The notes under the pieces: model-generated
Told to the model about the DNA's origin: nothing
The model's input: the letters and a program-made list of their open reading frames with translations, nothing else
The model's database searches: none
Source of the DNA: Verrucomicrobiota bacterium JB022
Lineage (GTDB): Bacteria; Verrucomicrobiota; Verrucomicrobiia; Opitutales; Oceanipulchritudinaceae
Direction: 5' to 3'
Length of the DNA stretch: 64,000 nucleotides
Assembly: GCA_030673845.1 (NCBI GenBank)
Contig: JAUTCQ010000015.1
Span: 1-64,000 of the forward strand
In this document: positions 1-64,000 of the stretch, one piece after another
Layout: every line of letters begins with the position of its first letter
Position numbering within the stretch: position 1 is the first letter of the stretch
Program-made: the position numbers and the translations under genes

Positions 1-44
1 ATGCGCCGGATGAGGGGTAAGCCCCCTCCCCGCGACGCAGCCCC

Positions 45-824
45 TCAGTAAATCCCCGTCTCCCGCGCCACGCGGCGATAGGCCGCGCCGCCGGTGAAGC
101 CGCCGTCAATGACGAAATCCTCGCCGGTGATGAAGGCGGAGGCGTCGGAGGCCAAAAACAGCACGAGCTGGGCCACTTCCTCGGCCTCGCCGCTGCGGCC
201 CATCGGCGTCATCTCGATCATCGGCTTCAGATGCGGGGAGTTGCGGTTGAGATCGGTGACGATCAGGCCGGGGCAGATCGCATTCACGCGCACGCCCTTT
301 TCGGCATATTCCATCGCCGCCGTGCGGGTCAGGCCGCGCAGCGCCCATTTGCTGGCGGTATAGGCCGGGTCGTAATGGCCGGAAAAACCGCTATTGGACG
401 AGATGTTGATGACCGAGCCGCCGCCGGTTTCCGCCATCAGCGGCAGCGCCGCCTTGAGCCCGGCGAACGCGCCGGTGGCGTTGACATCCATCACCTTGCG
501 CCATTCGGCGACGCTCATGTCGGCAATCGTCTTGCGGTTGATGATGCCGGCATTGTTGACGAGGATGTCGATCTTGCCGTGCTCCTTGAGGAGGGCTTCG
601 GCTGCCTGGGCGACGGCCGCACCATCGGAGACGTCGACGGCGAGGGCGACGGCATTGCCCCCTTGGGCACGGATCTCTTCAGCCGCCTTGCCGCAGGAAG
701 ATTCGCTCTTGCTCAAGCAGATCACCTTCACGCCTTCGCGCGCCAGGTCTTCTGCGATCGCCTTGCCAATTCCCCGGCCGGCACCGGTGACGAGCGCCAC
801 CCGGTCGGTAAACGTCAAATTCAT
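45..824 (-). CDS. SDR family NAD(P)-dependent oxidoreductase
   Basis: A classical short-chain dehydrogenase/reductase of 259 residues. The Rossmann motif TGAGRGIG lies near the N-terminus, NNAG follows mid-domain, and the catalytic Ser-Tyr-Lys set is visible as NISSNSG followed by YTASK. The length and the C-terminal GEDFVIDGG segment are typical of FabG-like and gluconate or sorbitol dehydrogenase-like members. The substrate cannot be read from sequence. A TTG start at 860 would add 12 residues; I chose the ATG at 824 because the fold starts directly after it and GGCGGAC precedes it. A small gene lies 54 nt upstream on the same strand and may be co-transcribed. Confidence 0.9.
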   Translation of the reverse strand: MNLTFTDRVALVTGAGRGIGKAIAEDLAREGVKVICLSKSESSCGKAAEEIRAQGGNAVALAVDVSDGAAVAQAAEALLKEHGKIDILVNNAGIINRKTIADMSVAEWRKVMDVNATGAFAGLKAALPLMAETGGGSVINISSNSGFSGHYDPAYTASKWALRGLTRTAAMEYAEKGVRVNAICPGLIVTDLNRNSPHLKPMIEMTPMGRSGEAEEVAQLVLFLASDASAFITGEDFVIDGGFTGGAAYRRVARETGIY

Positions 825-878
825 GTCCGCCACTGCGTCAAAGGCCGCGCCACTTGGCAAGCCTTATTCCGCGCTCGT

Positions 879-1094
879 CTATTCCTCGTACATCAACAAA
901 TGGATGTCGCTGGGGGAAAACTCGACGCCTTCACCGTAGTGTTGGGTGGCGGCCTGCATCAGCTTGTCGTGCAGGTCTTCCAGGTCGCGGCCGGAGGTCT
1001 GGATCAGGGCGTTGAGGCAATCTGCCTCATACGTGCCGGAATCGCGTTGGCACACCACTTCGAAGATCAGGGGTGAAAGCGCAGCTACTGCCAT
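879..1094 (-). CDS. Small hypothetical protein (71 aa)
   Basis: A 71-residue acidic, soluble-looking protein with two Cys residues and no membrane segment or signal peptide. I do not recognise the family. It sits immediately upstream of the SDR gene on the same strand, and no better ORF competes for the stretch, so a short two-gene operon is plausible. It could still be a chance ORF in GC-rich DNA, hence moderate confidence. Confidence 0.55.
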   Translation of the reverse strand: MAVAALSPLIFEVVCQRDSGTYEADCLNALIQTSGRDLEDLHDKLMQAATQHYGEGVEFSPSDIHLLMYEE

Positions 1095-1230
1095 GGGCTG
1101 GAAAATGAAGAATGAACTTCCTGCAAATTGCGGGAATAAAGTTTAAGACTGCCAAATTGTTAAAATTGTTCAATCCGGGATTGCGAAACGAGCCATGAAA
1201 TCTAATCGTTGCCGTTGAAACAGTCGTTTA

Positions 1231-2259
1231 ATGCTTTTGCACCGCCTTCCCATGCTTCCGCTGCTGGCCCTGCCGTTCTGGCCGGGGGCCGCCCTGCGTG
1301 CACAGGCGCTGCCCGAGCCGCACCCGCCGAGCCTCTTCAGCCTCTACTTCGAGAACGACTTGTTTGCGCGCACGGACAAGAATTACACCAATGGCGTCAA
1401 GGCCACCTGGGTGTCGCCGCAGATGCCCGAGCAGGGGCCGCAGCCGGCAGACTGGGCCGACTGGGTGATGCAACACCTGCCCTGGATCCATCAGGAGGCG
1501 GTGCGCGACCGTCATGTGGCCTTCTCCCTCGGCCAAAACCTGTACACGCCGCAAGACATCAATAGTCGGGAGCCGCAAATCGACGACCGGCCCTATGCCG
1601 CCTGGCTCTACGGCTCGGTGGGGCTGCACCACCGCAGCGACAATTGGCTCGATACCCTGGAGCTGACCGTGGGGGTCGTGGGGCCGCTTGCCCTGGGTGA
1701 GGAGACGCAGAACACGATCCACCGCATCAAGGGAGCCGCGCGCGCCAACGGCTGGGACAACCAGATCCACAACGAGCCAGGCGTCAACCTAGTGTGGGAG
1801 CGCAAGTGGCGCCATCTCCTGTTGGGTGACATGGAGTTGATGGGCTTCGAGATGTTCTACCACACCGGCTTCAGCGTCGGGAACGTCTTTACCTACGGCA
1901 ATGCGGGTGGCGGTGCCCGTGTGGGCTGGAACCTGACCGAAGACTACGGCGTGGCCATCATCCGCCCGGCGGGAGACGCCACCGTGCCGATTACAGACCC
2001 GATTGGCGGCAAGTTCAGCCTCTTCCTCTTCGGCTCACTCGACTCCCGGGGCGTCATCCGCGACATCACGCTCGACGGCAACACCTTCCGCGAAAGCTAC
2101 CGCGCCGAGAAGGAACCGCTGGTGACGGACTTCGTCGGCGGCGTCTCCCTCGTCTACAACGGCTGGAAGCTCTCCTACGCCCAGATCATCCGTACCACCC
2201 AGTTCGAGGAAGGGGGCCAACACGCCTTCGGCTCCATGAATCTGTCCTTCGAGTATTGA
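1231..2259 (+). CDS. LpxR-like lipid A deacylase (DUF2219 family)
   Basis: A 342-residue outer-membrane beta-barrel candidate. It has a signal peptide (hydrophobic run in the first about 24 residues), then the family hallmark FENDLFARTDKNYTNG, which holds the Asn-Asp pair used by LpxR, the 3'-O-deacylase of lipid A. The protein ends SMNLSFEY, an aromatic C-terminus typical of barrels inserted by the BAM machinery. LpxR trims lipid A acyl chains at the outer leaflet, and the lipid A genes lpxC-fabZ and lpxA lie within 4 kb. Family assignment is firm; the exact activity is inferred. The start is the ATG just before the signal peptide. Confidence 0.85.
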   Translation: MLLHRLPMLPLLALPFWPGAALRAQALPEPHPPSLFSLYFENDLFARTDKNYTNGVKATWVSPQMPEQGPQPADWADWVMQHLPWIHQEAVRDRHVAFSLGQNLYTPQDINSREPQIDDRPYAAWLYGSVGLHHRSDNWLDTLELTVGVVGPLALGEETQNTIHRIKGAARANGWDNQIHNEPGVNLVWERKWRHLLLGDMELMGFEMFYHTGFSVGNVFTYGNAGGGARVGWNLTEDYGVAIIRPAGDATVPITDPIGGKFSLFLFGSLDSRGVIRDITLDGNTFRESYRAEKEPLVTDFVGGVSLVYNGWKLSYAQIIRTTQFEEGGQHAFGSMNLSFEY

Positions 2260-2382
2260 GGAGGATTTTTGAGCCGCCTTACCTCGCACGACTTCCCCAT
2301 TTTGCAGAAATCTCTGCCCGTTCAGACGGCGCACTTCCCCTACGGCTTGACAAACACTCTCGGGTTTTCAGCCTGCCGAGCT

Positions 2383-2805
2383 ATGGCGATTCCCCTTTTG
2401 CTGGTCGACGACAACAACCATTACGCTGAGCTGCTGACGGAGTATTTTGCGCCGCGCGGCTTTGCGCTGGAGCGTGCGGTCAGCGGTGAAGAGGGGCTGG
2501 CCCGGTATCAGGCGCACGCGCCCGACTACTTTGCCGCCATCATTACCGACATTACGATGGAGACCCGCCTGGCCGGCTACTGGATGGTCCGCCGCCTGCG
2601 CCGTGCGGGCTACAAGGGCACGATGATGGTCGCCAGCACGGCGTTTAACGAGATTCCGATCATCGACCTGCACCGCGCACTCTACCAGGGGCTCGACATC
2701 CAGTTCCTCATCCCCAAGCGGGAGCTGAAGCAGGGCAGCCCGCGCTTCTACCCCTTGGGCTTTTTCCGCAAGCCCTTGACCGAGTGGCGCCCGGAAGGGG
2801 CGTAA
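2383..2805 (+). CDS. Response-regulator receiver domain protein
   Basis: About 140 residues beginning MAIPLLLVDDNNHY: the acidic DD pair after beta-1 and the later ITDIT (phospho-acceptor Asp region) mark a CheY-like receiver. The loop after the phospho-acceptor and the C-terminal third diverge from the family, with an insertion around residues 90-120 before the FFRKP segment that carries the conserved Lys. No output domain follows, so it would act as a stand-alone receiver. An upstream TTG would add 38 residues of non-domain sequence, so the ATG at 2383 is preferred. No partner kinase is adjacent. Confidence 0.75.
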   Translation: MAIPLLLVDDNNHYAELLTEYFAPRGFALERAVSGEEGLARYQAHAPDYFAAIITDITMETRLAGYWMVRRLRRAGYKGTMMVASTAFNEIPIIDLHRALYQGLDIQFLIPKRELKQGSPRFYPLGFFRKPLTEWRPEGA

Positions 2806-2820
2806 CGGACCGCGCTGGGC

Positions 2821-3414
2821 CTACTCCTTGGGCCCGGCAAGCACTTCGGCGATAGGGCGCGCGGTGAGCTGCTTGACCCACTGTTCGCGCTTTTCCGTGA
2901 CTTGCATCTTTTCGATGCCTTCGGCGATGGCCTCGGTGTAGCGCACGCGGCGCGCATACTGGAGCACGATGATGCCTTCATTGCCGTTGGGCTCCACCAG
3001 CAGGAAGTTCCAGACGAGGTAGCGCTGGTCTTCCGGCACTTCGGTGAGCGGGAAGGCCAGGTAGTCGAGCCAGTAGCGGTCGGCCTTTTCGTCGTAGCCG
3101 TGGCCGAAAGGCATGTCGGGGTATTGCTCCTGATAGCGTGCCGCGAGGGCCGAGGCGTAGTCGGAGCCTTGTTGGACGTTGTAGACCGTGCGCACGCCCA
3201 CGTAGCTTTGCCAGTCGCGCAGGTTTTGGCCGGCGGGCGTATATTCATTCAGGTCGGCCGTGCTTGAGGTAGACGAGGCGCGGAAGTCGAACGTCTCCCC
3301 CAGCAGCTCGATCTTCTGGCCGAAAGCCGTGCCGGCCAGGCAAAGGACCGCCAGCAGGGCCAGAAACACCCGCACGCAGCGGAACGAAGGCAGGGAAACA
3401 TCAGGGGAGCGCAT
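2821..3414 (-). CDS. Secreted hypothetical protein
   Basis: About 197 residues from an ATG at 3414. The N-terminus has a basic patch (FRCVRV), a hydrophobic core (FLALLAVLCLAG) and a likely signal peptidase site after TAFGQ, so it is probably exported. The mature part is hydrophilic and has no motif I recognise. It lies tail to tail with the receiver gene, 15 nt apart. An earlier in-frame start at 3477 would place 21 residues before the signal peptide and is less likely. Confidence 0.7.
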   Translation of the reverse strand: MRSPDVSLPSFRCVRVFLALLAVLCLAGTAFGQKIELLGETFDFRASSTSSTADLNEYTPAGQNLRDWQSYVGVRTVYNVQQGSDYASALAARYQEQYPDMPFGHGYDEKADRYWLDYLAFPLTEVPEDQRYLVWNFLLVEPNGNEGIIVLQYARRVRYTEAIAEGIEKMQVTEKREQWVKQLTARPIAEVLAGPKE

Positions 3415-3475
3415 GGTCGGCAGCCTAGCTGCGCCCGTCGCGAAGACAAGCGCGGAAGGTGCGGGCCTGCCCAAC

Positions 3476-3507
3476 AAAAAACCGACCGGGTGCGCCGGTC
3501 GGTTTTT
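3476..3507 (-). terminator. Intrinsic terminator of efp
   Basis: A 9-bp perfect stem (ACCGACCGG / CCGGTCGGT) with a 5-nt loop is flanked by A5 and T5, so it can work in both directions. On the minus strand it lies about 50 nt after the efp stop codon. Confidence 0.85.
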
Positions 3508-3558
3508 GAGCGTCCTTTGGGCAAGGACTTGGGGAAATCTGTAAAAAAGCGACCCGCC

Positions 3559-4122
3559 TTAGCTGTTGACGCGACCGAGGTAGCTCTTGTTTTCGGTCGA
3601 GACCTTGATCTTGTCGCCTTGCTTGATGAAGAGCGGGGTCATCACGGTCACGCCGGTGGTGGTGACGCAGGGCTTGAGCACGTTGCCCGAGGTGTCGCCG
3701 CGGACGGCTTCGGGGGCTTCGGCCACTTCCATTTCGACGCTGGCCGGCAGTTGGATCTGCGCGGGCTTGCCGTCGACGAAGAGGATGTCGATCACGCCGC
3801 CTTCGACGAGGAAGTCCTTGGCTTCTTCGACATCGCTCTCCTGCATGGTGATGTCTTCAAAGGTCTCGGGGTCGAGGAAGTGGTAGCCCATCGGGTCGAT
3901 GTAGCTGAATTCCATCTTCTTCGTGTCGGTCGAGAGGATATCGACGCTGTCGTTGGAGAACAGCTTCGTCACCGTGCTGGAGCCGGTGTTGAGGTTGCGC
4001 ATGTTCAACTGCACGAAGGCCATGCGGCGGCCCGGCGTGCGGTGATCGACCGCGAGGACGAGGTGCGGCACGTTGTTGAAAAGAATGCAATTGCCCTTGC
4101 GGACGTCGTTCGGGTTGGCCAT
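3559..4122 (-). CDS. efp: Translation elongation factor P
   Basis: A 187-residue EF-P with the usual three-domain length. It binds the ribosome and relieves stalling at polyproline stretches. The N-terminal KOW-like domain holds the loop that reaches the peptidyl-transferase centre. Here it reads TPGRRMAF, placing Arg at position 32, where lysine-type EF-Ps carry the modified Lys. The C-terminal OB domains ([28 protein letters not shown]) are standard. The start at 4122 gives the canonical N-terminus; upstream in-frame codons only add low-complexity sequence. A terminator follows the gene. Confidence 0.95.
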
Positions 4123-4372
4123 GGGAAGCGGTAGTTGGGAAAAAAAATGTGCGTGTGCCCCGCGCGTTGTCTCGCGGGATGAAAGCGATATAGGCAAACA
4201 CGCGGCGCGACGGCGTCAACGGCAAAAAGGGCCCGAAATCGCGCCAAACAGGGCGATTCGGAGGGTTTTTACGTCTTCGCCGAAGGGTGGATGCCCATTC
4301 AGTCTTTACAAAGTGCCGCGACTGCCGTCACATACATATTTGGCCCCGGTGGGGCGATTCTGGTATTGCAGC

Positions 4373-5746
4373 ATGAAGCAGCGCACGATTCTTCGCGAAG
4401 TCGCCACCCACGGCAAGGCCCTCCATACAGGGCAGGAAGTGCACCTGACGTTGAAGCCCGCCCCGGTGGGCCACGGCATCACCTTCCGGCGAGTGGACCT
4501 GTACGGCAAACCCGAGGTGAAGCCCCGGATCGAGTTTGTGGCCGACCAACTGGTCCGCAGCACCGATATCTCGGCCGGGCACGCCAAGCTCCATACGATC
4601 GAGCACATCATGAGTGCGCTGATCGGGTGTGGGGTCGATAATTGCGTTATCGAGCTCGACGCCTCGGAGCCCCCGATCCTCGACGGCTCGGCCCGCCACT
4701 TTGTGGAGCTGATCGACAAGGCCGAGATCGTGGAGCAGGACGCGCCGCGCGAGTATTACGAGGTGAAGGAGCCGATCTCGATCTCCGACGGCAACCGCTC
4801 GATCATCGCGCTGCCGCACGACGGCTTCCGCGTCACCTGCACGAGCACGGACGATCGCGGCATCCACACCCAGCACCTCACGCTCGACATCGACCCGGAG
4901 GTCTACCGTAGCGACGTGGCGGCAGCCCGCACCTTTACGATCTACGAAGACATCGAGCCGCTGCTCAAAATGGGCAAGATCCAGGGCGGCAGTCTCGACT
5001 CGGCCATCGTGATCAAGGGCAACCAGATCCTTTCCAAGGAAGGCCTGCGCTTCGAAGACGAGTTCGTGCGCCACAAGATCCTCGACATCGTGGGCGACCT
5101 CGCGCTGTTGGGCAAGCGGTTGAAGGCCCACATCATCGCGGTACGCACGGGCCACAAGCTCAACGCCGACCTCACGAAAAAGCTTTACCAGCAGATGAAG
5201 GCCACCGAAGAGCCGCCGGCTGCCGGGCCCAAGCTCGAAAAGCCGACGACGGCCCCCATGCCGCCCTCGCGCCCCAAGACGATCCTCCCGCACGAGACGG
5301 AGCTGCGCATCCGCCGCATCCTCGACATGCTCCCGCACGCCTACCCGTTTGTGATGATCGACCGCGTGGTCGAGTTCATCAGCGAGTATGAGCTGAAGGC
5401 GATCAAGAACGTCACGATCAACGAGCCCTACTTTGTCGGCCACTACCCCGGCAACCCCGTGATGCCCGCTGTGCTCCAGATCGAAGCCATGGCCCAGGCG
5501 GCAGGCCTCGTGATGCTCCGCCACATGGCGGCCGACGGCAAGGTGGCCCTCTTCATGAGCGCGGACAAGGTGAAGTTCCGCCGCGCCGTGATCCCGGGCG
5601 ACCAGCTCGAGATCATCGCCAAGATCGTGAAGGTGCGCGGCGAGCGCATGGCCCATGCGGCCTGCGAATGCCGCGTCGACGGCAAGGTCGTCTCCGCCGC
5701 CGAACTAAGCTTCATGGTCGTCGACGTCCCGGAGGAAGGGCTGTAA
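4373..5746 (+). CDS. lpxC-fabZ: Fused LpxC deacetylase / FabZ dehydratase
   Basis: A 457-residue bifunctional protein. Residues 1 to about 285 are UDP-3-O-acyl-GlcNAc deacetylase, the committed step of lipid A synthesis. Zinc and catalytic residues are visible as EH at 77-78, H234 and D238 ([10 protein letters not shown]), and H261 (GHKLN). A Pro-rich linker leads to a (3R)-hydroxyacyl-ACP dehydratase from about residue 306, with H357 in [10 protein letters not shown] and E371 in IEAMAQ. The fusion is known in Bacteroidetes and related phyla; it ties lipid A synthesis to fatty acid elongation. The ATG at 4373 is the LpxC start; the ORF is open 300 nt further upstream, but that part has no homology signal. 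lpxA follows. Confidence 0.96.
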
Positions 5747-5762
5747 GCCGAAGCAGGAAACA

Positions 5763-5869
5763 AACAGGAGTTAAAAAGAGTTAAAAGGAGTGCGATTTGG
5801 GAGAGTGAGTTGCCCGTTTTGAAGAACCTGTAGATTTAAAACTCTTTTTGACTCCTTTTAACTCCTGTT
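5763..5869. repeat. Imperfect inverted repeat, AACAGGAGTTAAAA family, copy 1
   Basis: Arms 5763-5791 and 5841-5869 are complementary at 26 of 29 positions around a 49-nt centre. The outer 14 nt of each arm is AACAGGAGTTAAAA. It fills the gap between lpxC-fabZ and lpxA. The same outer sequence bounds a second inverted structure at 30917-31050. Confidence 0.75.
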
Positions 5870-5893
5870 CCCCATCCATCTGATCCTTTTGTT

Positions 5894-6667
5894 ATGCCTC
5901 AGGTCCACCCAACTGCGATTGTCGAGCCTACGGCCGAGCTGGAAGAAGGCGTCGTGGTCGGCGCGATGGCTTACATCGGCGCGCGCGTCCGCATCGCGGC
6001 CGGCACGGTGATCCATCACCACGCGACCGTCGAGGGCAATACCACGATGGGGCCCGGCAACGTCGTCTTCCCCTACGCCTTCATCGGCGGACAAACGCAG
6101 GACCTGAAGTTCAAGGGCGGCTTCCCGGCGCTCAAGATCGGCGCGCGCAACGTCTTTCGCGAATACTGCACCGTCCACACCGCCACGGCCGAGGGCGATG
6201 CCACGATCATTGGCGACGACTGCTACTTTCTCGCCTACAGCCATGTGGCGCACGAGTGCATCATCGGCAACCACGTGTTGCTCGGCCACAACAGCACCTT
6301 TGGCGGCCACATCGAGGCGGAGGACCACGCGGTGGTCGGCGGCCATACGGCCTTGCACCCCTTTGTGCGCCTGGGCCGGCACTGCTACGTCGGCGGCATG
6401 ACCAAGGTAACGCAAGACATCCCGCCCTACATGATTGCCGAAGGCAACCCGGCGGAGATCAAGCTGATCAACAAGGTGGGCATGCAGCGCACCGGCCACA
6501 GCGTCGAACAGGTCAACCTCGCCATGCGCCTCTTCAAGCTGCTTTACCGCGAAGGCCAAAACCGTACGCAGGCCCTCGAAAAGCTCGAGTCCGGCGAACT
6601 GGGCGACGACCCCATCGTCGTCAATCTGGCCTCCTTCATCCGCGCCAGCAAACGCGGCTTGTCGTAA
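5894..6667 (+). CDS. lpxA: UDP-N-acetylglucosamine acyltransferase LpxA
   Basis: A 257-residue left-handed beta-helix acyltransferase that moves a 3-hydroxyacyl chain from ACP to UDP-GlcNAc, the first step of lipid A synthesis. Hexapeptide repeats run through about residue 185. The catalytic His is H120 in SHVAHECIIG. The C-terminal helical part (NLAMRLFKLLYREG) matches LpxA. The start MPQVHPTAIV is canonical. It follows lpxC-fabZ in the same direction across a 147-nt gap holding an inverted repeat, so it may be expressed separately. Confidence 0.95.
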   Translation: MPQVHPTAIVEPTAELEEGVVVGAMAYIGARVRIAAGTVIHHHATVEGNTTMGPGNVVFPYAFIGGQTQDLKFKGGFPALKIGARNVFREYCTVHTATAEGDATIIGDDCYFLAYSHVAHECIIGNHVLLGHNSTFGGHIEAEDHAVVGGHTALHPFVRLGRHCYVGGMTKVTQDIPPYMIAEGNPAEIKLINKVGMQRTGHSVEQVNLAMRLFKLLYREGQNRTQALEKLESGELGDDPIVVNLASFIRASKRGLS

Positions 6668-6679
6668 GAGCGGAGAGTC

Positions 6680-7099
6680 CTACCGCATACCCTTCAGTGG
6701 CCTGCCTTCCTTGGCTTCGATGTGGTCGAAGTTGGTCTGGATGCCGAGGCCCGCGAGCCCTTCTTCGCGCAGCTTGGCCTGCAGGCCGGCGGTGCGTTCG
6801 TCGTTCCAGCCGCGCTTGGTGGCGAAGGCGTTCCAGGTCTCGATCTGCATCGCGTTGGGCTGGCGACCCTTTTCGTAACACCAGGCTAGTGCCTGCTCGT
6901 CGGTGGGGTCGGCTGCGGCCACGTAGCGGATCAAGGCCTCGTAGTCGATTTCCAGAAAGTCGGCCAGCCAGAGGTCGTAACAGCGCCGGATGTAGTGCTC
7001 CGGCAGCTCGCCCGTCTGGACGAGCCGGATCTTACTGAGCATGCGGGGGAAGTAACACAGCCCCCCGCAGGTGAGATACGGGCTGACGGCGTAGGTCAT
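6680..7099 (-). CDS. DUF5069 family protein, array copy 1
   Basis: A 139-residue soluble protein of the DUF5069 family, most distal in the ftsY-led operon. It keeps the family pattern SPY..GGL.YFPRM..KIRL near the N-terminus, WCY mid-protein and an F...EG signature near the C-terminus. Its start overlaps the stop of the preceding copy (ATGA), indicating translational coupling. It is the most divergent of the four copies (CGGLCYFPRM; no EEGH near the end). The function of the family is not known to me. Confidence 0.85.
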   Translation of the reverse strand: MTYAVSPYLTCGGLCYFPRMLSKIRLVQTGELPEHYIRRCYDLWLADFLEIDYEALIRYVAAADPTDEQALAWCYEKGRQPNAMQIETWNAFATKRGWNDERTAGLQAKLREEGLAGLGIQTNFDHIEAKEGRPLKGMR

Positions 7100-7524
7100 G
7101 CCGTGGGGCGGGGGTGGCCTTCTTCGGCCACAAACAGGTCGAAGTTGGTCTCGATGCCGCGATCAGCGAGATTGAGCGCGCGCAGTTCCTTTTGCAGAGA
7201 TTCGCTACGGTCGTCCTTGCGTCCGCGCCCGGCAGCGAAGCCGTTCCAGATCTTGATCTGCGAGGCGTTCAGCGGGCCGCCGCGCTGGGTGTAGCACCAT
7301 TCCAGGGCTTCTTCATCGCTCAATTCGTTTTCGAGGACGGTCTGGGCGAGATCAGGGTAGCGCACGCCGAGCAGGTCGCAGAGCCAGAGGTTGTAACCTT
7401 TTTCGAGCATGGGCACGTAGTCGGCGGGCAGCTCGCCGCGTGCGTGCAGGCGGATCTTGGAGATCATGCGCGGGAAGTAATAGAGACCGCCCACTTGTTG
7501 GTAGGGAGAAACGGGATAGGCCAT
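7096..7524 (-). CDS. DUF5069 family protein, array copy 2
   Basis: 142 residues starting MAYPVSPYQQ at the ATG at 7524; the open frame upstream carries no family similarity. The conserved pieces are GGLYYFPRM, KIRLHARGELPADY, EWCY and AEEGHP. It overlaps the next gene by 4 nt and lies 19 nt after copy 3. With copies 3 and 4 it shares most N-terminal residues, so the array arose by tandem duplication. No catalytic motif is obvious. Confidence 0.88.
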   Translation of the reverse strand: MAYPVSPYQQVGGLYYFPRMISKIRLHARGELPADYVPMLEKGYNLWLCDLLGVRYPDLAQTVLENELSDEEALEWCYTQRGGPLNASQIKIWNGFAAGRGRKDDRSESLQKELRALNLADRGIETNFDLFVAEEGHPRPTA

Positions 7525-7543
7525 GATGCGGGTGCGTCGTAGG

Positions 7544-7972
7544 TTAAGCGCGGGGCTTGGGGTGGCCTTCTTCGGTCGCAAAAAGCTCGAAGAAGGTCTC
7601 GATGCCGCGACCGCCGAGGCTGGCGCTGGCGGCAGAGCGGGCGAGGGCGGCTGCCGCTTCGCCCTGTTGGCCAAAGAGGCGCGCGTAGACGTTCCAGGCC
7701 TTGATCTGGGTGGCGTTGAGGGCACGCCCGCGGCGGGCGTAGCACCACTCAAGTGCCGCTTCGGCGTCCAGTTTGCCTTCGATCACGGCGCGGGCCAGGT
7801 CCGCGTAGTCGACCTCCAGGTATTCGCACATCCAGGCGTTGAAGCCTTTGTGGAGAAAAGCCTCGTAATCTGCGGGCAGGCTTCCGCGTGCGTGGAGGTG
7901 GATCTTGTCGATCATGCGGGCGAAGAAGACGAGTCCGCCCGTCTTCTGGTAGGGAGATACCGGGTATGCCAT
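7544..7972 (-). CDS. DUF5069 family protein, array copy 3
   Basis: 142 residues with GGLVFFARM, KIHLHARGSLPADY, EWCYARRG and a C-terminal ATEEGHPKP. It differs from its neighbours in an Ala-rich stretch (about residues 105-120) where the others are charged. It lies 18 nt after copy 4 and 19 nt before copy 2, in one compact operon. Function unknown. Confidence 0.88.
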   Translation of the reverse strand: MAYPVSPYQKTGGLVFFARMIDKIHLHARGSLPADYEAFLHKGFNAWMCEYLEVDYADLARAVIEGKLDAEAALEWCYARRGRALNATQIKAWNVYARLFGQQGEAAAALARSAASASLGGRGIETFFELFATEEGHPKPRA

Positions 7973-7990
7973 GGCCGAGGGTGAGTGATG

Positions 7991-8410
7991 TTAGCGTGCG
8001 TGGCCTTCTTCGGCCACCATCAGTTCGAAAACGGTCTCGATGCCGCGCCCTTCGAGCCCGGCGGCGGCGATTTCCTGCTGCAGGCTGGCGGTGCGGTCGT
8101 CGCGCCAGCCGCGCTTGGAGAGGAAGTCGTTCCACACCTTGATGCGAGGGCCGCTGAGCGGCTGGCTGCGTTGTTCGTAGCACCAGGCGAGGGCCTGCTC
8201 GGCATCCAGGCTGCCTTCGACCACCGCGCGTTCGAGGTCGGCGTAGCGCACGTCGAGATAGTCGCAGAGCACGGCGTCGGCGCGGTCGCCACGATTGGCG
8301 TGGTATTCCGGCGGCAGCTCTCCGGCGGCAAAGAGCCGGATCTTGCTGATCATGCGGGCAAAGTAAACGAGTCCGCCCGTTTGCTGGTAGGGGGAGGCAG
8401 GGAAGGCCAT
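7991..8410 (-). CDS. DUF5069 family protein, array copy 4
   Basis: 139 residues from the ATG at 8410 (MAFPASPYQQTGGL). Family signatures YFARM, KIRLFAAGELPPEY, WCYEQR and VAEEGH are present. It begins 19 nt after the ftsY stop, so it is the first of the four paralogues in the operon. An in-frame ATG 12 codons upstream lies inside ftsY and is unlikely to be used. Confidence 0.88.
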   Translation of the reverse strand: MAFPASPYQQTGGLVYFARMISKIRLFAAGELPPEYHANRGDRADAVLCDYLDVRYADLERAVVEGSLDAEQALAWCYEQRSQPLSGPRIKVWNDFLSKRGWRDDRTASLQQEIAAAGLEGRGIETVFELMVAEEGHAR

Positions 8411-8429
8411 GGGAGGGTGCGTGGCGGGT

Positions 8430-9359
8430 TTAGGCTTCAACGCCAAAGATGGCGTTGGCGTAGTTTTCGGCGCTGAAGCGCTGAAGGTCGTCCGGCTGTT
8501 CGCCGAGGCCGACGTAGAAGATGGGCAGCCCCATTTCCCGGTAGATGCCGACGAGGGCCCCGCCGCGGCTGGTGCCGTCGAGCTTGGTGATGATCAGCCC
8601 GGTGAGCCCGAACTCCTGGTGGAAGACGCGGGCCTGCTCGATCGAGTTGCTGCCGATGGAGCCGTCGAGCACCAGCCAACTGTGATGCGGCGCCAGCTCG
8701 TCGTGCTTTTGCAGCACGCGGCGGATCTTCTGCAGCTCGTTCATCAGGTTGACTTTGTTGTGCAGGCGCCCGGCCGTATCGAGCAGCAGCACCTTGCTGC
8801 CCCGGGCCTTGGCGGCCGCGTAGGCATCGTAGGCCACAGCGGCGGCGTCGGCCCCGTGGTGGCTGGAGATCAGGGGCACATCCAGGCGGGTGCACCATTC
8901 CTTGATCTGCTCGTTGGCGGCCGCGCGGAAGGTGTCGCACGCGCCCACCATCGGGTTGTAGCCCTGCTCCTTGAAGCGCTTGGCCAGCTTGGCCGTGGTG
9001 GTGGTCTTGCCGCTGCCGTTGACGCCGATCATCGCGATCACCGTCACCTCGTCGCCCGAGAGGTCGAAATCGCCCTCCGCGCCGTCGAGCACACGCTTGA
9101 GCACATTGGCGCCGATCTTGGCCGCCGTCTGCCCGCGCAGCTCCTTGTCCTTGCGGTGGGCGCTCTGGATCTCCGTCAGGATCTCCTCGGTCGTTTCGAC
9201 TCCGAAGTCGGCCGTGTAGAGCGCCTCTTCCAGCTCGTCCAGCGACGACGCGTCGATTTTCTTGCCGCCAAACAGGCCACCGGCCGAGCTGAACAGCTTG
9301 TAAAACGTCGGCGTGGTCTTTTTCAGCCCCTCCTTGAACTTGCCGAAGAAACCCTTCAT
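8430..9359 (-). CDS. ftsY: Signal recognition particle receptor FtsY
   Basis: A 309-residue SRP GTPase receptor that docks the SRP-ribosome complex to the membrane for co-translational insertion. After a short N-domain come the G-domain motifs GVNGSGKTTT, DTFRAAA, DTAGRLHN and TKLDGTSRGG, then the GLGEQPDDL closing segment. The acidic N-terminal A-domain of many FtsY proteins is missing, as in short-type family members. The start MKGFFGKFKEG at 9359 is typical; an extension to 9452 lacks similarity. It heads the operon with four DUF5069 genes. Confidence 0.95.
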   Translation of the reverse strand: MKGFFGKFKEGLKKTTPTFYKLFSSAGGLFGGKKIDASSLDELEEALYTADFGVETTEEILTEIQSAHRKDKELRGQTAAKIGANVLKRVLDGAEGDFDLSGDEVTVIAMIGVNGSGKTTTTAKLAKRFKEQGYNPMVGACDTFRAAANEQIKEWCTRLDVPLISSHHGADAAAVAYDAYAAAKARGSKVLLLDTAGRLHNKVNLMNELQKIRRVLQKHDELAPHHSWLVLDGSIGSNSIEQARVFHQEFGLTGLIITKLDGTSRGGALVGIYREMGLPIFYVGLGEQPDDLQRFSAENYANAIFGVEA

Positions 9360-9491
9360 TGCCACGGAGTGTGGATCGCCTTGTGCGCGAGTGCAAGCAG
9401 CGGGTGGAGGATTGGGCGTGTCGGTGTGTTTCTCGCGGGCCGGGCTCGACATCTGGCGTTTACGAGTCGAAAATGCGCGTTTGGAATTTCG

Positions 9492-9725
9492 ATGAGACGC
9501 ACGATGCTGGGATTCATGCTGAGCTGGACGGGTGGAGCGCTATTGGTCTCCACCGGTTGGACGCTCGTGGCGGGCACCGTCACTTTGGCTGTCGGCGCTG
9601 GCATCGCGTTGGCGGCGTGCTTCTGCTCCTGGGCCGGCTTCAAGCTGCTCAACCGCGAAAGCTCCGAGCGCCACATCCGCCTGCGCCCCCGCCGCGACGA
9701 ATGGATCGGCCCGCGCCCATACTGA
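9492..9725 (+). CDS. Small two-helix membrane protein
   Basis: 77 residues from the ATG at 9492: two closely spaced hydrophobic segments (about residues 5-23 and 26-48) and then a strongly basic tail (RESSERHIRLRPRRDEW). It is divergent from ftsY. Family unknown. Codon pattern and the hydrophobic-basic architecture support translation, but it is short, and the alternative frames are also open. Confidence 0.5.
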   Translation: MRRTMLGFMLSWTGGALLVSTGWTLVAGTVTLAVGAGIALAACFCSWAGFKLLNRESSERHIRLRPRRDEWIGPRPY

Positions 9726-9743
9726 CGCCAGCCAGGTGGAGTT

Positions 9744-9809
9744 TTGACGTATGCTCCGCTAACATCAAAGTGCGTTGACGTTGGCGAAAGGGCGTTTCAC
9801 TAACATCAA
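9744..9809. promoter_or_regulatory. Candidate operator array upstream of the toxin-antitoxin pair
   Basis: Four related half-sites in alternating orientation: TTGACGT (9744-9750), AACATCAA (9761-9768), TTGACGTT (9775-9782) and AACATCAA (9802-9809). The middle two form a near-palindrome with one mismatch. Toxin-antitoxin operons are usually autoregulated from such sites, but binding here is inference. Confidence 0.4.
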
Positions 9810-9871
9810 CGCGGGCGGGGTGACGTGCTTTCCGGCTCGCAAAAACGCGGAAGATCGTGCAGGTTATGGGC

Positions 9872-10087
9872 ATGAAATTCGTCCTCCCGCTCGACCAGAT
9901 GACCCGCGAAGAGAAGCTCGAAGCCTTGGAGCTGCTCTGGACGGATTTGACGGGCGAGGCAGCAGAGCACGAGGCGCCGGCATGGCATGAGGATGTTGTG
10001 AAGGAGCGCCTCCGCCGCTTCCGTGCCGGGGAGACGACTGGTTATACGCTGGAGGAAATCGAGGAGCATTTCAGCCAGCGCGGATGA
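9872..10087 (+). CDS. Antitoxin of the addiction-module (TIGR02574-like) family
   Basis: A 71-residue acidic protein: EEKLEALELLWTDL, then a region ending in EEIEEHFSQRG. This arrangement is typical of the small unstable antitoxins paired with ParE/RelE toxins. Starts at GTG 9857, ATG 9866 and ATG 9872 are possible; AGG 8 nt before 9872 favours that one. Its last codons overlap the toxin start (ATGA at 10084), as is usual for such pairs. Confidence 0.82.
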   Translation: MKFVLPLDQMTREEKLEALELLWTDLTGEAAEHEAPAWHEDVVKERLRRFRAGETTGYTLEEIEEHFSQRG

Positions 10088-10380
10088 AGGTCATCGTCTT
10101 GCCTCCAGCTCGTCGCGATCTCGACGAGGCCTATTCCTTTTATGAGGAGCAGAGCCGTGGGTTGGGCGGCTATTTCGTCAGCTCTGTTCTGGCTGACTTT
10201 CGTGTTTTGAGTGGAACGGCTGGGACGCATCGCCGAATCTATGGCGCTCATCGCCTCCTCACAAGGCGCTTTCCCTACGCGATCTTCTATGCCGTCGAGG
10301 ACGGAGTGGTTTCTGTGCTGGCAGTTCTGGACTGCCGGATGGATCCGCGCCGCATGGCCGAGCGTCTCCGCTCTTCCTAA
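10084..10380 (+). CDS. RelE/ParE-family toxin
   Basis: A 98-residue toxin with the family pattern: PPARRDLDEAYSFYEEQ (N-terminal helices), RRIYGAHRLLTRRFPYAIFY (central strands) and VLAVLDCRMDP (last strand). ParE members poison gyrase and RelE members cut mRNA; the sequence alone does not decide between them, but pairing with a TIGR02574-type antitoxin leans to ParE-like. Translationally coupled to the antitoxin. Confidence 0.85.
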   Translation: MKVIVLPPARRDLDEAYSFYEEQSRGLGGYFVSSVLADFRVLSGTAGTHRRIYGAHRLLTRRFPYAIFYAVEDGVVSVLAVLDCRMDPRRMAERLRSS

Positions 10381-10440
10381 AGGCCAGCCTTCCGCGCGAA
10401 ACCCCTTGCGCCGGGGCGCTCGTTGGGCGAGGCTGAAGGC

Positions 10441-11568
10441 ATGAAGACGACGTTGGAAGTTGGTTTGGGCGCACGGGCCTATCCCATCCATATTGGGCGC
10501 GACTTGTCGCAGGACATTTTGCGCGCGGTGCGAGCGCTGCGGCAGGATCGCCGCCCGGTGGCCGTGCTGGTGGATGCCAACGTCAAAGAGCATTTCGGCT
10601 GCGCGCTGGAGGACATGTTCGAGGGCGCGCCCATGCTCGAGTTGCCGTCGGGCGAGTCCACCAAGTGTTTCCCGTGGCTCGAAAAGGCCTGCAACTTCCT
10701 CGCGAAGCAGAAGATCGACCGTAGCGGCGTGCTGTTCGCGGTCGGTGGTGGCGTGACGGGCGACCTGGCGGGCTTCGCGGCGGCCAGCTACCTGCGCGGG
10801 ATCGAATTTTACCAAGTGCCGACGACCCTGCTGGCGATGGTCGACAGCTCGGTGGGCGGCAAGACGGGCATCAATCTCGCCGCGGGCAAGAACCTCGTCG
10901 GCGCTTTCTGGCAGCCGCGCGCGGTCTTCTGCGACCTGGCCTTCCTCGATACGCTGCCGCCGCGCGAATTCAGCGCCGGGATGGCGGAGGTGATCAAATA
11001 CGGCCTGCTCGACGACGTGGAGCTGTTTGAATACCTGGAGCGCCTCGACCGCCTGCACCCGCGCCACGCCGCGCTAACCGGAATCGTGCGCCGCTGTTGC
11101 GAGATCAAGGCCCGCATCGTCGAAGAAGACGAGCAGGAGAAGGCCAAGACGGGCGGGCGCGCGCTGCTCAACCTCGGTCACACTTTTGGCCACGCGATCG
11201 AAGCGGTGGCGGGCTATGGCGACTACCTGCACGGGGAGGCCATCGCGGTCGGCATGATGCTCGCCGCCGAGCTGTCCGCCGAGCGCGACTTCATCGAGCC
11301 GCGCGACGTGCGCCGCATCGCCCTGCTGTTCCAGAGCTACGATTTGCCGATCCGCCTGCGTGAGGCGTTGTCGCTGGAAGCCCTCGTCGAGGCAATGGGC
11401 CGCGACAAGAAGGTGTCGGCCGGCAAGCTCAAGCTCGTGCTGATGGAAAAGATGGGCCAGGCCTTTACCACTTCGGATTTCGAATGGCCCAAGGTCGAGC
11501 AGCTCTGGCGCGGCGTCGGCGCGGTCGACGGCAGCGAAGCCTCCCGCCCGTCGGGGAGTGAGGGTTAG
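10441..11568 (+). CDS. aroB: 3-dehydroquinate synthase AroB
   Basis: 375 residues; converts DAHP to 3-dehydroquinate in the shikimate pathway, using NAD and a metal ion. Visible motifs: GGGVTGDLAGFAAASYLRG, PTTLLAMVDSSVGGKTGI, the GMAEVIKYG segment with the metal-binding Glu, and NLGHTFGHAIE plus HGEAIAVGM with the metal-binding His residues. Length matches the family. The start MKTTLEVGL at 10441 is preferred over one 6 codons upstream. It begins about 60 nt after the toxin gene in the same direction. Confidence 0.95.
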   Translation: MKTTLEVGLGARAYPIHIGRDLSQDILRAVRALRQDRRPVAVLVDANVKEHFGCALEDMFEGAPMLELPSGESTKCFPWLEKACNFLAKQKIDRSGVLFAVGGGVTGDLAGFAAASYLRGIEFYQVPTTLLAMVDSSVGGKTGINLAAGKNLVGAFWQPRAVFCDLAFLDTLPPREFSAGMAEVIKYGLLDDVELFEYLERLDRLHPRHAALTGIVRRCCEIKARIVEEDEQEKAKTGGRALLNLGHTFGHAIEAVAGYGDYLHGEAIAVGMMLAAELSAERDFIEPRDVRRIALLFQSYDLPIRLREALSLEALVEAMGRDKKVSAGKLKLVLMEKMGQAFTTSDFEWPKVEQLWRGVGAVDGSEASRPSGSEG

Positions 11569-11632
11569 ACGGGGCAAGGGGTGCGGTTTTGCTCAGGCTT
11601 CGGGGTTGCGCTCCGAAGCGAAGGCCGCATAA

Positions 11633-11665
11633 CAAAAAATGTCCCTCGAATGATCGAGGGACATT
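11633..11665 (-). terminator. Minus-strand intrinsic terminator in the leader of peptide gene 1
   Basis: A 12-bp perfect stem (AATGTCCCTCGA 11638-11649 with TCGAGGGACATT 11654-11665) and a 4-nt loop. Read leftward, it is followed by a run of six T. On the plus strand no T-run follows. No annotated minus-strand gene lies just to the right, so it most simply ends an antisense RNA over the peptide leader. Confidence 0.7.
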
Positions 11666-11772
11666 GGGTTCTATAAAGTCTAACCTTCAACTGGAGGTGC
11701 CGTATGAACGAATCGTTTATACTGGTATTGGCGCTCCTGATGATCTTGCTCATCATTAGGGAAACAAACCGG
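11633..11772 (+). repeat. Duplicated small-peptide unit, copy 1
   Basis: This unit (A-tract, hairpin, leader with GGAGGTGC, start and first 23 codons of a peptide ORF) recurs at 12681-12815. In the 69 nt of aligned coding sequence there are 11 differences. The two units flank the ABC ATPase gene as direct repeats. Confidence 0.85.
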
Positions 11773-11844
11773 GGAACCTTCAATAAAGTTACGATACCTC
11801 GGGTAGACGTAGATTCAAGACTATTTGCCTTATGGCAGCTTTGA
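11704..11844 (+). CDS. Small hydrophobic peptide 1 (46 aa), paralogue of the gene at 12747
   Basis: The ATG at 11704 follows a strong ribosome binding site (GGAGG, 6-nt spacing to the start region). The first 23 residues are MNES, then a run of about 14 hydrophobic residues (FILVLALLMILLII), then RETNR. Nineteen of these 23 residues match the second copy, and 7 of the 11 nucleotide differences are synonymous, which supports real translation. After residue 23 the reading frame lacks the stop found in copy 2 and runs on to 46 residues, ending 13 nt inside the ABC ATPase gene. Likely a single-pass membrane peptide. Family not recognised; size and layout resemble type I toxins such as Fst or TisB. 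Confidence 0.6.
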   Translation: MNESFILVLALLMILLIIRETNRGTFNKVTIPRVDVDSRLFALWQL

Positions 11845-12617
11845 TTGATGTGCAGGGGCTGACGGTGCGCCGCAGCCCGACGACGATTCTCGACCAGATC
11901 GACTGGCGGGTGGAACGTGGGCAGCACTGGGTGTTGCTCGGGCCCAACGGCAGCGGCAAGACGAGCCTGCTGCAGGCCTTGACCGGCTACCTGACCCCGA
12001 CTGCCGGGAAGGTGGAGGTGTTCGGGCAAGTTTATGGGCGCAGCTACTGGCCCAGCCTGCGCGAGCGGGTGGGGGTGGTGAGCGTGGCGCTGGCCCAGCA
12101 GATCCAGGGCGAAGAGACGGCGGTGGAGGTGGTCGCGAGCGGCCGCTTTGCCATGCTCAACTTCTGGGGCGAGCTGACCCCCGCGCTGGTGGCCGAGGCC
12201 GAGGCGTTGCTGGAAGACTTGCACGTGGGCTACCTCGCCCGGCGCGAGTGGCGTCTGCTGAGCCAGGGTGAGCGGCAGCGGGTGATGACTGCCCGTGGCC
12301 TGATGAGCCAGGCCGAGCTGCTTTTCCTCGACGAGCCTTGCTCGGGCCTCGATCCGGTGGCGCGCGAACGCTTTCTGCGCTGGCTGGAAGGCGTGCTGGC
12401 CCGTCCGGAAAGCCCGGGCGTCGTCCTCGTGACGCACCATCTGGAGGAGGTGGTGCCCGGCATCGAGCACGCGCTGTTGCTCGGCAAAGGCGTCAAGATC
12501 GCCTGCGGCCCCTTAGCGGAAGTCCTGCAACCGCACCTGCTGAGCGAGGCCTACGGCGCCGAAATCGGCATCCTGCGCGAAAACGGTCGCTACCGTCTGC
12601 AGGTGAAGGGTTGCTAA
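11832..12617 (+). CDS. ABC transporter ATP-binding protein (stand-alone, ModF/YlmA-like)
   Basis: A 261-residue ABC ATPase with Walker A GPNGSGKT (37-44), signature LSQGE (143-147), Walker B LLFLDEP (163-169) and a switch His in VTHHLEE. No permease or binding-protein gene lies nearby. The sequence resembles soluble ATPases of the ModF/YlmA type, whose roles are poorly defined. The start overlaps the end of small peptide ORF 1 by 13 nt, so the two may be translationally coupled. The gene is flanked on both sides by copies of the small-peptide unit. Confidence 0.88.
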   Translation: MAALIDVQGLTVRRSPTTILDQIDWRVERGQHWVLLGPNGSGKTSLLQALTGYLTPTAGKVEVFGQVYGRSYWPSLRERVGVVSVALAQQIQGEETAVEVVASGRFAMLNFWGELTPALVAEAEALLEDLHVGYLARREWRLLSQGERQRVMTARGLMSQAELLFLDEPCSGLDPVARERFLRWLEGVLARPESPGVVLVTHHLEEVVPGIEHALLLGKGVKIACGPLAEVLQPHLLSEAYGAEIGILRENGRYRLQVKGC

Positions 12618-12664
12618 AGGTGCAGGCCTACTGAACTTAGGTTCAGCAATTTACATTGCATCCT

Positions 12665-12742
12665 CACCTCTAGAGGGTTACAAAAAAATGTCCCCCGGAA
12701 TGGGGGACAAGTTCCAAATGTAGTAACCCTTAACCGGAGGTG
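12665..12742 (+). promoter_or_regulatory. Leader fold that can hide the ribosome binding site of peptide gene 2
   Basis: CACCTC (12665-12670) can pair with GAGGTG (12737-12742), which contains the Shine-Dalgarno core. GGGTTAC (12675-12681) can pair with GTAACCC (12723-12729). The small hairpin 12689-12709 sits inside. Translation would be blocked when the two helices form. Confidence 0.5.
12682..12709 (-). terminator. Minus-strand intrinsic terminator in the leader of peptide gene 2
   Basis: Stem TGTCCCCC (12689-12696) with GGGGGACA (12702-12709) and a 5-nt loop. Leftward it is followed by seven T. It sits at the same place as the terminator of copy 1. No T-run follows on the plus strand. 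Confidence 0.7.
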
Positions 12743-12810
12743 CAGTATGAACGATCCGTTTGTACTGGTATTGGTGCTTCTGATGATCTTGCTTATCATC
12801 AGAGAGACCA
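12682..12810 (-). ncRNA. Putative cis-antisense RNA over peptide gene 2
   Basis: Inferred from the minus-strand terminator at 12682-12709, as for copy 1. It would overlap the ribosome binding site and part of the ORF. Both copies share a minus-strand TAYAAA box just inside the ORF (about 12757-12762 here), but no good -35 box is seen. Boundaries are uncertain. Confidence 0.35.
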
Positions 12811-12827
12811 ACCGAGATCGGCGGTAA
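12747..12827 (+). CDS. Small hydrophobic peptide 2 (26 aa)
   Basis: The ATG at 12747 follows GGAGGTGCAGT. The peptide is MNDP, then about 14 hydrophobic residues (FVLVLVLLMILLII), then the charged tail RETNRDRR, and it stops at TAA 12825. One short membrane helix with a basic C-terminus is expected. Compared with copy 1, most codon changes are silent. The ribosome binding site can be sequestered from both sides (12665-12681 and 12857-12870). No known family is recognised; a type I toxin-like membrane peptide is the leading idea, and a small regulatory membrane protein the alternative. Confidence 0.65.
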   Translation: MNDPFVLVLVLLMILLIIRETNRDRR

Positions 12828-12833
12828 CTGATC

Positions 12834-12870
12834 CCGCCCGGACGGAACCCGGGCGGCCTCCAGTTAAGGG
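12834..12870 (+). promoter_or_regulatory. Downstream hairpin and fold-back element of peptide gene 2
   Basis: CCGCCCGG (12834-12841) and CCGGGCGG (12849-12856) form an 8-bp stem just after the stop codon. Directly after it, CCTCCAGTTAAGGG (12857-12870) is complementary at 13 of 14 positions to 12727-12740, which contains the ribosome binding site. This is comparable in logic to the 3' fold-back of hok mRNA. Confidence 0.5.
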
Positions 12871-13017
12871 CTATCATACGTTTTGTGCCTTACAAATCAA
12901 GTCCCATGTGTAATACAGAAAGCACCTTTGGGCTGTTGGCGGGAGTATTTGCCATTGACAAGCGTCTCCGATTCCAGTTTTTTGCCCGTTTTTCACCATT
13001 TCAACTTTGACCGTAGC

Positions 13018-13302
13018 ATGGCACTGAAAATCCGTCTTCAACGTGGGGGCGCTACCCACAATCCTCACTACCGCATCGTCGTTGCCGAATCCTCGAACCG
13101 CCGCGACGGCCGTTTCGTGGAGCGTATTGGCTCCTACGACCCCCGCAATGGCAAGCCCGAGCAACGCGAGCTGCTCAACCTCGAGCGTGCGGAATACTGG
13201 ATGAGCGTGGGCGCCCAGCCCTCCGACACCGTCCGCAGCATCATCAAGCGCGCCCGCGCCGCCGCCAAGGCTGCTCCGGCTGCTGCTGAAGCCCAGGCCT
13301 AA
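13018..13302 (+). CDS. rpsP: 30S ribosomal protein S16
   Basis: 94 residues, beginning MALKIRLQRGGATHNPHYRI, the classic S16 N-terminus, followed by GRFVERIGSYDP and WMSVGAQPSDTV; it ends in an Ala-rich tail. S16 stabilises the 5' and central domains of 16S rRNA. The start is fixed by homology; the frame is open further upstream without similarity. A perfect TTGACA lies at 12955-12960, about 60 nt before the start, but its -10 partner is poor. Head of the rpsP-trmD-rplS cluster. Confidence 0.96.
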   Translation: MALKIRLQRGGATHNPHYRIVVAESSNRRDGRFVERIGSYDPRNGKPEQRELLNLERAEYWMSVGAQPSDTVRSIIKRARAAAKAAPAAAEAQA

Positions 13303-13372
13303 GCGCCTGCGTCCGGTCTGTTTTGACCGACGGCACGATCCCTTACCCGGTTCAGCGTCAGGATAAGTTGCC

Positions 13373-14044
13373 ATGCTCACGATTGATGTTTTGACGCTGT
13401 TCCCGAACATGCTCAACGGCTTTGTCTCCGAGAGCATGATCGGTCGTGCCCAAAAGAACGGGCTGATCCAGGTGACCGCGCACCAGTTGCGCAATTGGGC
13501 GACCGACAAGTGGAGCATTACCGACGACCGGCCTTTTGGGGGCGGTGCCGGGATGCTCCTCAAGCCCGAACCACTTTTTGCCGCAATCGAGGAGCTGAAG
13601 AAGCCCCAGACGGTCGCGGTTTATCTGACCCCCGACGGCGAGCCGCTTTCCACCCCGATGGTGCGCGAGCTGGCCCAGGAAAGCCACCTGCTGCTGGTCA
13701 GCGGCCACTACGAGGGCATCGACCAGCGCGTGCGCGATTGCCTGATCGACCGCGAAGTGAGCATTGGCGATTATGTGCTGACCAACGGCACTTTGCCGGC
13801 CGCAGTGATGATCGATGCAGTGTGTCGCTATGTGCCCGGTGTTTTGGGCGAAGAAAAATCCTTGACGCAGGATTCTTTCAGCGACAGGCTGCTCGGCTTT
13901 CCTCAATACACACGTCCTGTGGATTTTCGCGGGATGCGTGTGCCTGAGATTCTCCTTTCCGGAGACCATGCGAAAATCGAGGGCTGGCGTCAGGAGCGCC
14001 GGCTTGAGAAAACCAAACAGCGCCGACCCGACCTCCTGCCATAA
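13373..14044 (+). CDS. trmD: tRNA (guanine-N1-)-methyltransferase TrmD
   Basis: 223 residues; methylates G37 of tRNAs next to the anticodon with SAM and prevents +1 frameshifting. The trefoil-knot motifs are visible: GHYEGIDQRV, SIGDYVLTNGTLPAAVMID and VPGVLGEEKS, and the C-terminal region has DFRGMRVPEILLSGDHAKIEGWR. The gene follows rpsP by 70 nt and precedes rplS by 17 nt. rimM, which commonly lies between rpsP and trmD, is absent here. Confidence 0.96.
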   Translation: MLTIDVLTLFPNMLNGFVSESMIGRAQKNGLIQVTAHQLRNWATDKWSITDDRPFGGGAGMLLKPEPLFAAIEELKKPQTVAVYLTPDGEPLSTPMVRELAQESHLLLVSGHYEGIDQRVRDCLIDREVSIGDYVLTNGTLPAAVMIDAVCRYVPGVLGEEKSLTQDSFSDRLLGFPQYTRPVDFRGMRVPEILLSGDHAKIEGWRQERRLEKTKQRRPDLLP

Positions 14045-14061
14045 CTTTCCGCCATTTAGCC

Positions 14062-14445
14062 ATGAATCCCATCATCGACGAAATCACCCAGGAACAGCTC
14101 AAGCCCGAACGCGACCAGTTCAAGGTCGGCGATGGCGTTCGCGTGCACCAGCGCATCCGCGAAGGTAACAAGGAGCGCGTTCAGGTCTTTGCCGGCGTGG
14201 TGATCGCCCGCAAGGGTCATGGCATTCACGAGACGTTCACGGTCCGCCGCGCCAGCATGGGCGAAGGCGTCGAGAAGGTGTTCCCGGTGCACAGCCCGGT
14301 GATCGAGAAGGTCGAAGTCGACCGCGAGTCGATCACGATGAAGGCCCGGATGTACTACCTGCGTGGTCGTATCGGTAAGGCTGCCAACGCGGTCAAGGAA
14401 AAGCGCGTCTACATGGCTACCCGTGGCGGTGCCAAGCACAAGTAG
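14062..14445 (+). CDS. rplS: 50S ribosomal protein L19
   Basis: 127 residues matching L19, which sits at the interface of the two subunits. Conserved blocks: FKVGDGVRVHQRIREGNKER, QVFAGVVIARKG, ETFTVRRASMGEGVEKVFPVHSP and YYLRGRIGKAA. It starts 17 nt after trmD and is followed by a strong terminator, so it closes the operon. Confidence 0.96.
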   Translation: MNPIIDEITQEQLKPERDQFKVGDGVRVHQRIREGNKERVQVFAGVVIARKGHGIHETFTVRRASMGEGVEKVFPVHSPVIEKVEVDRESITMKARMYYLRGRIGKAANAVKEKRVYMATRGGAKHK

Positions 14446-14476
14446 TCGCTTCCCGACCCAGCGTCTGAATTTTGAG

Positions 14477-14505
14477 AAACCCTGCCCGACAAGGCAGGGT
14501 TTTTT
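14477..14505 (+). terminator. Intrinsic terminator of rpsP-trmD-rplS
   Basis: A 10-bp stem (AAACCCTGCC / GGCAGGGTTT), a 6-nt loop and a run of T, 32 nt after the rplS stop. Confidence 0.9.
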
Positions 14506-14596
14506 CTGTACCTCACTCTCGTGACAACTGGGCGCCGCAGTTGCTTTCAGCGGTGCCCGGGTATTGTATATCCGTAGTTTAGCTTTCCGTCGCCCT

Positions 14597-17500
14597 ATGA
14601 AACGCGTTCTTCTCATCATCCTGGCCGCGCTGGTGGTCTTGATCGCCCTCCCGCTGATCGCGGTGTTGATTTTCCTGAACAGCCCCGGCTGGCAGCGCTC
14701 TGTCGTGCTCGGGCAGCTCAACGGCCAGCCCGGCATGCACGCCGAGGCCGCCTACATCAAGGCCGGCCTGGGCGGTGCAAAGGTCGACGACCTTTTTGTG
14801 CTGAGCTACGACACCGGCATCTTCATCGACGAAGCGACGGTGGAATACAACGTGTGGGCCATTCTCGGCAAGACGGTCGAGGTAGCCTTGGTCGATGTGC
14901 AAGGCGTGAAGCTTGCCCCTGGTATCGAAAGCAGCGCCCGGCTCAAGCAGCTTTTCCCGCAGGTGGAGGGCACCTACCAGCCGCAGCCCGCGCCCGTGAC
15001 CACGCCGGAGCCGCAGGAGCCGGGTGAGCCGATGGACTTCGACGGCATCCTCGCCATGACGCGCGACCTGGGCCTGAAGTTCGACCTCGAAAAGATTTCC
15101 GCCGACGCACAAGTCGTCCTGCCCGACGGCACCGAGCTGAACGCGCAGGTGAGCGGCGGCAATATCGCTCCCGGCGCGGAAGGGCGTATTACGGTCGAGG
15201 CACAAGGCCGCCTGGCTCAGGCCATCAATGGCTACAGCCGCGTGAATCAGCAGCTGCAGCTGCGATTGGCCCAGCTGGCGGAAGGCGGTTTTTCCCGCAT
15301 CGACCTGCAGCAGACGACGCGGATGGAAGGCGACACCGCAACCCCCGTGGCCCTACTCGTCGATGGCGAGCTGAAGGCGGTGGAGGGCGGCGAAGCCTAC
15401 ACGCTCAACTTGCGCAGCGATACCTCTCCGCAGCCATTGGTGGATCTCAATGCGCGCTGGACGGCAGCATCCGAGCAGCTCGAAGGCACGTTGGCGATGG
15501 ATCTGGATACGCAGGAGACGGAGGTGCTCGCGGCGCTGCTGCAGCCGCATCGCTTCGTCTGGCAAGGTCAGGCCGATTTTGCGGTCCAGGTCGAGACGTT
15601 GCAGGGCTCGCTGACGGCCGATTTTCAGGGCAATGCCCATGTGGCGCAGGCCGAGGGGCTGCCGCTGCGTCAGGATCTCGACCTCGATCTGGCGCTGGTC
15701 GCGCAGGCCGATTACACTGGGCAGGCGTTGCGGGCGCCGCAGCTCAAGCTGTCGGTGACGCAGCAGGGGGGCGGGCGCTTGTTGAACGTGCAAAACCTCC
15801 AGCCGATCGAGCTGGATGAACATTTCCAAAGCGCCGCTCAGGGTGAGTTGATCGAGATCGCGCTGCAGCTGCCCCGCGAACTGTGGCGCCAGTTGCAGAT
15901 CGAGGGAGCCGTGCAGCCGCAGGCCGTCGTGGCCAATCTTCGGGTGGCGCAAGAGGACGACGCGCTGGTGCTGCGTGCGCCGCAGCCGCTTCAGGCCACT
16001 GCGCAGCTGACCGCCGAAGGCCAACCCGCCCGCACACTGGAGGCTCGTTTTTCGCCCCAGGCCCGCATCACGCCGACCGGCGGCAGCGCGGGGTGGACGG
16101 ATTTGCGCGTGACCTTCGACCAGTCGGAGATCCTCAGCAGCCAGCTGAGCGCCGATTGGCAGACGCCTGCCGATGCTCCGCTGAGCGCGAAGACGCGCCT
16201 CACTTATACCGGGCAGCTGCCGCAGGCGGTGGCGGAAGCCTTCCTTGGGGCCGAAGCGCGTCGCTTGCCGCGCGGCATTCGCAGCCAGGGCGAAGTGGCC
16301 GCCGATTACGACCCGGAAAATCTGACGGTGCAGAAGCTGAACGTGGCCCTCGCTGCCGAGAACCGCGACCTGTTGGTGCTGCAAGCGCCCAAGGCTTTGC
16401 GCCTGAAGCCGACCGACGCCGATTTTGGACTTTCGCAACTGCAGGGTGAGTTGATCACGCTGCGCCTCAACGATATCCCGCTCACCCTCGCCAACGCCTT
16501 CCTGGGGGGCGCGACGGTTTCGGGCACTGCCGCCGGCACCTTGGGGATCTCGGCCAGCGACGAGCGCGTCACCCTGCGCGCGAGCCAGCCGTTGACGCTC
16601 AAGCAGCTCAGCTACACCGACCCGGAGCAGGGTGCGCTGGTGCAAGGCATCGACGGCACGCTCGACCTGCAGGCCATGGTGAGCCCCGAGAATTTTGCGT
16701 TCGAGCTGAAGACCTTCCGCCTGACGAGCGCGGCGGGCGAACTCGCCAGCGGCACAATGAAGGCCGAGGGCGCCCTGACGGCCGACCCGGACAGCGAGGT
16801 GAAGCTGAGCGGCAATTTCAACGCCTCGCTCGCCAACCTGCTGCGCCAACCCATCGCGAAGAAGGCCCCGCAGCCGATCCGCTCGACCACGGCCCAAGTC
16901 AATTTCTCCGCCCAGGCCAAGCCCACCGCCGGCACGGGCACGTTTGACGCCAAGGTGCAGGCCGGCACGCTCGTGATCGACGAACTGATGGCGCTCGCCC
17001 CGCAAGGTGGCAGCACCCAAGGGCAACCGGCTCCCCAACAACCAGCGCCAAACCAGCCCCAGCCGACCGGCGAGGAGCCTTCGCGCGAGCCCGACGCCAA
17101 ACCGCTCTGGGCGGGCTACACGGGTAAGGCGGCCCTGCAGATCGCCGAAATTATCCAGGGCAAGGCGACGATTGCCGACGTGGCGGGCGAGCTGCGGGTC
17201 GAGCCGGGCCAAGTGGTGATCGACATGGGGGCCAAGCAGGCCGAAACGCCGCTGAGCCTCAACGGTCGCCTTGCGTTCAACGAGCAGCAGCCGCAGTCGC
17301 CTTACCAGCTCAGCGGCAAGCTCGACGTGCAAAACTTCGACCCCGGCCCCTTCCTGACGACGCCGCAGGGGCAGACGGCCCCGGTGCTGGAAGGCACTTT
17401 CAACCTCGCAGGCCAGTTGAACGGCTCGGCCCCCAATCTTGCGGTTATCGCAGAAGCGGTCGCGGGGCAGTTCAAGGTCACTTCCGAGAACGGTGTGATC

Positions 17501-18217
17501 CGCCCGCTGGGGGAGTGGGATCAACGTGGCACCATGCTCGCCTCCGGCCTCGGCGCTCTGTCGGGCATTGTCGGCGGGGACGCCGCGCGCATTGCCAAGG
17601 AGTCGCAGGCCGTGCTCAACGAGGTGCTCGAAGGGCTGCGCGAGGTGCGTTACGACAGTTTTGCGCTCGATCTGGAGCGCGACGACTCGCTCGACCTCTT
17701 CCTGCGCAACCTCGACATCCAGTCGTCGACGGTGCACCTGGTCGGGCAGGGCGCGATCGACTACCTCAACCAGAAACCTGCCACGGATTGGACGACGAAC
17801 ATCAAGATGAGCTTGCGTGGAGCCGGTCCGCTGATCGACAACCTCGAAAAGCTCGGCTGGGAGTTTCCCAATACCGACAGCGAGGGCTACACGGCGATCG
17901 AGAGCTTCGAGTTGAGCGGCCCGCTCGGCAACCTGCAGTCGTCGCTGGTGACGAAGATCGTCGACCACGCCAAGAAGGAGTTGTTGGACGAGGGCGGCAA
18001 CTTCCTGCGGGGCCTGTTGCCGCAAGGGCAGCAGTCGGGCACGCAACAACCGGCGGATGCCAACGCGGAAGGTACCGCCGAAGGGCAGGCGCAAACGAGC
18101 CGCGAGGAGACAGTCGCGCGCGGGCTCGGCGGCTTCCTGCAAGGGCTGCAAAACCGCCAGCAACAGAAGGAGCAGGAGAAGGAAAAGCAGACGCAGCAGC
18201 AGGGCTCCGGGCAGTAG
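14597..18217 (+). CDS. Large AsmA-like membrane-anchored protein
   Basis: 1206 residues: one N-terminal transmembrane helix (about residues 4-27), then a very long periplasmic region of repeated beta-rich segments, and near the C-terminus GLGALSGIVGG... and VHLVGQGAIDYLNQKP, which are typical of AsmA/DUF748 proteins. It ends in a Gln-rich tail (QNRQQQKEQEKEKQTQQQ). AsmA-like proteins form long grooves that bridge inner and outer membrane and carry phospholipids; this role is inferred from the family. A Pro/Gln-rich linker lies at about residues 810-835. The ATG at 14597 begins MKRVLLIILAA, a good signal anchor. Confidence 0.85.
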   Translation: MKRVLLIILAALVVLIALPLIAVLIFLNSPGWQRSVVLGQLNGQPGMHAEAAYIKAGLGGAKVDDLFVLSYDTGIFIDEATVEYNVWAILGKTVEVALVDVQGVKLAPGIESSARLKQLFPQVEGTYQPQPAPVTTPEPQEPGEPMDFDGILAMTRDLGLKFDLEKISADAQVVLPDGTELNAQVSGGNIAPGAEGRITVEAQGRLAQAINGYSRVNQQLQLRLAQLAEGGFSRIDLQQTTRMEGDTATPVALLVDGELKAVEGGEAYTLNLRSDTSPQPLVDLNARWTAASEQLEGTLAMDLDTQETEVLAALLQPHRFVWQGQADFAVQVETLQGSLTADFQGNAHVAQAEGLPLRQDLDLDLALVAQADYTGQALRAPQLKLSVTQQGGGRLLNVQNLQPIELDEHFQSAAQGELIEIALQLPRELWRQLQIEGAVQPQAVVANLRVAQEDDALVLRAPQPLQATAQLTAEGQPARTLEARFSPQARITPTGGSAGWTDLRVTFDQSEILSSQLSADWQTPADAPLSAKTRLTYTGQLPQAVAEAFLGAEARRLPRGIRSQGEVAADYDPENLTVQKLNVALAAENRDLLVLQAPKALRLKPTDADFGLSQLQGELITLRLNDIPLTLANAFLGGATVSGTAAGTLGISASDERVTLRASQPLTLKQLSYTDPEQGALVQGIDGTLDLQAMVSPENFAFELKTFRLTSAAGELASGTMKAEGALTADPDSEVKLSGNFNASLANLLRQPIAKKAPQPIRSTTAQVNFSAQAKPTAGTGTFDAKVQAGTLVIDELMALAPQGGSTQGQPAPQQPAPNQPQPTGEEPSREPDAKPLWAGYTGKAALQIAEIIQGKATIADVAGELRVEPGQVVIDMGAKQAETPLSLNGRLAFNEQQPQSPYQLSGKLDVQNFDPGPFLTTPQGQTAPVLEGTFNLAGQLNGSAPNLAVIAEAVAGQFKVTSENGVIRPLGEWDQRGTMLASGLGALSGIVGGDAARIAKESQAVLNEVLEGLREVRYDSFALDLERDDSLDLFLRNLDIQSSTVHLVGQGAIDYLNQKPATDWTTNIKMSLRGAGPLIDNLEKLGWEFPNTDSEGYTAIESFELSGPLGNLQSSLVTKIVDHAKKELLDEGGNFLRGLLPQGQQSGTQQPADANAEGTAEGQAQTSREETVARGLGGFLQGLQNRQQQKEQEKEKQTQQQGSGQ

Positions 18218-18269
18218 AAAGAATGAGCCGAGCGGTTGCGCAACTGCATGGTTTGAGGCACTTTGTCCC

Positions 18270-18812
18270 ATGCGCTCTTCCTTTGGTTCCTATATCGACT
18301 CCCTGATCGAATATGCCGAACCGGCCCCCCTCGGGCCGGGCAAGCCTTACGACCACGAGACTGTCAAGCTCGGTGAGCTGTCGGTCGACGACCTGTTCCA
18401 GGACCACGAGGTGAAAGACCGGGAGATGGCTCAGCTCTGCCTCGCCGGGCTGCTCTTGCGCTACAACCACATCGAGGCGGCGCATGGCATTTCCCAAGGG
18501 GCGGAGAACCCCACGGCGGCCCTCTGGCACGCCATCATGCACCGCCGCGAGCCGGACCCGGGTAATGCCAAATACTGGCTGAAGAATGTGGGCGACCACC
18601 CGATCTACCCGAGCCTGCTGCAGAGCGCCAAGAGCTCCAGCCACCACGGGCCGTTCCACGATTGGGACACCTGGCAGCCGGGCATCTTTGTCGACATCTG
18701 CGACGATAATCGCGACAGCGGCAGCGACTACGAGCGCGCCTGCATCGAGATCCAGGAGGCCGAGTGGCGCGAGCTGTTTGCCTATTGCTTCCAGCAGGCA
18801 GTGGGTAAATAG
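18270..18812 (+). CDS. Hypothetical soluble protein (180 aa)
   Basis: An acidic soluble protein rich in His, Trp and Tyr (YNHIEAAHGISQ, WHAIMHRREPDPGNAKYW, SSSHHGPFHDWDTW). The conserved-looking aromatic/His clusters suggest a defined fold, but I do not recognise it. No signal peptide. It starts 52 nt after the AsmA-like gene and ends 43 nt before the recombinase gene, all on the plus strand. Confidence 0.75.
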   Translation: MRSSFGSYIDSLIEYAEPAPLGPGKPYDHETVKLGELSVDDLFQDHEVKDREMAQLCLAGLLLRYNHIEAAHGISQGAENPTAALWHAIMHRREPDPGNAKYWLKNVGDHPIYPSLLQSAKSSSHHGPFHDWDTWQPGIFVDICDDNRDSGSDYERACIEIQEAEWRELFAYCFQQAVGK

Positions 18813-18855
18813 GCTTGGCGGGCAGCGGTGCTTGCGGGACAATCAGCGCCCTTAC

Positions 18856-19812
18856 ATGCCGCGCGCGCCTTCCAAGATCACCCTTTCGGCCTTCCCGGCT
18901 GGCTTGAGCGAGCCGGTTGAGGCCTATTTGTTTCATCTGGAGCTGGAGAAGGGCTACTCAGAGGCCACTGTCGTAAGCTACGAGGGCGATCTGGTGCAGT
19001 TTTGCCTTTGGCTGCAGCGGCAGCACCGCGTGGCGGATTGGCGCCACGTGCAGGAGGAGCACCTTTCGGAATGGATGCAGGAGCTGAGCCGCGAGGATGA
19101 GCTGGCGCCCAGCAGCATTGCGCGCAAGCTGACGGCGGTGCGCATGATGGCGCGCTACCTCGTGAAGCAGCACTTGCGCGAAGACGATTTTTCGGAGCTG
19201 TTGACAGGTCCTCGTCTGGTCCAGAGCCTGCCGGACACGTTGACGCCGGACGAGGTGGACCGGCTGCTCGATGCGCCCTCGCGCGAAAGCGCCCAAGGCC
19301 TGCGCGACCGGGGTTGGCTGGAGCTGTTTTATTCGAGCGGCCTGCGGGTGTCGGAGCTGTGCAGCCTGCAGTTGCTCGACTTGAACCTCGAAGACCGCTT
19401 TGTGCGCGTGGTGGCGGGCAAGCGCAACAAAGACCGCGTGGTGCCGGTGGGCAAGGTGGCGGCGGAGGCGCTGGAGCGCTACATCCGGCTCGCGCGGCCC
19501 CATTTCGTGAAGCCGCACACCGGGGGCACGCTCTTTCTCAGTGCCCGCGGGCTACCGCTTTCGCGCAAGACGATCTGGCACCTGATCAAGGTCTACGCGC
19601 GCGATGCCGGGATCGAGAAGCCGGTGAAGCCCCACCTGCTGCGCCACTCGTTTGCGACGCATTTGCTGAGCAATGGGGCCGACTTGCGCAGTATCCAGGA
19701 GATGCTGGGCCATGCCGACATCACCACGACGGAGATCTACACCAAGGTGGAGCCCGAGCACCTTATCGCGGCTCACCGGAAGGCGCACCCGCGGCGCAAA
19801 CAGACCCGCTGA
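18856..19812 (+). CDS. Tyrosine recombinase XerC/XerD
   Basis: 318 residues with an N-terminal SAM-like DNA-binding domain and a C-terminal catalytic domain. Active-site residues: R164 (SGLRVSEL), H260 and R263 (HLLRHSFATH), H286 (LGHADI) and Y295 (TEIYTKV). This chromosome-like form resolves dimers at dif; XerC and XerD cannot be separated by eye. It is not next to integrative-element genes or att-like repeats, so a housekeeping role is more likely than a phage integrase. Its last 50 nt overlap the convergent RloB-like gene. Confidence 0.9.
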   Translation: MPRAPSKITLSAFPAGLSEPVEAYLFHLELEKGYSEATVVSYEGDLVQFCLWLQRQHRVADWRHVQEEHLSEWMQELSREDELAPSSIARKLTAVRMMARYLVKQHLREDDFSELLTGPRLVQSLPDTLTPDEVDRLLDAPSRESAQGLRDRGWLELFYSSGLRVSELCSLQLLDLNLEDRFVRVVAGKRNKDRVVPVGKVAAEALERYIRLARPHFVKPHTGGTLFLSARGLPLSRKTIWHLIKVYARDAGIEKPVKPHLLRHSFATHLLSNGADLRSIQEMLGHADITTTEIYTKVEPEHLIAAHRKAHPRRKQTR

Positions 19813-20374
19813 GCAGGACGAGGCGCTCGACCAGGGCGTCGACCGTGGTAAAGGGGCGCTGCCGGAGCCATTGGCCGGCGGTAGTGAGGGGGCCGGCGTT
19901 TTGTCGAAGCGCGCGGGCACGTTCCAAGGCGTCTTTCCAGCGGCCGTTTTCGATCAGGCGCTCTAATGGCAGGGCGCCCTTGCGGTAGGGCCGGCCCCAG
20001 AGCTTTTCCAGCCGGGCGACGATCCGGGCGGGCGTGGCCAGCGCCCGGGGGTCGGGCATTTCGTGGAGCAGCAGCCAGTACTCGAAGCAGGGGTTGGAGA
20101 GCGCGAGGCGTGGGTAAGTCTTCTCCAGCGCCTGCGCCACGACCTTGGAGAGACGGCGGGCGCGGACGGCGTCGCGGGAGTGCGATTCGGCGTCGAGCAC
20201 CAGCCACGTTTCCCCCGCGCCTTTGGCGTAAGCGGCGGTCAACAGCCGTTGCGGGTCGGGCGAAGTGGCACAGGAGATCTCGACGTGCGCGGTCAGGCCC
20301 AGATGGGCTGTGAGCGCCCGCAGATACTGGGGCTCCGTTGCTTCGCCTTCGCAGAGGATGCGCAGGTGCGTCAT
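19763..20374 (-). CDS. RloB-like protein (abortive-infection associated)
   Basis: 203 residues starting MTHLRILCEGEATEPQYL, the N-terminal signature of RloB/AbiLii-type proteins (Toprim-like fold). Downstream are LVLDAESHSRDA and SNPCFEYWLLLHE, also family features. RloB is usually paired with an AAA ATPase (RloA/AbiLi) in defence loci; none is encoded here. The start at 20374 is chosen because the family begins with this strand; an upstream extension to 20512 adds unrelated sequence. Tail-to-tail overlap of 50 nt with the recombinase. Confidence 0.8.
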   Translation of the reverse strand: MTHLRILCEGEATEPQYLRALTAHLGLTAHVEISCATSPDPQRLLTAAYAKGAGETWLVLDAESHSRDAVRARRLSKVVAQALEKTYPRLALSNPCFEYWLLLHEMPDPRALATPARIVARLEKLWGRPYRKGALPLERLIENGRWKDALERARALRQNAGPLTTAGQWLRQRPFTTVDALVERLVLLSGSVCAAGAPSGEPR

Positions 20375-20744
20375 TCGGGGCAGCTTAGCGGCGGCAATCG
20401 CAGGCAGGCGAGCCCGGAGAGTGCGGCGCGCAGGATCAGAAGCGGTAAACGATACTTTTTTTGTCGGGCCCAAAATGTGAAGATGTGGCGCTTCCGTGCG
20501 CGTCGGCGACAATGAACTCTAATGCGCTGGATAATGAGTAAGCCGCTTGTGGTACAAGAAGATGAGGGCGTTTGCCAACTGTCGAATGGGTAGAACGGAC
20601 CATGTTGGGGAGTTAGCGCGGGGAATTTTGTCTATTAGCAAAACTATCTATGGCTCAAAACCTCAATTAAGATTTCTTATGAAAAGTCTTGATCCGCATT
20701 AGAAGGTCACGTAGCTTGCCCTCGAACTTACCGAGGAACTTGAG
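20375..20744. other. Intergenic region between the RloB-like gene and nrdG
   Basis: About 370 nt, lower in GC than the genes. It must hold the two divergent promoters. Only very short ORFs are present. I see no tRNA, hairpin or repeat worth naming. GAGGAACTTGAG just before nrdG serves as a weak ribosome binding site. Confidence 0.6.
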
Positions 20745-21518
20745 ATGCAAATCGGCGGCTTAGACAAAACATCCCTGATCGACTACCCTGGCAAAATCGC
20801 TGCGGTGGTCTTCACCCAGGGCTGTAACTGGCGCTGCCCCTTCTGCCACAATCCCGAGCTCGTGATGCCGCGCTGCTTCCGGAAGCCAATCCCGGAAGAA
20901 GAAGTGATGCAGTTTTTGGAAAAGCGCGTGAACCAGCTCGATGGGGTGGTGATCAGCGGGGGCGAACCGACCTTCCATTCCGATCTCCCGGGCTTTGCGG
21001 CAGCGATCAAGGACTTGGGCTACCTGGTGAAGCTCGATACCAATGGCACCAACCCGGAAATGCTGCGGGTGATGTTGAGCGAAGGCCTGGTGGACTACGT
21101 CGCGATGGACCTCAAGGGCCCGGTGGCCAATTACCAGCAGCTCGCCGGTGCGCGGGTCGACCCCGAAGTGCTCCGCACCAGCATCTGGATGATCAAGAAC
21201 AGCGGGATCGATCACGAGTTTCGCACTACGGTGGTCCCGGGGCTGCACACCCTGCGCGAGCTGAAGGCGATGGGCGAACTCGTCCGCGGCGCCCAGCGCT
21301 ACGCCCTGCAAGACTTTGTGAGCGACCACTGCCTGCGTGAATCGCTGCGCGGTCGCCCGGCCTTCCCCTACAAGACTTTGAACAAGCTGCGCCCCTTTAT
21401 GGAGCGCCGCGTGAAAATCTTCGAAATCCGCAGCAACGAAAGCGCGGTGCCCATGCCCAACGGCCGCGGCACTCCGCTCGACGAACTGGATGATGACGAC
21501 GACGATTTTCTTGAGTAA
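20745..21518 (+). CDS. nrdG: Anaerobic ribonucleotide reductase activating protein (radical SAM)
   Basis: 257 residues of the NrdG-like radical SAM family. The iron-sulfur motif CNWRCPFC lies at about residue 28, followed by VISGGEPTFH (SAM contact). It would generate the glycyl radical on NrdD under anaerobic conditions; nrdD is not in the window, so the partner is inferred. The C-terminus is an unusual run of Asp residues (DDDDDDFLE). The start is fixed by MQIGGLDKTSLIDYPG, typical of the family. Confidence 0.88.
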   Translation: MQIGGLDKTSLIDYPGKIAAVVFTQGCNWRCPFCHNPELVMPRCFRKPIPEEEVMQFLEKRVNQLDGVVISGGEPTFHSDLPGFAAAIKDLGYLVKLDTNGTNPEMLRVMLSEGLVDYVAMDLKGPVANYQQLAGARVDPEVLRTSIWMIKNSGIDHEFRTTVVPGLHTLRELKAMGELVRGAQRYALQDFVSDHCLRESLRGRPAFPYKTLNKLRPFMERRVKIFEIRSNESAVPMPNGRGTPLDELDDDDDDFLE

Positions 21519-21540
21519 CAGAGCGATTTCGTCCCGCCGT

Positions 21541-21624
21541 GAGACAGCGGGATGCTATAGGTGAGACATCTGAAGAGAGACGACACTAATAGAGAGACAT
21601 AGACCAGAGACGATTAAGAGAGAC
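21541..21624 (+). repeat. GAGAC-rich tract in the nrdG 3' region
   Basis: Six GAGAC pentamers (21541, 21563, 21577, 21594, 21607, 21620) plus AGAC at 21601, irregularly spaced by 13-22 nt, often as AGAGAC with ACTAAT nearby. The tract lies between the nrdG stop and its terminator, so it is probably transcribed. Low-complexity purine tract; function unknown. Confidence 0.6.
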
Positions 21625-21641
21625 TAATACAGGTGATCGCA

Positions 21642-21678
21642 AAAGCCCCCGGAGGTGAGACCGGGGGCTTTAATTTTT
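21642..21678. terminator. Bidirectional intrinsic terminator between nrdG and the VapC-type toxin
   Basis: An 11-bp stem (AAAGCCCCCGG / CCGGGGGCTTT), an 8-nt loop, T-rich on the plus side (TAATTTTTT) and T4 on the minus side. It ends nrdG and probably the convergent toxin gene too. Confidence 0.9.
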
Positions 21679-21709
21679 TAAAGGAAAGAGGGCGAGGTGA
21701 GGGGTGAGT

Positions 21710-22087
21710 TCAGCCCTCAAACAGGGAGACCCGATATTCGCGCAGGAAGCGGTCCCGCGTCATCAAGGCCAGATTCTCCACTTTTGCTTGTGCCGCGAGT
21801 ATCCGGTCGAAAGGGTCGCCGTGGATCGGAGGCAGGTTGCGGATCGCGTCGGCGTGGCGAAGGGTCACCGGTAGCTCGATGAAGTTGGCACTGCGGACGT
21901 AGTCGAGGAAGTTGTCAGGCAGCGTCAGTTTGCCTTTTGCGGCCTTGATGCGCATTTCCCAGAGGCTGGCAGCGCTGACAAAGATGGTGGATTCCGCATG
22001 TTCCAGCGCCTTCCTTTCTGCTTCGGTCAGGCGCTCGGGCACGGCCAGAGCCCAGAACAGGATATGGGTGTCGATCAGGAGACGCAC
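21710..22087 (-). CDS. PIN-domain ribonuclease toxin (VapC-like)
   Basis: 125 residues with a GTG start at 22087, which gives the standard PIN beginning RLLIDTHILFWAL. Acidic catalytic residues: D6, E44 (SLWEM), D91/D94 (GDPFDRILAAQA) and D112 (MTRD). PIN toxins cleave RNA, often initiator tRNA or rRNA. A longer frame from 22150 would run into the antitoxin gene and lacks similarity. The antitoxin gene lies 7 nt upstream, so the two form one operon. Confidence 0.88.
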   Translation of the reverse strand: MRLLIDTHILFWALAVPERLTEAERKALEHAESTIFVSAASLWEMRIKAAKGKLTLPDNFLDYVRSANFIELPVTLRHADAIRNLPPIHGDPFDRILAAQAKVENLALMTRDRFLREYRVSLFEG

Positions 22088-22094
22088 CGCGATG

Positions 22095-22346
22095 CTAAGT
22101 AGAGGGGAAGATATCCGGGTCTTCGAACGCTGCTTGCGTTTCCTCGTCATTGTCCCAGGTAGCGGGCTCGCTGAGGTTCAGGTGAGCCATGAGGCCGAGC
22201 TTGACCCCTCCCTTGGGCGCTTCGAAAGGCACGATTCGGGCGACGAGAGTTCCGTGGTGTGAAAGCACGACTTCTTCACCGGCGGCGACTTTTGCCAGCA
22301 GGTGAGGCAGTTGGTTGCCCGCTTCCTGGATACTCGCGATCTGCAT
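22095..22346 (-). CDS. Phd/YefM-family antitoxin
   Basis: 83 residues: MQIASIQEAGNQLPHLLAKVAAGEEVVLSHHG..., the Phd/YefM N-terminal DNA-binding pattern, with an acidic C-terminal tail (DNDEETQAAFEDPDIF) that would wrap the PIN toxin. It is encoded just before the toxin, as usual, and likely represses the operon. Confidence 0.87.
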   Translation of the reverse strand: MQIASIQEAGNQLPHLLAKVAAGEEVVLSHHGTLVARIVPFEAPKGGVKLGLMAHLNLSEPATWDNDEETQAAFEDPDIFPST

Positions 22347-22405
22347 GGGATTCTGGTTTTAGCATAGGCTCCCCTAGCCGGCTGTCAATCCAGCTGGGGC
22401 CGGCA

Positions 22406-22438
22406 CAAAAAAGGGAGGCCTTTTGCGGGGCCTCCCTT
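22406..22438 (-). terminator. Intrinsic terminator of ilvB
   Basis: A 10-bp stem (AAGGGAGGCC / GGCCTCCCTT) followed on the minus strand by a T6 run, 27 nt past the ilvB stop. Confidence 0.88.
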
Positions 22439-22464
22439 GTCGGAAAAATAAACTGCCGGCGGCT

Positions 22465-24315
22465 CTAGCGGGCCTTGCTGGGGCTCTTGATGAGCATTTC
22501 CTTGGCGGAGGCGCCAGCGGGGATGAAGGGCATGACGTGTTCGGTGTAGGGCACGACGACGTCGAGCACGTAGGGGCCTTCGTGGGCGACCATTTCCTCG
22601 ATCGCTTCGCGCAGATCTTCCTTCTTCCACACACGGCGGCAGGTGACGCCAAAGCCTTCACAGATTTTGGGCCAGTTGGGGTAGAGGGCATCGACGTTTT
22701 CGGGCCCGCCGAGGTTGTCGGGGTGCCCGAGGATGGTCTGGGCGCGCACGCCGTCGTAGAGCACGTCTTCCCACTGCACGACCATGCCGAGGTGCTGGTT
22801 GTTGAGCAGCATCACCTTCACGGGGATCTTCTCCATGATGGCGGTGGCGAGCTCCTGCACGTTCATCATGAACGAGCCGTCGCCGTCGATGTCGACCACC
22901 ACGCGGTCGGGCGCTGCCACCTTGGCGCCGAGTGCGGCGGGCAGGCCGAAGCCCATCGTGCCGAGGCCGAGGGAGCTGAGGAAGCTGCGGGTGGTGTTGA
23001 ACTGGTAGAACTGGGCCGACCACATCTGGTGCTGGCCCACGCCGGTGGTGATGATGGCCTCGCCGTTGGTCACCTCGTAGAGCGTGCGGATCGCGTGCTG
23101 CGGGATGATGTGCGGGCTCTCTTCGTATTCAAAGGGGTATTGCTCGCGCCAGCCGTAGACTTTTTCGTTCCAGGCGGCGATGTCGGGCTTTTGGTAGCCG
23201 CGCTCGCGCAGCAGCTCGTTGAGGCGGCGCAGGGCGTACTTCACATCGCTGTGGATGGGGTACTCGACGACTTTGTTCTTGTGGTGCTCGCTCTTGTCGA
23301 TGTCGATGTGGACGATCTTGGCGTCGGGCGCGAACTTGGCGATGACGCCGGTGATGCGGTCGTCGAAGCGGGCACCGAGGGTGACGAGCAGGGTGCTTTC
23401 GCACACGGCCCAGTTACCGGCCACGCCGCCGTGCATGCCGAACCAGCGGAGGGCTTGCGGGTGGTTTTCCGGGAAGCCGCCGAGGCCCATGAGGGTGGTG
23501 GCGACGGGGAAGCCGGTGAGGTTGGCAAATTCGACGAGTTCTTCCTGGGCGTCGGCGCTGATGATGCCGCCGCCGGTGTAGATCACGGGGCGTTCGGCCT
23601 TTTCCAGCTCGGGGATGATGGCGAGCAGGTCTTCGTCGCTGCACTTCACCTCGGGCTTGTAGCCGCTGATGTCCATCGGGGCATTCAGGGCGTCGATCAG
23701 CTCCTGACCGCTGAGGGTCGTCTGCTGCACGTCCTTGGCGATGTCGATCCAGATGGGGCCGGGGCGGCCGGTGGTGGCGATGTGGTAGGCCTCCTTGATC
23801 ACGCGCGGGATGTCGCGGATGTTCAGCACGAGGTAGCTGTGCTTGACCACGGGGAGGGACATGCCGAAGACGTCGGTCTCCTGGAACGCGCTCTTGCCGA
23901 TCAACTTCTGGTTGACCTGGCCGGTGATGGCGATGACGGGGATGGAGTCCATCAACGCATCGGCCACGCAGGTGACGAGGTTGGTCGCGCCGGGGCCGCT
24001 GGTGGCCATGCACACGCCCGGCTTGCCGGTGGCGCGGGCGTAGCCGTGGGCCATAAAGCCGCAGCCTTGCTCGAAGCGGGGCAGGATGGTGCGGATCTTG
24101 TTGGAGCGGGTGAGGCTCTGGTGGATCTCCATGGAGGCACCGCCCGGATAACCGAAGACGTACTCGCAACCTGCCTGCTCCAGGCAGTAGACGATCAGGT
24201 CGGAGCCTCGGATCGAGGTCGGGATTTCAGCCTGTTTTGCGGAGGGGGTGGTTGCGGCAAGCGTATCGAGGGTCATCGGTTGGGCCGTGGTCTCAAGGTT
24301 TACAGAATGGGCCAT
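22465..24315 (-). CDS. ilvB: Acetolactate synthase large subunit
   Basis: 616 residues; makes acetolactate or acetohydroxybutyrate, the first common step of branched-chain amino acid synthesis. ThDP, FAD and catalytic features are visible: [32 protein letters not shown] (catalytic Glu), TSGPGATN, and the ThDP motif GDGSFMMN through [11 protein letters not shown]. The N-terminal about 35 residues precede the usual enzyme start. Starts at 24315 and 24276 are both possible; 24315 has AGG at a suitable distance. The regulatory subunit ilvN is not adjacent. Divergent from the MFS gene; closed by a terminator. Confidence 0.93.
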
Positions 24316-24433
24316 CCTTGAAGGAATCCGTGAGGCTGGCAAGGGCAGAGTGGCCGGAACTGGCTTGTGTGGTTTGGGGCAATAAATTGCCCGCGGGGTT
24401 GCCATGTCTGCTGCAGGTAGGCTCTCTTGAGGC

Positions 24434-25801
24434 ATGTCGCTCTTTCGACGACTTTGGCATCCGCGCGTGCCTTTTTCGCCAGCGGGCCTGCCGTTTTTCT
24501 ACGGTTGGGTGGTGCTGGTGGTGGCCGGGTTGGGGATTATCGGCAGCATCCCGGGGCAGACGGTGGGGGTGGGCGTCTTCAGCGATGCGCTGTGCGAGGC
24601 GCTGAACATCAGCCGCTTGCAGCTTTCGTATGCTTACATGGGCGGGACGGCGCTGAGCGGTTTTCTGTTACCGCTGGGCGGGCAGATGCTCGATCGGCTG
24701 GGCGCGCGGCGCTTCTTCGTGCTGGCGGCGGTGCTCTTTGGCCTCAGCCTGGCCGCCATTTCGCAGCTCGACTGGATCCGCAGCTCCCTGCTCGGCTGGT
24801 TGAGCGCCGATTGGCAGCTTGGGGGCCTGCAGGTCAACCTCGGCTCGTTTGTGGCCACGATGGGCGCGTTTCTCCTGATCCGCTTTTCCGGGCAGGGGCT
24901 GCTGACGTTGGCACCTCGGGCGATGCTGATGAAGTGGTGGAACCGGCGTCGGGGGCTCGTGACGGCGATTCAGGGCGTGATGGTGAGCGGCGTGTTTGCG
25001 AGCGCCCCCGCCTTGCTGCTGCCGCTGGTCAACGGCCTGGGCTGGAGTGGGGCCTACCTGGTGCTGGCGGGGCTGGCGTTGTTTGGCCTCGGCGCGATGG
25101 GCTGGCTGTTTTACCGCGACAACCCGGAGGAGTGCGGGCTGGTGATGGACGGCAAGGTCTACCCGGCGGAAAAGGCCGAGCCGAAGAACCCCGACTTGAT
25201 CATGCGCAAGGAGTTCACGCGCGGCGAGGCGATGCGGACGTATGCCTTCTGGCTCTTTACGCTCATGATGGCCTTTCAGGGACTGTTTTTTACCGCCATC
25301 TCGTTCCACCTCGTCGATCTGGGCGAGAGCCTGGGCGTGGGCGGGGAGGGGCTCAGCCACCTCTTCGGCATCACCGGGCTGGTGACGATCGCGACCAATC
25401 TGCTGGTGGGGTTTTTGCTCGACCACATCCGCCTGCGCTACGTCTCGATGGCGATGTGCCTGGGTGGGATGATCTGCTCGGGTGGGCTGTTGTTGATGCC
25501 GGGCAGCCTGGGCCAAGGGTTGTTCGTGCTCGGTTTGGGTATGGCGTGGGGCTGCTTCCCCTCGATCACGGGGGTGACGTATGCGCGCTTCTTCGGTCGG
25601 CAACACCTGGGGGCGATCAGCGGCATGGCGATGTCTTGGCTGGTGTGGGGCAGCGCGTTTGGCCCGGCGGGTTATGGGCAACTGAAGGCGCTGCAGGGCT
25701 CTTACCGTGGGGCGTTGGCGATGACGCTTTGCATGTATGGCGTTTTCCTCGTCGGCTCGTGGTTTGCCGTCAATCCGCAGCGCAAGGTGCCGGTGGCTTG
25801 A
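24434..25801 (+). CDS. MFS transporter (monocarboxylate/OFA-like)
   Basis: 455 residues and about 12 hydrophobic segments. The first MFS half has [12 protein letters not shown] (motif A-like, loop 2-3); the second half starts after a central hydrophilic stretch of about 40 residues ([19 protein letters not shown]). The pattern [14 protein letters not shown] at the N-terminus is common in oxalate/formate and monocarboxylate carriers, so an organic acid is a likely substrate, but this is not certain. Divergent from ilvB with about 120 nt between the starts. Confidence 0.85.
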
Positions 25802-26109
25802 GGTGAGCTGCCAAGGAGAGCCCCCGGGCCTGCGAAACAGGCAAGCGCAGAGCCCAGGGGCGTACTCCATGGCAAAATATTAAGGGATCGGTAGCTTCAG
25901 GTCTATGCCCTAGAAGGTTGGATTCTTCTAGTTGTTGCATATTTATACGTGTTTATGCGTAATTTTAACCATAGGCTAATTGCCTTAATTTTACAAGGTG
26001 TGGGTGTAAGACGCCGGTCACCTCTGCTAAAACCACATTGGTCGTATTTTGGAGCCGCAATCTACTAAGGCGGTGGAAAGTTTCTATGAATCGCTCTATG
26101 CTACCCGTC
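25802..26109. other. Intergenic region before the epimerase gene
   Basis: About 308 nt. The second half is AT-rich and probably carries the promoter of the next gene; I cannot single out a convincing -35/-10 pair. No terminator hairpin with a T-run, repeat or RNA gene is apparent. Confidence 0.5.
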
Positions 26110-27015
26110 ATGAAGACCATGCTGATCACGGGAATGACGGGGCTCGTGGGCTCCCACGTCAAGGAACTGGCCGAGCGCGAAGGCTGGACGGTGCGCGGGC
26201 TTTCTCGTGATCCGGCGGGGCGCCCCGGGCTCTATCGTTGGAACCCGAAGCAGGGCGAGCTGGATGTGACGGCACTGCAGGGCGTGGAGGCGGTCGTGCA
26301 CTTGGCGGGCGCAGGCATTGCCGAGGGCAGCTGGACGGCCGAGCGCAAGCAGGTGATCCTCGACAGCCGGGTGCAGGGTACGCAGTTGCTCTGCGAGGCG
26401 CTGGCTGCGATGGAGGAAAAGCCGCGCGTGCTCGTCTGCGCCAGCGGCTCCAGCGCCTACCCCTACGGGCCGCGACTGTGGGACGAATCGGGGCCGTTTG
26501 GTCAATCCTTCCTCTCTCAAGTGGTGCGCGCGTGGGAGCAGTCGGCCGACGCGGCGCGCCTGGCAGGCATCCGGGTGGTGCACGGGCGCTTTGGCGTCGT
26601 CTTGAGCACCCAAGACGGCGCGCTGGCCAAAATGCTGCCCTTTTTCAAAAAGGGCCTTGGTGGCCCGGTGGGCAATGGGCGCCAGCAGTTGAGCTGGATC
26701 ACGCCCGACGACCTGGCGGCGGCCATCCTGCACTGCATCCGCAACGACCAGCTGGAAGGCGCCGTGAACATGGCCGCGCCGGAGCCGGTCAGCAACGGCA
26801 CCTTTGCGCAGGCGCTGGGTCACGCGGTCGGGCGGCCCACGGTGGTGCCGATCCCGAGCTTTGCGATCAAGCTGCGCTATGGGCAGATGGGCGAGGAGAC
26901 GATCCTGGCCGACAATCGTATCCTGCCCGCCAAGCTGCGTTCGAGCGGCTTTAACTGGCAATATCCCGAGATCGAGGGCGCGCTGAAGCACGCGCTGGAG
27001 CAGCACGAGCGTTAG
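26110..27015 (+). CDS. TIGR01777-family NAD-dependent epimerase (YfcH-like)
   Basis: 301 residues. The N-terminal Rossmann motif is ITGMTGLVGSHV, followed by VVHLAGAGIAEGSW and ASGSSAYPYGP, both typical of TIGR01777. The C-terminal DUF1731-like part is GEETILADNRILPAKLRSSGF. Members are distant SDR proteins of uncertain function, linked in some lineages to cell division. Several upstream Met codons exist; the ATG at 26110 directly precedes the nucleotide-binding strand. Confidence 0.9.
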   Translation: MKTMLITGMTGLVGSHVKELAEREGWTVRGLSRDPAGRPGLYRWNPKQGELDVTALQGVEAVVHLAGAGIAEGSWTAERKQVILDSRVQGTQLLCEALAAMEEKPRVLVCASGSSAYPYGPRLWDESGPFGQSFLSQVVRAWEQSADAARLAGIRVVHGRFGVVLSTQDGALAKMLPFFKKGLGGPVGNGRQQLSWITPDDLAAAILHCIRNDQLEGAVNMAAPEPVSNGTFAQALGHAVGRPTVVPIPSFAIKLRYGQMGEETILADNRILPAKLRSSGFNWQYPEIEGALKHALEQHER

Positions 27016-27044
27016 CTGGACGGATTGTTGCCGGTATAGGCAAG

Positions 27045-27077
27045 AAAAAGCGGCGACCCGGAAAACCGAGCCGCCGC
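27045..27077 (-). terminator. Intrinsic terminator of ohr
   Basis: On the minus strand a 12-bp GC-rich stem (two G-T pairs) with a TTTT loop is followed by five T. It lies 33 nt after the ohr stop. Confidence 0.85.
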
Positions 27078-27110
27078 GTGCAAGCTTGTCGTCAAAAAAT
27101 TGGTGCTGAC

Positions 27111-27533
27111 CTAGGCCACCGTGGTGCTGACCTGGATGTTGCCCTTGGTGGCGTGCGAGTAGGGGCACACGACGTGGGCCTTCTGCACGAGGTCTTCCAC
27201 CGTCGAGCGGTCGACGCCGGGGATGGAGACCGTGAGGTCGGCGGTGATGCCGAAGCCCTGCTTGTCGTCGCGCTCGCCGATCCCGACCTTGGCGGAGACG
27301 CTGGCATCGTCGGGGATCTTCACCTTGGCCTTGCCGGCGACAAATTTCAGCGCGCCGAGGAAACAGGCGGAGTAGCCCGCGGCGAAAAGCTGTTCGGGGT
27401 TGGTGCCGGCGCCGCCCGCGCCGCCCAGTTCCTTGGGCGTGGAGAGCTTGACGTCGATCTTGCCGTCGTCGGTGCGGGAGTGGCCTTCGCGGCCGCCGGT
27501 GGAAGTGGCGTTGGCAGTATACAGTGCTTTCAT
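27111..27533 (-). CDS. ohr: Organic hydroperoxide resistance protein Ohr
   Basis: 140 residues of the Ohr branch of OsmC/Ohr thiol peroxidases, which reduce organic and lipid hydroperoxides using lipoyl groups. The two redox Cys residues are C57 (GYSACF) and C123 ([12 protein letters not shown]), and the supporting Arg is R15 (GGREG). The start [14 protein letters not shown] at 27533 is canonical; an ATG at 27590 overlapping the esterase stop would add 19 residues. It follows the esterase gene on the same strand, with two OhrR-like palindromes upstream of the pair. Confidence 0.93.
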
Positions 27534-27586
27534 GTGGTTGGGATCTCTGTAGGTTTGAGGTGTATTGTTACTAAAGCCATTTTGGC

Positions 27587-28624
27587 TCATTCAGCAAAGG
27601 CTTCGCGCAGCTTCTCGCTCGCGAGGGCGATGGCGGCCCGTGCGGCGGGCGTTTGAGAGACGGCGTTGAGCATCACGAAGTCGTGGATCGCACCCCCGAA
27701 GCGGGCGGCGGTCACGTGGACCCCGGCGGCGGAGAGGCGGCGCGCATAGGCTTCGCCCTCGTCGCGCAACACGTCAAACTCGGCCGTCAGCACCACCGCG
27801 CGGGGCAGGTGGCGGAGCTGCTCGTCGCTGGCCTGCAGGGGCGAAACGGTCGGGAGGGCGCGCTCGGCTTCGCTCGCATACGCGTCCCAAAACCACTGCA
27901 TGGCGTTGCGGGTGAGGAAGTGGCCCTCCGCAAAGGCCTGATACGACCCCGAGTCGAGGTCGGCATTCGTAACCGGGTAGAAGAGCACCTGCAGGCGCAG
28001 GCTCGGGCCGTTGCGCTCCTGGGCGAGCAGGGTAACGGCGGCGGCGAGGTTGCCACCCGCACTGTCTCCCGCCACCGCGAGCCGTTGGGGGTCGAGGCCC
28101 AGCTCCGCGCCATGGGCGGCGATGTATCCCAGCGCGGCGTAGGCTTCCTCCACCGCCACCGGAAAGCGGACTTCAGGCGAGGGCGAGTAGTCGACAAAGA
28201 CGAAGGCGGACTGGCTGGCCGCAGCCAGCTCGCGGACGAGGCGCTCGTGGGTCTTGAAATTGCCGAGGATCCAGCCGCCGCCGTGGAGATAGAGGACCGC
28301 GGGCAGGGGACCGCTCACGCCTGCAGGGCGGACGATGTGCGCGTGCACCTGGCTGGAGGGGCCGACCGGGAAGTCGTGCTCGCTCACTTCGGCGGTCGCG
28401 AGGGGGACTTCGCCCGCCTGGGCGCCATCGAGCACGGCCCGGGCGTCGGCGATTGAAAGCTGGTAGATCGGTTTGCCGCCACCGAGGTGGACGGCTTCGA
28501 GGAACTGCTGGGCGGCGCGTTCGACCCCGGGGCTGCCGACGCCGGCAGCGCGGCCTTCGGCCGAAGCGTGGGAAGCGCCTTGGAGCGCGGCTTGAGTGGA
28601 GAGGCGGTGGTGTTGGTGGCTCAT
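27587..28624 (-). CDS. Alpha/beta hydrolase, hormone-sensitive lipase (HSL) family
   Basis: 345 residues; the oxyanion-hole motif HGGGW and the nucleophile elbow GDSAGGN mark the HSL-type esterase family. Further triad residues are suggested by [11 protein letters not shown] (Asp) and AIHDF (His). The N-terminal about 60 residues are variable. It precedes ohr on the same strand, with ends 54 nt from the chosen ohr start; an esterase next to ohr suggests a role in handling oxidised lipids or esters, which is inference. Likely regulated together with ohr. Confidence 0.88.
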
Positions 28625-28652
28625 GTCGGTCTAGGTTCAGGTGTTGATAAAT

Positions 28653-28725
28653 TAAGTTGCGTGCAATCTATGAGACGCAATCTGGGGTAGATTCGTTTAA
28701 AGTCAACTAGATTGCGCGCAATTTA
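28653..28725 (-). promoter_or_regulatory. Two OhrR/MarR-type palindromes before the esterase-ohr operon
   Basis: TAAGTTGCGTGCAATCTA (28653-28670) and TAGATTGCGCGCAATTTA (28708-28725) share the core TTGCGYGCAA with flanking TA-rich ends; their centres are 55 bp apart. They sit 29 to 101 nt upstream of the esterase start. MarR-family regulators bind such palindromes, and OhrR is the expected repressor of ohr. No ohrR gene is in the window. Confidence 0.6.
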
Positions 28726-28858
28726 TTTGAAGCCTCGAACCTTTTCTTTCACGCATGAATCAAAGTTCCTAGCCAAGACACCTGTTACGCAGAGAAAAAC
28801 TCTTTGTGCCTTGGTGCTCTTGGTGAGAGGCCTTCAGTAAAAGCCTACCTTCCCTCCC

Positions 28859-30802
28859 TTACGGCTGCACCAGCCCCGGATCGAGGCGGATGTGGGCAGG
28901 GGCGTCGCGGTCGGCGGTGATCCAACCGTCTTCGAGCTTCAGCTCAGTTACCTGAATGGTGCTGCGGCGCTTTTCGTAGCCATCGGGAATGTTCGGATCT
29001 TCCTGCCCTGCGTGGGTGAAATAGAAGATGAAGGCGCGGTCGCCCTGCACGACCACATCGGGGTGCTGGCCCTTCACGCGGTCGTCTTCGCCCTTGCCGG
29101 GCACTTGCAGCAGGTTTTCGTCGCCCGGCATGCGCTCCCACTCCACCGCGTCGCTGGAGCGGTAGACGCCGAGGCCCTGCCACACGTCGGTGATCATCCA
29201 GTAGTGGCCCTGCCAGTGGAAGACGGTCGGCCCTTCGCCCGGGCGGTCGCCCACGACCTTGCCGCGATCGGTCCACGACTGGAGGTCGGGGCTGTCGGCG
29301 AAGTAGATGGATTTGCCGTCGCGCTCGTTGTTGTACCAGAGACGCCAGTTGCCGTCTTGCAGTTGGAGGATGGCGGCGTCGATCACGCGATCACTCGCCA
29401 GCTCAATCTCCTGGGCGTTGCCCCAGTGGCGGAGGTCCTTGCTGGTCAGGTGGACCATGTGGCGCGGGTGCTGCCACGTCTCGAAGACTCCCGGCACGAC
29501 GGTGAGCAGCATGTGGTGCACGCCCTTGGAGTCGGTAAACAGCTCTGGAGCCCAGTGGGTCGCGCCGTCGCCGCCCAACTCTTCCGGTAAGTCAATTTGC
29601 GCCGTGCCGACGTAGCTCCACGAGGCCCCGCCGTCGCAGGATTCGGCGATCCCGAGCCGCGTGCCGTGGACCCAGGTGACGCCCGTCAGCCCCTCGGCCT
29701 TGGCGCGGCGGTTGGTGTAAAACATCCACCAGCGCGCCCGTTCCGGATTCCAGATCAGCAGCGGGTCGGCGGCGCCGTCAAAAGTCGGGTCGCGGAAGAG
29801 CGGCTTGTCGGCTACTTTGCCCTTGGTTTCGGGGCGTGGCGTGCCAAAGTCGGGCGTGCCGTCCTTGCGCCAGCGAATCTCCTGCACGCGGGCGTGGCGG
29901 TTGGGATCGCGCAGCGGGTCGACCGCGATTTCGCGATAGTTGCGCGCATGGTAAATGAGGTAGTCCTTGCCGTTCTGGGTCGCAAAGCTGTTGTGGCCGG
30001 GGCCGTAGATGCCGTTTTCCGGCGACGACTCGAAGACCGGCTCCGGCGATTTCGTCCAGCTCTTGGGGTCGAGCGGGTCGGCGGAGGTGTCGGCGGTCAG
30101 CAGGCCCATGCAGTAATTATGGTCTGTCCCGCTGGCGGAGTAGGTGAGGAAGAGCTTGCCGTTGCGCTGGAGCACGGCCGCGCCTTCGTTCACGGCGTAG
30201 CGCCGCTTTTCCCAATCGTATTCCGGGGCCGTCAGCAGGATGGGTTTGCCTTTGAGGGTCCACGGATTTTTCAGCTGGGCGATGTAGAGGTTGGAGTTGG
30301 CCTTGTCGCCTTGGCCCTGCTGCGCCCACACGAGGTAGTTTTTGCCGCGCAGGCTGAAGACGGTGGCATCGAGCGAAAACGAATCCCACGGCGTCTCGAT
30401 CTGGCCCTTTTCGACCCATTTGCCCGTCAGAGGGTCTTCGCTGGCGCACTCGAGCACATACATGCGGATGTTCCAGATTTTTCCCGCCTGCCCGGCGGCA
30501 AAGTAGAGGTACCACTTGCCGTTGAGGCGGTGCAGCTCGGGGGCCCAGATGTGCCAGCTCATCGGCCCGCTCTCGTGCTTGTTCCACACTGTAACCGGCT
30601 CGGCGCACTGCAGCCCCTCCAGCGAATCGGCGGCGCGCAGCTCGATGCGGTCGTAGGCGGGCACGGAGCCGGTAAAATAGTAACGGCCCTCGTGTTGCAT
30701 CACCCAAGGGTCGGCGCGTTGGAAAATCAGGGGATTGGGCAAGGTGTCGGCCACGAGGGTGAGGGGGAGCAAAAGGAGCAAGAGGAAGATTCGTAAGGGC
30801 AT
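28859..30802 (-). CDS. Secreted bi-domain GH43-type glycoside hydrolase
   Basis: 647 residues with a signal peptide (leucine-rich first 17 residues). The N-terminal five-bladed propeller has the GH43 acid triad: D30 (RADPWV), D144 (SLDATVF) and E205 (NEGAAVL). A second propeller-like domain begins near residue 335 (FRDPTFDGAADPLLIW) and has its own HWAPELF and DAAILQ segments. GH43 enzymes act on arabinan, xylan and related sugars; the second domain looks like another GH43/GH117-type module. The pairing suggests plant or algal polysaccharide use. Precise substrate unknown. Confidence 0.85.
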   Translation of the reverse strand: MPLRIFLLLLLLPLTLVADTLPNPLIFQRADPWVMQHEGRYYFTGSVPAYDRIELRAADSLEGLQCAEPVTVWNKHESGPMSWHIWAPELHRLNGKWYLYFAAGQAGKIWNIRMYVLECASEDPLTGKWVEKGQIETPWDSFSLDATVFSLRGKNYLVWAQQGQGDKANSNLYIAQLKNPWTLKGKPILLTAPEYDWEKRRYAVNEGAAVLQRNGKLFLTYSASGTDHNYCMGLLTADTSADPLDPKSWTKSPEPVFESSPENGIYGPGHNSFATQNGKDYLIYHARNYREIAVDPLRDPNRHARVQEIRWRKDGTPDFGTPRPETKGKVADKPLFRDPTFDGAADPLLIWNPERARWWMFYTNRRAKAEGLTGVTWVHGTRLGIAESCDGGASWSYVGTAQIDLPEELGGDGATHWAPELFTDSKGVHHMLLTVVPGVFETWQHPRHMVHLTSKDLRHWGNAQEIELASDRVIDAAILQLQDGNWRLWYNNERDGKSIYFADSPDLQSWTDRGKVVGDRPGEGPTVFHWQGHYWMITDVWQGLGVYRSSDAVEWERMPGDENLLQVPGKGEDDRVKGQHPDVVVQGDRAFIFYFTHAGQEDPNIPDGYEKRRSTIQVTELKLEDGWITADRDAPAHIRLDPGLVQP

Positions 30803-30916
30803 GGGGCAGAGGGGGGCAGGGGTTAGGTGCTCATACCGTCAGAGCGTGTGCAAGTCGCCCGACGGCACAAGCCGCGACGGGTTTTGACGGTCAGAATACA
30901 GGAGGAGGGAAATCGG

Positions 30917-31050
30917 AACAGGAGTTAAAAGGGTGAAAAGGAGTTCAGAAATTGAACAGAAGATAACGAAGGAAACGAAGAAGGTGGAATTGTATCTCTC
31001 CTTCGTTCTCTTTGTTTCCTTTTGTTTTAAAACTCCTTTTAACTCCTGTT
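30917..31050. repeat. Imperfect inverted repeat, AACAGGAGTTAAAA family, copy 2
   Basis: Outer arms AACAGGAGTTAAAA (30917-30930) and its complement (31037-31050) enclose further purine-rich and pyrimidine-rich arms: AAGGAAACGAAGAAGG near 30970 faces CCTTCGTTCTCTTTG near 31000. The whole fills most of the 308-nt gap between the hydrolase and the ThiF-like gene. The outer arms match copy 1 at 5763-5869. Confidence 0.7.
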
Positions 31051-31110
31051 CAGTACATCCTCTCCACCCTGTTGCTGGACAAGTTGGTCTGGATCGTTTC
31101 TAGTGGCGGG

Positions 31111-32277
31111 ATGGCATTGAGTGGAGCGGAAGCCGCGCGTTACAGTCGGCAGATCATCCTGCCCGAGATCGGTGTGGCAGGGCAGGAAAAGCTGCGTGAG
31201 AGCCGCGTGCTGATCATCGGCATGGGCGGGCTCGGGAGCCCTGCGGCGCTGTATCTGGCGGCTGCCGGGGTCGGCACGCTGGGGCTGGCCGACTTCGACA
31301 AGGTGGAGGTGCACAACCTGCAGCGCCAGATCATCCACGACGAGGCCAGCCAGGGCACGTCCAAACTCGAAAGCGCCGCCCGGCGCCTGCGCGCGCTCGA
31401 CCCGTCCATCCGCCTCAACCTCCACCCCGAGGGCGTGACGGATGCCAACGCAATCGAGCTCTTCGGCCAGTACGACATCATTGTCGACGGCACGGACAAC
31501 TTCCCCACGCGCTACCGCAACAACGACGCAGCAGTGCTGGCGCGCAAGCCGCTCGTCTACGGCAGCATCTACCAATTCGAGGGGCAGGTCTCGATCTTCG
31601 ACCCGGCCAGCGGCGGGCCGTGTTACCGCTGCCTTTTCCCCGAGATGCCCGCCCCCGGCGAGGTGCCCAACTGCGACGAAGCGGGTGTGTTTGGCGCGCT
31701 CTGCGGCGTCGTCGGCTCGTTCCAGGCGCTGGAGACGATCAAATACCTCACCGGCGCGGGCGAATCGTTGCGTGGCCGCCTGCTCGCCATCGACGCGCTG
31801 ACCCTGCGCGTGCGCACGATCAACCTCAAGCGGCACGACGACTGCCCCGTCTGCGGCAAGCACCCCACCATCACCACGATCGAGCCCAAGCGCTACGACT
31901 GGAGTTGCCAAGTGCCCGCGCCCGATGCTACGAGTGACGACATGGCAGGTGAGCTACCCCTAGAAATTTCCGTCGCCCAAGCACACTCGCTGCTCCAGCA
32001 GCCCGAAGCCGATCGCCCGATGCTGCTCGACGTGCGCGAAGACCACGAGCTGGCCATCTGCCAGATCCCGGGCAACCACCACATCCCGATGGGCGAGATC
32101 GGCCTGCGCCAAAAGGAGCTGCCGACCGACCGCCCCATCGTCGTGCAATGCCACCACGGCGGCCGCAGCCTCCGCGTCGCCCAAGCCCTGCGCAACGCCG
32201 GTTACGAAGCCACCTCCATGCGCGGCGGCATCGAAGAATGGGCGGTAGAATACGACCTGAGCATGCGGCGGTATTAG
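31111..32277 (+). CDS. ThiF/MoeB-type adenylyltransferase with rhodanese domain
   Basis: 388 residues. The E1-like domain (residues 1 to about 265) has GMGGLGSP for ATP, the zinc Cys pairs CYRC and CPVC, and PNCDEAGVFG. The rhodanese domain (from about 290) has the active-site loop QCHHGGRS with the persulfide Cys. This architecture (MoeZ/MOCS3-like) adenylates and thiolates the C-terminal glycine of sulfur carrier proteins for cofactor or tRNA sulfur transfer. The start at 31111 begins the conserved SGAEAARYSRQI; earlier starts fall in the repeat region. Confidence 0.9.
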   Translation: MALSGAEAARYSRQIILPEIGVAGQEKLRESRVLIIGMGGLGSPAALYLAAAGVGTLGLADFDKVEVHNLQRQIIHDEASQGTSKLESAARRLRALDPSIRLNLHPEGVTDANAIELFGQYDIIVDGTDNFPTRYRNNDAAVLARKPLVYGSIYQFEGQVSIFDPASGGPCYRCLFPEMPAPGEVPNCDEAGVFGALCGVVGSFQALETIKYLTGAGESLRGRLLAIDALTLRVRTINLKRHDDCPVCGKHPTITTIEPKRYDWSCQVPAPDATSDDMAGELPLEISVAQAHSLLQQPEADRPMLLDVREDHELAICQIPGNHHIPMGEIGLRQKELPTDRPIVVQCHHGGRSLRVAQALRNAGYEATSMRGGIEEWAVEYDLSMRRY

Positions 32278-32287
32278 GGGGCTTTTT

Positions 32288-33403
32288 CTACTCTAAGGAG
32301 GGCAGCTCAAAGGGGGTCAACTCAAAGACTTCCTCCTGCGCCGCCGGTTGTTCGGCGTTGTAGATCTGGCGGGCCAGCTCGGCGCCACGTGTGTCGCCCT
32401 TGGCCTCGAAATCCTGCGCCCAGACGAGCAGCTCCGCCGGGTCGCGTTGGGACTGGGCACGAAATACCGTTTGCATCGCCTCCTGCCGCTCTTGTGGCAG
32501 CGCGACTTGATCGAGCAACCTGTAGGCCGCACCGGGCTCTTGCTCCGCCAATTGCGAGACGACTAAGTTGACGACTTTACTGTTGGGCTGAAAAGGCAAG
32601 TGCTCGTAGAGGTCGACTATTCGGGTGCGTTGGACGTTGTCGTACATGTAACTCATCGCGAGATCGGCGGCTGCATTCTGTGCCTGTTCTTGCCAGGATT
32701 CGTCAGGACCGAGGTAGATGGCCTCAAGCGCTGTTAATTGTTCGGCGAAGGACTGCGAATTAAGGCTGTTGGAAAGGAAGGAGCCGTTCCGCTGCATTAC
32801 CAACAAATCGTCGCCAAATTGTTGCTGGGCCCAGCGCACGGTGTTGGCGTAGCCATTCGTCTCTGCCCGAACCTCAAAGATGGAGGGCAAGACATTACGA
32901 CGCATCCGCTGCTCCAGCCCACGCATTGCCTCGACTGCGCCTTCCGGATCCTGCCGTGTCCACTCGGCGAAGAGTACAGCCAACATTATGGTGGCACTAT
33001 TGCTCAAATCATCCTGCAAAAGTTGTAACAGCTCGGGGTATTCGGTGATAGGCAAACTCTCTACATATGTCGTTATCCATTCCGGCCGGCTGCTTTCTTC
33101 CGTCAGGATTTCCTGTAAAAGCGCACGGCGGCGGTAGTCCATGCGCGGCCCCAGCCCGATATCGGGCCGCAGTTCCGCCCATGTCGCGGGCTGAGTAGAT
33201 TGTTCCGGCGCTTCCTCGGCGGTTGCAACCTGTTCCACGGGGGTGGATTCCACGGCTGGGGCCTCCGCGACTTCGGCAGGTGGCTCCCCACTCGGCCACA
33301 TCCGAGCGGCGCCATAGACTGCCAGCAGGCTCAAGGCCCAGCCACAGCCCCAGAAAAGCGCCCGCTCCAACTGTGCTCGGGAGCGCGAGGCGTCGTCGCT
33401 CAT
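32288..33403 (-). CDS. Anchored helical protein B (unknown function)
   Basis: 371 residues: a short cytoplasmic N-terminus, one transmembrane helix (about residues 14-33), a Pro/Glu/Ala-rich linker and then an all-helical domain with a repeat-like pattern (EGAVEAMRGLEQR, DPAELLVWAQDFEAKGD). The last segments resemble those of its partner and are TPR-like without matching the consensus closely. Its start overlaps the stop of the preceding gene (ATGA at 33400), so the two are translationally coupled. Family not recognised; probably periplasmic. Confidence 0.75.
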   Translation of the reverse strand: MSDDASRSRAQLERALFWGCGWALSLLAVYGAARMWPSGEPPAEVAEAPAVESTPVEQVATAEEAPEQSTQPATWAELRPDIGLGPRMDYRRRALLQEILTEESSRPEWITTYVESLPITEYPELLQLLQDDLSNSATIMLAVLFAEWTRQDPEGAVEAMRGLEQRMRRNVLPSIFEVRAETNGYANTVRWAQQQFGDDLLVMQRNGSFLSNSLNSQSFAEQLTALEAIYLGPDESWQEQAQNAAADLAMSYMYDNVQRTRIVDLYEHLPFQPNSKVVNLVVSQLAEQEPGAAYRLLDQVALPQERQEAMQTVFRAQSQRDPAELLVWAQDFEAKGDTRGAELARQIYNAEQPAAQEEVFELTPFELPSLE

Positions 33404-34803
33404 GGCAGCGCCTCCTCCTCCGGCTCATTGATCTCCAGAGCCTGCTGCACCTGCCACAGCGGTGCACCATCGCGCAGGAGTCGCTGCGCTTCAATGGGCA
33501 GATTCGGCTCATACATCAGGCGCACGCGAGCTGTTGCCGGGTCGGTCTCTAACCAACGGCTTGCCGTTTCACTGGCGTATTGCCTCCGCAGGGCGGCATC
33601 TTGCAGCAGCGCTACATCTTCCAGTGCAGTGCTGGGTGCGAGGCCATGGTAGTAGCTTTGGATGGCAAAGCGCGCCGGCTCGTGATCCACCGAGAGTGCC
33701 TCCAGTTGAGGTATAACCTCGAGGGTCGTTTCGGGAGCACGCTGGCGGAATTCTTGCGAAGGAAGGCTGCCGAAAAACATGGAGACGCGTGCGAAATCCT
33801 CGTTCTTGCCCACCGCTCGGATCAGCTCAGGCATCTCCGCCCATGGCGCACTGGCATCGCCAAAGAGGGCTGTGCCGAGCCACTCACCCCACTTGAAATA
33901 TTGATATCGTTTGTCTACTGGATCTTGCGACAGCTGATTTTCCAGATCCGTCATATCGGATAGATCCCTCGCGGCAATCGCGCCCAAGGAAATATAAGTG
34001 CTCTCATTCACGATCTGGTCTGGATACTTCAGGACCAGCTGCTTCATCTCCTCGCTACGGTGCAGCATCCACTGCTCATTGCCGACCATCGAATTTATCA
34101 TCGACTGCTCCGGCGTGTCATCAGATTCCCCGCCCTCCTGCTCCTTTACCTGCGCGGCCAGCGCCCGCTCCAGCCACCGCAACGTCCCGGTCGGATTCTC
34201 ATTCGCCGCCCACTCCACCATCGCATTGCGCCAGTAGCCCTCCACGCCTTCCGGCCAGCCTTCGCCGCTCGCGATCCAATCCAGCGCCTGTTCTGGGTTG
34301 GTGGAGCTCCAGCCGATGAGGGCGTTGCCGAGGTCTAGGCCGGGTAGGTCCTGGTGGGCGAGCAGGTCGGGGCCGAGCAGTTCGCCGAGGCGGTAGCTGA
34401 GGTGGCCGGCGACGCGGACGTAGCCGTCGCCGGGCGGCGGGTATTGCTCCAGCCAGGACAGCGCGGCCTGCACCCCCTTCGCGTCGAGGGAATTGGCGAG
34501 TGCGGTGGCGAGGAAGTAGGCGCGCAGAGGGTCGGTGGCGTGCAGCTCTTCCAGCGCGTGCAGCTCAAGACCCAGGGCGGCGTCGAATTTCACACTGCCG
34601 GGCGGCAAGTACTGCAGACGGTCAGGGTCTTCGGGGCGGGTGACGCGGCGGGGCTCGGTTGAGGCCTTGCTCGCTGGGCGATCCACCGCTGGTGGCGTCG
34701 CCGTGGGTGCGGGGGCAGGTGCTGCCGGTCGCCCGAGCACAAAGGCCCCGTAGAGGGAAGCCGCCCAGCCGATCCCGATCGCCACTTGCCACAAACGCCG
34801 CAT
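33400..34803 (-). CDS. Anchored helical protein A (unknown function)
   Basis: 467 residues with an N-terminal transmembrane helix (about residues 5-24), a Pro/Ala-rich linker and a large helical domain with repeated [A/P]-x-x-AL-x-W elements (NPEQALDWIASG, NPTGTLRWLERAL). It ends in an acidic tail (EINEPEEEALP). Same architecture as the overlapping downstream gene, which suggests an old duplication or a two-part complex at the membrane. The family is unknown to me. Confidence 0.75.
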   Translation of the reverse strand: MRRLWQVAIGIGWAASLYGAFVLGRPAAPAPAPTATPPAVDRPASKASTEPRRVTRPEDPDRLQYLPPGSVKFDAALGLELHALEELHATDPLRAYFLATALANSLDAKGVQAALSWLEQYPPPGDGYVRVAGHLSYRLGELLGPDLLAHQDLPGLDLGNALIGWSSTNPEQALDWIASGEGWPEGVEGYWRNAMVEWAANENPTGTLRWLERALAAQVKEQEGGESDDTPEQSMINSMVGNEQWMLHRSEEMKQLVLKYPDQIVNESTYISLGAIAARDLSDMTDLENQLSQDPVDKRYQYFKWGEWLGTALFGDASAPWAEMPELIRAVGKNEDFARVSMFFGSLPSQEFRQRAPETTLEVIPQLEALSVDHEPARFAIQSYYHGLAPSTALEDVALLQDAALRRQYASETASRWLETDPATARVRLMYEPNLPIEAQRLLRDGAPLWQVQQALEINEPEEEALP

Positions 34804-34948
34804 CGGTAGGCAGCGTGGCGAGGCACTCGGCCCATGGCAAGCGTTTGGCCGAGGTGATTACAGCGCCTTTTACAACCGTTCAGCGCCAAATAAAACCCTT
34901 CGCCGGGCTTGGCCTCGCGCGGCAAATGAATACATTAGGGCTCCTGCT

Positions 34949-35497
34949 GTGATCCAACGCCCAAATATCATCCTCATCGCCGTGCAGTCGGTCGATGGCT
35001 TCATTACCTGCGGCGAGAGCAAAGGCACCGACTTCGCTTCAGAGGCGGACCAGGAGTGGTTTGCGTTTGCCCTGCAACAACTTCAGGCCGTCGCGATGGG
35101 GTCGGGGACTTACGAGGCCGAGCGTGAGCTGATCCGCCGCGGCCTCAACCCCGAGCGCCCCAAATATATCCTCACCCGCCAACCGGAGAAGTATGCCCAC
35201 GAGGCGGTGGAGGGTGCGCTGATCTTCACCGACGCTTCGCCGGAAGAGCTGGCGCGAGAGTGGGGCGCGCGCGGTTGGCAGCGCGTCGGCCTCGTCGGTG
35301 GCAGCGTGATGCATGGCAAGTTTCTGGAGCAAGGGCTGGTGGACGAGCTGTGGTTGACGCTGGAGCCTTTTCTCTTTGGTCGCGGCCTGCCGCTGGCCCC
35401 CATCGACCGCACGATCGACTTGACGCTCGATCACCTGGAGCGTTTGACCGACCAGACTTTGCTGCTGCGCTATCGGGTTAACCGCGCGCAGAGTTGA
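34949..35497 (+). CDS. RibD C-terminal / dihydrofolate reductase-like protein
   Basis: 182 residues from a GTG start. Typical blocks: IIAVQSVDGFI-type N-terminus (ILIAVQSVDGFIT), AVAMGSGTYEAE (cofactor loop) and VGLVGGSVMHGKFLEQGLVDELWLTLEPFLFGRG. The fold is that of the RibD reductase domain, which reduces a pyrimidine in riboflavin synthesis, but many stand-alone members have other roles. No other riboflavin gene is nearby. NADPH binding is expected. Confidence 0.85.
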   Translation: MIQRPNIILIAVQSVDGFITCGESKGTDFASEADQEWFAFALQQLQAVAMGSGTYEAERELIRRGLNPERPKYILTRQPEKYAHEAVEGALIFTDASPEELAREWGARGWQRVGLVGGSVMHGKFLEQGLVDELWLTLEPFLFGRGLPLAPIDRTIDLTLDHLERLTDQTLLLRYRVNRAQS

Positions 35498-35530
35498 CCT
35501 GCGACCATCTGCGGGCAACCTTGGAAGCGT

Positions 35531-36628
35531 ATGTCCAGTCGCTACGTCGTCATCATGGCCGGGGGCAAAGGAGAGCGCTTCTGGCCCCAGAGTCGTCTCG
35601 AACGCCCCAAGCATCTTCTCCCCATCGTGGGCGATGAGCCCATGCTCACGCAGACGATCCTTCGCCTTGGCGAGGTGGTGCCGCCCGAGCGGGTGATCAT
35701 CATCACCAATCAGGAGCAGCGCGATGCGGTGCTCGAAGTCTGCCCGATGCTTTCGCCGGAGAACGTGATCGGCGAGCCCATGCCGCGCGATACGGCCGCC
35801 GCTGTCGGCCTCGCCGCCGTGCTGGTCAAGCACCGCGACCCGCAGGCCACCTTTGCCATGCTGCCGGCCGACCACGTGATCCACGACGCCGAAGGCTTCC
35901 AAAGCGTGGTCAGTGCCGCCTTTACCGCGGCAGAGCAGGCCGAAGCACTCGTCACGGTCGGCATCCAGCCCGACCACCCGGCGACCGGCTACGGCTACAT
36001 TCAGCGCGAGGGCAGCGTCGATCAGGCTGAGGGCCGCGATGTGTTTGGCGTGAAGGAATTCAAGGAAAAGCCCGACGAAGCGACCGCCCAGCGTTACGTG
36101 GACAGCGGCGATTACTACTGGAACGCAGGCATGTTTTTCTGGACCGTGCCAGTGATTGCCCAGTGCTTTGCCAGCTATACGCCCGACCTCTGGAAGGCGC
36201 TACAGGCGATCGAGAAGGGCCTCGAAGCGGGTCAGGACCTGGGCGAACTGCTGGCCGAGCGCTATCCGAAGCTCGAAAAGATCTCGGTCGACTACGCGAT
36301 CATGGAGCCCGCCTCCAACGAGAACAAGGTGCGCGTGGTCGAGTCGGATTTCGACTGGGATGACGTGGGCGAGTGGCCCTCCATCGCCCGCCACTACCCC
36401 GCCGACGACAGCGGCAACGTGGTTCGCGGCTCGCTGCTGACCCACGAGGCCAACGACAACATCGTGGTCAACGAAAAGGGCCACCTCACTGCGCTGGTGG
36501 GCGTCGACAACCTCATCGTGGTCCAGACCGGCGACGCGACGCTCATCGTGCCCCGCGACCGCGCGCAGGACGTGAAGAAGCTCGTCCAGCAGCTCGGCAA
36601 GCACCCCGAGTGGAAGCACCTGAGCTAG
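35531..36628 (+). CDS. manC: Mannose-1-phosphate guanylyltransferase
   Basis: 365 residues; makes GDP-mannose from mannose-1-phosphate and GTP. The nucleotidyltransferase signature is MAGGKGERFWP at the N-terminus, followed by RPKHLLPIVG, PMPRDTAAAVGLAA, LPADHVI and GYGYIQ, with VDYAIMEPA and DFDWDDVGEW later. The length fits the single-function type without the C-terminal isomerase cupin. Supplies surface polysaccharide precursors. It starts 33 nt after the RibD-like gene and ends at a strong terminator. Confidence 0.92.
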   Translation: MSSRYVVIMAGGKGERFWPQSRLERPKHLLPIVGDEPMLTQTILRLGEVVPPERVIIITNQEQRDAVLEVCPMLSPENVIGEPMPRDTAAAVGLAAVLVKHRDPQATFAMLPADHVIHDAEGFQSVVSAAFTAAEQAEALVTVGIQPDHPATGYGYIQREGSVDQAEGRDVFGVKEFKEKPDEATAQRYVDSGDYYWNAGMFFWTVPVIAQCFASYTPDLWKALQAIEKGLEAGQDLGELLAERYPKLEKISVDYAIMEPASNENKVRVVESDFDWDDVGEWPSIARHYPADDSGNVVRGSLLTHEANDNIVVNEKGHLTALVGVDNLIVVQTGDATLIVPRDRAQDVKKLVQQLGKHPEWKHLS

Positions 36629-36650
36629 ATCGAGTCCAACGACTTTTGGG

Positions 36651-36684
36651 AAAGACGCCACTCCTTTGCAGGTGGCGTCTTTTT
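36651..36684 (+). terminator. Intrinsic terminator of manC
   Basis: An 11-bp stem (AAAGACGCCAC / GTGGCGTCTTT), a 10-nt loop and T-run, 22 nt after the stop. Confidence 0.88.
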
Positions 36685-36976
36685 GTGCAGAGGAGGTCCA
36701 AACGCGCTGGTAGGATATGTTCAGGCTGGTTGCTGTAATGCAGGGCCAACAAATGAGCATAGTCACGTGGGGTTCTCCAACACGTGAGGTTACACCTCGA
36801 TTGGGTGATAAATAGCGGCTCGGCGGTCTCGGCTGCGAAGAATGAGAACTGCGGTAAGTATGCGAAGCCACGATCGTTTTTAAATCGTGTAAGTGATAAG
36901 GTTATCGCTTGCGGTTTCAAGCATCTGTTTGCATAGTAAGGGTAACTCCGTTCCGTAACCCTCAAAAGTGGATTTT
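36685..36976. other. Intergenic region before the lipoprotein gene
   Basis: About 290 nt between the manC terminator and the lipoprotein. It has a small hairpin (CACGAT 36869-36874 with ATCGTG 36884-36889) and two CACGTG hexamers near 36773 and 36781. No gene or RNA is recognised; the promoter must lie here. Confidence 0.45.
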
Positions 36977-37570
36977 ATGAAAAAGTTAATTGCGCTTTCC
37001 TGCATTTTCGTCGCCCTTGGACTATCGGGGTGCTCATCAGGTCTCACCCCTCAGGCGTCTAGTGAGGTAACAGCTACCGGGGTCGATCCGGCTGTATTGG
37101 AGCTTGCTGGCGCCTACTACGTGGCCCGGGAGGGCCTGACGGAGACCACTTACGTTGAAGGCCAAGGAAACGCTGCTAGTGGCTCCCGAGGCGAAGGTGT
37201 TGCGGCCAGCCGGACTTATGAGCCCAAGGGAGTAGAGACGACAGTAGAACTGGAGAAGGCGCTGCTGGCTGCCGGCTTGAGCGCGGAAGAAATTGCGGCT
37301 GCTCGTGAGGGACGAATCTTTCGCGGCATGCAGGTCGCGGGAGTCGTCGCCGCGATTGGGGTGCCCCCCTATGAAAGCCCTTGGTGGTTCAAAGCAGAGA
37401 ATATCGTCCTGCACTACCCTTCGACCGGTAAGAACTTCCTAGTGGTAGAATTCGAGGGCGGGGTGGTTTCCCAGTGGCGGGAAGAGCTTTCTTCAATGGC
37501 AGGCCCGTTTGTGCATCGCCCCCTCATTACGGTAAAAGACAACACGCTCGAAGCTCCTCCTGCGATCTAG
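36977..37570 (+). CDS. Lipoprotein of unknown function
   Basis: 197 residues. Lipoprotein signal peptide with lipobox LSGC near residue 19, followed by SSG. The mature part is mixed alpha/beta with no recognised domain; PWWFKAENIVLHYPSTGKNFLVVEFEGGVV may be a beta sheet core. The start at 36977 gives the normal MKKLIALS signal; a GTG 9 nt upstream is also open. Position: envelope. No obvious partner genes. Confidence 0.75.
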   Translation: MKKLIALSCIFVALGLSGCSSGLTPQASSEVTATGVDPAVLELAGAYYVAREGLTETTYVEGQGNAASGSRGEGVAASRTYEPKGVETTVELEKALLAAGLSAEEIAAAREGRIFRGMQVAGVVAAIGVPPYESPWWFKAENIVLHYPSTGKNFLVVEFEGGVVSQWREELSSMAGPFVHRPLITVKDNTLEAPPAI

Positions 37571-37671
37571 AGTAGGACATCAGGGCCCTGATCTTGTTTT
37601 CACGCCTTGGCACAGGGCCTTTGTGACTCCATGTCTTTCCGAAGACGGCCCCGGGGCCTTTTCTAAACTAC

Positions 37672-37700
37672 AAAAAAGCCTCGCCGGGTTAGGGCGAGGC
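37672..37700 (-). terminator. Intrinsic terminator of the RNA helicase gene
   Basis: An 8-bp stem (GCCTCGCC / GGCGAGGC), 7-nt loop, then six T on the minus strand, 31 nt past the stop. Confidence 0.87.
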
Positions 37701-37730
37701 TGGAAAAGGGGATCGGGACTGGTCGGTCGC

Positions 37731-39098
37731 TTAGTTGCGGCCAGCGCGTGAGGTGGAGCGTTCGCCGCCACGGGAGGCGTAACCGCCGCCGGAGCGCGAG
37801 CCCTTGTAGCCACCGCCCTGGCGATAGCCGCCGCTGCGGTTGCCGCCACCTTGGCGACCGTAACCACCGCGACCGCCGCCCTTGGCGCCGTAGCCGCCAC
37901 GGCCCCCGCGCGAGTAGCTGCGGGCAGCGCGATCGGCAATGGTCGCAGAGTGGTAGGGGTGGTCTTCTTCGACCGGCACGCTTTGCTTGATCAGGCGTTC
38001 CACGGAGCGCAGCAGCTCGACGTCTTCGGCGGAGCAGAGGCTTACGGCGCGACCGCTGTTACCGGCGCGGGCCGTACGGCCAATGCGGTGCACGTAGTTG
38101 TCGGCTTCCATCGGCAGGTCGTAGTTGACGACCAGCGTGATGTTGCGCACGTCGATACCGCGGGCGGCCACGTCGGTTGCCACGAGCACGGAAGTACGGC
38201 CGTCGCGGAAGCGGTCCAGCGTGCGTTGGCGGGCGGCCTGCGACTTGTCGCCATGGATGTCGTCGGCGCGGATGCCAGCGCGGCAGAGCTTCTCAGCCAG
38301 CTTGCGGGCGCCAAACTTCGTCTTGCTGAAGACGATGCAAAGCTCTTCCGGGTTGGCGTCCTGCTGCTTGCGCAGGAGGTCAAAGAGGAGGTCTTGCTTG
38401 TCGTTGCGCTCTACGAAGAGCACGCTCTGGTCGATCTTCTCGGCCGTGGTATTTTCCGGGGCGATGCGGATGTCGGCCGGGTTACGCAGCAGCGAGGCGG
38501 CGAGGTTGGCGATTTCCGGCGCCATGGTGGCGGAGAAGAGCAAGGTCTGGCGCTCTTCGGGCAGCTCCTCGGCGATCTTGCGGATGTCGTGGATGAAGCC
38601 CATGTCGAGCATGCGGTCGGCTTCGTCGAGCACGAAGCAGCCGACTTGCGAAAGGTCGACGTGGCCCTGGTTGTAAAGGTCGAGCAAGCGGCCGGGGGTG
38701 GCGACGCAGACGTCGAGGCCGCGCTGCAGGCCGCGGATTTGCGGGTAGGCGGAGACGCCGCCGTGCACGAGGCCGAGGCTGAAGCGCACGTTTTGCCCGT
38801 AGGTGCTGAAGCTGTCGGCCACTTGCACCGCGAGTTCGCGGGTGGGGGTGAGGATCAGCGTACGCACTTCGTTACGCTGCGGCTTGCGGCGCAGTTCGGA
38901 GATCCGGTTGAGGATCGGGAGGGCGAAGGCTGCCGTCTTGCCGGTGCCGGTCTGGGCACAGGCGAGCAGGTCGCGGCCTTCCAGCAGTACCGGAATGGCT
39001 TGGGCCTGGATAGGCGAGGGATGCGTGTAGCCTTTATCAGACAACGCGCGTTGAAGGGGCGCAGCCAAAGGCAGCGTCTCGAACGTAATTTCTTCCAT
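37731..39098 (-). CDS. rhlE: DEAD-box RNA helicase (RhlE-like)
   Basis: 455 residues. Motifs in order: Q motif (HPSPIQAQAIP), I (AQTGTGKT), Ia (PTRELAVQ), II (DEAD in FVLDEADRML), III (SAT), then the second RecA domain with GDKSQAARQR, ARGIDV and HRIGRTAR. The C-terminus is Gly/Arg-rich (RGG repeats and YG/GG pairs), which helps RNA binding. The family unwinds rRNA or mRNA structure and is often cold-induced. The upstream gap of about 285 nt could hold a regulated leader. Confidence 0.93.
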   Translation of the reverse strand: MEEITFETLPLAAPLQRALSDKGYTHPSPIQAQAIPVLLEGRDLLACAQTGTGKTAAFALPILNRISELRRKPQRNEVRTLILTPTRELAVQVADSFSTYGQNVRFSLGLVHGGVSAYPQIRGLQRGLDVCVATPGRLLDLYNQGHVDLSQVGCFVLDEADRMLDMGFIHDIRKIAEELPEERQTLLFSATMAPEIANLAASLLRNPADIRIAPENTTAEKIDQSVLFVERNDKQDLLFDLLRKQQDANPEELCIVFSKTKFGARKLAEKLCRAGIRADDIHGDKSQAARQRTLDRFRDGRTSVLVATDVAARGIDVRNITLVVNYDLPMEADNYVHRIGRTARAGNSGRAVSLCSAEDVELLRSVERLIKQSVPVEEDHPYHSATIADRAARSYSRGGRGGYGAKGGGRGGYGRQGGGNRSGGYRQGGGYKGSRSGGGYASRGGERSTSRAGRN

Positions 39099-39327
39099 AA
39101 TCTGTCCTGATTCACCCGTCGGTCTCGGACGGGCGCGGGTCGGTCGATGAGCACTATTGGTGAGTATCCCGCAAACAATCGCTCATCGAAGTCAGACCGT
39201 TCAGGGCAGAAAACCGACGCCTTGGGCCGCATTCGCTGCGGAGGTCTCGTCGATTTGTCCGATTAAACCATCCAACATGTCAGCAGTTGCGTGGGAAGCA
39301 AGAGAAATCTTATGCCCACGCGAAAGC

Positions 39328-39357
39328 AAAAACCTGCCCCCGTGAAGAGAGGCAGGT
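39328..39357 (-). terminator. Intrinsic terminator of the PEP-CTERM gene
   Basis: A 7-bp stem (ACCTGCC / GGCAGGT) with 12-nt loop and T5 on the minus strand, 27 nt past the stop. Confidence 0.7.
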
Positions 39358-39383
39358 AGACAAAATAGGGCGAAGCGGTGGCG

Positions 39384-40184
39384 CTAGGCGCGTCGGCGGC
39401 GCAGGGCGGCCCCCGCCAAAGCCAAACCGCCGAAGACTGCGGCGTAGGTAGCGGGCTCGGGGATCGCGGCCATGTCCTGAATCGACACACTATAGCTGCC
39501 AAGCCCGTCGGGCCGGAAGAGGGCATACTGGTTTTCGCCGACCGGAAAATCACCGAAGACATCATAGGAGTGCCAGCCGCCATACACCTCGTGGCCGGGA
39601 AGCGTGGCGGTATCGCCGTTTTCGCTCTCCAGGCCGATGATCACTTCGCTGATCGCGGGATAAATGCTGATCTCGCCGTAGCTGAAGACAATGTCCCCGG
39701 CCTGGAAGGCGTTCCCGTTGAGGGTGGTATCGCCTTCGATGAAGATGGCTTGCAGGTTGGCGACGGTGCCCGGGTTCTCGGCGTTTTCCAGATTGAGCCA
39801 GGAAACGGCGTAGTAGGAGCTGCCGACTTCGTCGACGATCTGGCCGCTGGTGCCGAGGTTGAAGTCGGCCCACATCGGGGCGACGCGGTTGATGGCGTTG
39901 TTGCCGAGAGGCTGCAGGAAGTAGTCGCCGTCTCCATCACCATTACCAAAGCGGATGTGCCCGTTGATGCTGACGGTGACGAATGGATTCATCAGCGGGG
40001 AGCCGAAGAAGTCGTCGGAGAGGTAATAGCTGCTGTGATAGACACCGTCGTCCTTGTTCGAGTCTCCCACCGTGTTGGAGAGGCGGACGGTGCCAGCCGA
40101 GGGGTCTAGTAACAGCGCGGCTGAGGCACTGGAAGCGAGGGCGCAGAGGAACAAAGCCGTCGTAGAGAGGTTTAAGGGAAGCAT
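39384..40184 (-). CDS. PEP-CTERM sorted exoprotein (nidogen-like)
   Basis: 266 residues: signal peptide (first about 22), a beta-rich domain with PMWADFNLGTSG and LQAIFIEGD, which recalls nidogen-like (NIDO) domains, and a C-terminal sorting tag with IPEPATYA, a hydrophobic stretch and the basic end LRRRRA. The tag is recognised by exosortase (EpsH family) and marks proteins for the surface or matrix of bacteria that make exopolysaccharide. No exosortase gene is in the window. Confidence 0.9.
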   Translation of the reverse strand: MLPLNLSTTALFLCALASSASAALLLDPSAGTVRLSNTVGDSNKDDGVYHSSYYLSDDFFGSPLMNPFVTVSINGHIRFGNGDGDGDYFLQPLGNNAINRVAPMWADFNLGTSGQIVDEVGSSYYAVSWLNLENAENPGTVANLQAIFIEGDTTLNGNAFQAGDIVFSYGEISIYPAISEVIIGLESENGDTATLPGHEVYGGWHSYDVFGDFPVGENQYALFRPDGLGSYSVSIQDMAAIPEPATYAAVFGGLALAGAALRRRRA

Positions 40185-40321
40185 TGCGTGGATATTAGCT
40201 GCTTTGCTGGCGTTAGTAAAAGCCTAATCGGCAGGCGGTGGTCAAAAAAGACCAGCGGGCTTCCTCCGCTCCGCCTCCTCGCGGCCCTTGCCATGTGCCG
40301 GCGATGGCCTAGGGTGGGGGG

Positions 40322-41116
40322 ATGCTGATCGACAGCCATTGTCACTTTGAGAAGGCGGCGCAGAAGGGCAACGTGGAGGCGTGGCTGCAGAACGCGCGCG
40401 AGCACGGCGTGGAGCGCCACATCACTATCGGCACCAGCCTCAAGGACTGGCCGCGCTATTATAAATTGGCGCAAGACTACCCGGGCGTGATCGACTGGAC
40501 GGTCGGTATCCACCCCTGCGAGGTGGAGGAAGATTGGGAAGACCAGTTCAAGAGCATCGCCAGCTACTTTGCGACCGATCCCTTGCCGGTGGCGCTGGGC
40601 GAGATCGGGCTCGACCACTTCCATCTGCCGAAGTATCCCGACGAGGCGGCGGAGGTGAAGCAGCGCCAGGTGCAGGCCTTCAAGGCCCAACTGAGCCTTG
40701 CCTACCAGCTCGATTGCCCGGTGGTGATCCACAGCCGCCAGGCCTTTCACGAATCGGTGAAGCTGATCGACGAAAGCGGCGTGGACTGGCGCAAGGTCGT
40801 CTTCCATTGCTTCTCCGAGGGGGCCGAAGAGGTGCGCATCCTCAACGAGCGGGGCGGGCGGGCCAGCTTTACCGGCATCATCACCTACAAGAGCGCGGCC
40901 AACGTGCGCGAGGCGATGCTCGCCCAAGGGATCGACCGCCTGATGGTGGAGACCGATAGCCCTTACCTGCCACCGGAGCCGCACCGGGGCAAGCCCAACG
41001 AGCCCGCCTTCGTCCGCTTTACGGCGGAGCGCTGCGCGGAGCTGCTGGGGGTCGATTTCCGCACGCTGGAAGCCCGGGTGGAGGAAAACACGCGTGCGTT
41101 TTTTGGGCTCAAGTAA
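40322..41116 (+). CDS. TatD-family metal-dependent hydrolase
   Basis: 264 residues. Metal ligands: DSHCHFE at the N-terminus, GEIGLDHFH, VIHSRQAFHE, VFHCFSEG and VETDSPYLPPEPHRGKPNEP near the end. TatD proteins are 3'-5' exonucleases that act in DNA repair and degradation. Length and motif order are standard. Confidence 0.93.
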   Translation: MLIDSHCHFEKAAQKGNVEAWLQNAREHGVERHITIGTSLKDWPRYYKLAQDYPGVIDWTVGIHPCEVEEDWEDQFKSIASYFATDPLPVALGEIGLDHFHLPKYPDEAAEVKQRQVQAFKAQLSLAYQLDCPVVIHSRQAFHESVKLIDESGVDWRKVVFHCFSEGAEEVRILNERGGRASFTGIITYKSAANVREAMLAQGIDRLMVETDSPYLPPEPHRGKPNEPAFVRFTAERCAELLGVDFRTLEARVEENTRAFFGLK

Positions 41117-41163
41117 GCGACCTTGAACGCTTTCCGGCGTTTACTCGTCCAATCCCTTCGTAG

Positions 41164-42090
41164 ATGACGCTTTCTTCTCTTGCGCTGGCGCTGCCGTTTG
41201 CGGGCTCGGAAAAGATTTCGAGCGAGTGGGCCCAATGGTTGGGCCTGGCCGCCGTCGGCTTGGCGATTATTGCGGTGGCCGCCGCGATCGGTGCCTTGCT
41301 GGGCGGGGCGCTGTGGCTCGTCAGCGAGCGGCGCAAGCGCAACCTGCTGGGCTTCGTGGCGCTGGCGGCAGCCTGCGGGGCCTTGGGGGCGATTGCCGCC
41401 GGGCGCGAAATCTCGGCCCGGCAGATCCAGGCCGAGCTGGATCGGCAGCACACCGAGCGCGTCGAAGCCCTGCTGCAGGAGCGCATCCGCCGCGAGCAGC
41501 AATGGGAGGAGCAGCAACGAGCCTTGGCCGAGCTGCGCAAGAATCCGGTGGCCGCAGCAGCCAAACGCCTGCCTCAGGCGGAGCAGTTGGCGCTGAAGGC
41601 GATGGAAGACGAGCTGATCGGCCGGCTGCGCCAGTTGAACGAACGTGTGCAGCGCTCTTATGCCGAGATGCAGGGCGTGGAGTCGCAATGGCTGCAGCCG
41701 CAAGCTCTGGAGAGCTACCGGCAGCTGCGCGAGCGCTACCGTACGCTGCGCCAGCAGTCGGAAGAGCTGGCCGACTACACCTACGGCTTTGGCGACCTCT
41801 ACCAGCGAAAGCTCGACGAGCTGGAGCTGTCGGAAGAAGGCCGGAAGGTGGGCCTGGCGCAAAAGGAGAGCATCCTCCAGTCAGGCTTTTTCCTGCAATA
41901 CCAGCAGGTGCGCGCCGAGGAGGTGGAGGTGCTCAACCTCGTGATCGACTACCTCGACCTGCTTGTAAACTACCCCAACCAGTGGACCTACAACGCCACG
42001 ACCCAGCAGCTCGATATCGAAGACGAGCGTTTCGCGTCTGAGCTGCAGTACGTCATTTCGCAGATCGCGAGTCGGGTGCAGCAGCCGTAG
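41164..42090 (+). CDS. Membrane protein with coiled coil (unknown)
   Basis: 308 residues. Two N-terminal hydrophobic segments (about 26-54 and 61-78) are followed by a long charged helical part (residues about 85-230) with heptad-like pattern (RQIQAELDRQHTERVEALLQ), then a helical C-terminal domain. Orientation and function are unknown. It starts 47 nt after the TatD gene, possibly co-transcribed. Confidence 0.75.
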   Translation: MTLSSLALALPFAGSEKISSEWAQWLGLAAVGLAIIAVAAAIGALLGGALWLVSERRKRNLLGFVALAAACGALGAIAAGREISARQIQAELDRQHTERVEALLQERIRREQQWEEQQRALAELRKNPVAAAAKRLPQAEQLALKAMEDELIGRLRQLNERVQRSYAEMQGVESQWLQPQALESYRQLRERYRTLRQQSEELADYTYGFGDLYQRKLDELELSEEGRKVGLAQKESILQSGFFLQYQQVRAEEVEVLNLVIDYLDLLVNYPNQWTYNATTQQLDIEDERFASELQYVISQIASRVQQP

Positions 42091-42174
42091 GGGTCGAACG
42101 GAGTATTACGATCCGGTCTTTCCCTGACCGCCGGTCTTTTATTCGGCCAAGGCGGCAGGATTTCTCGCCCTAAC

Positions 42175-42188
42175 TTGATCCAGGTCAA
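42175..42188 (+). promoter_or_regulatory. Crp/Fnr-family box upstream of nrfHA
   Basis: TTGATCCAGGTCAA matches the FNR consensus TTGAT-N4-ATCAA at 9 of 10 defined positions. It lies about 86 nt before the nrfH start. Nitrite reductase genes are commonly under FNR-type oxygen and nitrogen-oxide control. Confidence 0.65.
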
Positions 42189-42273
42189 GAGAAGAGGGTG
42201 ACGGGGCTTGCTTTGCGTGCCATCTGGGCTACTGTCGGATAACGCGAGCTAAATCGCTTTCTGACTGCTTCTG

Positions 42274-42849
42274 ATGACCGCTCAACCCAAAGAGCGACCT
42301 TCTACCGGTGTTTCCGGCCGATGGCGGCTGCGTCGTGTCCAGTGGGTCGGCGTCCTTTACATCCTCGGTATCCTCCTGATCGGAACCGTCGGTGGTCTGG
42401 GCACGTTTACGTTTGGCTATGCCGAGGGTGCCGCCTACCTGGTCAACAACCCGCAGGCCTGCACGAATTGCCACGTGATGCAGGATTATTACGATTCGTG
42501 GGTCAAAGGCAGCCACGGGCACACGGCCACCTGCAACGATTGCCACCTCTCGCACCACCCGGTGGGCAAGTGGATCACGAAGGCGGATAACGGTTTTTTC
42601 CATTCCCTCGCCTTTACGCTGGGGGACTATCACGACCCGATCCAGATCAAGCCGCGCAACCGCGAGGTGACGCAGCACGCCTGCCTCTACTGCCACGAGC
42701 AGACGGTGGAAGAGATGCTGCCGATTGCCGCGCACGCTGGCCTGGGCAGCTCCGAAATGCCACACTGCATCCAGTGCCACGCCGACGTCGGCCACGCCCT
42801 CAACCGCACCCGCACCACTTTAACTCCTGAGACGACTCGCGACCCATGA
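42274..42849 (+). CDS. nrfH: Cytochrome c nitrite reductase small subunit NrfH
   Basis: 191 residues. N-terminal transmembrane anchor (about residues 24-45) followed by a NapC/NirT-type tetraheme domain with CTNCH, CNDCH, CLYCH and CIQCH. NrfH takes electrons from menaquinol and hands them to NrfA. Its last codons overlap the nrfA start (ATGA at 42846), consistent with one complex. Confidence 0.95.
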   Translation: MTAQPKERPSTGVSGRWRLRRVQWVGVLYILGILLIGTVGGLGTFTFGYAEGAAYLVNNPQACTNCHVMQDYYDSWVKGSHGHTATCNDCHLSHHPVGKWITKADNGFFHSLAFTLGDYHDPIQIKPRNREVTQHACLYCHEQTVEEMLPIAAHAGLGSSEMPHCIQCHADVGHALNRTRTTLTPETTRDP

Positions 42850-44522
42850 GCCCTGAACCCGACTTCTCCGATAATGGCGGCTTTGCGCTGCGCCCCGTGC
42901 TGCTCCCTGTCAGCGTTTTTGTGATCGGCCTGGTTGCGGCAGTGGCAGTCGCCAGCCTGTTGATCAACATCACCCGCCAAAAGGAAGAGGCGCGGCACGT
43001 CTATGTGCGCCTCAACGAAGTCACCGAAGTCAGCACCGACCCGGTGCCCTGGGGTGGCAACTGGCCCCACCAGTTCGATTCCTACCGGCGGACGGTCGAC
43101 GATTCCACCCAGCACGGCGGCTCCAGCGCACTGCCCGAGAGCAAGCTGGAGAGCGACCCGTGGCTGCGCCGTCTCTATGCGGGTTACGCCTTTGCCATCG
43201 ACTACCGCGAAGCGCGCGGCCACGCCTACATGCTGCACGACCAGGAGGTGACCGAGCGGGTGACGCAGCGCCAGCAAAGCGGGGCCTGCCTGCACTGTCA
43301 CGCCTCCGTCATCCCCACCTATCGCCGCGTCGGTCGCGAGCTGGCGGGCCTGCCCACTACGCAGGCAGACCTCGAAAACGGCTTCCAGTGGCAGCACGTG
43401 ATGGCGGGCTTTGAAAAGCTGAGCCTCATGACTTACGAGGAGGCGCACGCCGAGCTGTTCAAGACGCCCGACGGCACGCCCGGGGTGCACAAGCCGCTGT
43501 TTGGGGACGCCGTCTATGACGAGAGCGTGCCGGGTGATCATGATGTGACGGGGCAGTTTGAAAGCCACCACGTCGGCGACGCCCACCCCGTGAGCTGTAT
43601 CGACTGCCACGCGCCCGACACGATGCAGCTGCGCGTGACCCGCCCCGGCTTTGTCAAAGGCATTGCCGCGCTGGCCGAAAGCGAAGACCCGGTGCCGCAC
43701 CTGCCCAGCATCGAACGCTGGCGCAAGGGCTCGCGCAGCCGCCCCTACGACCCCAACGTCGACGCCACGCGGCAGGAGATGCGCACCTTTTCCTGCGCCC
43801 AATGCCACGTGGAGTATTACTGCGCCAGCAAGGAGACGCTCTTCTTCCCTTGGCACAAGGGCCTGAAAGTGGAGCAGATCGAGGCGGTCTACAACGACCA
43901 CCGCTTCCCCGACGGCAGCGACTTTTACGACTACACCCACGGCGAGACCGGGGCGAAGGTCTACAAGGCCCAGCACCCGGAGTTCGAGCTGTGGAGCCAA
44001 GGCGTGCACGCGCGCAGCGGGGTCAGCTGTGCCGATTGCCACATGCCTTATGAGCGCCAAGGTGCCACCAAGGTCAGCAGCCACTGGGTCCGCAGCCCGA
44101 TGGAGACGATGGACCGCTCGTGCCAGACTTGCCACAACGTGCCCGAAGCCGAGCTGCGCGACAAGGTGGCGACGATCCAGGACCGCACGCGCAAGATGAT
44201 CGACCGCAGCGCCGTCGCCATGACGGACATGCTCGACGCGATCCGGGCGGCCAAGGCGACCGACCTCTCCGAGGAAGACATCGCGCGCCTCGATGAGCTG
44301 CAGCGCAAGGCCATGTGGCGCCTCGACTTTATCAGCAGCGAAAACTCGATGGGCTTCCACGCCGATCAGGAGGCTGTGCGCATCCTGGGCGAGTCTATCG
44401 ACTACAGCCGCCAGGCTCAGGCGCTCGCCAACGAGTTCCGCGCGCCGCCTCCTCCCGTCAACAACACCCCGATCGAAGAAGTCCAAGGCATCACGCCCGA
44501 CAAGAGCACGGCGCAGAAGTAG
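42846..44522 (+). CDS. nrfA: Pentaheme cytochrome c nitrite reductase NrfA
   Basis: 558 residues; reduces nitrite to ammonium with six electrons in the periplasm. An N-terminal membrane anchor or signal is present (about residues 15-40). Five heme sites: CLHCH (148-152), CIDCH, CAQCH, CADCH and CQTCH. The first is CxxCH, whereas most NrfA enzymes have CxxCK at the catalytic heme. The Ca-site and active-site region QCHVEYYC is present. Translationally coupled to nrfH. Confidence 0.95.
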   Translation: MSPEPDFSDNGGFALRPVLLPVSVFVIGLVAAVAVASLLINITRQKEEARHVYVRLNEVTEVSTDPVPWGGNWPHQFDSYRRTVDDSTQHGGSSALPESKLESDPWLRRLYAGYAFAIDYREARGHAYMLHDQEVTERVTQRQQSGACLHCHASVIPTYRRVGRELAGLPTTQADLENGFQWQHVMAGFEKLSLMTYEEAHAELFKTPDGTPGVHKPLFGDAVYDESVPGDHDVTGQFESHHVGDAHPVSCIDCHAPDTMQLRVTRPGFVKGIAALAESEDPVPHLPSIERWRKGSRSRPYDPNVDATRQEMRTFSCAQCHVEYYCASKETLFFPWHKGLKVEQIEAVYNDHRFPDGSDFYDYTHGETGAKVYKAQHPEFELWSQGVHARSGVSCADCHMPYERQGATKVSSHWVRSPMETMDRSCQTCHNVPEAELRDKVATIQDRTRKMIDRSAVAMTDMLDAIRAAKATDLSEEDIARLDELQRKAMWRLDFISSENSMGFHADQEAVRILGESIDYSRQAQALANEFRAPPPPVNNTPIEEVQGITPDKSTAQK

Positions 44523-44531
44523 GGGGCTCGC

Positions 44532-45428
44532 TCAGTCGATGGGCGGCAGCGGGGCGGCAAAGGCCTGCACGAGGGTCTGCAGGGCGGGGCCGGTCTTGCC
44601 GCGCCGCCAGGCGATCAGCAGCTCCGTTACCGCGCCCTCGTCGGCCAGCGGGAGGATGCGCATCGAGGGCAGGATGCGGTTGCGCATAAAGCCCGGCACG
44701 ATGGCCACCGCCTCTTCGTTGACCACCAGCGCAAAGGCGTCGTCGCTCGTCACCGCGCGGGAGACGAAGCGGGGCTTGAAGTGGCCGTATTGCTGGCACC
44801 AGCGCGTGATGGTGTGGTTCATGCCCGGCACGGCGTCCTCGGAGGTGCCGACAAACTTCTCGTGCTTCAGCTCGGCCAGATGCACCTGCTTTTGTTGGGT
44901 CAGCGGATGGCAGCCCGGCAGGGCCACGTAGGCGCGGATCATGACGAGCTTGCGGGTGTAAAATTCGTCCGCCAGCACCTTGCCGTTGTCGTCGGTCAAG
45001 ACCAGATCGAGCTCGCCCGCGCGTAGCCCGGCAATCTGCTCGCCCGGGCTCAGGTCGAAGAGCTTCAGGCGCATCGGCCCATGCTGCTGGCGGAAGCGGA
45101 TCAGCGCCGGCTCCAGAAATTCTGCCGCAGCCGAGGCCAGGTAGCCGATGCGGAGCTGCTCCTCGTGCCCCTGCACAGTCTGTCGTACGTCGTCGAGCGC
45201 CGCGTCGACTTGCTCCAGCAGGGGGCGCAGCTTTTCCGCGAGCGCCTGCCCGCCTTTGGTCGGCAAGACTCCCGTGGAGCTGCGCTCGAGCAGCGGGCCG
45301 CCCAGCTCGTGCTCCAACGCCTGCATCTGCCGGGAAAGGGCGGGCTGGGAGATACGCAGCCGGGTGGCGGCGCGGTGCAGGCTACCCTCTTCGAGCACGG
45401 TGAGAAAGGCGCGGATACGGCTGAGCAT
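44532..45428 (-). CDS. LysR-family transcriptional regulator
   Basis: 298 residues. N-terminal winged helix-turn-helix MLSRIRAFLTVLEEGSLHRAA...LRISQPALSRQM, then a ligand-binding domain. It is divergent from a nitroreductase-family gene, with 86 nt between their starts. The start at 45428 is the standard LysR start; a longer frame to 45479 is unlikely. Probable target: the divergent gene. Confidence 0.9.
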   Translation of the reverse strand: MLSRIRAFLTVLEEGSLHRAATRLRISQPALSRQMQALEHELGGPLLERSSTGVLPTKGGQALAEKLRPLLEQVDAALDDVRQTVQGHEEQLRIGYLASAAAEFLEPALIRFRQQHGPMRLKLFDLSPGEQIAGLRAGELDLVLTDDNGKVLADEFYTRKLVMIRAYVALPGCHPLTQQKQVHLAELKHEKFVGTSEDAVPGMNHTITRWCQQYGHFKPRFVSRAVTSDDAFALVVNEEAVAIVPGFMRNRILPSMRILPLADEGAVTELLIAWRRGKTGPALQTLVQAFAAPLPPID

Positions 45429-45441
45429 CGGCTGCTTTTGT

Positions 45442-45458
45442 GATGCGTTTTGTGCATC
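45442..45458. promoter_or_regulatory. LysR-type palindrome between the regulator and nitroreductase
   Basis: GATGC (45442-45446) and GCATC (45454-45458) form an interrupted dyad that fits the T-N11-A pattern of LysR sites. It lies within the shared promoter region. Confidence 0.45.
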
Positions 45459-45514
45459 GCGGCAACACCCAACCGGCATTTTTCAGCATCGCGGCGGCTT
45501 GGTATACTACTCCC

Positions 45515-46171
45515 ATGAACCACACACTCGTTTCTCCTGCCGAACTCATCGACAGCCTCAACTGGCGCTACGCCACCAAACTGTTCGATACCGAACGCCC
45601 GCTCGAGCCCGAGCTGGTCTCCCAAATCGAAGAGGTGCTGACCCTTTCCGCCTCCAGTGGCGGTCTCCAGCCCTGGAAGTTCGTCCTCGTGTCCGACCAC
45701 GAGACGAAGCAGAAGCTGCAAGCTGCCGCCTATGGGCAGGTGCAGGTTGGCACGGCCTCCCACGTGGTGGTCTTTGCCGCCCGCAAGCATTACACGGCCA
45801 AGGATGTCGACGAGGTGATCGCCAACATTGCCGAGACGCGCAACATCCCGGTCGAGTCGCTCGAAGCCTTCCGCGGCATGCTTGTCGGCGGCATCGTCGA
45901 AGCGATGGACGAGCCCACCCGCCAGACCTGGGCCGCCAAGCAGACTTACATCGCCCTCGGCAACCTCCTGACCAGCGCCGCCGTGCTCGGCATCGACGCC
46001 AGCCCGATGGAAGGTTTCTCGGTGCCCGAATTTAATGAGATCCTGGGCCTGGACGCGCTCGATCTCACCGCCACGGTGATCGCGCCCATCGGCTACCGCT
46101 CGGCGGACGACAAATACGCCGCCTACGCCAAAGCGCGCCTGCCCAAGGAAAAGCTGATCATCCGCGTCTAG
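45515..46171 (+). CDS. NAD(P)H nitroreductase family protein
   Basis: 218 residues of the FMN-dependent NfsB/nitroreductase fold: RYATKLFD near the N-terminus (FMN phosphate), SASSGGLQPWKFVLV, and GYRSADDKYA near the C-terminus. Such enzymes reduce nitroaromatics or quinones; the real substrate is unknown. TATACT at 45503-45508 ends 6 nt before the ATG at 45515, so the mRNA may be leaderless if this is the -10 box. Divergent from the LysR gene. Confidence 0.87.
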   Translation: MNHTLVSPAELIDSLNWRYATKLFDTERPLEPELVSQIEEVLTLSASSGGLQPWKFVLVSDHETKQKLQAAAYGQVQVGTASHVVVFAARKHYTAKDVDEVIANIAETRNIPVESLEAFRGMLVGGIVEAMDEPTRQTWAAKQTYIALGNLLTSAAVLGIDASPMEGFSVPEFNEILGLDALDLTATVIAPIGYRSADDKYAAYAKARLPKEKLIIRV

Positions 46172-46202
46172 TAGTAGATAAGCCAACAGGTAGACTGAGC
46201 AG

Positions 46203-46232
46203 AAGGCCGGCCTCTTCCCAGGGGTCGGCCTT
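46203..46232. terminator. Probable hairpin terminator between convergent genes
   Basis: AAGGCCG (46203-46209) pairs with CGGCCTT (46226-46232). No clear T-run, so weak evidence as an intrinsic terminator for either convergent gene. Confidence 0.35.
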
Positions 46233-46262
46233 CGTTGCAATCGGTTGGGGAGCGCAGACCGG

Positions 46263-47387
46263 CTAGGCCCGGGCGGTGGAGCCCATGGAGGAGGTATTGC
46301 TGCGCTCGGCTTCGGTGGAGGAGGCGTCGGGCGTGGCCGGAGGGCGTTTTTCGGCGCGTTTCTTGGCCAGCTCACGCATGTCGACCGCCAGGTCGGAGTG
46401 TTCGTAGATCTCGTCGCCCAGCAATTGCTCCACGATGTCTTCCATCGAGATGACCCCGGCGGTAGAGCCAAACTCGTCGACCACCACCGCGATCTGCTGG
46501 TGCTTGCGCAGGAACAGCTGCATGGCGTCGAGCGCACTGGCGGTTTCGGGCACAAAGACGGCGTCGCGCATCAAGTCCCGCATGGTCAGCTCTTCCTGGT
46601 CCTCGCCATAGGCTTCGAGGATGTCGCGGCGGCGCACGATGCCGATCACGTCGTCGATATTCTCCTCGTAGACGGGGATGCGGGCAAAGGGGATGTTGCG
46701 GAAGTCGTTCATCACTTCGCCTACATTAGCTGTAGCGCGCAGGAACATCACCACCGTACGGGGCGTCATGATGTCTTCCACGCGCTTGTCGTCGAGGCTG
46801 AGGGCGTTGGAGACGAGGTCGCGCTCGCTGTCGGTCAGGGCTCCCATCTTGGCGCTGCGCTCGGCCAACAGGCGGATTTCCTCTTCCTGCTCCTCCTCCG
46901 TCGGCGCGGGTACCACCACCACAAAGGAGAGGAGCTTGCGCGCGAGGAAGCTGAACGGCTTCATGAAAATGCGGATCGCCAGCAGCGGGTCGACCAGCCA
47001 GGGGCCGAGCGAGCGGCGGTAGGCCACCCCGATGTTTTTGGGGATGATCTCCGAAAAGACGAGGATCGCCACCGTCATGAACGCTGTGAGCAGCCAGACG
47101 CCGGAGACGACCCAGATTTGCGCGTCGGCAATGACGGGGATGCGTGTGCCGAGGGCACCGACTACGATCGAGCCGGCGGTGTTGGCGATCGTGTTGAGCG
47201 TGAGGATGGAGGCGCTGCTCTCCTCGATCGTCTCCTTGAAGTGGCCGAGCAGACGCCCGCGACGGGGGTGCTCTTTCTTCATCGTCTCGGTCTCCGCCAC
47301 GGTGGTCGAGAGGATGAAGGCCTCCAGCAACGAGCAGAAAGCCGAGGTGCCCAAGGTAAAGGCAATGGCCAGGATAAAGGCTACCAT
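46263..47387 (-). CDS. DUF21/CBS-domain membrane protein (CorC/hemolysin-like)
   Basis: 374 residues. The N-terminal DUF21 domain has three or four membrane segments (up to about residue 150), followed by paired CBS domains (residues about 200-320) with IMTPRTVVMF and VIGIVRRRDILEAYG. Members (CNNM/CorC-like) are linked to Mg2+ and Co2+ homeostasis. The C-terminal corC-type transporter-associated domain is absent; the protein ends in a Ser/Thr/Ala-rich tail. Confidence 0.88.
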   Translation of the reverse strand: MVAFILAIAFTLGTSAFCSLLEAFILSTTVAETETMKKEHPRRGRLLGHFKETIEESSASILTLNTIANTAGSIVVGALGTRIPVIADAQIWVVSGVWLLTAFMTVAILVFSEIIPKNIGVAYRRSLGPWLVDPLLAIRIFMKPFSFLARKLLSFVVVVPAPTEEEQEEEIRLLAERSAKMGALTDSERDLVSNALSLDDKRVEDIMTPRTVVMFLRATANVGEVMNDFRNIPFARIPVYEENIDDVIGIVRRRDILEAYGEDQEELTMRDLMRDAVFVPETASALDAMQLFLRKHQQIAVVVDEFGSTAGVISMEDIVEQLLGDEIYEHSDLAVDMRELAKKRAEKRPPATPDASSTEAERSNTSSMGSTARA

Positions 47388-47581
47388 CGCGCCCGCCTTT
47401 CCAGCGTGGGCGCCTCAAGGGCCGTGGGGCAGCAGGCCGTTTGCCTGCCGCGACTACTCTCACCTTCGCAATCGTCGGCGTCGCTCATCATGCATTGCCC
47501 ACACTCGGGGCAGGGTTGGGAGCGTTGCCCAAAACCTGCCCCTTGGCAAGTGCATGTCGTGCGAAAGTCTCGTTACGCCGA

Positions 47582-49279
47582 TTACTGGCGGCGGAAGAAG
47601 CTGATTTCTTCTTCCTCGCCGCCCACCTGCAGCTCTTCTTCGTCGTGGCGGGCCGAGCCGTTTTTGCCGGCGTAGGCGTTAGAGGTCGGCTTGGTGGGCG
47701 CGGCCACGCGGGGCCGGCTCGACTGGGGGCGCGGCTCCGGCTTGGGCGTAGCGCGTGTTTCGTCCTGCGGGTGCGTTTCGCGCTGCGCGGCCTGCTTTCC
47801 GCCGCCGCGGATGATCTCGTTGAGCTGGCCGACGGCGCCCTGCAGCTCTTGCGCGAGCGCGTTCAGCTCCTGGGCCGAGGAGGAAGACTCCTGCGCCCCG
47901 GCGGCGTTTTTCTGCACCACCGCATCCATCTCCAGGATCGCTTTGCCGACTTGCCCGACGCCAGAGGACTGCTGCACGGAGGCATCGGCTACACTCGTGA
48001 GCAGCTGCGCCACGTTGGTGGCTTTTTCGCTCAGGGCGTGGAAGACTTCGTTGCAGTCTTCGACCAGTTGGGCGCCCTTCTGGATGCGCCCCACGCCGTT
48101 GTCGATCATCGCCGTGGTGGTGCGGGCCGCTTCGGCGGAGCGGTTGGCGAGGTTGCGCACTTCTTCGGCCACCACGGCAAAGCCGGCTCCCGATTCGCCC
48201 GCGCGGGCCGCTTCCACTGCCGCGTTGAGCGCCAGCAGATTGGTCTGGAAGGCGATCTCGTCGATCGTGCGGATGATCTTTTGCGTCTCTTGATTGGCGT
48301 CGGCGATCTCCTGCATGCTCCGGGTGAGGTTGGCAAGGCGGTCGCTGGCGTCCTCGATGGAGGCCAACGCTTCCTGCATCATGCGGTTGCAGCTCTGGGA
48401 ATGCTCCGCGTTGCTCTTGGCCATGGAGGAGATTTCTTCCAGCGAGGCGGAGGTCTCTTCAATCGCCGCCGCCTGCTGGCAGGAGCCCGCCGCCAGCTCG
48501 TTGCTGGAGTGGGCGATGAAATTCGAGGCCGAGGCGACTTGCTCGGAGCTGTTGGAGAGGAACTCGCTCGTGCGCGTCAGCTCGCGGGTGATGTTGCGGC
48601 TGATCGCGATGCCAAAGGGGATGAGGCCGCCGAGGGTGATGATCCCGGCGATGCCGAGCGCGGTCCATTGCAGCTTGTGCGTCTCTGCTTCGAGCGCGGC
48701 TAACATTTCGTCCTGGGCTGCCTGCACGTTGTCGAGGTAGGCACCGCCGCCCACCCACAAGTCGAACCCGGGGACCGCTGCGGCGTAGGAAATCTTGGGT
48801 ACCACGCCGACGCCGGGCTTTTCGTAGACGTAGCGCACGGTGCCGCCACCCTGCTTCACCTGCTCGTACAGCTTGTCCAGATAAGGGAAACCAGCGGCAT
48901 CGAGCTCGCCCGTGCGGTCGACCCCGATCTTGTCGGTATCGAGCGGGTGAGCGACGGTCGTGAGCCCACGGTAGGCAAAAATGTAGCCGCTCTGGTCGGT
49001 CCCGAAGCGCAAAGGCTCCAGCATGGCGCGCGTCGTCTCGTCGCGCTCTTCCACGGGGGTGCGTTCCAGCACTTTCGACACCTCGAACGCCATGGCGTCG
49101 ACCAGCGTCTGGACTTTGTCCTGCTCCGCCTGCAACACGAGTCGGGCGATTTGCTCATCCGCAACCTCGGTGGCGCGGACAAGGCCGTAGTAGCTGGAAA
49201 ACCCGAGCACGGCAGCCGTAATGACCGCGAGCAGGACCAAACCGTGAATTTTGCGGGAAACTGAAAGCTTACGTGACAT
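47582..49279 (-). CDS. Methyl-accepting chemotaxis protein 1
   Basis: 565 residues. TM helix at about 10-30, an sCache-type sensor ([16 protein letters not shown]), TM2 at about 195-220, then the signalling domain with [25 protein letters not shown] is not recognisable: only about 40 residues separate TM2 from the signalling coil. The C-terminal tail ends EEEEISFFRRQ. First (downstream) of four tandem paralogues. Ligand unknown; sCache domains often bind small organic acids. Confidence 0.9.
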   Translation of the reverse strand: MSRKLSVSRKIHGLVLLAVITAAVLGFSSYYGLVRATEVADEQIARLVLQAEQDKVQTLVDAMAFEVSKVLERTPVEERDETTRAMLEPLRFGTDQSGYIFAYRGLTTVAHPLDTDKIGVDRTGELDAAGFPYLDKLYEQVKQGGGTVRYVYEKPGVGVVPKISYAAAVPGFDLWVGGGAYLDNVQAAQDEMLAALEAETHKLQWTALGIAGIITLGGLIPFGIAISRNITRELTRTSEFLSNSSEQVASASNFIAHSSNELAAGSCQQAAAIEETSASLEEISSMAKSNAEHSQSCNRMMQEALASIEDASDRLANLTRSMQEIADANQETQKIIRTIDEIAFQTNLLALNAAVEAARAGESGAGFAVVAEEVRNLANRSAEAARTTTAMIDNGVGRIQKGAQLVEDCNEVFHALSEKATNVAQLLTSVADASVQQSSGVGQVGKAILEMDAVVQKNAAGAQESSSSAQELNALAQELQGAVGQLNEIIRGGGKQAAQRETHPQDETRATPKPEPRPQSSRPRVAAPTKPTSNAYAGKNGSARHDEEELQVGGEEEEISFFRRQ

Positions 49280-49347
49280 GAGGGGGACCGGTTAAGAATA
49301 GCAACTTTTCCACTCTTTAAGTCGCCCGCCGCGTTTAAACTTTAATT

Positions 49348-49377
49348 AAAAGCCGTAGAAAAAGTTCTACGGCTTTT
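49348..49377. terminator. Intrinsic terminator between chemoreceptor genes 1 and 2
   Basis: A perfect 13-bp stem (AAAAGCCGTAGAA / TTCTACGGCTTTT) with loop AAAG and T-runs on both sides. It separates chemoreceptor gene 2 from gene 1, so each may be its own transcription unit. Confidence 0.85.
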
Positions 49378-49520
49378 TCTTTAGATGAATGGCGTTATCG
49401 CCTGTATAAGCGGCTCAGGATCACTGGCTAATGAGATGCGATGTTTGTTTCATAAATCGCACTGCGTGAATATACCAAAATGCCTAATGCTAATCATTAG
49501 CGGCGTGCAAGTTGACAAAA

Positions 49521-51188
49521 CTAACGTTCTGCTTCAATCCGAGCTTCCTCCTGCCTGATCGCACGACGTTTACTTTCGCTCGTCAACGGCTTGCGCGCGC
49601 CCTCGCGGCGGACGAACGTCCCTGCCGGCTCCTCCACCTCCACCAGGCGACTTGGGGCGACCGGTGCCGCCTGCGGCTGAGGCTTGGCCCGGCCGGGCTG
49701 CCCACGAATGATGCGGTTGAGGTCGAGCACGGCCTTCTTCAGCTCCTGGGCCAGCGAGTGCAGCTCCTGAGCGGAGGAGGACGATTCTTGTGCGCCCGCC
49801 GCATTGCGCTGCACGACAGAATCCATTTCCACAATCGCGGTGCCGACTTGACCGACGCCGGCAGACTGCTGCACGGAGGCCTCCGCCACGGTGGTCAGGA
49901 CCTCGGCCACCCGGTCGGTCTTCTCGCCCAGACGGGTAAAGACGGCGTTGCACTCCCGGACGAGGCGGGTGCCATGGTCGATACGGCCCACCCCGGTCTC
50001 GATCAGTACGGTGGACGAGCGGGCGGCCTCGGCCGAGCGGTTGGCGAGGTTGCGCACCTCATCGGCCACCACCGCAAAGCCGGCGCCCGATTCACCTGCG
50101 CGGGCCGCTTCCACGGCGGCATTGAGGGCGAGCAAGTTGGTCTGGAAGGCAATCTCGTCGATCGTGCGGATGATCTTCTGCGTTTCCTGGTTGGACTGGG
50201 CGATGGCTTCCATGCTCTTGGTCAACTCGTTGAGGCGGGTGCGGGCCTCGCCAATCGCGGTGAGCGCCTCCTGCATCAGGCCGTTGCAGCTTTGCGCGTG
50301 GCCCGAGTTGCTGCGCGCCATCGAAGAGATTTCCTCCAACGAAGCTGAAGTCTCTTCGATCGCCGCCGCCTGCTCCGCCGCGCCGGAGGCGAGATCGTGG
50401 CTCGATTGCGCGATGAAGCCCGAGGCCGCCGCCACCCGCTCGGAATTGATGGAGAGCTGCTCGCTGGTGCGCTTGAGCTGCCCCGTGATGTGGCGGCTGA
50501 TGAGCAGACCAAACGGCAGCAGGCAGACGACGATGAGCCCGCCGGAAAGGCTGTTGCCCAGCCACTGCAGACGCCCAGCCTCGGCCTGCAGGCCTGCCAG
50601 CATCGTCTCCTGCAGGCGCTGCACGTTGTCGAGGTAGACGCCGCTTGCGAGCCAGGTGTCGGTGCCCGGGATCAGCATGGCGTAGGTCACTTTGGGGGTG
50701 GGACCGGCACCGGGCTTGTCGTAGGTGTATTCGACGAAGCCACCGCCTTCCTCCATCACGCGTTGGTTCATCTCCACGATGTGGGCGGCTGGCTCTTCTG
50801 CATCTTCGGCAGGCGCAGCGGCGCTGGCCGCGACAAAGTCGGGACTGATCGGCAAAGCTACGATCTGCGTGCCGCGCCCGGAGAAAAAGTAGCCGCTCTC
50901 GTCGGCCTCGTAGCGGATCGGCTGAAGGACGTCGCGGATCTTCGCGTCTTTGGCGTCCCTGGTTTCAAGCGGGGCGACTTGCGTGCCCAGATCTGCCGCC
51001 AGCGTCTGGACGGCGAGCTGGATGCGGCCTTTTTCGCCCTCCAGCACGAGGGTGGTGATGTCGTTGCGGGCCACCTCGGCCATGCGCGTGAGGGTGAAAT
51101 GGCAGGAGATGGCGAGCAGCAGGGCGATGAGGGTCGACAGCCCCAGAAGGAGCTGGATCTTACGTGGAGCGGAGAGGGTGGAGAACAT
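49521..51188 (-). CDS. Methyl-accepting chemotaxis protein 2
   Basis: 555 residues with the same architecture as its neighbours: TM1, sCache (SGYFFSGRGTQIVALP), TM2, short linker, signalling domain. It has an insertion in the sensor (SAAAPAEDAEEPAA) and a different C-terminus (EEARIEAER) that lacks the F-x-K/R-R motif of the other three. This suggests a changed adaptor or adaptation interaction. Confidence 0.9.
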   Translation of the reverse strand: MFSTLSAPRKIQLLLGLSTLIALLLAISCHFTLTRMAEVARNDITTLVLEGEKGRIQLAVQTLAADLGTQVAPLETRDAKDAKIRDVLQPIRYEADESGYFFSGRGTQIVALPISPDFVAASAAAPAEDAEEPAAHIVEMNQRVMEEGGGFVEYTYDKPGAGPTPKVTYAMLIPGTDTWLASGVYLDNVQRLQETMLAGLQAEAGRLQWLGNSLSGGLIVVCLLPFGLLISRHITGQLKRTSEQLSINSERVAAASGFIAQSSHDLASGAAEQAAAIEETSASLEEISSMARSNSGHAQSCNGLMQEALTAIGEARTRLNELTKSMEAIAQSNQETQKIIRTIDEIAFQTNLLALNAAVEAARAGESGAGFAVVADEVRNLANRSAEAARSSTVLIETGVGRIDHGTRLVRECNAVFTRLGEKTDRVAEVLTTVAEASVQQSAGVGQVGTAIVEMDSVVQRNAAGAQESSSSAQELHSLAQELKKAVLDLNRIIRGQPGRAKPQPQAAPVAPSRLVEVEEPAGTFVRREGARKPLTSESKRRAIRQEEARIEAER

Positions 51189-51360
51189 GATGCAAGGCGA
51201 CTGAAGGTGAGCGCTATATCTGCACTCATCGGCCCGCCGCCCGGCAAGTTTGCTGCCTCAGCTCATTCTGTATGAATTATACCACCTGTAATTGTAAATT
51301 GGCTAAAGATGCGCAACCGCGAGTCCTGCTCTGGGCCTCGCGGAGCGTTTGGGTTGGCGC

Positions 51361-53019
51361 CTAGTCGTGGCGCTTGAGGAAGCTCAGCTCTTGTTCGAGC
51401 GGCACTTCCGTCGAGCGGGCCAACGGGCGCGCGGGGGCTTTGAGCACCGAGACGACGGCCTTGGGGCGGGCGGCGGGGGCCGGTTTCGCCTTGGCTGGCT
51501 GGCCCTTCGCGGCCTTGCCCTTTTGCTGGCGCTTGCCGGTCTTCTTCGCGCCCCGGATGATCTGGTCGAGGCGGCGGACCGAGCCGAGCAGGTCTTGCGC
51601 GAGCGTGCTCAGCTCTTCGGCGGACGATGAAGACTCTTCGGCCACGGCGGCGTTCTTTTGCACCACCGAGTCCATCTCCTGCACCGCCTTGCTCACCTGG
51701 CCCACGCCGGAAGACTGCTGCTGCGAGGCGTCGGCCACGCCGGTCAACAAGTGGGCGACCTGGCCCGACTTCCGGTTGAGGGCAAGGAAGACTTCGTTGC
51801 AGTCCTGCACGAGGTGGTTGCCTTCGTCGATGCGCTTGACGCCGGTCTCGATCAACGCGGAGGTGGAGCGGGCGGCTTCGGCCGAGCGGTTGGCCAGGCT
51901 GCGCACTTCTTCGGCCACCACGGCAAACCCGGCCCCGGCTTCACCGGCGCGCGCGGCCTCCACGGCAGCGTTGAGCGCCAGCAGGTTGGTCTGGAAAGCG
52001 ATTTCGTCGATCGTCTTGATGATCTTCTGCGTCTCCTTGTTGGAGGCGGCGATGGCGGTCATGCTCTGGGTCAGGCGCTCAAGGCGGGCGCTGGCGTCCT
52101 GCAGCGAGGTCATCGTCTCCTGCATCAGGCCGTTGCATTCGTTGGCGTGCTCGGCGTTGCTGCGCACCATGGAGGAGATTTCCTCCAGCGAGGCCGAAGT
52201 CTCTTCGATCGCGGCTGCCTGTTGGCAAGACCCGGTCGAAAGTTGGTTGCTGGAGTCTGCAATCGAATGGGCAGCGGTGGCCACCTGCTCCGAGCTTTGG
52301 AAGAGGAAGTCGCTCGTTTGCGAGAGCTGACGGCTGATATTGCGGCTGATCAACAAGCCGAGCGGCACAAACAGGCCGAAAATCACGATCCCGGCGGCGC
52401 TCATCGCAATCCACTGCACCTTGAAGGCTTCCGCTTCCAGCGCGTTCGTGATGGCGGCATGTGCGGCGACGACGTTGTCTTCATACACGCCGGTGCCGAT
52501 CCACACATCCGTGCCGACGATCGGGCTGACGTAGGAAATCTTGGGCTGGGGGCCAAAGCCTGGCTTCTCCGTGACGTAAGGCACGAAGCCGCCACCGCTC
52601 TGCGCCACCTTGTTCATCTCCTGCACAAAGAGCCGTCCGTTGACGTCGATATCGCCCGCGTAGTCGCCGCCGATTTTCTTGGTCGGATGTGCGACGCTGA
52701 ACGTCTCGCGGTAGGCAAAGACATAACCGCTGCCGTCTTCTTCAAAACGGATCGGCTTGAGGCGCTCGCGAATTACGTCATCGCGTTGCGAGGCCGGCAG
52801 TTTTGCCAGCTCCGCCGAAAGCGAAGAAGCCATGCTGTCGAGCATCAGGCGCAGGCGGTTCTTTTGAGCCTCCTGAATGCGTTCGACCATCAAACGCTGG
52901 GAGACAGACGTCGCCGTGGTAAGGGCAAAATAACCGGCCCCTGCAAGCATCACGGCAATGACAACCGCGAGGAGGACCAGCAACCTGATTTTCAGGGAAG
53001 CAGAAAGACGGGAATACAT
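51361..53019 (-). CDS. Methyl-accepting chemotaxis protein 3
   Basis: 552 residues from the ATG at 53019 ([14 protein letters not shown]); six residues upstream are also open. TM1, sCache with [18 protein letters not shown]2, short linker and signalling domain, a Lys/Ala/Pro-rich tail, and C-terminus ELSFLKRHD. Closely similar to protein 4 across its length. Confidence 0.9.
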
Positions 53020-53192
53020 CGGGAAAAGACCTTTCAAAGGGTCCGTCTTAATACGGCTTTTTCCCGCGCTACTTCAGCCTATCTGCAAACAGGGCGTCTT
53101 TTCAGTAAACGTAATCTCCGGGGTCGCCTTACATAAGCGGAAGCGACCTACGATCCGCGTAGGCCGCTTCGAATCTCCGTCAGTCAAAATCG

Positions 53193-54917
53193 CTACTCGT
53201 GGCGCTTGAGGAAGGTCAGCTTTTCCTCATCATCGAAGGGCACTTCGCCGAAGTCGGCGGCCGACATGTCATTGGCTTTCTTCAAGACAGACGAGCCGTT
53301 GATCTTCTTGGGCAGAGGCGCCGCACCGTTGACCTTCAGTGAAGGGCTGCGCAGGGGCGTCTTGGCCGGCTTGGGGGCGGGGGCCTGCCGGGCAGGCTCC
53401 TGCTCCGGCAGCTCTTCAGTCGCTTTGCGGGCCGACTTCTTCGCGCCGCGCACGATCTGGTCGAGCTGGGCGACGGACTGTTGCAGCTCGGCCGCCAATG
53501 CGCTGAGCTCTTCCGCCGAAGCGGAGGACTCTTCGGCCCCGGCAGCGTTCTTCTGCACCACCGAATCCATGTCCTGCACGGCCTTGCTCACCTGCCCTAC
53601 GCCGGAGGATTGCTGGACGGAGGCGTCGGCCACTCCCGTGAGGAGCTGGGCGACTTGGCTCGACTTGTCGGTCAGGCTGGCGAAGACCTCATTACACACC
53701 TTGACCAATGTGTTGCCCTCTTCCATGCGTTGGACGCCGGTCTCGATCAGCGCGGAGGTCGATTTGGCCGCCTCGGCCGAGCGGTTGGCCAGGCTGCGGA
53801 CTTCTTCCGCCACCACCGCGAACCCGGCGCCAGCCTCGCCCGCCCGGGCCGCCTCGACGGCGGCATTGAGCGCGAGCAGGTTGGTCTGGAAGGCGATCTC
53901 GTCGATCGTGCGGATGATCTTTTGCGTTTCCTGGTTGGAACGGGCGATGGCATCCATGCTGCGCGTGAGCATCTCCAGGCGCGTTGTCGCGTCTTCCAGC
54001 GCGGCCATCGTTTCCTGCATCAAGTGGTTACACTGTTGCGAGTTCTCGGCGTTGCTCTTGGCCATCGACGAGATTTCTTCCAGCGAGGCCGAGGTTTCCT
54101 CGATCGCGGCGGCCTGTTGGCAGGCACCGGAAGACAGGTCGTTGCTGCTGGCGGCAATCGCATGGGCGGCGGTGGCCACCTGATCGGAGCTGTGGGAAAG
54201 AAAGTCGCTCGTCTGCGTCAGCTGCCGGGTGATGTTGCGGCTGATCACATAGGCCATGGGGAGCAGGACGAAGATGATGAGCCCCGCGCCGATACCGGCC
54301 GTCAACCACTGGATCTTGAAGGCTTCGGCTTCGATCGCCTCCAGCACTTCTTCCCGCGCCGCCTGCAGGTTGTCGAGGTAGACGCCGCTGCTGATCCATA
54401 CATCCGTGCCGGGGACGAGGCAGGCGTAGGACACTTTGGGCACGCGGCCAAAGCCCGGCTTTTCCGTGATGTAGTGCACAAAGCCGCCACCTTCTGCGGC
54501 CTGGCGGGCCAATTCCTGCATGTAGGCAAAGCCGTTTTCGTCGCGCTGGTTGGTAAAGTCGCTACCCGGCTCGCGGTCGGGGTGGTAGACCGTGATCGTG
54601 CCGCGGTAGGCAAAGATGTAGCCGCTATTGTCTTCTTCGAAGCGGACCGGGCGCACCATGCGGCGGATCGCCTCGTCCGGGGCTTGGCCGGGGGCGAGCA
54701 TCTGCAGCTCTTCCGCCACGGTAGCGGCTACGGCGTGCAGCATCACCCGCAGCTTTTCTTCCTGCGCTTCGTTGACCTGTTCCTCGGCCTCACGCTCGGC
54801 CACGTGGGTGGCTTCGTTCAGGCCGTAGTAGCCGCCCATCAGGAGCAGCATGGCGATGGCAACAGCCAGCAATACCAGCAGGCGAATCTTGAGGGAGGCG
54901 GAAAATTTCGAGAACAT
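53193..54917 (-). CDS. Methyl-accepting chemotaxis protein 4
   Basis: 574 residues; TM1, sCache ([16 protein letters not shown]), TM2, short linker, signalling domain, a long Pro/Lys-rich tail and C-terminus KLTFLKRHE. It is the first of the four in transcription order. No cheA, cheW or cheR is in the window. Confidence 0.9.
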
Positions 54918-54997
54918 GCAAATTAGCGTTGAGTTTACGCCTTAGAAGACGGACTAAACGCCCTCTGCTTTGCTCCGAACTGGGGGCCTGGAAATGT

Positions 54998-55027
54998 AAA
55001 AAAAAGCGCTTCCCAGGTGGAAAGCGC
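54998..55027 (-). terminator. Intrinsic terminator of nadB
   Basis: A 9-bp stem (GCGCTTCCC 55006-55014 with GGAAAGCGC 55019-55027, one G-T pair), loop AGGT, then T8 on the minus strand, 30 nt past the stop. Confidence 0.8.
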
Positions 55028-55056
55028 GTCGCTCCAACGCCTGAATCAACAGGCGA

Positions 55057-56670
55057 TCAGCCCATCTTGCGCCGCACCACGGTCGGCACCGGCGTGGGCG
55101 CCTTGCGCGGGTAGTCGAGCGTGAAGTGGAGGCCGCGGCTCTCCTGGCGCTGCATCGCGCAGCTGATCACCATGTCGGCCACCTCGATCAGGTTGCGCAG
55201 CTCCAGCAGGGCGGGCTCGACCTTGAAGTTCCAGTAGTATTCGTGGATCTCCGTCTTCAGCTGCTTGATGCGGCGCTGCGCACGGCGGAGGCGCTTGGTC
55301 GTGCGCACGATGCCCACATAGTCCCACATGGCGTGTTTCAACTCGCTCCAGTTGTGGGTCAGCACCACGCGTTCGTCGCTGTCGGCGATGTCGCCCTCCA
55401 CCCACGGCGGCAGGTCGTCCATCGCGGCGGGGGCGGTTTCTAGGTAGCGGTTGACTGCTTCGCTGCCGCGGTGGGCCATCACCACGGCCTCAAGCAGGCT
55501 GTTGCTGGCCAGGCGATTGGCGCCGTGCAAGCCAGTGCAGGCGACTTCTCCGCAGGCGTAGAGGCCCGCGATGTCGGTCTCGGCGTTCATGTTGGTGGCG
55601 ACGCCGCCGCAGAGGTAGTGCATGGCGGGCACCACCGGGATGTAGTGCTGCGCCATGTTGATGCCGTGCTTTTCGCAGGCGGCAAAAATACTGGGGAACT
55701 TGTGGCGCAGCTCTTCTTCGCTGCGGTGCGTGATGTCGAGCCACACGTGGGGAGAGCCGCTCTTCTTCATCTCGCTGTCGATCGCGCGGGCCACGATATC
55801 GCGCGGCGCCAGGTCTTTGCGCTCGTCGTAGCGCACCATAAAGGCCTCGCCGTCGAGGTTGCGCAGGATCGCGCCCTCGCCCCGCACGGCTTCGCTGACG
55901 AGGAAGCGCTCTTCGGTGTGCGTAAAGAGTGCGGTGGGGTGGAACTGGATAAACTCCATGTTGCGGATCTCCGCCCCGGCCCGGTAAGCCATGGCGATGC
56001 CGTCGCCCGTAGCGATGCTCGGGTTGGTGGAGTAGAGGTAGACCTGGCCCACGCCCCCTGTGCTCAACATCACCACCGGCGCTACGTAGGTGTGCACGCG
56101 GTGCTCCTTTACGTCGTAGGCGTAGAGGCCGACAATGCGGTTGAGCGTGTCGGGCACGCGGTAGCCGCTAAGGGCCAGCTTGCGACTGGTGATCAGGTCG
56201 ACCGCCAGCATGTGCTCCAGCATCGTGATGTTGGGCGAATTCTCGATCGCATGCAGCAGGGCCTCTTCGATCGCCTTGCCCGTGATGTCCTGCACGTGGA
56301 GGATCCGGCGCTTGGAGTGGCCGCCCTCGCGGTGCAGGCTCACCCGCCCGTCGTCGAGCTGCGAAAACTCCACCCCGGTGCGGATCAGCTCCTGGATGCG
56401 CTCGGGTGCGTCGCCCACAATGGTGCGGACCACCGACTCGTCGCACATGCCGTCGCCGGCGTTCAGCGTGTCCTGCACGTGCAGCTCGAAGTCGTCCGTC
56501 GACGAGGTGACGGCGGCGATCCCGCCCTGTGCATAGTTGGTGTTGCTCTCCGCCCGGTCCTTTTTCGTGAGGATGCAGACTTTGCGGCCTGCGGCGGCCA
56601 TCTTGAGGGCGAAGGTGAGGCCGGCAATGCCACTACCGACTACCAGGACGTCATACTGAAATTGTGACAT
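55057..56670 (-). CDS. nadB: L-aspartate oxidase
   Basis: 537 residues; FAD enzyme that oxidises aspartate to iminoaspartate for NAD synthesis. The FAD motif GSGIAGLTFALKMA is at the N-terminus. Substrate-region motifs are SNTNYAQGGIAAV, HREGGHS and HFTLDYPRK near the C-terminus, and GLYACGEVACTGLHGANRLASNSLLEAVV binds FAD. Partners nadA and nadC are not adjacent. Closed by a terminator. Confidence 0.94.
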   Translation of the reverse strand: MSQFQYDVLVVGSGIAGLTFALKMAAAGRKVCILTKKDRAESNTNYAQGGIAAVTSSTDDFELHVQDTLNAGDGMCDESVVRTIVGDAPERIQELIRTGVEFSQLDDGRVSLHREGGHSKRRILHVQDITGKAIEEALLHAIENSPNITMLEHMLAVDLITSRKLALSGYRVPDTLNRIVGLYAYDVKEHRVHTYVAPVVMLSTGGVGQVYLYSTNPSIATGDGIAMAYRAGAEIRNMEFIQFHPTALFTHTEERFLVSEAVRGEGAILRNLDGEAFMVRYDERKDLAPRDIVARAIDSEMKKSGSPHVWLDITHRSEEELRHKFPSIFAACEKHGINMAQHYIPVVPAMHYLCGGVATNMNAETDIAGLYACGEVACTGLHGANRLASNSLLEAVVMAHRGSEAVNRYLETAPAAMDDLPPWVEGDIADSDERVVLTHNWSELKHAMWDYVGIVRTTKRLRRAQRRIKQLKTEIHEYYWNFKVEPALLELRNLIEVADMVISCAMQRQESRGLHFTLDYPRKAPTPVPTVVRRKMG

Positions 56671-56812
56671 GAATCTGAACGTGCAGTTCGCACCACTAAA
56701 GGCGTCAGCCCTTCACAACGCAAGAATCCTACAGGGATTTCTCACCGCAGGCCCGCCCCTAACGGGTATGGCATCGAAACTGCGTCGTAACATCTCCACC
56801 CCAAAACGACCT

Positions 56813-57310
56813 ATGAAATACGGAAATGCCTTCTTTGCCGGCGTCGTCGGCGCCCTTGCCTTCACTCTCGTCGTGAGCCTGCTGCGGCTCATCGGCCTGC
56901 CCCTCAACCTCGGCCTGACCGTCGGCACGCTCTTCGGCTTCGAGCCAGAGGTCGCCTTCTGGCCGGGCTTCTGCATCCACCTCGTGGCGGGCGGGGTGTT
57001 TGGCCTCGTCTACGCCGCGATATTCGAATACGGCTCGCACCGCGCGGGCGTGGGCCCCGGGGCGCTGATCGGCGCCATCCACGGTGTGCTCAGCGGCCTG
57101 AGCATGCTCGCGATGCCCCTTATCCACCCGCAGATGCCCGACGTGCTTCCGGCGCCCGGCGCGTTCGCGATCAACTACGGCTTCTGGTCTGCCGTAGTGT
57201 ATTTTGGGATGCACGTGGCATTCGGCGCAATCGTGGGACACCTATACCGCCCCGTGCTCCACACCCGCCTCTCAGGCCTGCGGCATTTGAACCCGAGCCA
57301 GAGCAGCTAA
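56813..57310 (+). CDS. Conserved multi-pass membrane protein
   Basis: 165 residues with about four hydrophobic segments (FFAGVVGALAFTLVV, FWPGFCIHLVAGGVFGLVYAAIF, ALIGAIHGVLSGLSML and FWSAVVYFGMHVAFGAIVG). Gly-rich helices and His residues near the ends suggest a compact channel-like or scaffold protein. Family not recognised. The ATG at 56813 starts just before the first helix; a longer ORF from 56669 overlaps the nadB promoter and is less likely. Confidence 0.75.
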   Translation: MKYGNAFFAGVVGALAFTLVVSLLRLIGLPLNLGLTVGTLFGFEPEVAFWPGFCIHLVAGGVFGLVYAAIFEYGSHRAGVGPGALIGAIHGVLSGLSMLAMPLIHPQMPDVLPAPGAFAINYGFWSAVVYFGMHVAFGAIVGHLYRPVLHTRLSGLRHLNPSQSS

Positions 57311-57327
57311 GGGCGGGTAGCCCGGCC

Positions 57328-58965
57328 CTATAGCTGTCGCTTGGATTTCTTGCGGTCGCGGACGAGGATCTCGACGATGAGCGAGAAGCCCCCGATGGCC
57401 GCGCCGAGGAAAAAGATGATCGCAAGGCCGGGGTAGCCGAAGAGGCTGAAGCTCGTCTCCACCCGCATCAGCAGGGCCGCCCCGATGATGACGGCAGCGA
57501 GGATGATCCCGATGGTGATGCGGTTGGCGATCTTCTGGAAACCCTCCATGAGGAAGTTTTCGTCGATCGCGTCCACCTTCAGGCCGATCCGGTTGTCGGA
57601 GAGGGTGTTGAGCAGGCGGTTGAGCCGGGAGGGCGTCTGCTCCAGCAAGTCTTTCCATTCCAGGCTGTTTTGCAGCACGCGGGGCACGGAGAGCGTTTCC
57701 TTGAGTTTGCTGCTTACGGCCTCGGTCGCGTATTTGCGCACCGCCTGGGCGGGCTGGAACTCCGGGTGCAGGCGCAGGGCCGCCAGGTCGAGATTCATCA
57801 GCGTCTTGCCCAGCAGGTTGATTTCGGCCGGCAGGCGCACGTAGTGCTCGGCGCAGGCCCGGATGAGCGCAAACACCGTCTCGCCCATCGACTGCATGGC
57901 CACGCTGGCCTCCCGCTGCGACAGGACGATGCGGCTGACATCGTGCTCGAAGCTGAAGCGGTCGAACGCCGGGCCGGCCTGCCCGATCTTGAGGGCCATC
58001 TGGCAGGTGTCCTTGCCCCGCCCCTCGGAGAGCGCGAGCAGGAACTGCAGCATGTTTTCCTGCAAGTCGGGGCTGAAGCGGGCGCAGAGCCCGAAGTCGA
58101 GGATGCAAAGCCGCCCCTGAGTGGTGAGCAACAGGTTGCCGGGGTGGGGGTCGGCATGGAAATAGCCGTGCATCAGCACTTGCCGCAGGTAGGCGTGGAA
58201 GAGGTCCTGGATCATCTCCTCGCCGGGCAGGCGCAGGCGGTCGCGCTCGTCGAGCTTGCTGACTTTCACGCCGTTGACGCGCTCCATCACCAGCACGCGC
58301 TCGGTGCAAAGCCGGTCGACGGTCCAGGGCACGTAGAGGTTGCGAAACTGGTTGATGCTCTCGCGCAGGTGCTTCTGGGCGCGGGCTTCGACGGAGAAAT
58401 CCAACTCGACCTGCAAGTGGTGGCGGAACTCGCGGATCAGGTCGGCAAAGTGGTAGCGCTCGCCCCACGAGGTGTGGGCGTCGACTTGCTCCGCCACCAA
58501 CTCCATGCCCGAGAGGTCGCGCAGGATCTGTTGACGGATGTTGGGCCGCTGGACCTTGACCACCACGTCTTCGCCACTCGGCAGGCGGGCGGCATGCACT
58601 TGCGCCAGCGAGCCGCTGCCGAGGGGCTCCTTGCAAAATTCGCTGAAGATGGCGCCGGGTGGCGAGCCCAGCTCGGCCTCGATCACCGATTCGACTTCCT
58701 CGATGCTGATCGGCTTCACCTTGTCCTGCAGGCGCGCCAAGGCTTCCCGATAGGCGGGGGCGAGCAGCTCCGGGCGGGTGGAGAGCAGTTGGCCCAGCTT
58801 GACGTAGGTCGGCCCAAGGTCTTCCAGATCGCGCGCAAATTTTTCGGGCGATTCAGGAGGCTCGTCAGTCACATGCTCACGCTTGAGCGGAGCACGGCCA
58901 TGGCGGGCGAGAAGACGGAATAGCTGGAGATACTGCCGGAGGTAGGCCGGACGAAACGAGGTCAT
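57328..58965 (-). CDS. ABC1/UbiB-family atypical kinase
   Basis: 545 residues of the AarF/UbiB family. The hallmark KLGQLLSTRPELL is at about residue 60; the ATP-binding region has AQVHAARLPSGEDVVVKVQRP, and GYFHADPHPGNLL holds the catalytic and metal residues. Two C-terminal transmembrane helices (about 495-530). These ATPases are needed for ubiquinone or other isoprenoid lipid synthesis, acting at the membrane. Confidence 0.92.
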   Translation of the reverse strand: MTSFRPAYLRQYLQLFRLLARHGRAPLKREHVTDEPPESPEKFARDLEDLGPTYVKLGQLLSTRPELLAPAYREALARLQDKVKPISIEEVESVIEAELGSPPGAIFSEFCKEPLGSGSLAQVHAARLPSGEDVVVKVQRPNIRQQILRDLSGMELVAEQVDAHTSWGERYHFADLIREFRHHLQVELDFSVEARAQKHLRESINQFRNLYVPWTVDRLCTERVLVMERVNGVKVSKLDERDRLRLPGEEMIQDLFHAYLRQVLMHGYFHADPHPGNLLLTTQGRLCILDFGLCARFSPDLQENMLQFLLALSEGRGKDTCQMALKIGQAGPAFDRFSFEHDVSRIVLSQREASVAMQSMGETVFALIRACAEHYVRLPAEINLLGKTLMNLDLAALRLHPEFQPAQAVRKYATEAVSSKLKETLSVPRVLQNSLEWKDLLEQTPSRLNRLLNTLSDNRIGLKVDAIDENFLMEGFQKIANRITIGIILAAVIIGAALLMRVETSFSLFGYPGLAIIFFLGAAIGGFSLIVEILVRDRKKSKRQL

Positions 58966-59031
58966 GCGAGAGAGGGAAGAGAGGGAGGGCGGGCGTGTTC
59001 CAGAGCAGTTCCGTTTTGCAGCGGAAGTGCT

Positions 59032-59565
59032 CTAAAGGCTCATCGAAGGGTAGAGCTGGCCGCCATCCTGCCGCACATACTTCAGCTCGTGCAGGCACAT
59101 CTCGAAGTGGGCGCGATGTTCCAGCACCAGTTGCAGGGTGGTGGAGTCCATCACGTCTTGCAGGGCCTCGTCATAGGCGTCGAGGGCCTGCTGCTCACGT
59201 TCGATCAGGCTGTCGAGCAGGTGGTCGGGCTTGGGAGTGGCGATGGCGGCCCGCAACTCTTCCCAGCTGTGGCTGACGGATTCCATCAGTGAGCCGCCTT
59301 CCTCCACCTCGTGGCCGAGGCTGCGGATGCGTTGCGTCAACTGTTGGGCGCACTGGCGGCGCTGTTCCGTCATCTGGGCGAGGCGGTCGGCCAGCTCAGG
59401 ATATTTGGATTTGAGGTGGTGAGAGGTAAATTCCAGCTTGTAGGCACTGTCACGGCATTCTTCGCGCAGCTGCCGCAAGCGGTCCACCAACATGTCGGCG
59501 AGGTCTTCCATGGTTGCGATAGGGGAGGCAATTTCGTTGATATAGTCCTTTTTAGCATTGCCCAT
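59032..59565 (-). CDS. Ferritin-like four-helix bundle protein (PA2169/DUF2383-like)
   Basis: 177 residues, all helical. SLIEREQQALDAYDEAL and EHRAHFEMCLHELKYVRQ hold Glu/His residues arranged like ferritin-like bundles of the PA2169/DUF2383 type. The N-terminal helices (about 1-90) are coiled-coil-like. Assignment to the family is tentative; metal binding is inference. Starts 114 nt before the adjacent VTT-type gene ends, all on the minus strand. Confidence 0.6.
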   Translation of the reverse strand: MGNAKKDYINEIASPIATMEDLADMLVDRLRQLREECRDSAYKLEFTSHHLKSKYPELADRLAQMTEQRRQCAQQLTQRIRSLGHEVEEGGSLMESVSHSWEELRAAIATPKPDHLLDSLIEREQQALDAYDEALQDVMDSTTLQLVLEHRAHFEMCLHELKYVRQDGGQLYPSMSL

Positions 59566-59687
59566 CGCGTACCAATCCGGCGGAAAGAGGGAAGAAGCGG
59601 CCTAAAACAAGGCATTTACCGCAGGTGAAAAGGAGGATTTGGGACAATTTCCCATGCGTAACGCAAGTGGAGGGGTGGTTGTGCCGT

Positions 59688-60326
59688 TCAACTTGCATTT
59701 GCCATCGTCTGGTTGGACCACCGTTTCCGTGCCCAGTGCAATCCGAAGGCAAGGGCGACACCCAACGCGATGAAGAGGAAAATGCGGTCGGCCTGCACCT
59801 CGAAGGTGGCGCTGCCCAAGCCCACCAGCGGGACGCTGGTGATGACGAAGACGGGCCAGCCGATGCCATAATAGAGGCGCGCAGGGATGTGCGCGGCGGC
59901 GAGGCCGTAGATCTTGCCGATGTAGGGCGGCCCCGGGATCAGCGTGGTGAAAAACGTGACCATGGCCTGGCTGCGCAAGCTGGCCTTGCTCAGTGAGTCG
60001 ATGCGCTGGCCGAGGCATTTTTGTGCCAGCCCACGCAAGGGCCCGCGCCCGAGGGGCAGGGCGGCCAGCAACTGCAGCAGCACGACCACCGCGACCACCA
60101 GCATGCCCCAGCCGAAGCCGAAACGCAGGCCGGTGATGAAGAGGGTGATCGAGATCGGGAAGCCGAACATGGGCAGGAAGAGGATCGCAGCGATCACCCA
60201 GGCGGGGTGCGCGCCACGTGCCCAGTCCTGCATCTCTTCGGCTTCGAGGCCCTGTTGCATCAGGAAAAAGCCGAGGCCGAAGAGCCCGAGCAGGAGGAGC
60301 GCCCAAAAAATGCGTTTGGTCGTCAT
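59688..60326 (-). CDS. VTT/DedA-like membrane protein
   Basis: 212 residues with about five hydrophobic segments. The central FFTTLIPGPPYIGKIYGLAAAHIPARLYYGIGWP resembles the VTT (SNARE-associated, TVP38/TMEM64-like) core, and GFPISITLFITGLRFGFGWG is also typical. VTT proteins move phospholipids or undecaprenyl lipids. Its start overlaps the stop of the phosphodiesterase-endonuclease gene (ATGA at 60323), so both proteins are made together. Confidence 0.8.
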   Translation of the reverse strand: MTTKRIFWALLLLGLFGLGFFLMQQGLEAEEMQDWARGAHPAWVIAAILFLPMFGFPISITLFITGLRFGFGWGMLVVAVVVLLQLLAALPLGRGPLRGLAQKCLGQRIDSLSKASLRSQAMVTFFTTLIPGPPYIGKIYGLAAAHIPARLYYGIGWPVFVITSVPLVGLGSATFEVQADRIFLFIALGVALAFGLHWARKRWSNQTMANAS

Positions 60327-62662
60327 GAAGGCTTCAGTTCCAGATCGACAATCAGCGGCAAGTGGTCGCTGGCGAGGCGCGTCTGGCGGTCGGTCGGCCG
60401 AGCGATGGCGCGGACGTTCCAGTGCGGGGAGAGCCAGATGTGGTCGACGCGCGCAACCGGCTTGACGGAGGGCAGCGTGGCGAGCGGCGTGTGGTGCGGC
60501 AGCTCCAGTTGGGCGTCGCGCAGCTTTTCCGCCATCAGGCGGTAGGCCTGCGTCTGGGGCAGGGCATTGAAGTCGCCCATCACCACCAGCGGCGAATCGT
60601 CGTCTACCTGGTGCAGCCACTGGCTGTTGAGCAGCTGCCTGGCCTGGCGCGAGCGTTCGCCCGGATGAAGGCCCCAGTGGGTGTTGAAGACATGCACGAG
60701 GCGGCCGTCGATCTTCAGCTCGATCCACAGGCTGCCGCGCAGCTCGCGACGGGAATCGACCCGATCTTGCACGTAGTTTTGCGCCTGGCGAATCTCCAGG
60801 CTTTCGCGCGTGAGCAGGGCGATGCCGTATTTGCCGCTGCCATGCGGGCGCACGGGAAGAAAGGCGTGGTGGTAGCCCAGCATCTCGGCCAGGTCTTTGG
60901 GCTGGTCGGAGCGGCGGGAGCGCTCGACATCCACATCCACCTCCTGCAGCGCCACCACGTCGGGCGCAAAGCGGCGGATGATCCGGGCGATGCGGGGCAG
61001 GTCGAGCCGCAGGTCTACGCCTTGGCAATGGTGCACGTTGTAGGTCATCACCCGGAGGCGACGCGTCGGGTAGTTGCGCTCCAGCGAGGGGATGTTGCCG
61101 ACGTTGACACTGGTGGGGACTTCGTCCGGCGCGCGCAACACCACCCGAGGGGCCTGCCGCGCGGTCGCTTCCTCCTGGTGGCGCAGGTGCTGGGCGAGGT
61201 CGTGCAGGTCGCTGGGGCGCAGGTAGGGGCGCTTGATCTTGATCTGCGGGGGCACGAGCACAAAGCCGTGCGTCTCCGAGCGACCGGGCCCGGCGTGGCT
61301 ACCGTGCTCGTGGGCAAAAGTCATCGGTTGGGCCCAGTGGCGCCACCCGCTCAAGACGAGGTCGCCGGCCTGCTTGGTGCGCACGAGGTAATCCAGGTCG
61401 CGGATCACAGCCTCGGGGAAAGGGTGGTGGGGGCCGCACAGGGCCGACTGCACCTCCGCCAGCGGCTGGTCGCCCGTCTTGGCTGAGACGGCGCGGACTT
61501 CACCGTCGGGCCCTGCCTGGTAGAGCGCCCACGGCACGCTGTGCTGCTCGGTGAGGGCACGGGCGTAGGCCGCCTTTTGTTGAGGGGAGGGGATTTCGGG
61601 CCAGTAGACCTGAGCCAGCGGCCCCATCGAGCAGAGGCGAACGCCTTCCAGCGGGTCGGGCCCTTCGTCGCGGGGCGAGCCGGCAAACATCCGGCGCCCG
61701 CGCTCGTGATACATGTTCACGGTATCGGTGCGCTCGGTGGAGTATTTCTCGCCGCTGATTTCCTTGAGCACCTGGCCGAGATCGCGCCCGGTTTCCTTGC
61801 GGTAGTAGATGGTGTCTTCCTGCCCGTGGTCGGAGTAGATGAGCACCTCGTAGCGGCGCTTGGTGCTCCGCTCGGCGGCGGCCACCATGTCGCGCACGGT
61901 GTTGTCGATCCCGCGCAGGGTCCAGTGGGCAAAGCGGGAGCTGGGCCCGCGGCGGTGGGCCTGCTCGTCGTAGCCGATCAGGTTGCAGTGCACGATGGGC
62001 AGGCCGTCCTCCACATCATGCATCACCTGATAGCGGATGATCTCGCGCAGGAGGATGCAGATCGAGACGCGGGCGGGCACGAAAATCGTCTCTTTGGGCA
62101 GCTCTCGGAGGTCCATCGAACCGCGGACGGCATCGGAGACCGCAAGGCCGCTCTCCATCAGGCCCAGCCACGCGACCTTGGAGGTGCGCTTGAGGTGGGT
62201 GGTGAGCAGGCTGGCCCAGGTCTTGGGGCTGAAGTAGCGCAACGCCGTCTGCGGGCCAAAGACTTGGGCGCAGAAGTGGGGGCGAAGGGCGCCGGCGCAG
62301 TAGATGTTGGAGTAGCTGGAGCCGCCCCGCAGGAGAGGCTCGGCCAGGCCGCGCGCGCGGTCCGCCACGGCGGAGGCACATTCGGCCTGATACATGCGGA
62401 ATTCACGACCTTCATCGCGGTCGTAGTAGCTGAAAGCGGGAACGGCGCTCTTGGCCTTGTAAAAGATCTCTGCCTGGACGGCGGGGGTCGAGGAGGGCAG
62501 GCCGGAATAATGATCCATCAACTGGTAGCCCTGATTGTGCAGGAGGCGACGCAGAAAAGGCATCCGGCCCTGGCGAAGTGCGCGTTCCAGCTGAGGGCGA
62601 GCCAAGGCGTCGATCTGGATCATCAGGACGCCGGGCGGTCTGGAATCGGTGGGCGAGGACAT
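60323..62662 (-). CDS. Alkaline-phosphatase-superfamily / endonuclease-phosphatase (EEP) fusion
   Basis: 779 residues. The N-terminal about 470 residues resemble type I phosphodiesterase/nucleotide pyrophosphatases: IQIDALARPQLERAL (metal Asp), a possible nucleophile in SSTPAVQAEIFY, and DHGQED plus GSHAGPGRSETHGFVL with His/Asp metal ligands. From residue 539 (MTYNVHHCQG) an exonuclease-endonuclease-phosphatase domain follows: LQEVDVDVERS, MGDFNAL (near 695) and SDHLPLIVDL. The pairing suggests phosphodiester cleavage on two sites of one substrate class, perhaps phospholipids or nucleic acids. The start at 62662 follows a clear domain boundary; the upstream 30 residues look untranslated. Confidence 0.88.
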   Translation of the reverse strand: MSSPTDSRPPGVLMIQIDALARPQLERALRQGRMPFLRRLLHNQGYQLMDHYSGLPSSTPAVQAEIFYKAKSAVPAFSYYDRDEGREFRMYQAECASAVADRARGLAEPLLRGGSSYSNIYCAGALRPHFCAQVFGPQTALRYFSPKTWASLLTTHLKRTSKVAWLGLMESGLAVSDAVRGSMDLRELPKETIFVPARVSICILLREIIRYQVMHDVEDGLPIVHCNLIGYDEQAHRRGPSSRFAHWTLRGIDNTVRDMVAAAERSTKRRYEVLIYSDHGQEDTIYYRKETGRDLGQVLKEISGEKYSTERTDTVNMYHERGRRMFAGSPRDEGPDPLEGVRLCSMGPLAQVYWPEIPSPQQKAAYARALTEQHSVPWALYQAGPDGEVRAVSAKTGDQPLAEVQSALCGPHHPFPEAVIRDLDYLVRTKQAGDLVLSGWRHWAQPMTFAHEHGSHAGPGRSETHGFVLVPPQIKIKRPYLRPSDLHDLAQHLRHQEEATARQAPRVVLRAPDEVPTSVNVGNIPSLERNYPTRRLRVMTYNVHHCQGVDLRLDLPRIARIIRRFAPDVVALQEVDVDVERSRRSDQPKDLAEMLGYHHAFLPVRPHGSGKYGIALLTRESLEIRQAQNYVQDRVDSRRELRGSLWIELKIDGRLVHVFNTHWGLHPGERSRQARQLLNSQWLHQVDDDSPLVVMGDFNALPQTQAYRLMAEKLRDAQLELPHHTPLATLPSVKPVARVDHIWLSPHWNVRAIARPTDRQTRLASDHLPLIVDLELKPS

Positions 62663-62779
62663 TGTCGTCTCTCTTAGCAAACCCCTTGCCGCTCCTGCAA
62701 ATTGCTGTAAAACAGCCCTTTGCGACCCACCCTCACGTAGTGCGTCATGCAATTTGCATGCGCTTGTGAAGGGCAGTAT

Positions 62780-64000
62780 CTACTTTTGCGGCGCGGGGGT
62801 CGACATGGCGGCCCGGCGTGCACTGCCATTATCTTCCATGCGGCGCGGCAGCGTCATGAAAAACTCGCTGCCTTTGCCCATTTCACTCTCACACCCCACC
62901 TCGCCATTGTGGGCCAAGGCAATCTCGCGGGCGATGCTGAGGCCGAGGCCGGCGCCCTTCTTGTCCTGATGCGGGATGCGGAAAAACTTGTTGAAGACGC
63001 GCGAGCGGAACTCCGGCGCAATGCCCGGCCCTTGGTCGATGACGGAGAAGCGAACTTCGTCGGTGCCGGTGGGGCTGGCGCGCAGGACGATGTTGCCGCC
63101 GGGGGGCGAAAACTTGATCGCGTTGGAGATGAAGTTGCTCAACACCAGCTGGAGGCGGAAGGGGTCGCCCTCGATGGCGGGCAGTGTCTGGGGGGCCTCG
63201 ATCTGCAGGTGCAGCTGGGCGTCTTCGACCGCCTGGCGCGATTCCTCGGCCGAGTTTTCCAACAGCTCGCGCGGCTGGAAGGTCTGGCGCTCCAGTCGCG
63301 AAGAGCCCGACTCGATCTTGCTGAGGCTCAACAGGCTCTGAATCGTCTTCAGCTGGCGGTCGAGGTCGTCCTTGGCCGTGGCGACAAGCTCGCGCTGCAC
63401 CTCGTTGAGGTCGCCGAACTGCTCCTCGGAGAGCATGTAGAGCGAGAGGCGGGCACTCGTCAGCGGCGTCTTCAGCTCGTGGCTGACGATGGCGACGAGG
63501 TCGTTCTTCAAGTCGCTCGTCAGGCGCAGCTTGGTCACGTCTTGCAACATGAGCACGACGCCGCTCTTGGTGCGGTCGCCCTCGACGAAGAAGACGGTGG
63601 GGAGAAAGAAACGCTCCTCGTTGTAGACGTGGAGGATCAGGGCATCGTCGAGCTGGTCGGGCGCGTAGAGCTTGCGGCTCTCCTGCACCTGGCGGCGGAG
63701 GATGCCGACATCTTCCGGCGGGCCCTCCTGCCACTCGGGCGCGCGCAGGAGGTCTTGCGCGGCGTCGTTGGTGATGATCAGCTCGCCTTCCTGATCGTAG
63801 AAATAGAAGGCGACGGGAAGGTTTTTGACGATGGTCTCGAGCGTCATGCGCGTCTGGGTAATTTCGGCGTTGAGCAGTCGCCGGTAAGCGCGCAGGCGGT
63901 CGAGCATGCGGTTAAAGGAAAGGGCGAGGCGCCCCACCTCGTCCTGAGCGTGGTAGGAGACGCGGGTCTCGAAGTCCCCCTGGCCGATCAGCTCGGCCTT
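62780..64000 (-). CDS. Sensor histidine kinase, N-terminal part missing (window edge)
   Basis: The C-terminal part of a membrane histidine kinase that runs off the right edge. A HAMP segment (ELIGQGDFETRV...DEVGRLALSFNRML) is followed by a PAS domain (LPVAFYFYDQEGELIITNDAAQDLL), a DHp box (IVSHELKTPLTS), then the N box (NFISNAIKFSP), G1 (DQGPGIAPE) and G2 (KGAGLGLSIA). PAS-linked control of the kinase is expected. A cognate response regulator is not visible here. Confidence 0.92.
   Translation of the reverse strand, partial: KAELIGQGDFETRVSYHAQDEVGRLALSFNRMLDRLRAYRRLLNAEITQTRMTLETIVKNLPVAFYFYDQEGELIITNDAAQDLLRAPEWQEGPPEDVGILRRQVQESRKLYAPDQLDDALILHVYNEERFFLPTVFFVEGDRTKSGVVLMLQDVTKLRLTSDLKNDLVAIVSHELKTPLTSARLSLYMLSEEQFGDLNEVQRELVATAKDDLDRQLKTIQSLLSLSKIESGSSRLERQTFQPRELLENSAEESRQAVEDAQLHLQIEAPQTLPAIEGDPFRLQLVLSNFISNAIKFSPPGGNIVLRASPTGTDEVRFSVIDQGPGIAPEFRSRVFNKFFRIPHQDKKGAGLGLSIAREIALAHNGEVGCESEMGKGSEFFMTLPRRMEDNGSARRAAMSTPAPQK

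Follow-up and report, generated by a model that had tools for sequence, protein, structure and literature searches.

A probable type I toxin–antitoxin-like module with a message predicted to be folded shut in a Verrucomicrobiota bacterium

The hok/Sok systems of plasmid R1 and its chromosomal relatives make use of an antisense RNA and are associated with mobile elements. The hok mRNA adopts an inert fold in which the Shine-Dalgarno (SD) sequence is hidden (PMC6733600), and a comparable strategy is found in the aapA/IsoA systems of Helicobacter pylori, where a membrane peptide of ~30 aa with a positively charged C-terminus is encoded in several genomic copies, its full-length mRNA is locked by a 5′–3′ pairing that hides the SD and an antisense RNA is made from the opposite strand (PMC6733600, PMC8309996). 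In the Ibs/Sib systems of Escherichia coli a very short hydrophobic peptide is encoded in repeated units of ~140 nt and the Sib antisense RNA overlaps the whole ORF and the ribosome binding site (PMC4147584); IbsC lacks the positively charged C-terminus that many membrane-targeting type I toxins possess (PMC8309996). According to a 2025 paper, type I toxin–antitoxin systems had been recorded from no phyla other than Proteobacteria, Firmicutes and Tenericutes before the cyanobacterial candidate that it describes, msoT1/msoA1 of Microcystis (PMC12390103), and a search of the open-licence literature found no report of such a system in Verrucomicrobiota.

The locus considered here lies in a stretch of 64,000 nucleotides from the Verrucomicrobiota bacterium JB022 (hereafter the window) and is probably a type I toxin–antitoxin-like module, made of a short single-pass membrane peptide and an antisense RNA. 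The window holds two homologous copies, the only ones found in the 4.35-Mb assembly; a third, divergent homologue (L004; 22 aa, MIELIIVLLLILLILREDRRER) is carried on a prophage of “Puniceicoccaceae bacterium 5H”. Copy 2 (12747–12827, plus strand) encodes a peptide of 26 aa (MNDPFVLVLVLLMILLIIRETNRDRR; 26 codons) with a single hydrophobic segment and a charged C-terminus. The ORF of copy 1 (11704–11844, plus strand) is 46 aa long; its residues 1 to 23–24 are homologous to those of copy 2, the remainder is divergent and its end falls 13 nt inside an ABC ATPase gene. As stated in an earlier note on this DNA, each ORF has a GGAGG (11693–11697 and 12736–12740, plus strand), located 6 nt before the ATG in both cases.

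That the peptide frame is under coding constraint is indicated by comparisons that, like those of RNA structure below, are few in number and concern three members in two genomes. Recalculation returned the values of the earlier note, namely 19 identities in the first 23 residues of the two window peptides and, within codons 1–23, 11 differences in 69 nt, seven of which are silent (null mean 3.6, p = 0.025); upon extension to codon 24 the ratio becomes 7/13 (p = 0.06). The description of the two genes as near-identical holds for a stretch of 91 nt (11681–11771 and 12724–12814, 85% identity), to which a 15-nt block at the A-run/hairpin can be added, but not beyond codon 23, after which copy 1 diverges; the 3′ end of copy 2 is absent from copy 1. 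As to the conservation of the frame in relatives, on which the earlier note had made its proposal depend, the frame is kept both in copy 1 and in the divergent L004: 9 of the 14 aligned core codons differ between copy 2 and L004, and the 13 nucleotide differences are distributed over codon positions 1, 2 and 3 as 7, 0 and 6, none thus affecting the second position. Furthermore, all three members display a stretch of ~15 residues with a hydropathy of 3.4–3.5 followed by charged residues, so that the short hydrophobic peptide under coding constraint generally expected of a type I toxin is found by sequence comparison.

The 5H genome (G001 and G564, in which the homologue has identical contig coordinates) also offers a sister locus. 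There the aroB–ABC–rpsP segment is preserved with ~80% DNA identity and both copies are absent, the aroB stop directly overlapping the ABC start and the ABC–rpsP spacer being ~255 bp shorter. Either a gain in JB022 or a loss fits this comparison of two genomes, loss in 5H being possible. In JB022 the end of the copy 1 ORF overlaps the start of the ABC ATPase gene (11832–11844), which has no SD of its own there, and the translational coupling of the ABC gene may have shifted from aroB, as in the 5H arrangement, to copy 1. This overlap of 13 nt and the lack of an SD would suit leader peptides or attenuators controlling the ABC ATPase and rpsP genes that lie downstream, an explanation that is nevertheless highly improbable, since both copies are missing from the sister locus, where ABC and rpsP remain, and the prophage homologue occurs in a different context; a leader with a regulatory role should remain linked to the gene it controls. 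The absence of both copies from the sister locus and the presence of a homologue on a prophage support a module of the toxin–antitoxin type and its mobility.

L004 is found ~320 bp downstream of a tRNA-Ser gene and is followed by an HTH gene, with tail genes on the other strand; this neighbourhood places it at the edge of the prophage. Upstream of it lie two 16-bp palindromes, GTTCATTTTTATGAAC and GTTCAATTATCTGAAC, whose centers are 32 bp apart (1378–1425 of L004, corresponding to 2624–2671 of contig G001:C24) and which, beside the HTH gene, are possible operators of a phage repressor.

The RNA of copy 2 is predicted to fold with an energy of −90.7 kcal/mol (z −6.6) and that of L004 with −112.9 kcal/mol (z −12.0), and in both predicted folds the leader, GGAGG included, pairs with the terminal part of the 3′ region. 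In copy 2 the two arms of this SD-locking helix are located on the plus strand at 12724–12740 (CCCTTAACCGGAGG) and at 12857–12873 (the anti-SD arm, CCTCCAGTTAAGGG); the L004 counterparts are CCAAACATAAGGAGG and CCTCCTATGTTTGG. Between the two members the SD core is constant and the outer helix consists mostly of other sequence in which complementarity is nonetheless retained, the pattern expected from compensatory change. A 3′ hairpin (CCGCCCGG-N7-CCGGGCGG; 12834–12856, plus strand) precedes the 3′ arm and is almost identical in the prophage homologue. The complementarity between leader and 3′UTR, expressed as an ungapped-type alignment score, was reached by only 3 of 5000 shuffles in copy 2 and by 1 of 5000 in L004; this score was used because shuffled sequences also pair well in an energy-based test of the leader/3′ duplex, which was uninformative, 62 and 99 of 1000 shuffles being equally good. 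The SD is predicted to be unpaired in 0.1–0.2% of the full-length RNA (0.2% in copy 2), a figure that rises to 30–47% in copy 2 and to 64–90% in L004 when the 3′ end is trimmed. Thus, long-distance 5′–3′ pairing that locks the SD, as in aapA/IsoA, is predicted in copy 2 and in L004 and not in copy 1, where complementarity comparison found no 3′ partner for the SD and the predicted fold holds it in a local hairpin instead.

The start codon, too, appears to be masked. In copy 2 it lies in a hairpin of ~11 pairs, including G-U pairs (12743–12767, plus strand), and in both window copies this hairpin is continuous on the mRNA strand and interrupted on the minus strand, which is evidence that the element is kept for the mRNA. 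None of the trimmed forms is predicted to open it, so that removal of the 3′ end may not be sufficient to switch translation on. On the basis of the predicted folds, the SD lock and the AUG-masking hairpin are features that go beyond the earlier note.

Could the structured unit instead be on the opposite strand, with the plus-strand ORF as its by-product? Such a non-coding RNA of ~185 nt, acting on other targets, would be bracketed by a promoter-like site (12900–12873) and a strong terminator (12709–12682) on the minus strand, whose predicted fold has z scores of −8.0 (copy 2) and −11.3 (L004). Furthermore, the minus strand of copy 2 forms a slightly better locking helix than the plus strand, so that some of the structure may be there for the antisense RNA. 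This explanation is nonetheless quite unlikely, as open frame, SD and start are kept in all three members, copy 2 and L004 show 13 differences of which none touches a second codon position, the two window copies differ with an excess of silent changes, their AUG hairpins are broken on the minus strand and Rfam gives no match at the gathering score in the window, the matches at E up to 10 being at chance level.

The prediction of an antisense RNA starts from the leader hairpins. Read on the minus strand, the hairpin of copy 1 (11665–11638; feature 11633–11665) has a 12-bp stem and a T run, and that of copy 2 (12709–12689; feature 12682–12709) an 8-bp stem followed by T7, the latter reading on the plus strand as the 5′ leader hairpin. 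Under strict requirements (no fewer than 8 perfect pairs, with 6 or more T in 8) the window contains eight terminators, three on the plus and five on the minus strand, compared with none in shuffled sequences, and the two leader hairpins represent two of these five; neither is followed by a T run on the plus strand. These results bear out the earlier note, according to which the hairpins end in T6 or T7 on the minus strand only and are maintained by a compensatory T-A to C-G change, which is indeed present between the two copies. Since the genes examined around both copies (aroB, ABC ATPase, rpsP, trmD and rplS) all run on the plus strand, no protein gene is apparent whose transcription these minus-strand terminators would end. 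The prediction of antisense RNA terminators, made for both window copies, does not extend to L004, whose leader hairpin of 20 bp has no T run and is therefore not a canonical minus-strand terminator; a role of the leader hairpin as a 5′ stabilizer is possible.

Concerning promoters, a minus-strand site of copy 2, TTGATT-16-TATGAT (12873–12900), matches 9 of 12 consensus positions, shuffles of the region containing on average 0.3 such sites, and sits just outside the SD-locking helix; the site of copy 1, TTGAAT-16-TATCGT (11791–11818, minus strand), is weak (8/12), being one of four such sites in 300 bp. The terminator and this one modest match (9/12) point to a likely copy 2 antisense RNA of ~185 nt, which would run from 12867 to 12682 and span the whole gene. 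On the plus strand no clear promoter was seen at the copies and no canonical terminator at their 3′ end, points that speak against the toxin–antitoxin reading.

A stabilizing leader hairpin would also suit a small non-toxic membrane protein or accessory phage peptide, for instance a holin-like peptide or a regulatory subunit, whose mRNA is tightly controlled and which has no antisense RNA. The missing T run of L004 makes the stabilizer role compatible with all three members, and the homologue is a prophage gene whose neighbourhood includes an HTH gene and, upstream, paired palindromes. This alternative appears unlikely, however, in view of the strict minus-strand terminators (T6/T7) of both window copies, for which no minus-strand gene is evident, and of the fact that an mRNA whose 3′ end locks the SD is what has been described for type I toxin messages (PMC6733600).

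The type I toxin–antitoxin-like reading would entail the following sequence of events. The full-length mRNA would be made in a closed, translationally inert form, with its 3′ end on the SD region and the AUG in a hairpin; trimming of the 3′ end would open the SD; and an antisense RNA, transcribed from the other strand and terminated at the leader hairpin, would bind the opened messages and block their translation. In copy 2 this RNA would probably begin at the 3′ side of the gene and cover the whole message. In this scheme the toxicity of the peptide, the 3′ trimming and the existence of both transcripts are inferred parts. The type I toxin–antitoxin locus proposed by the earlier note has gained the prophage homologue, the SD lock, the AUG hairpin and the presence/absence pattern in the sister genome, its weaker points being the antisense RNA, the leader hairpin of L004 and the equivalence of the two copies.

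How close is the module to the described systems? With aapA/IsoA it shares the short membrane peptide with a charged C-terminus, the multiple copies and, by prediction, the locked mRNA and the opposite-strand antisense RNA, but in copy 2 the promoter-like site with the best match is located past the 3′ end of the gene, predicting coverage of the whole gene, whereas IsoA3 is only 80 nt long and has its −10 box inside the ORF; furthermore, no sequence relation with AapA is recognized. A very short hydrophobic peptide, repeated units and, by prediction, antisense coverage of ORF and ribosome binding site recall instead Ibs/Sib, but the charged C-terminus sets the present peptides apart from IbsC, as does the predicted lock of copy 2 and L004 from Ibs, for which no description of one was found (PMC4147584). 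The predicted inert fold with hidden SD, the predicted antisense RNA and the association with a mobile element are as in hok/Sok, the peptide being here much shorter and unrelated and no overlapping mok-like frame having been identified. Like msoT1/msoA1, the locus combines a short ORF with a predicted antisense promoter and terminator outside the classical phyla; the cyanobacterial system has a different peptide and was experimentally tested (PMC12390103), whereas the present locus is known from sequence alone. Searches with the peptide gave no match in Pfam (E up to 1) or NCBIfam (E up to 10), the Hok and Fst families included; peptides so short often escape such models. By analogy, the best fit is a module that would work like aapA/IsoA, hok/Sok and Ibs/Sib, with no match that would assign it to any of them. 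Most likely it represents a new type I toxin–antitoxin family, and the suspicion of the earlier note that the family may be undescribed agrees with the lack of Pfam, NCBIfam and Rfam matches.

The family is most likely of narrow distribution. The search of Verrucomicrobiota for peptide and hairpin advocated by the earlier note, performed on 388 genomes of the phylum by pattern, RNA model and profile, added only the 5H homologue. Indeed, the 3′-hairpin pattern gave sensible matches only in the genome of origin and in 5H; the RNA model, run also on 17 genomes of the family, recovered the three known members, the rest, including a TatA-like gene, being judged chance matches; and a profile of four peptides yielded no new member among the 388 genomes, its best additional match having neither SD nor lock. 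No match was returned by tblastn of the peptide against phages and plasmids, where the low-complexity filter probably masks the query; 44 further viral pattern matches include nothing resembling a member, and a weak similarity in Gordonia phages, within a protein of ~100 aa, is unrelated. A high-GC viral contig (L129, 1067–1123, minus strand) carries a 19-aa ORF, MDPLSLLLILLILRETNRR, with an SD and ending in RETNRR. It looks like a relative of the peptide, homology and convergence both being candidate explanations; its RNA has no comparable lock in the predicted fold, and neither the 42 genomes and records behind the loci examined nor 297 genomes of the class of one of these genomes yielded another copy.

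A type I family in Verrucomicrobiota would, if confirmed, extend these systems to another major lineage. It would also add what looks like an independent instance of the SD-locking mRNA known from aapA and hok, one that can be compared with a divergent relative on a prophage. This suggests that a folded-shut mRNA may be a general, searchable signature of toxins where searches by peptide sequence fail.

As judged from the predicted folds, copy 2 is the intact module and copy 1 lacks the 3′ lock. Copy 1 looks altered because of this lack and because its reading frame extends into the ABC gene; the locus is thus duplicated, as the earlier note held, in the sense of two homologous copies and not of two equivalent modules. 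Over 17 nt, the 3′ arm of copy 2 shows 82% complementarity with the SD region of copy 1, and the predicted antisense RNA of copy 2 matches copy 1 at 85%. A speculative and very unlikely scenario is that phage-borne addiction peptides entered the chromosome twice and that copy 1 now acts as a translational leader of the ABC ATPase, silenced in trans by copy 2; a toxin–antitoxin pair would then have become a regulatory circuit of the host.

Two observations concern the surroundings. About 40 bp before the copy 2 leader lies GAACTTAGGTTC (12633–12644), the only GAAC-N4-GTTC palindrome of the window; approximately one is expected per window by chance, and the idea that palindromes near these genes are SOS boxes was abandoned. 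Upstream of aroB, a type II toxin–antitoxin pair (9857–10377; Pfam Unstab_antitox and ParE) is likewise absent from the 5H locus, which brings to three the addiction-type inserts within ~3.1 kb.
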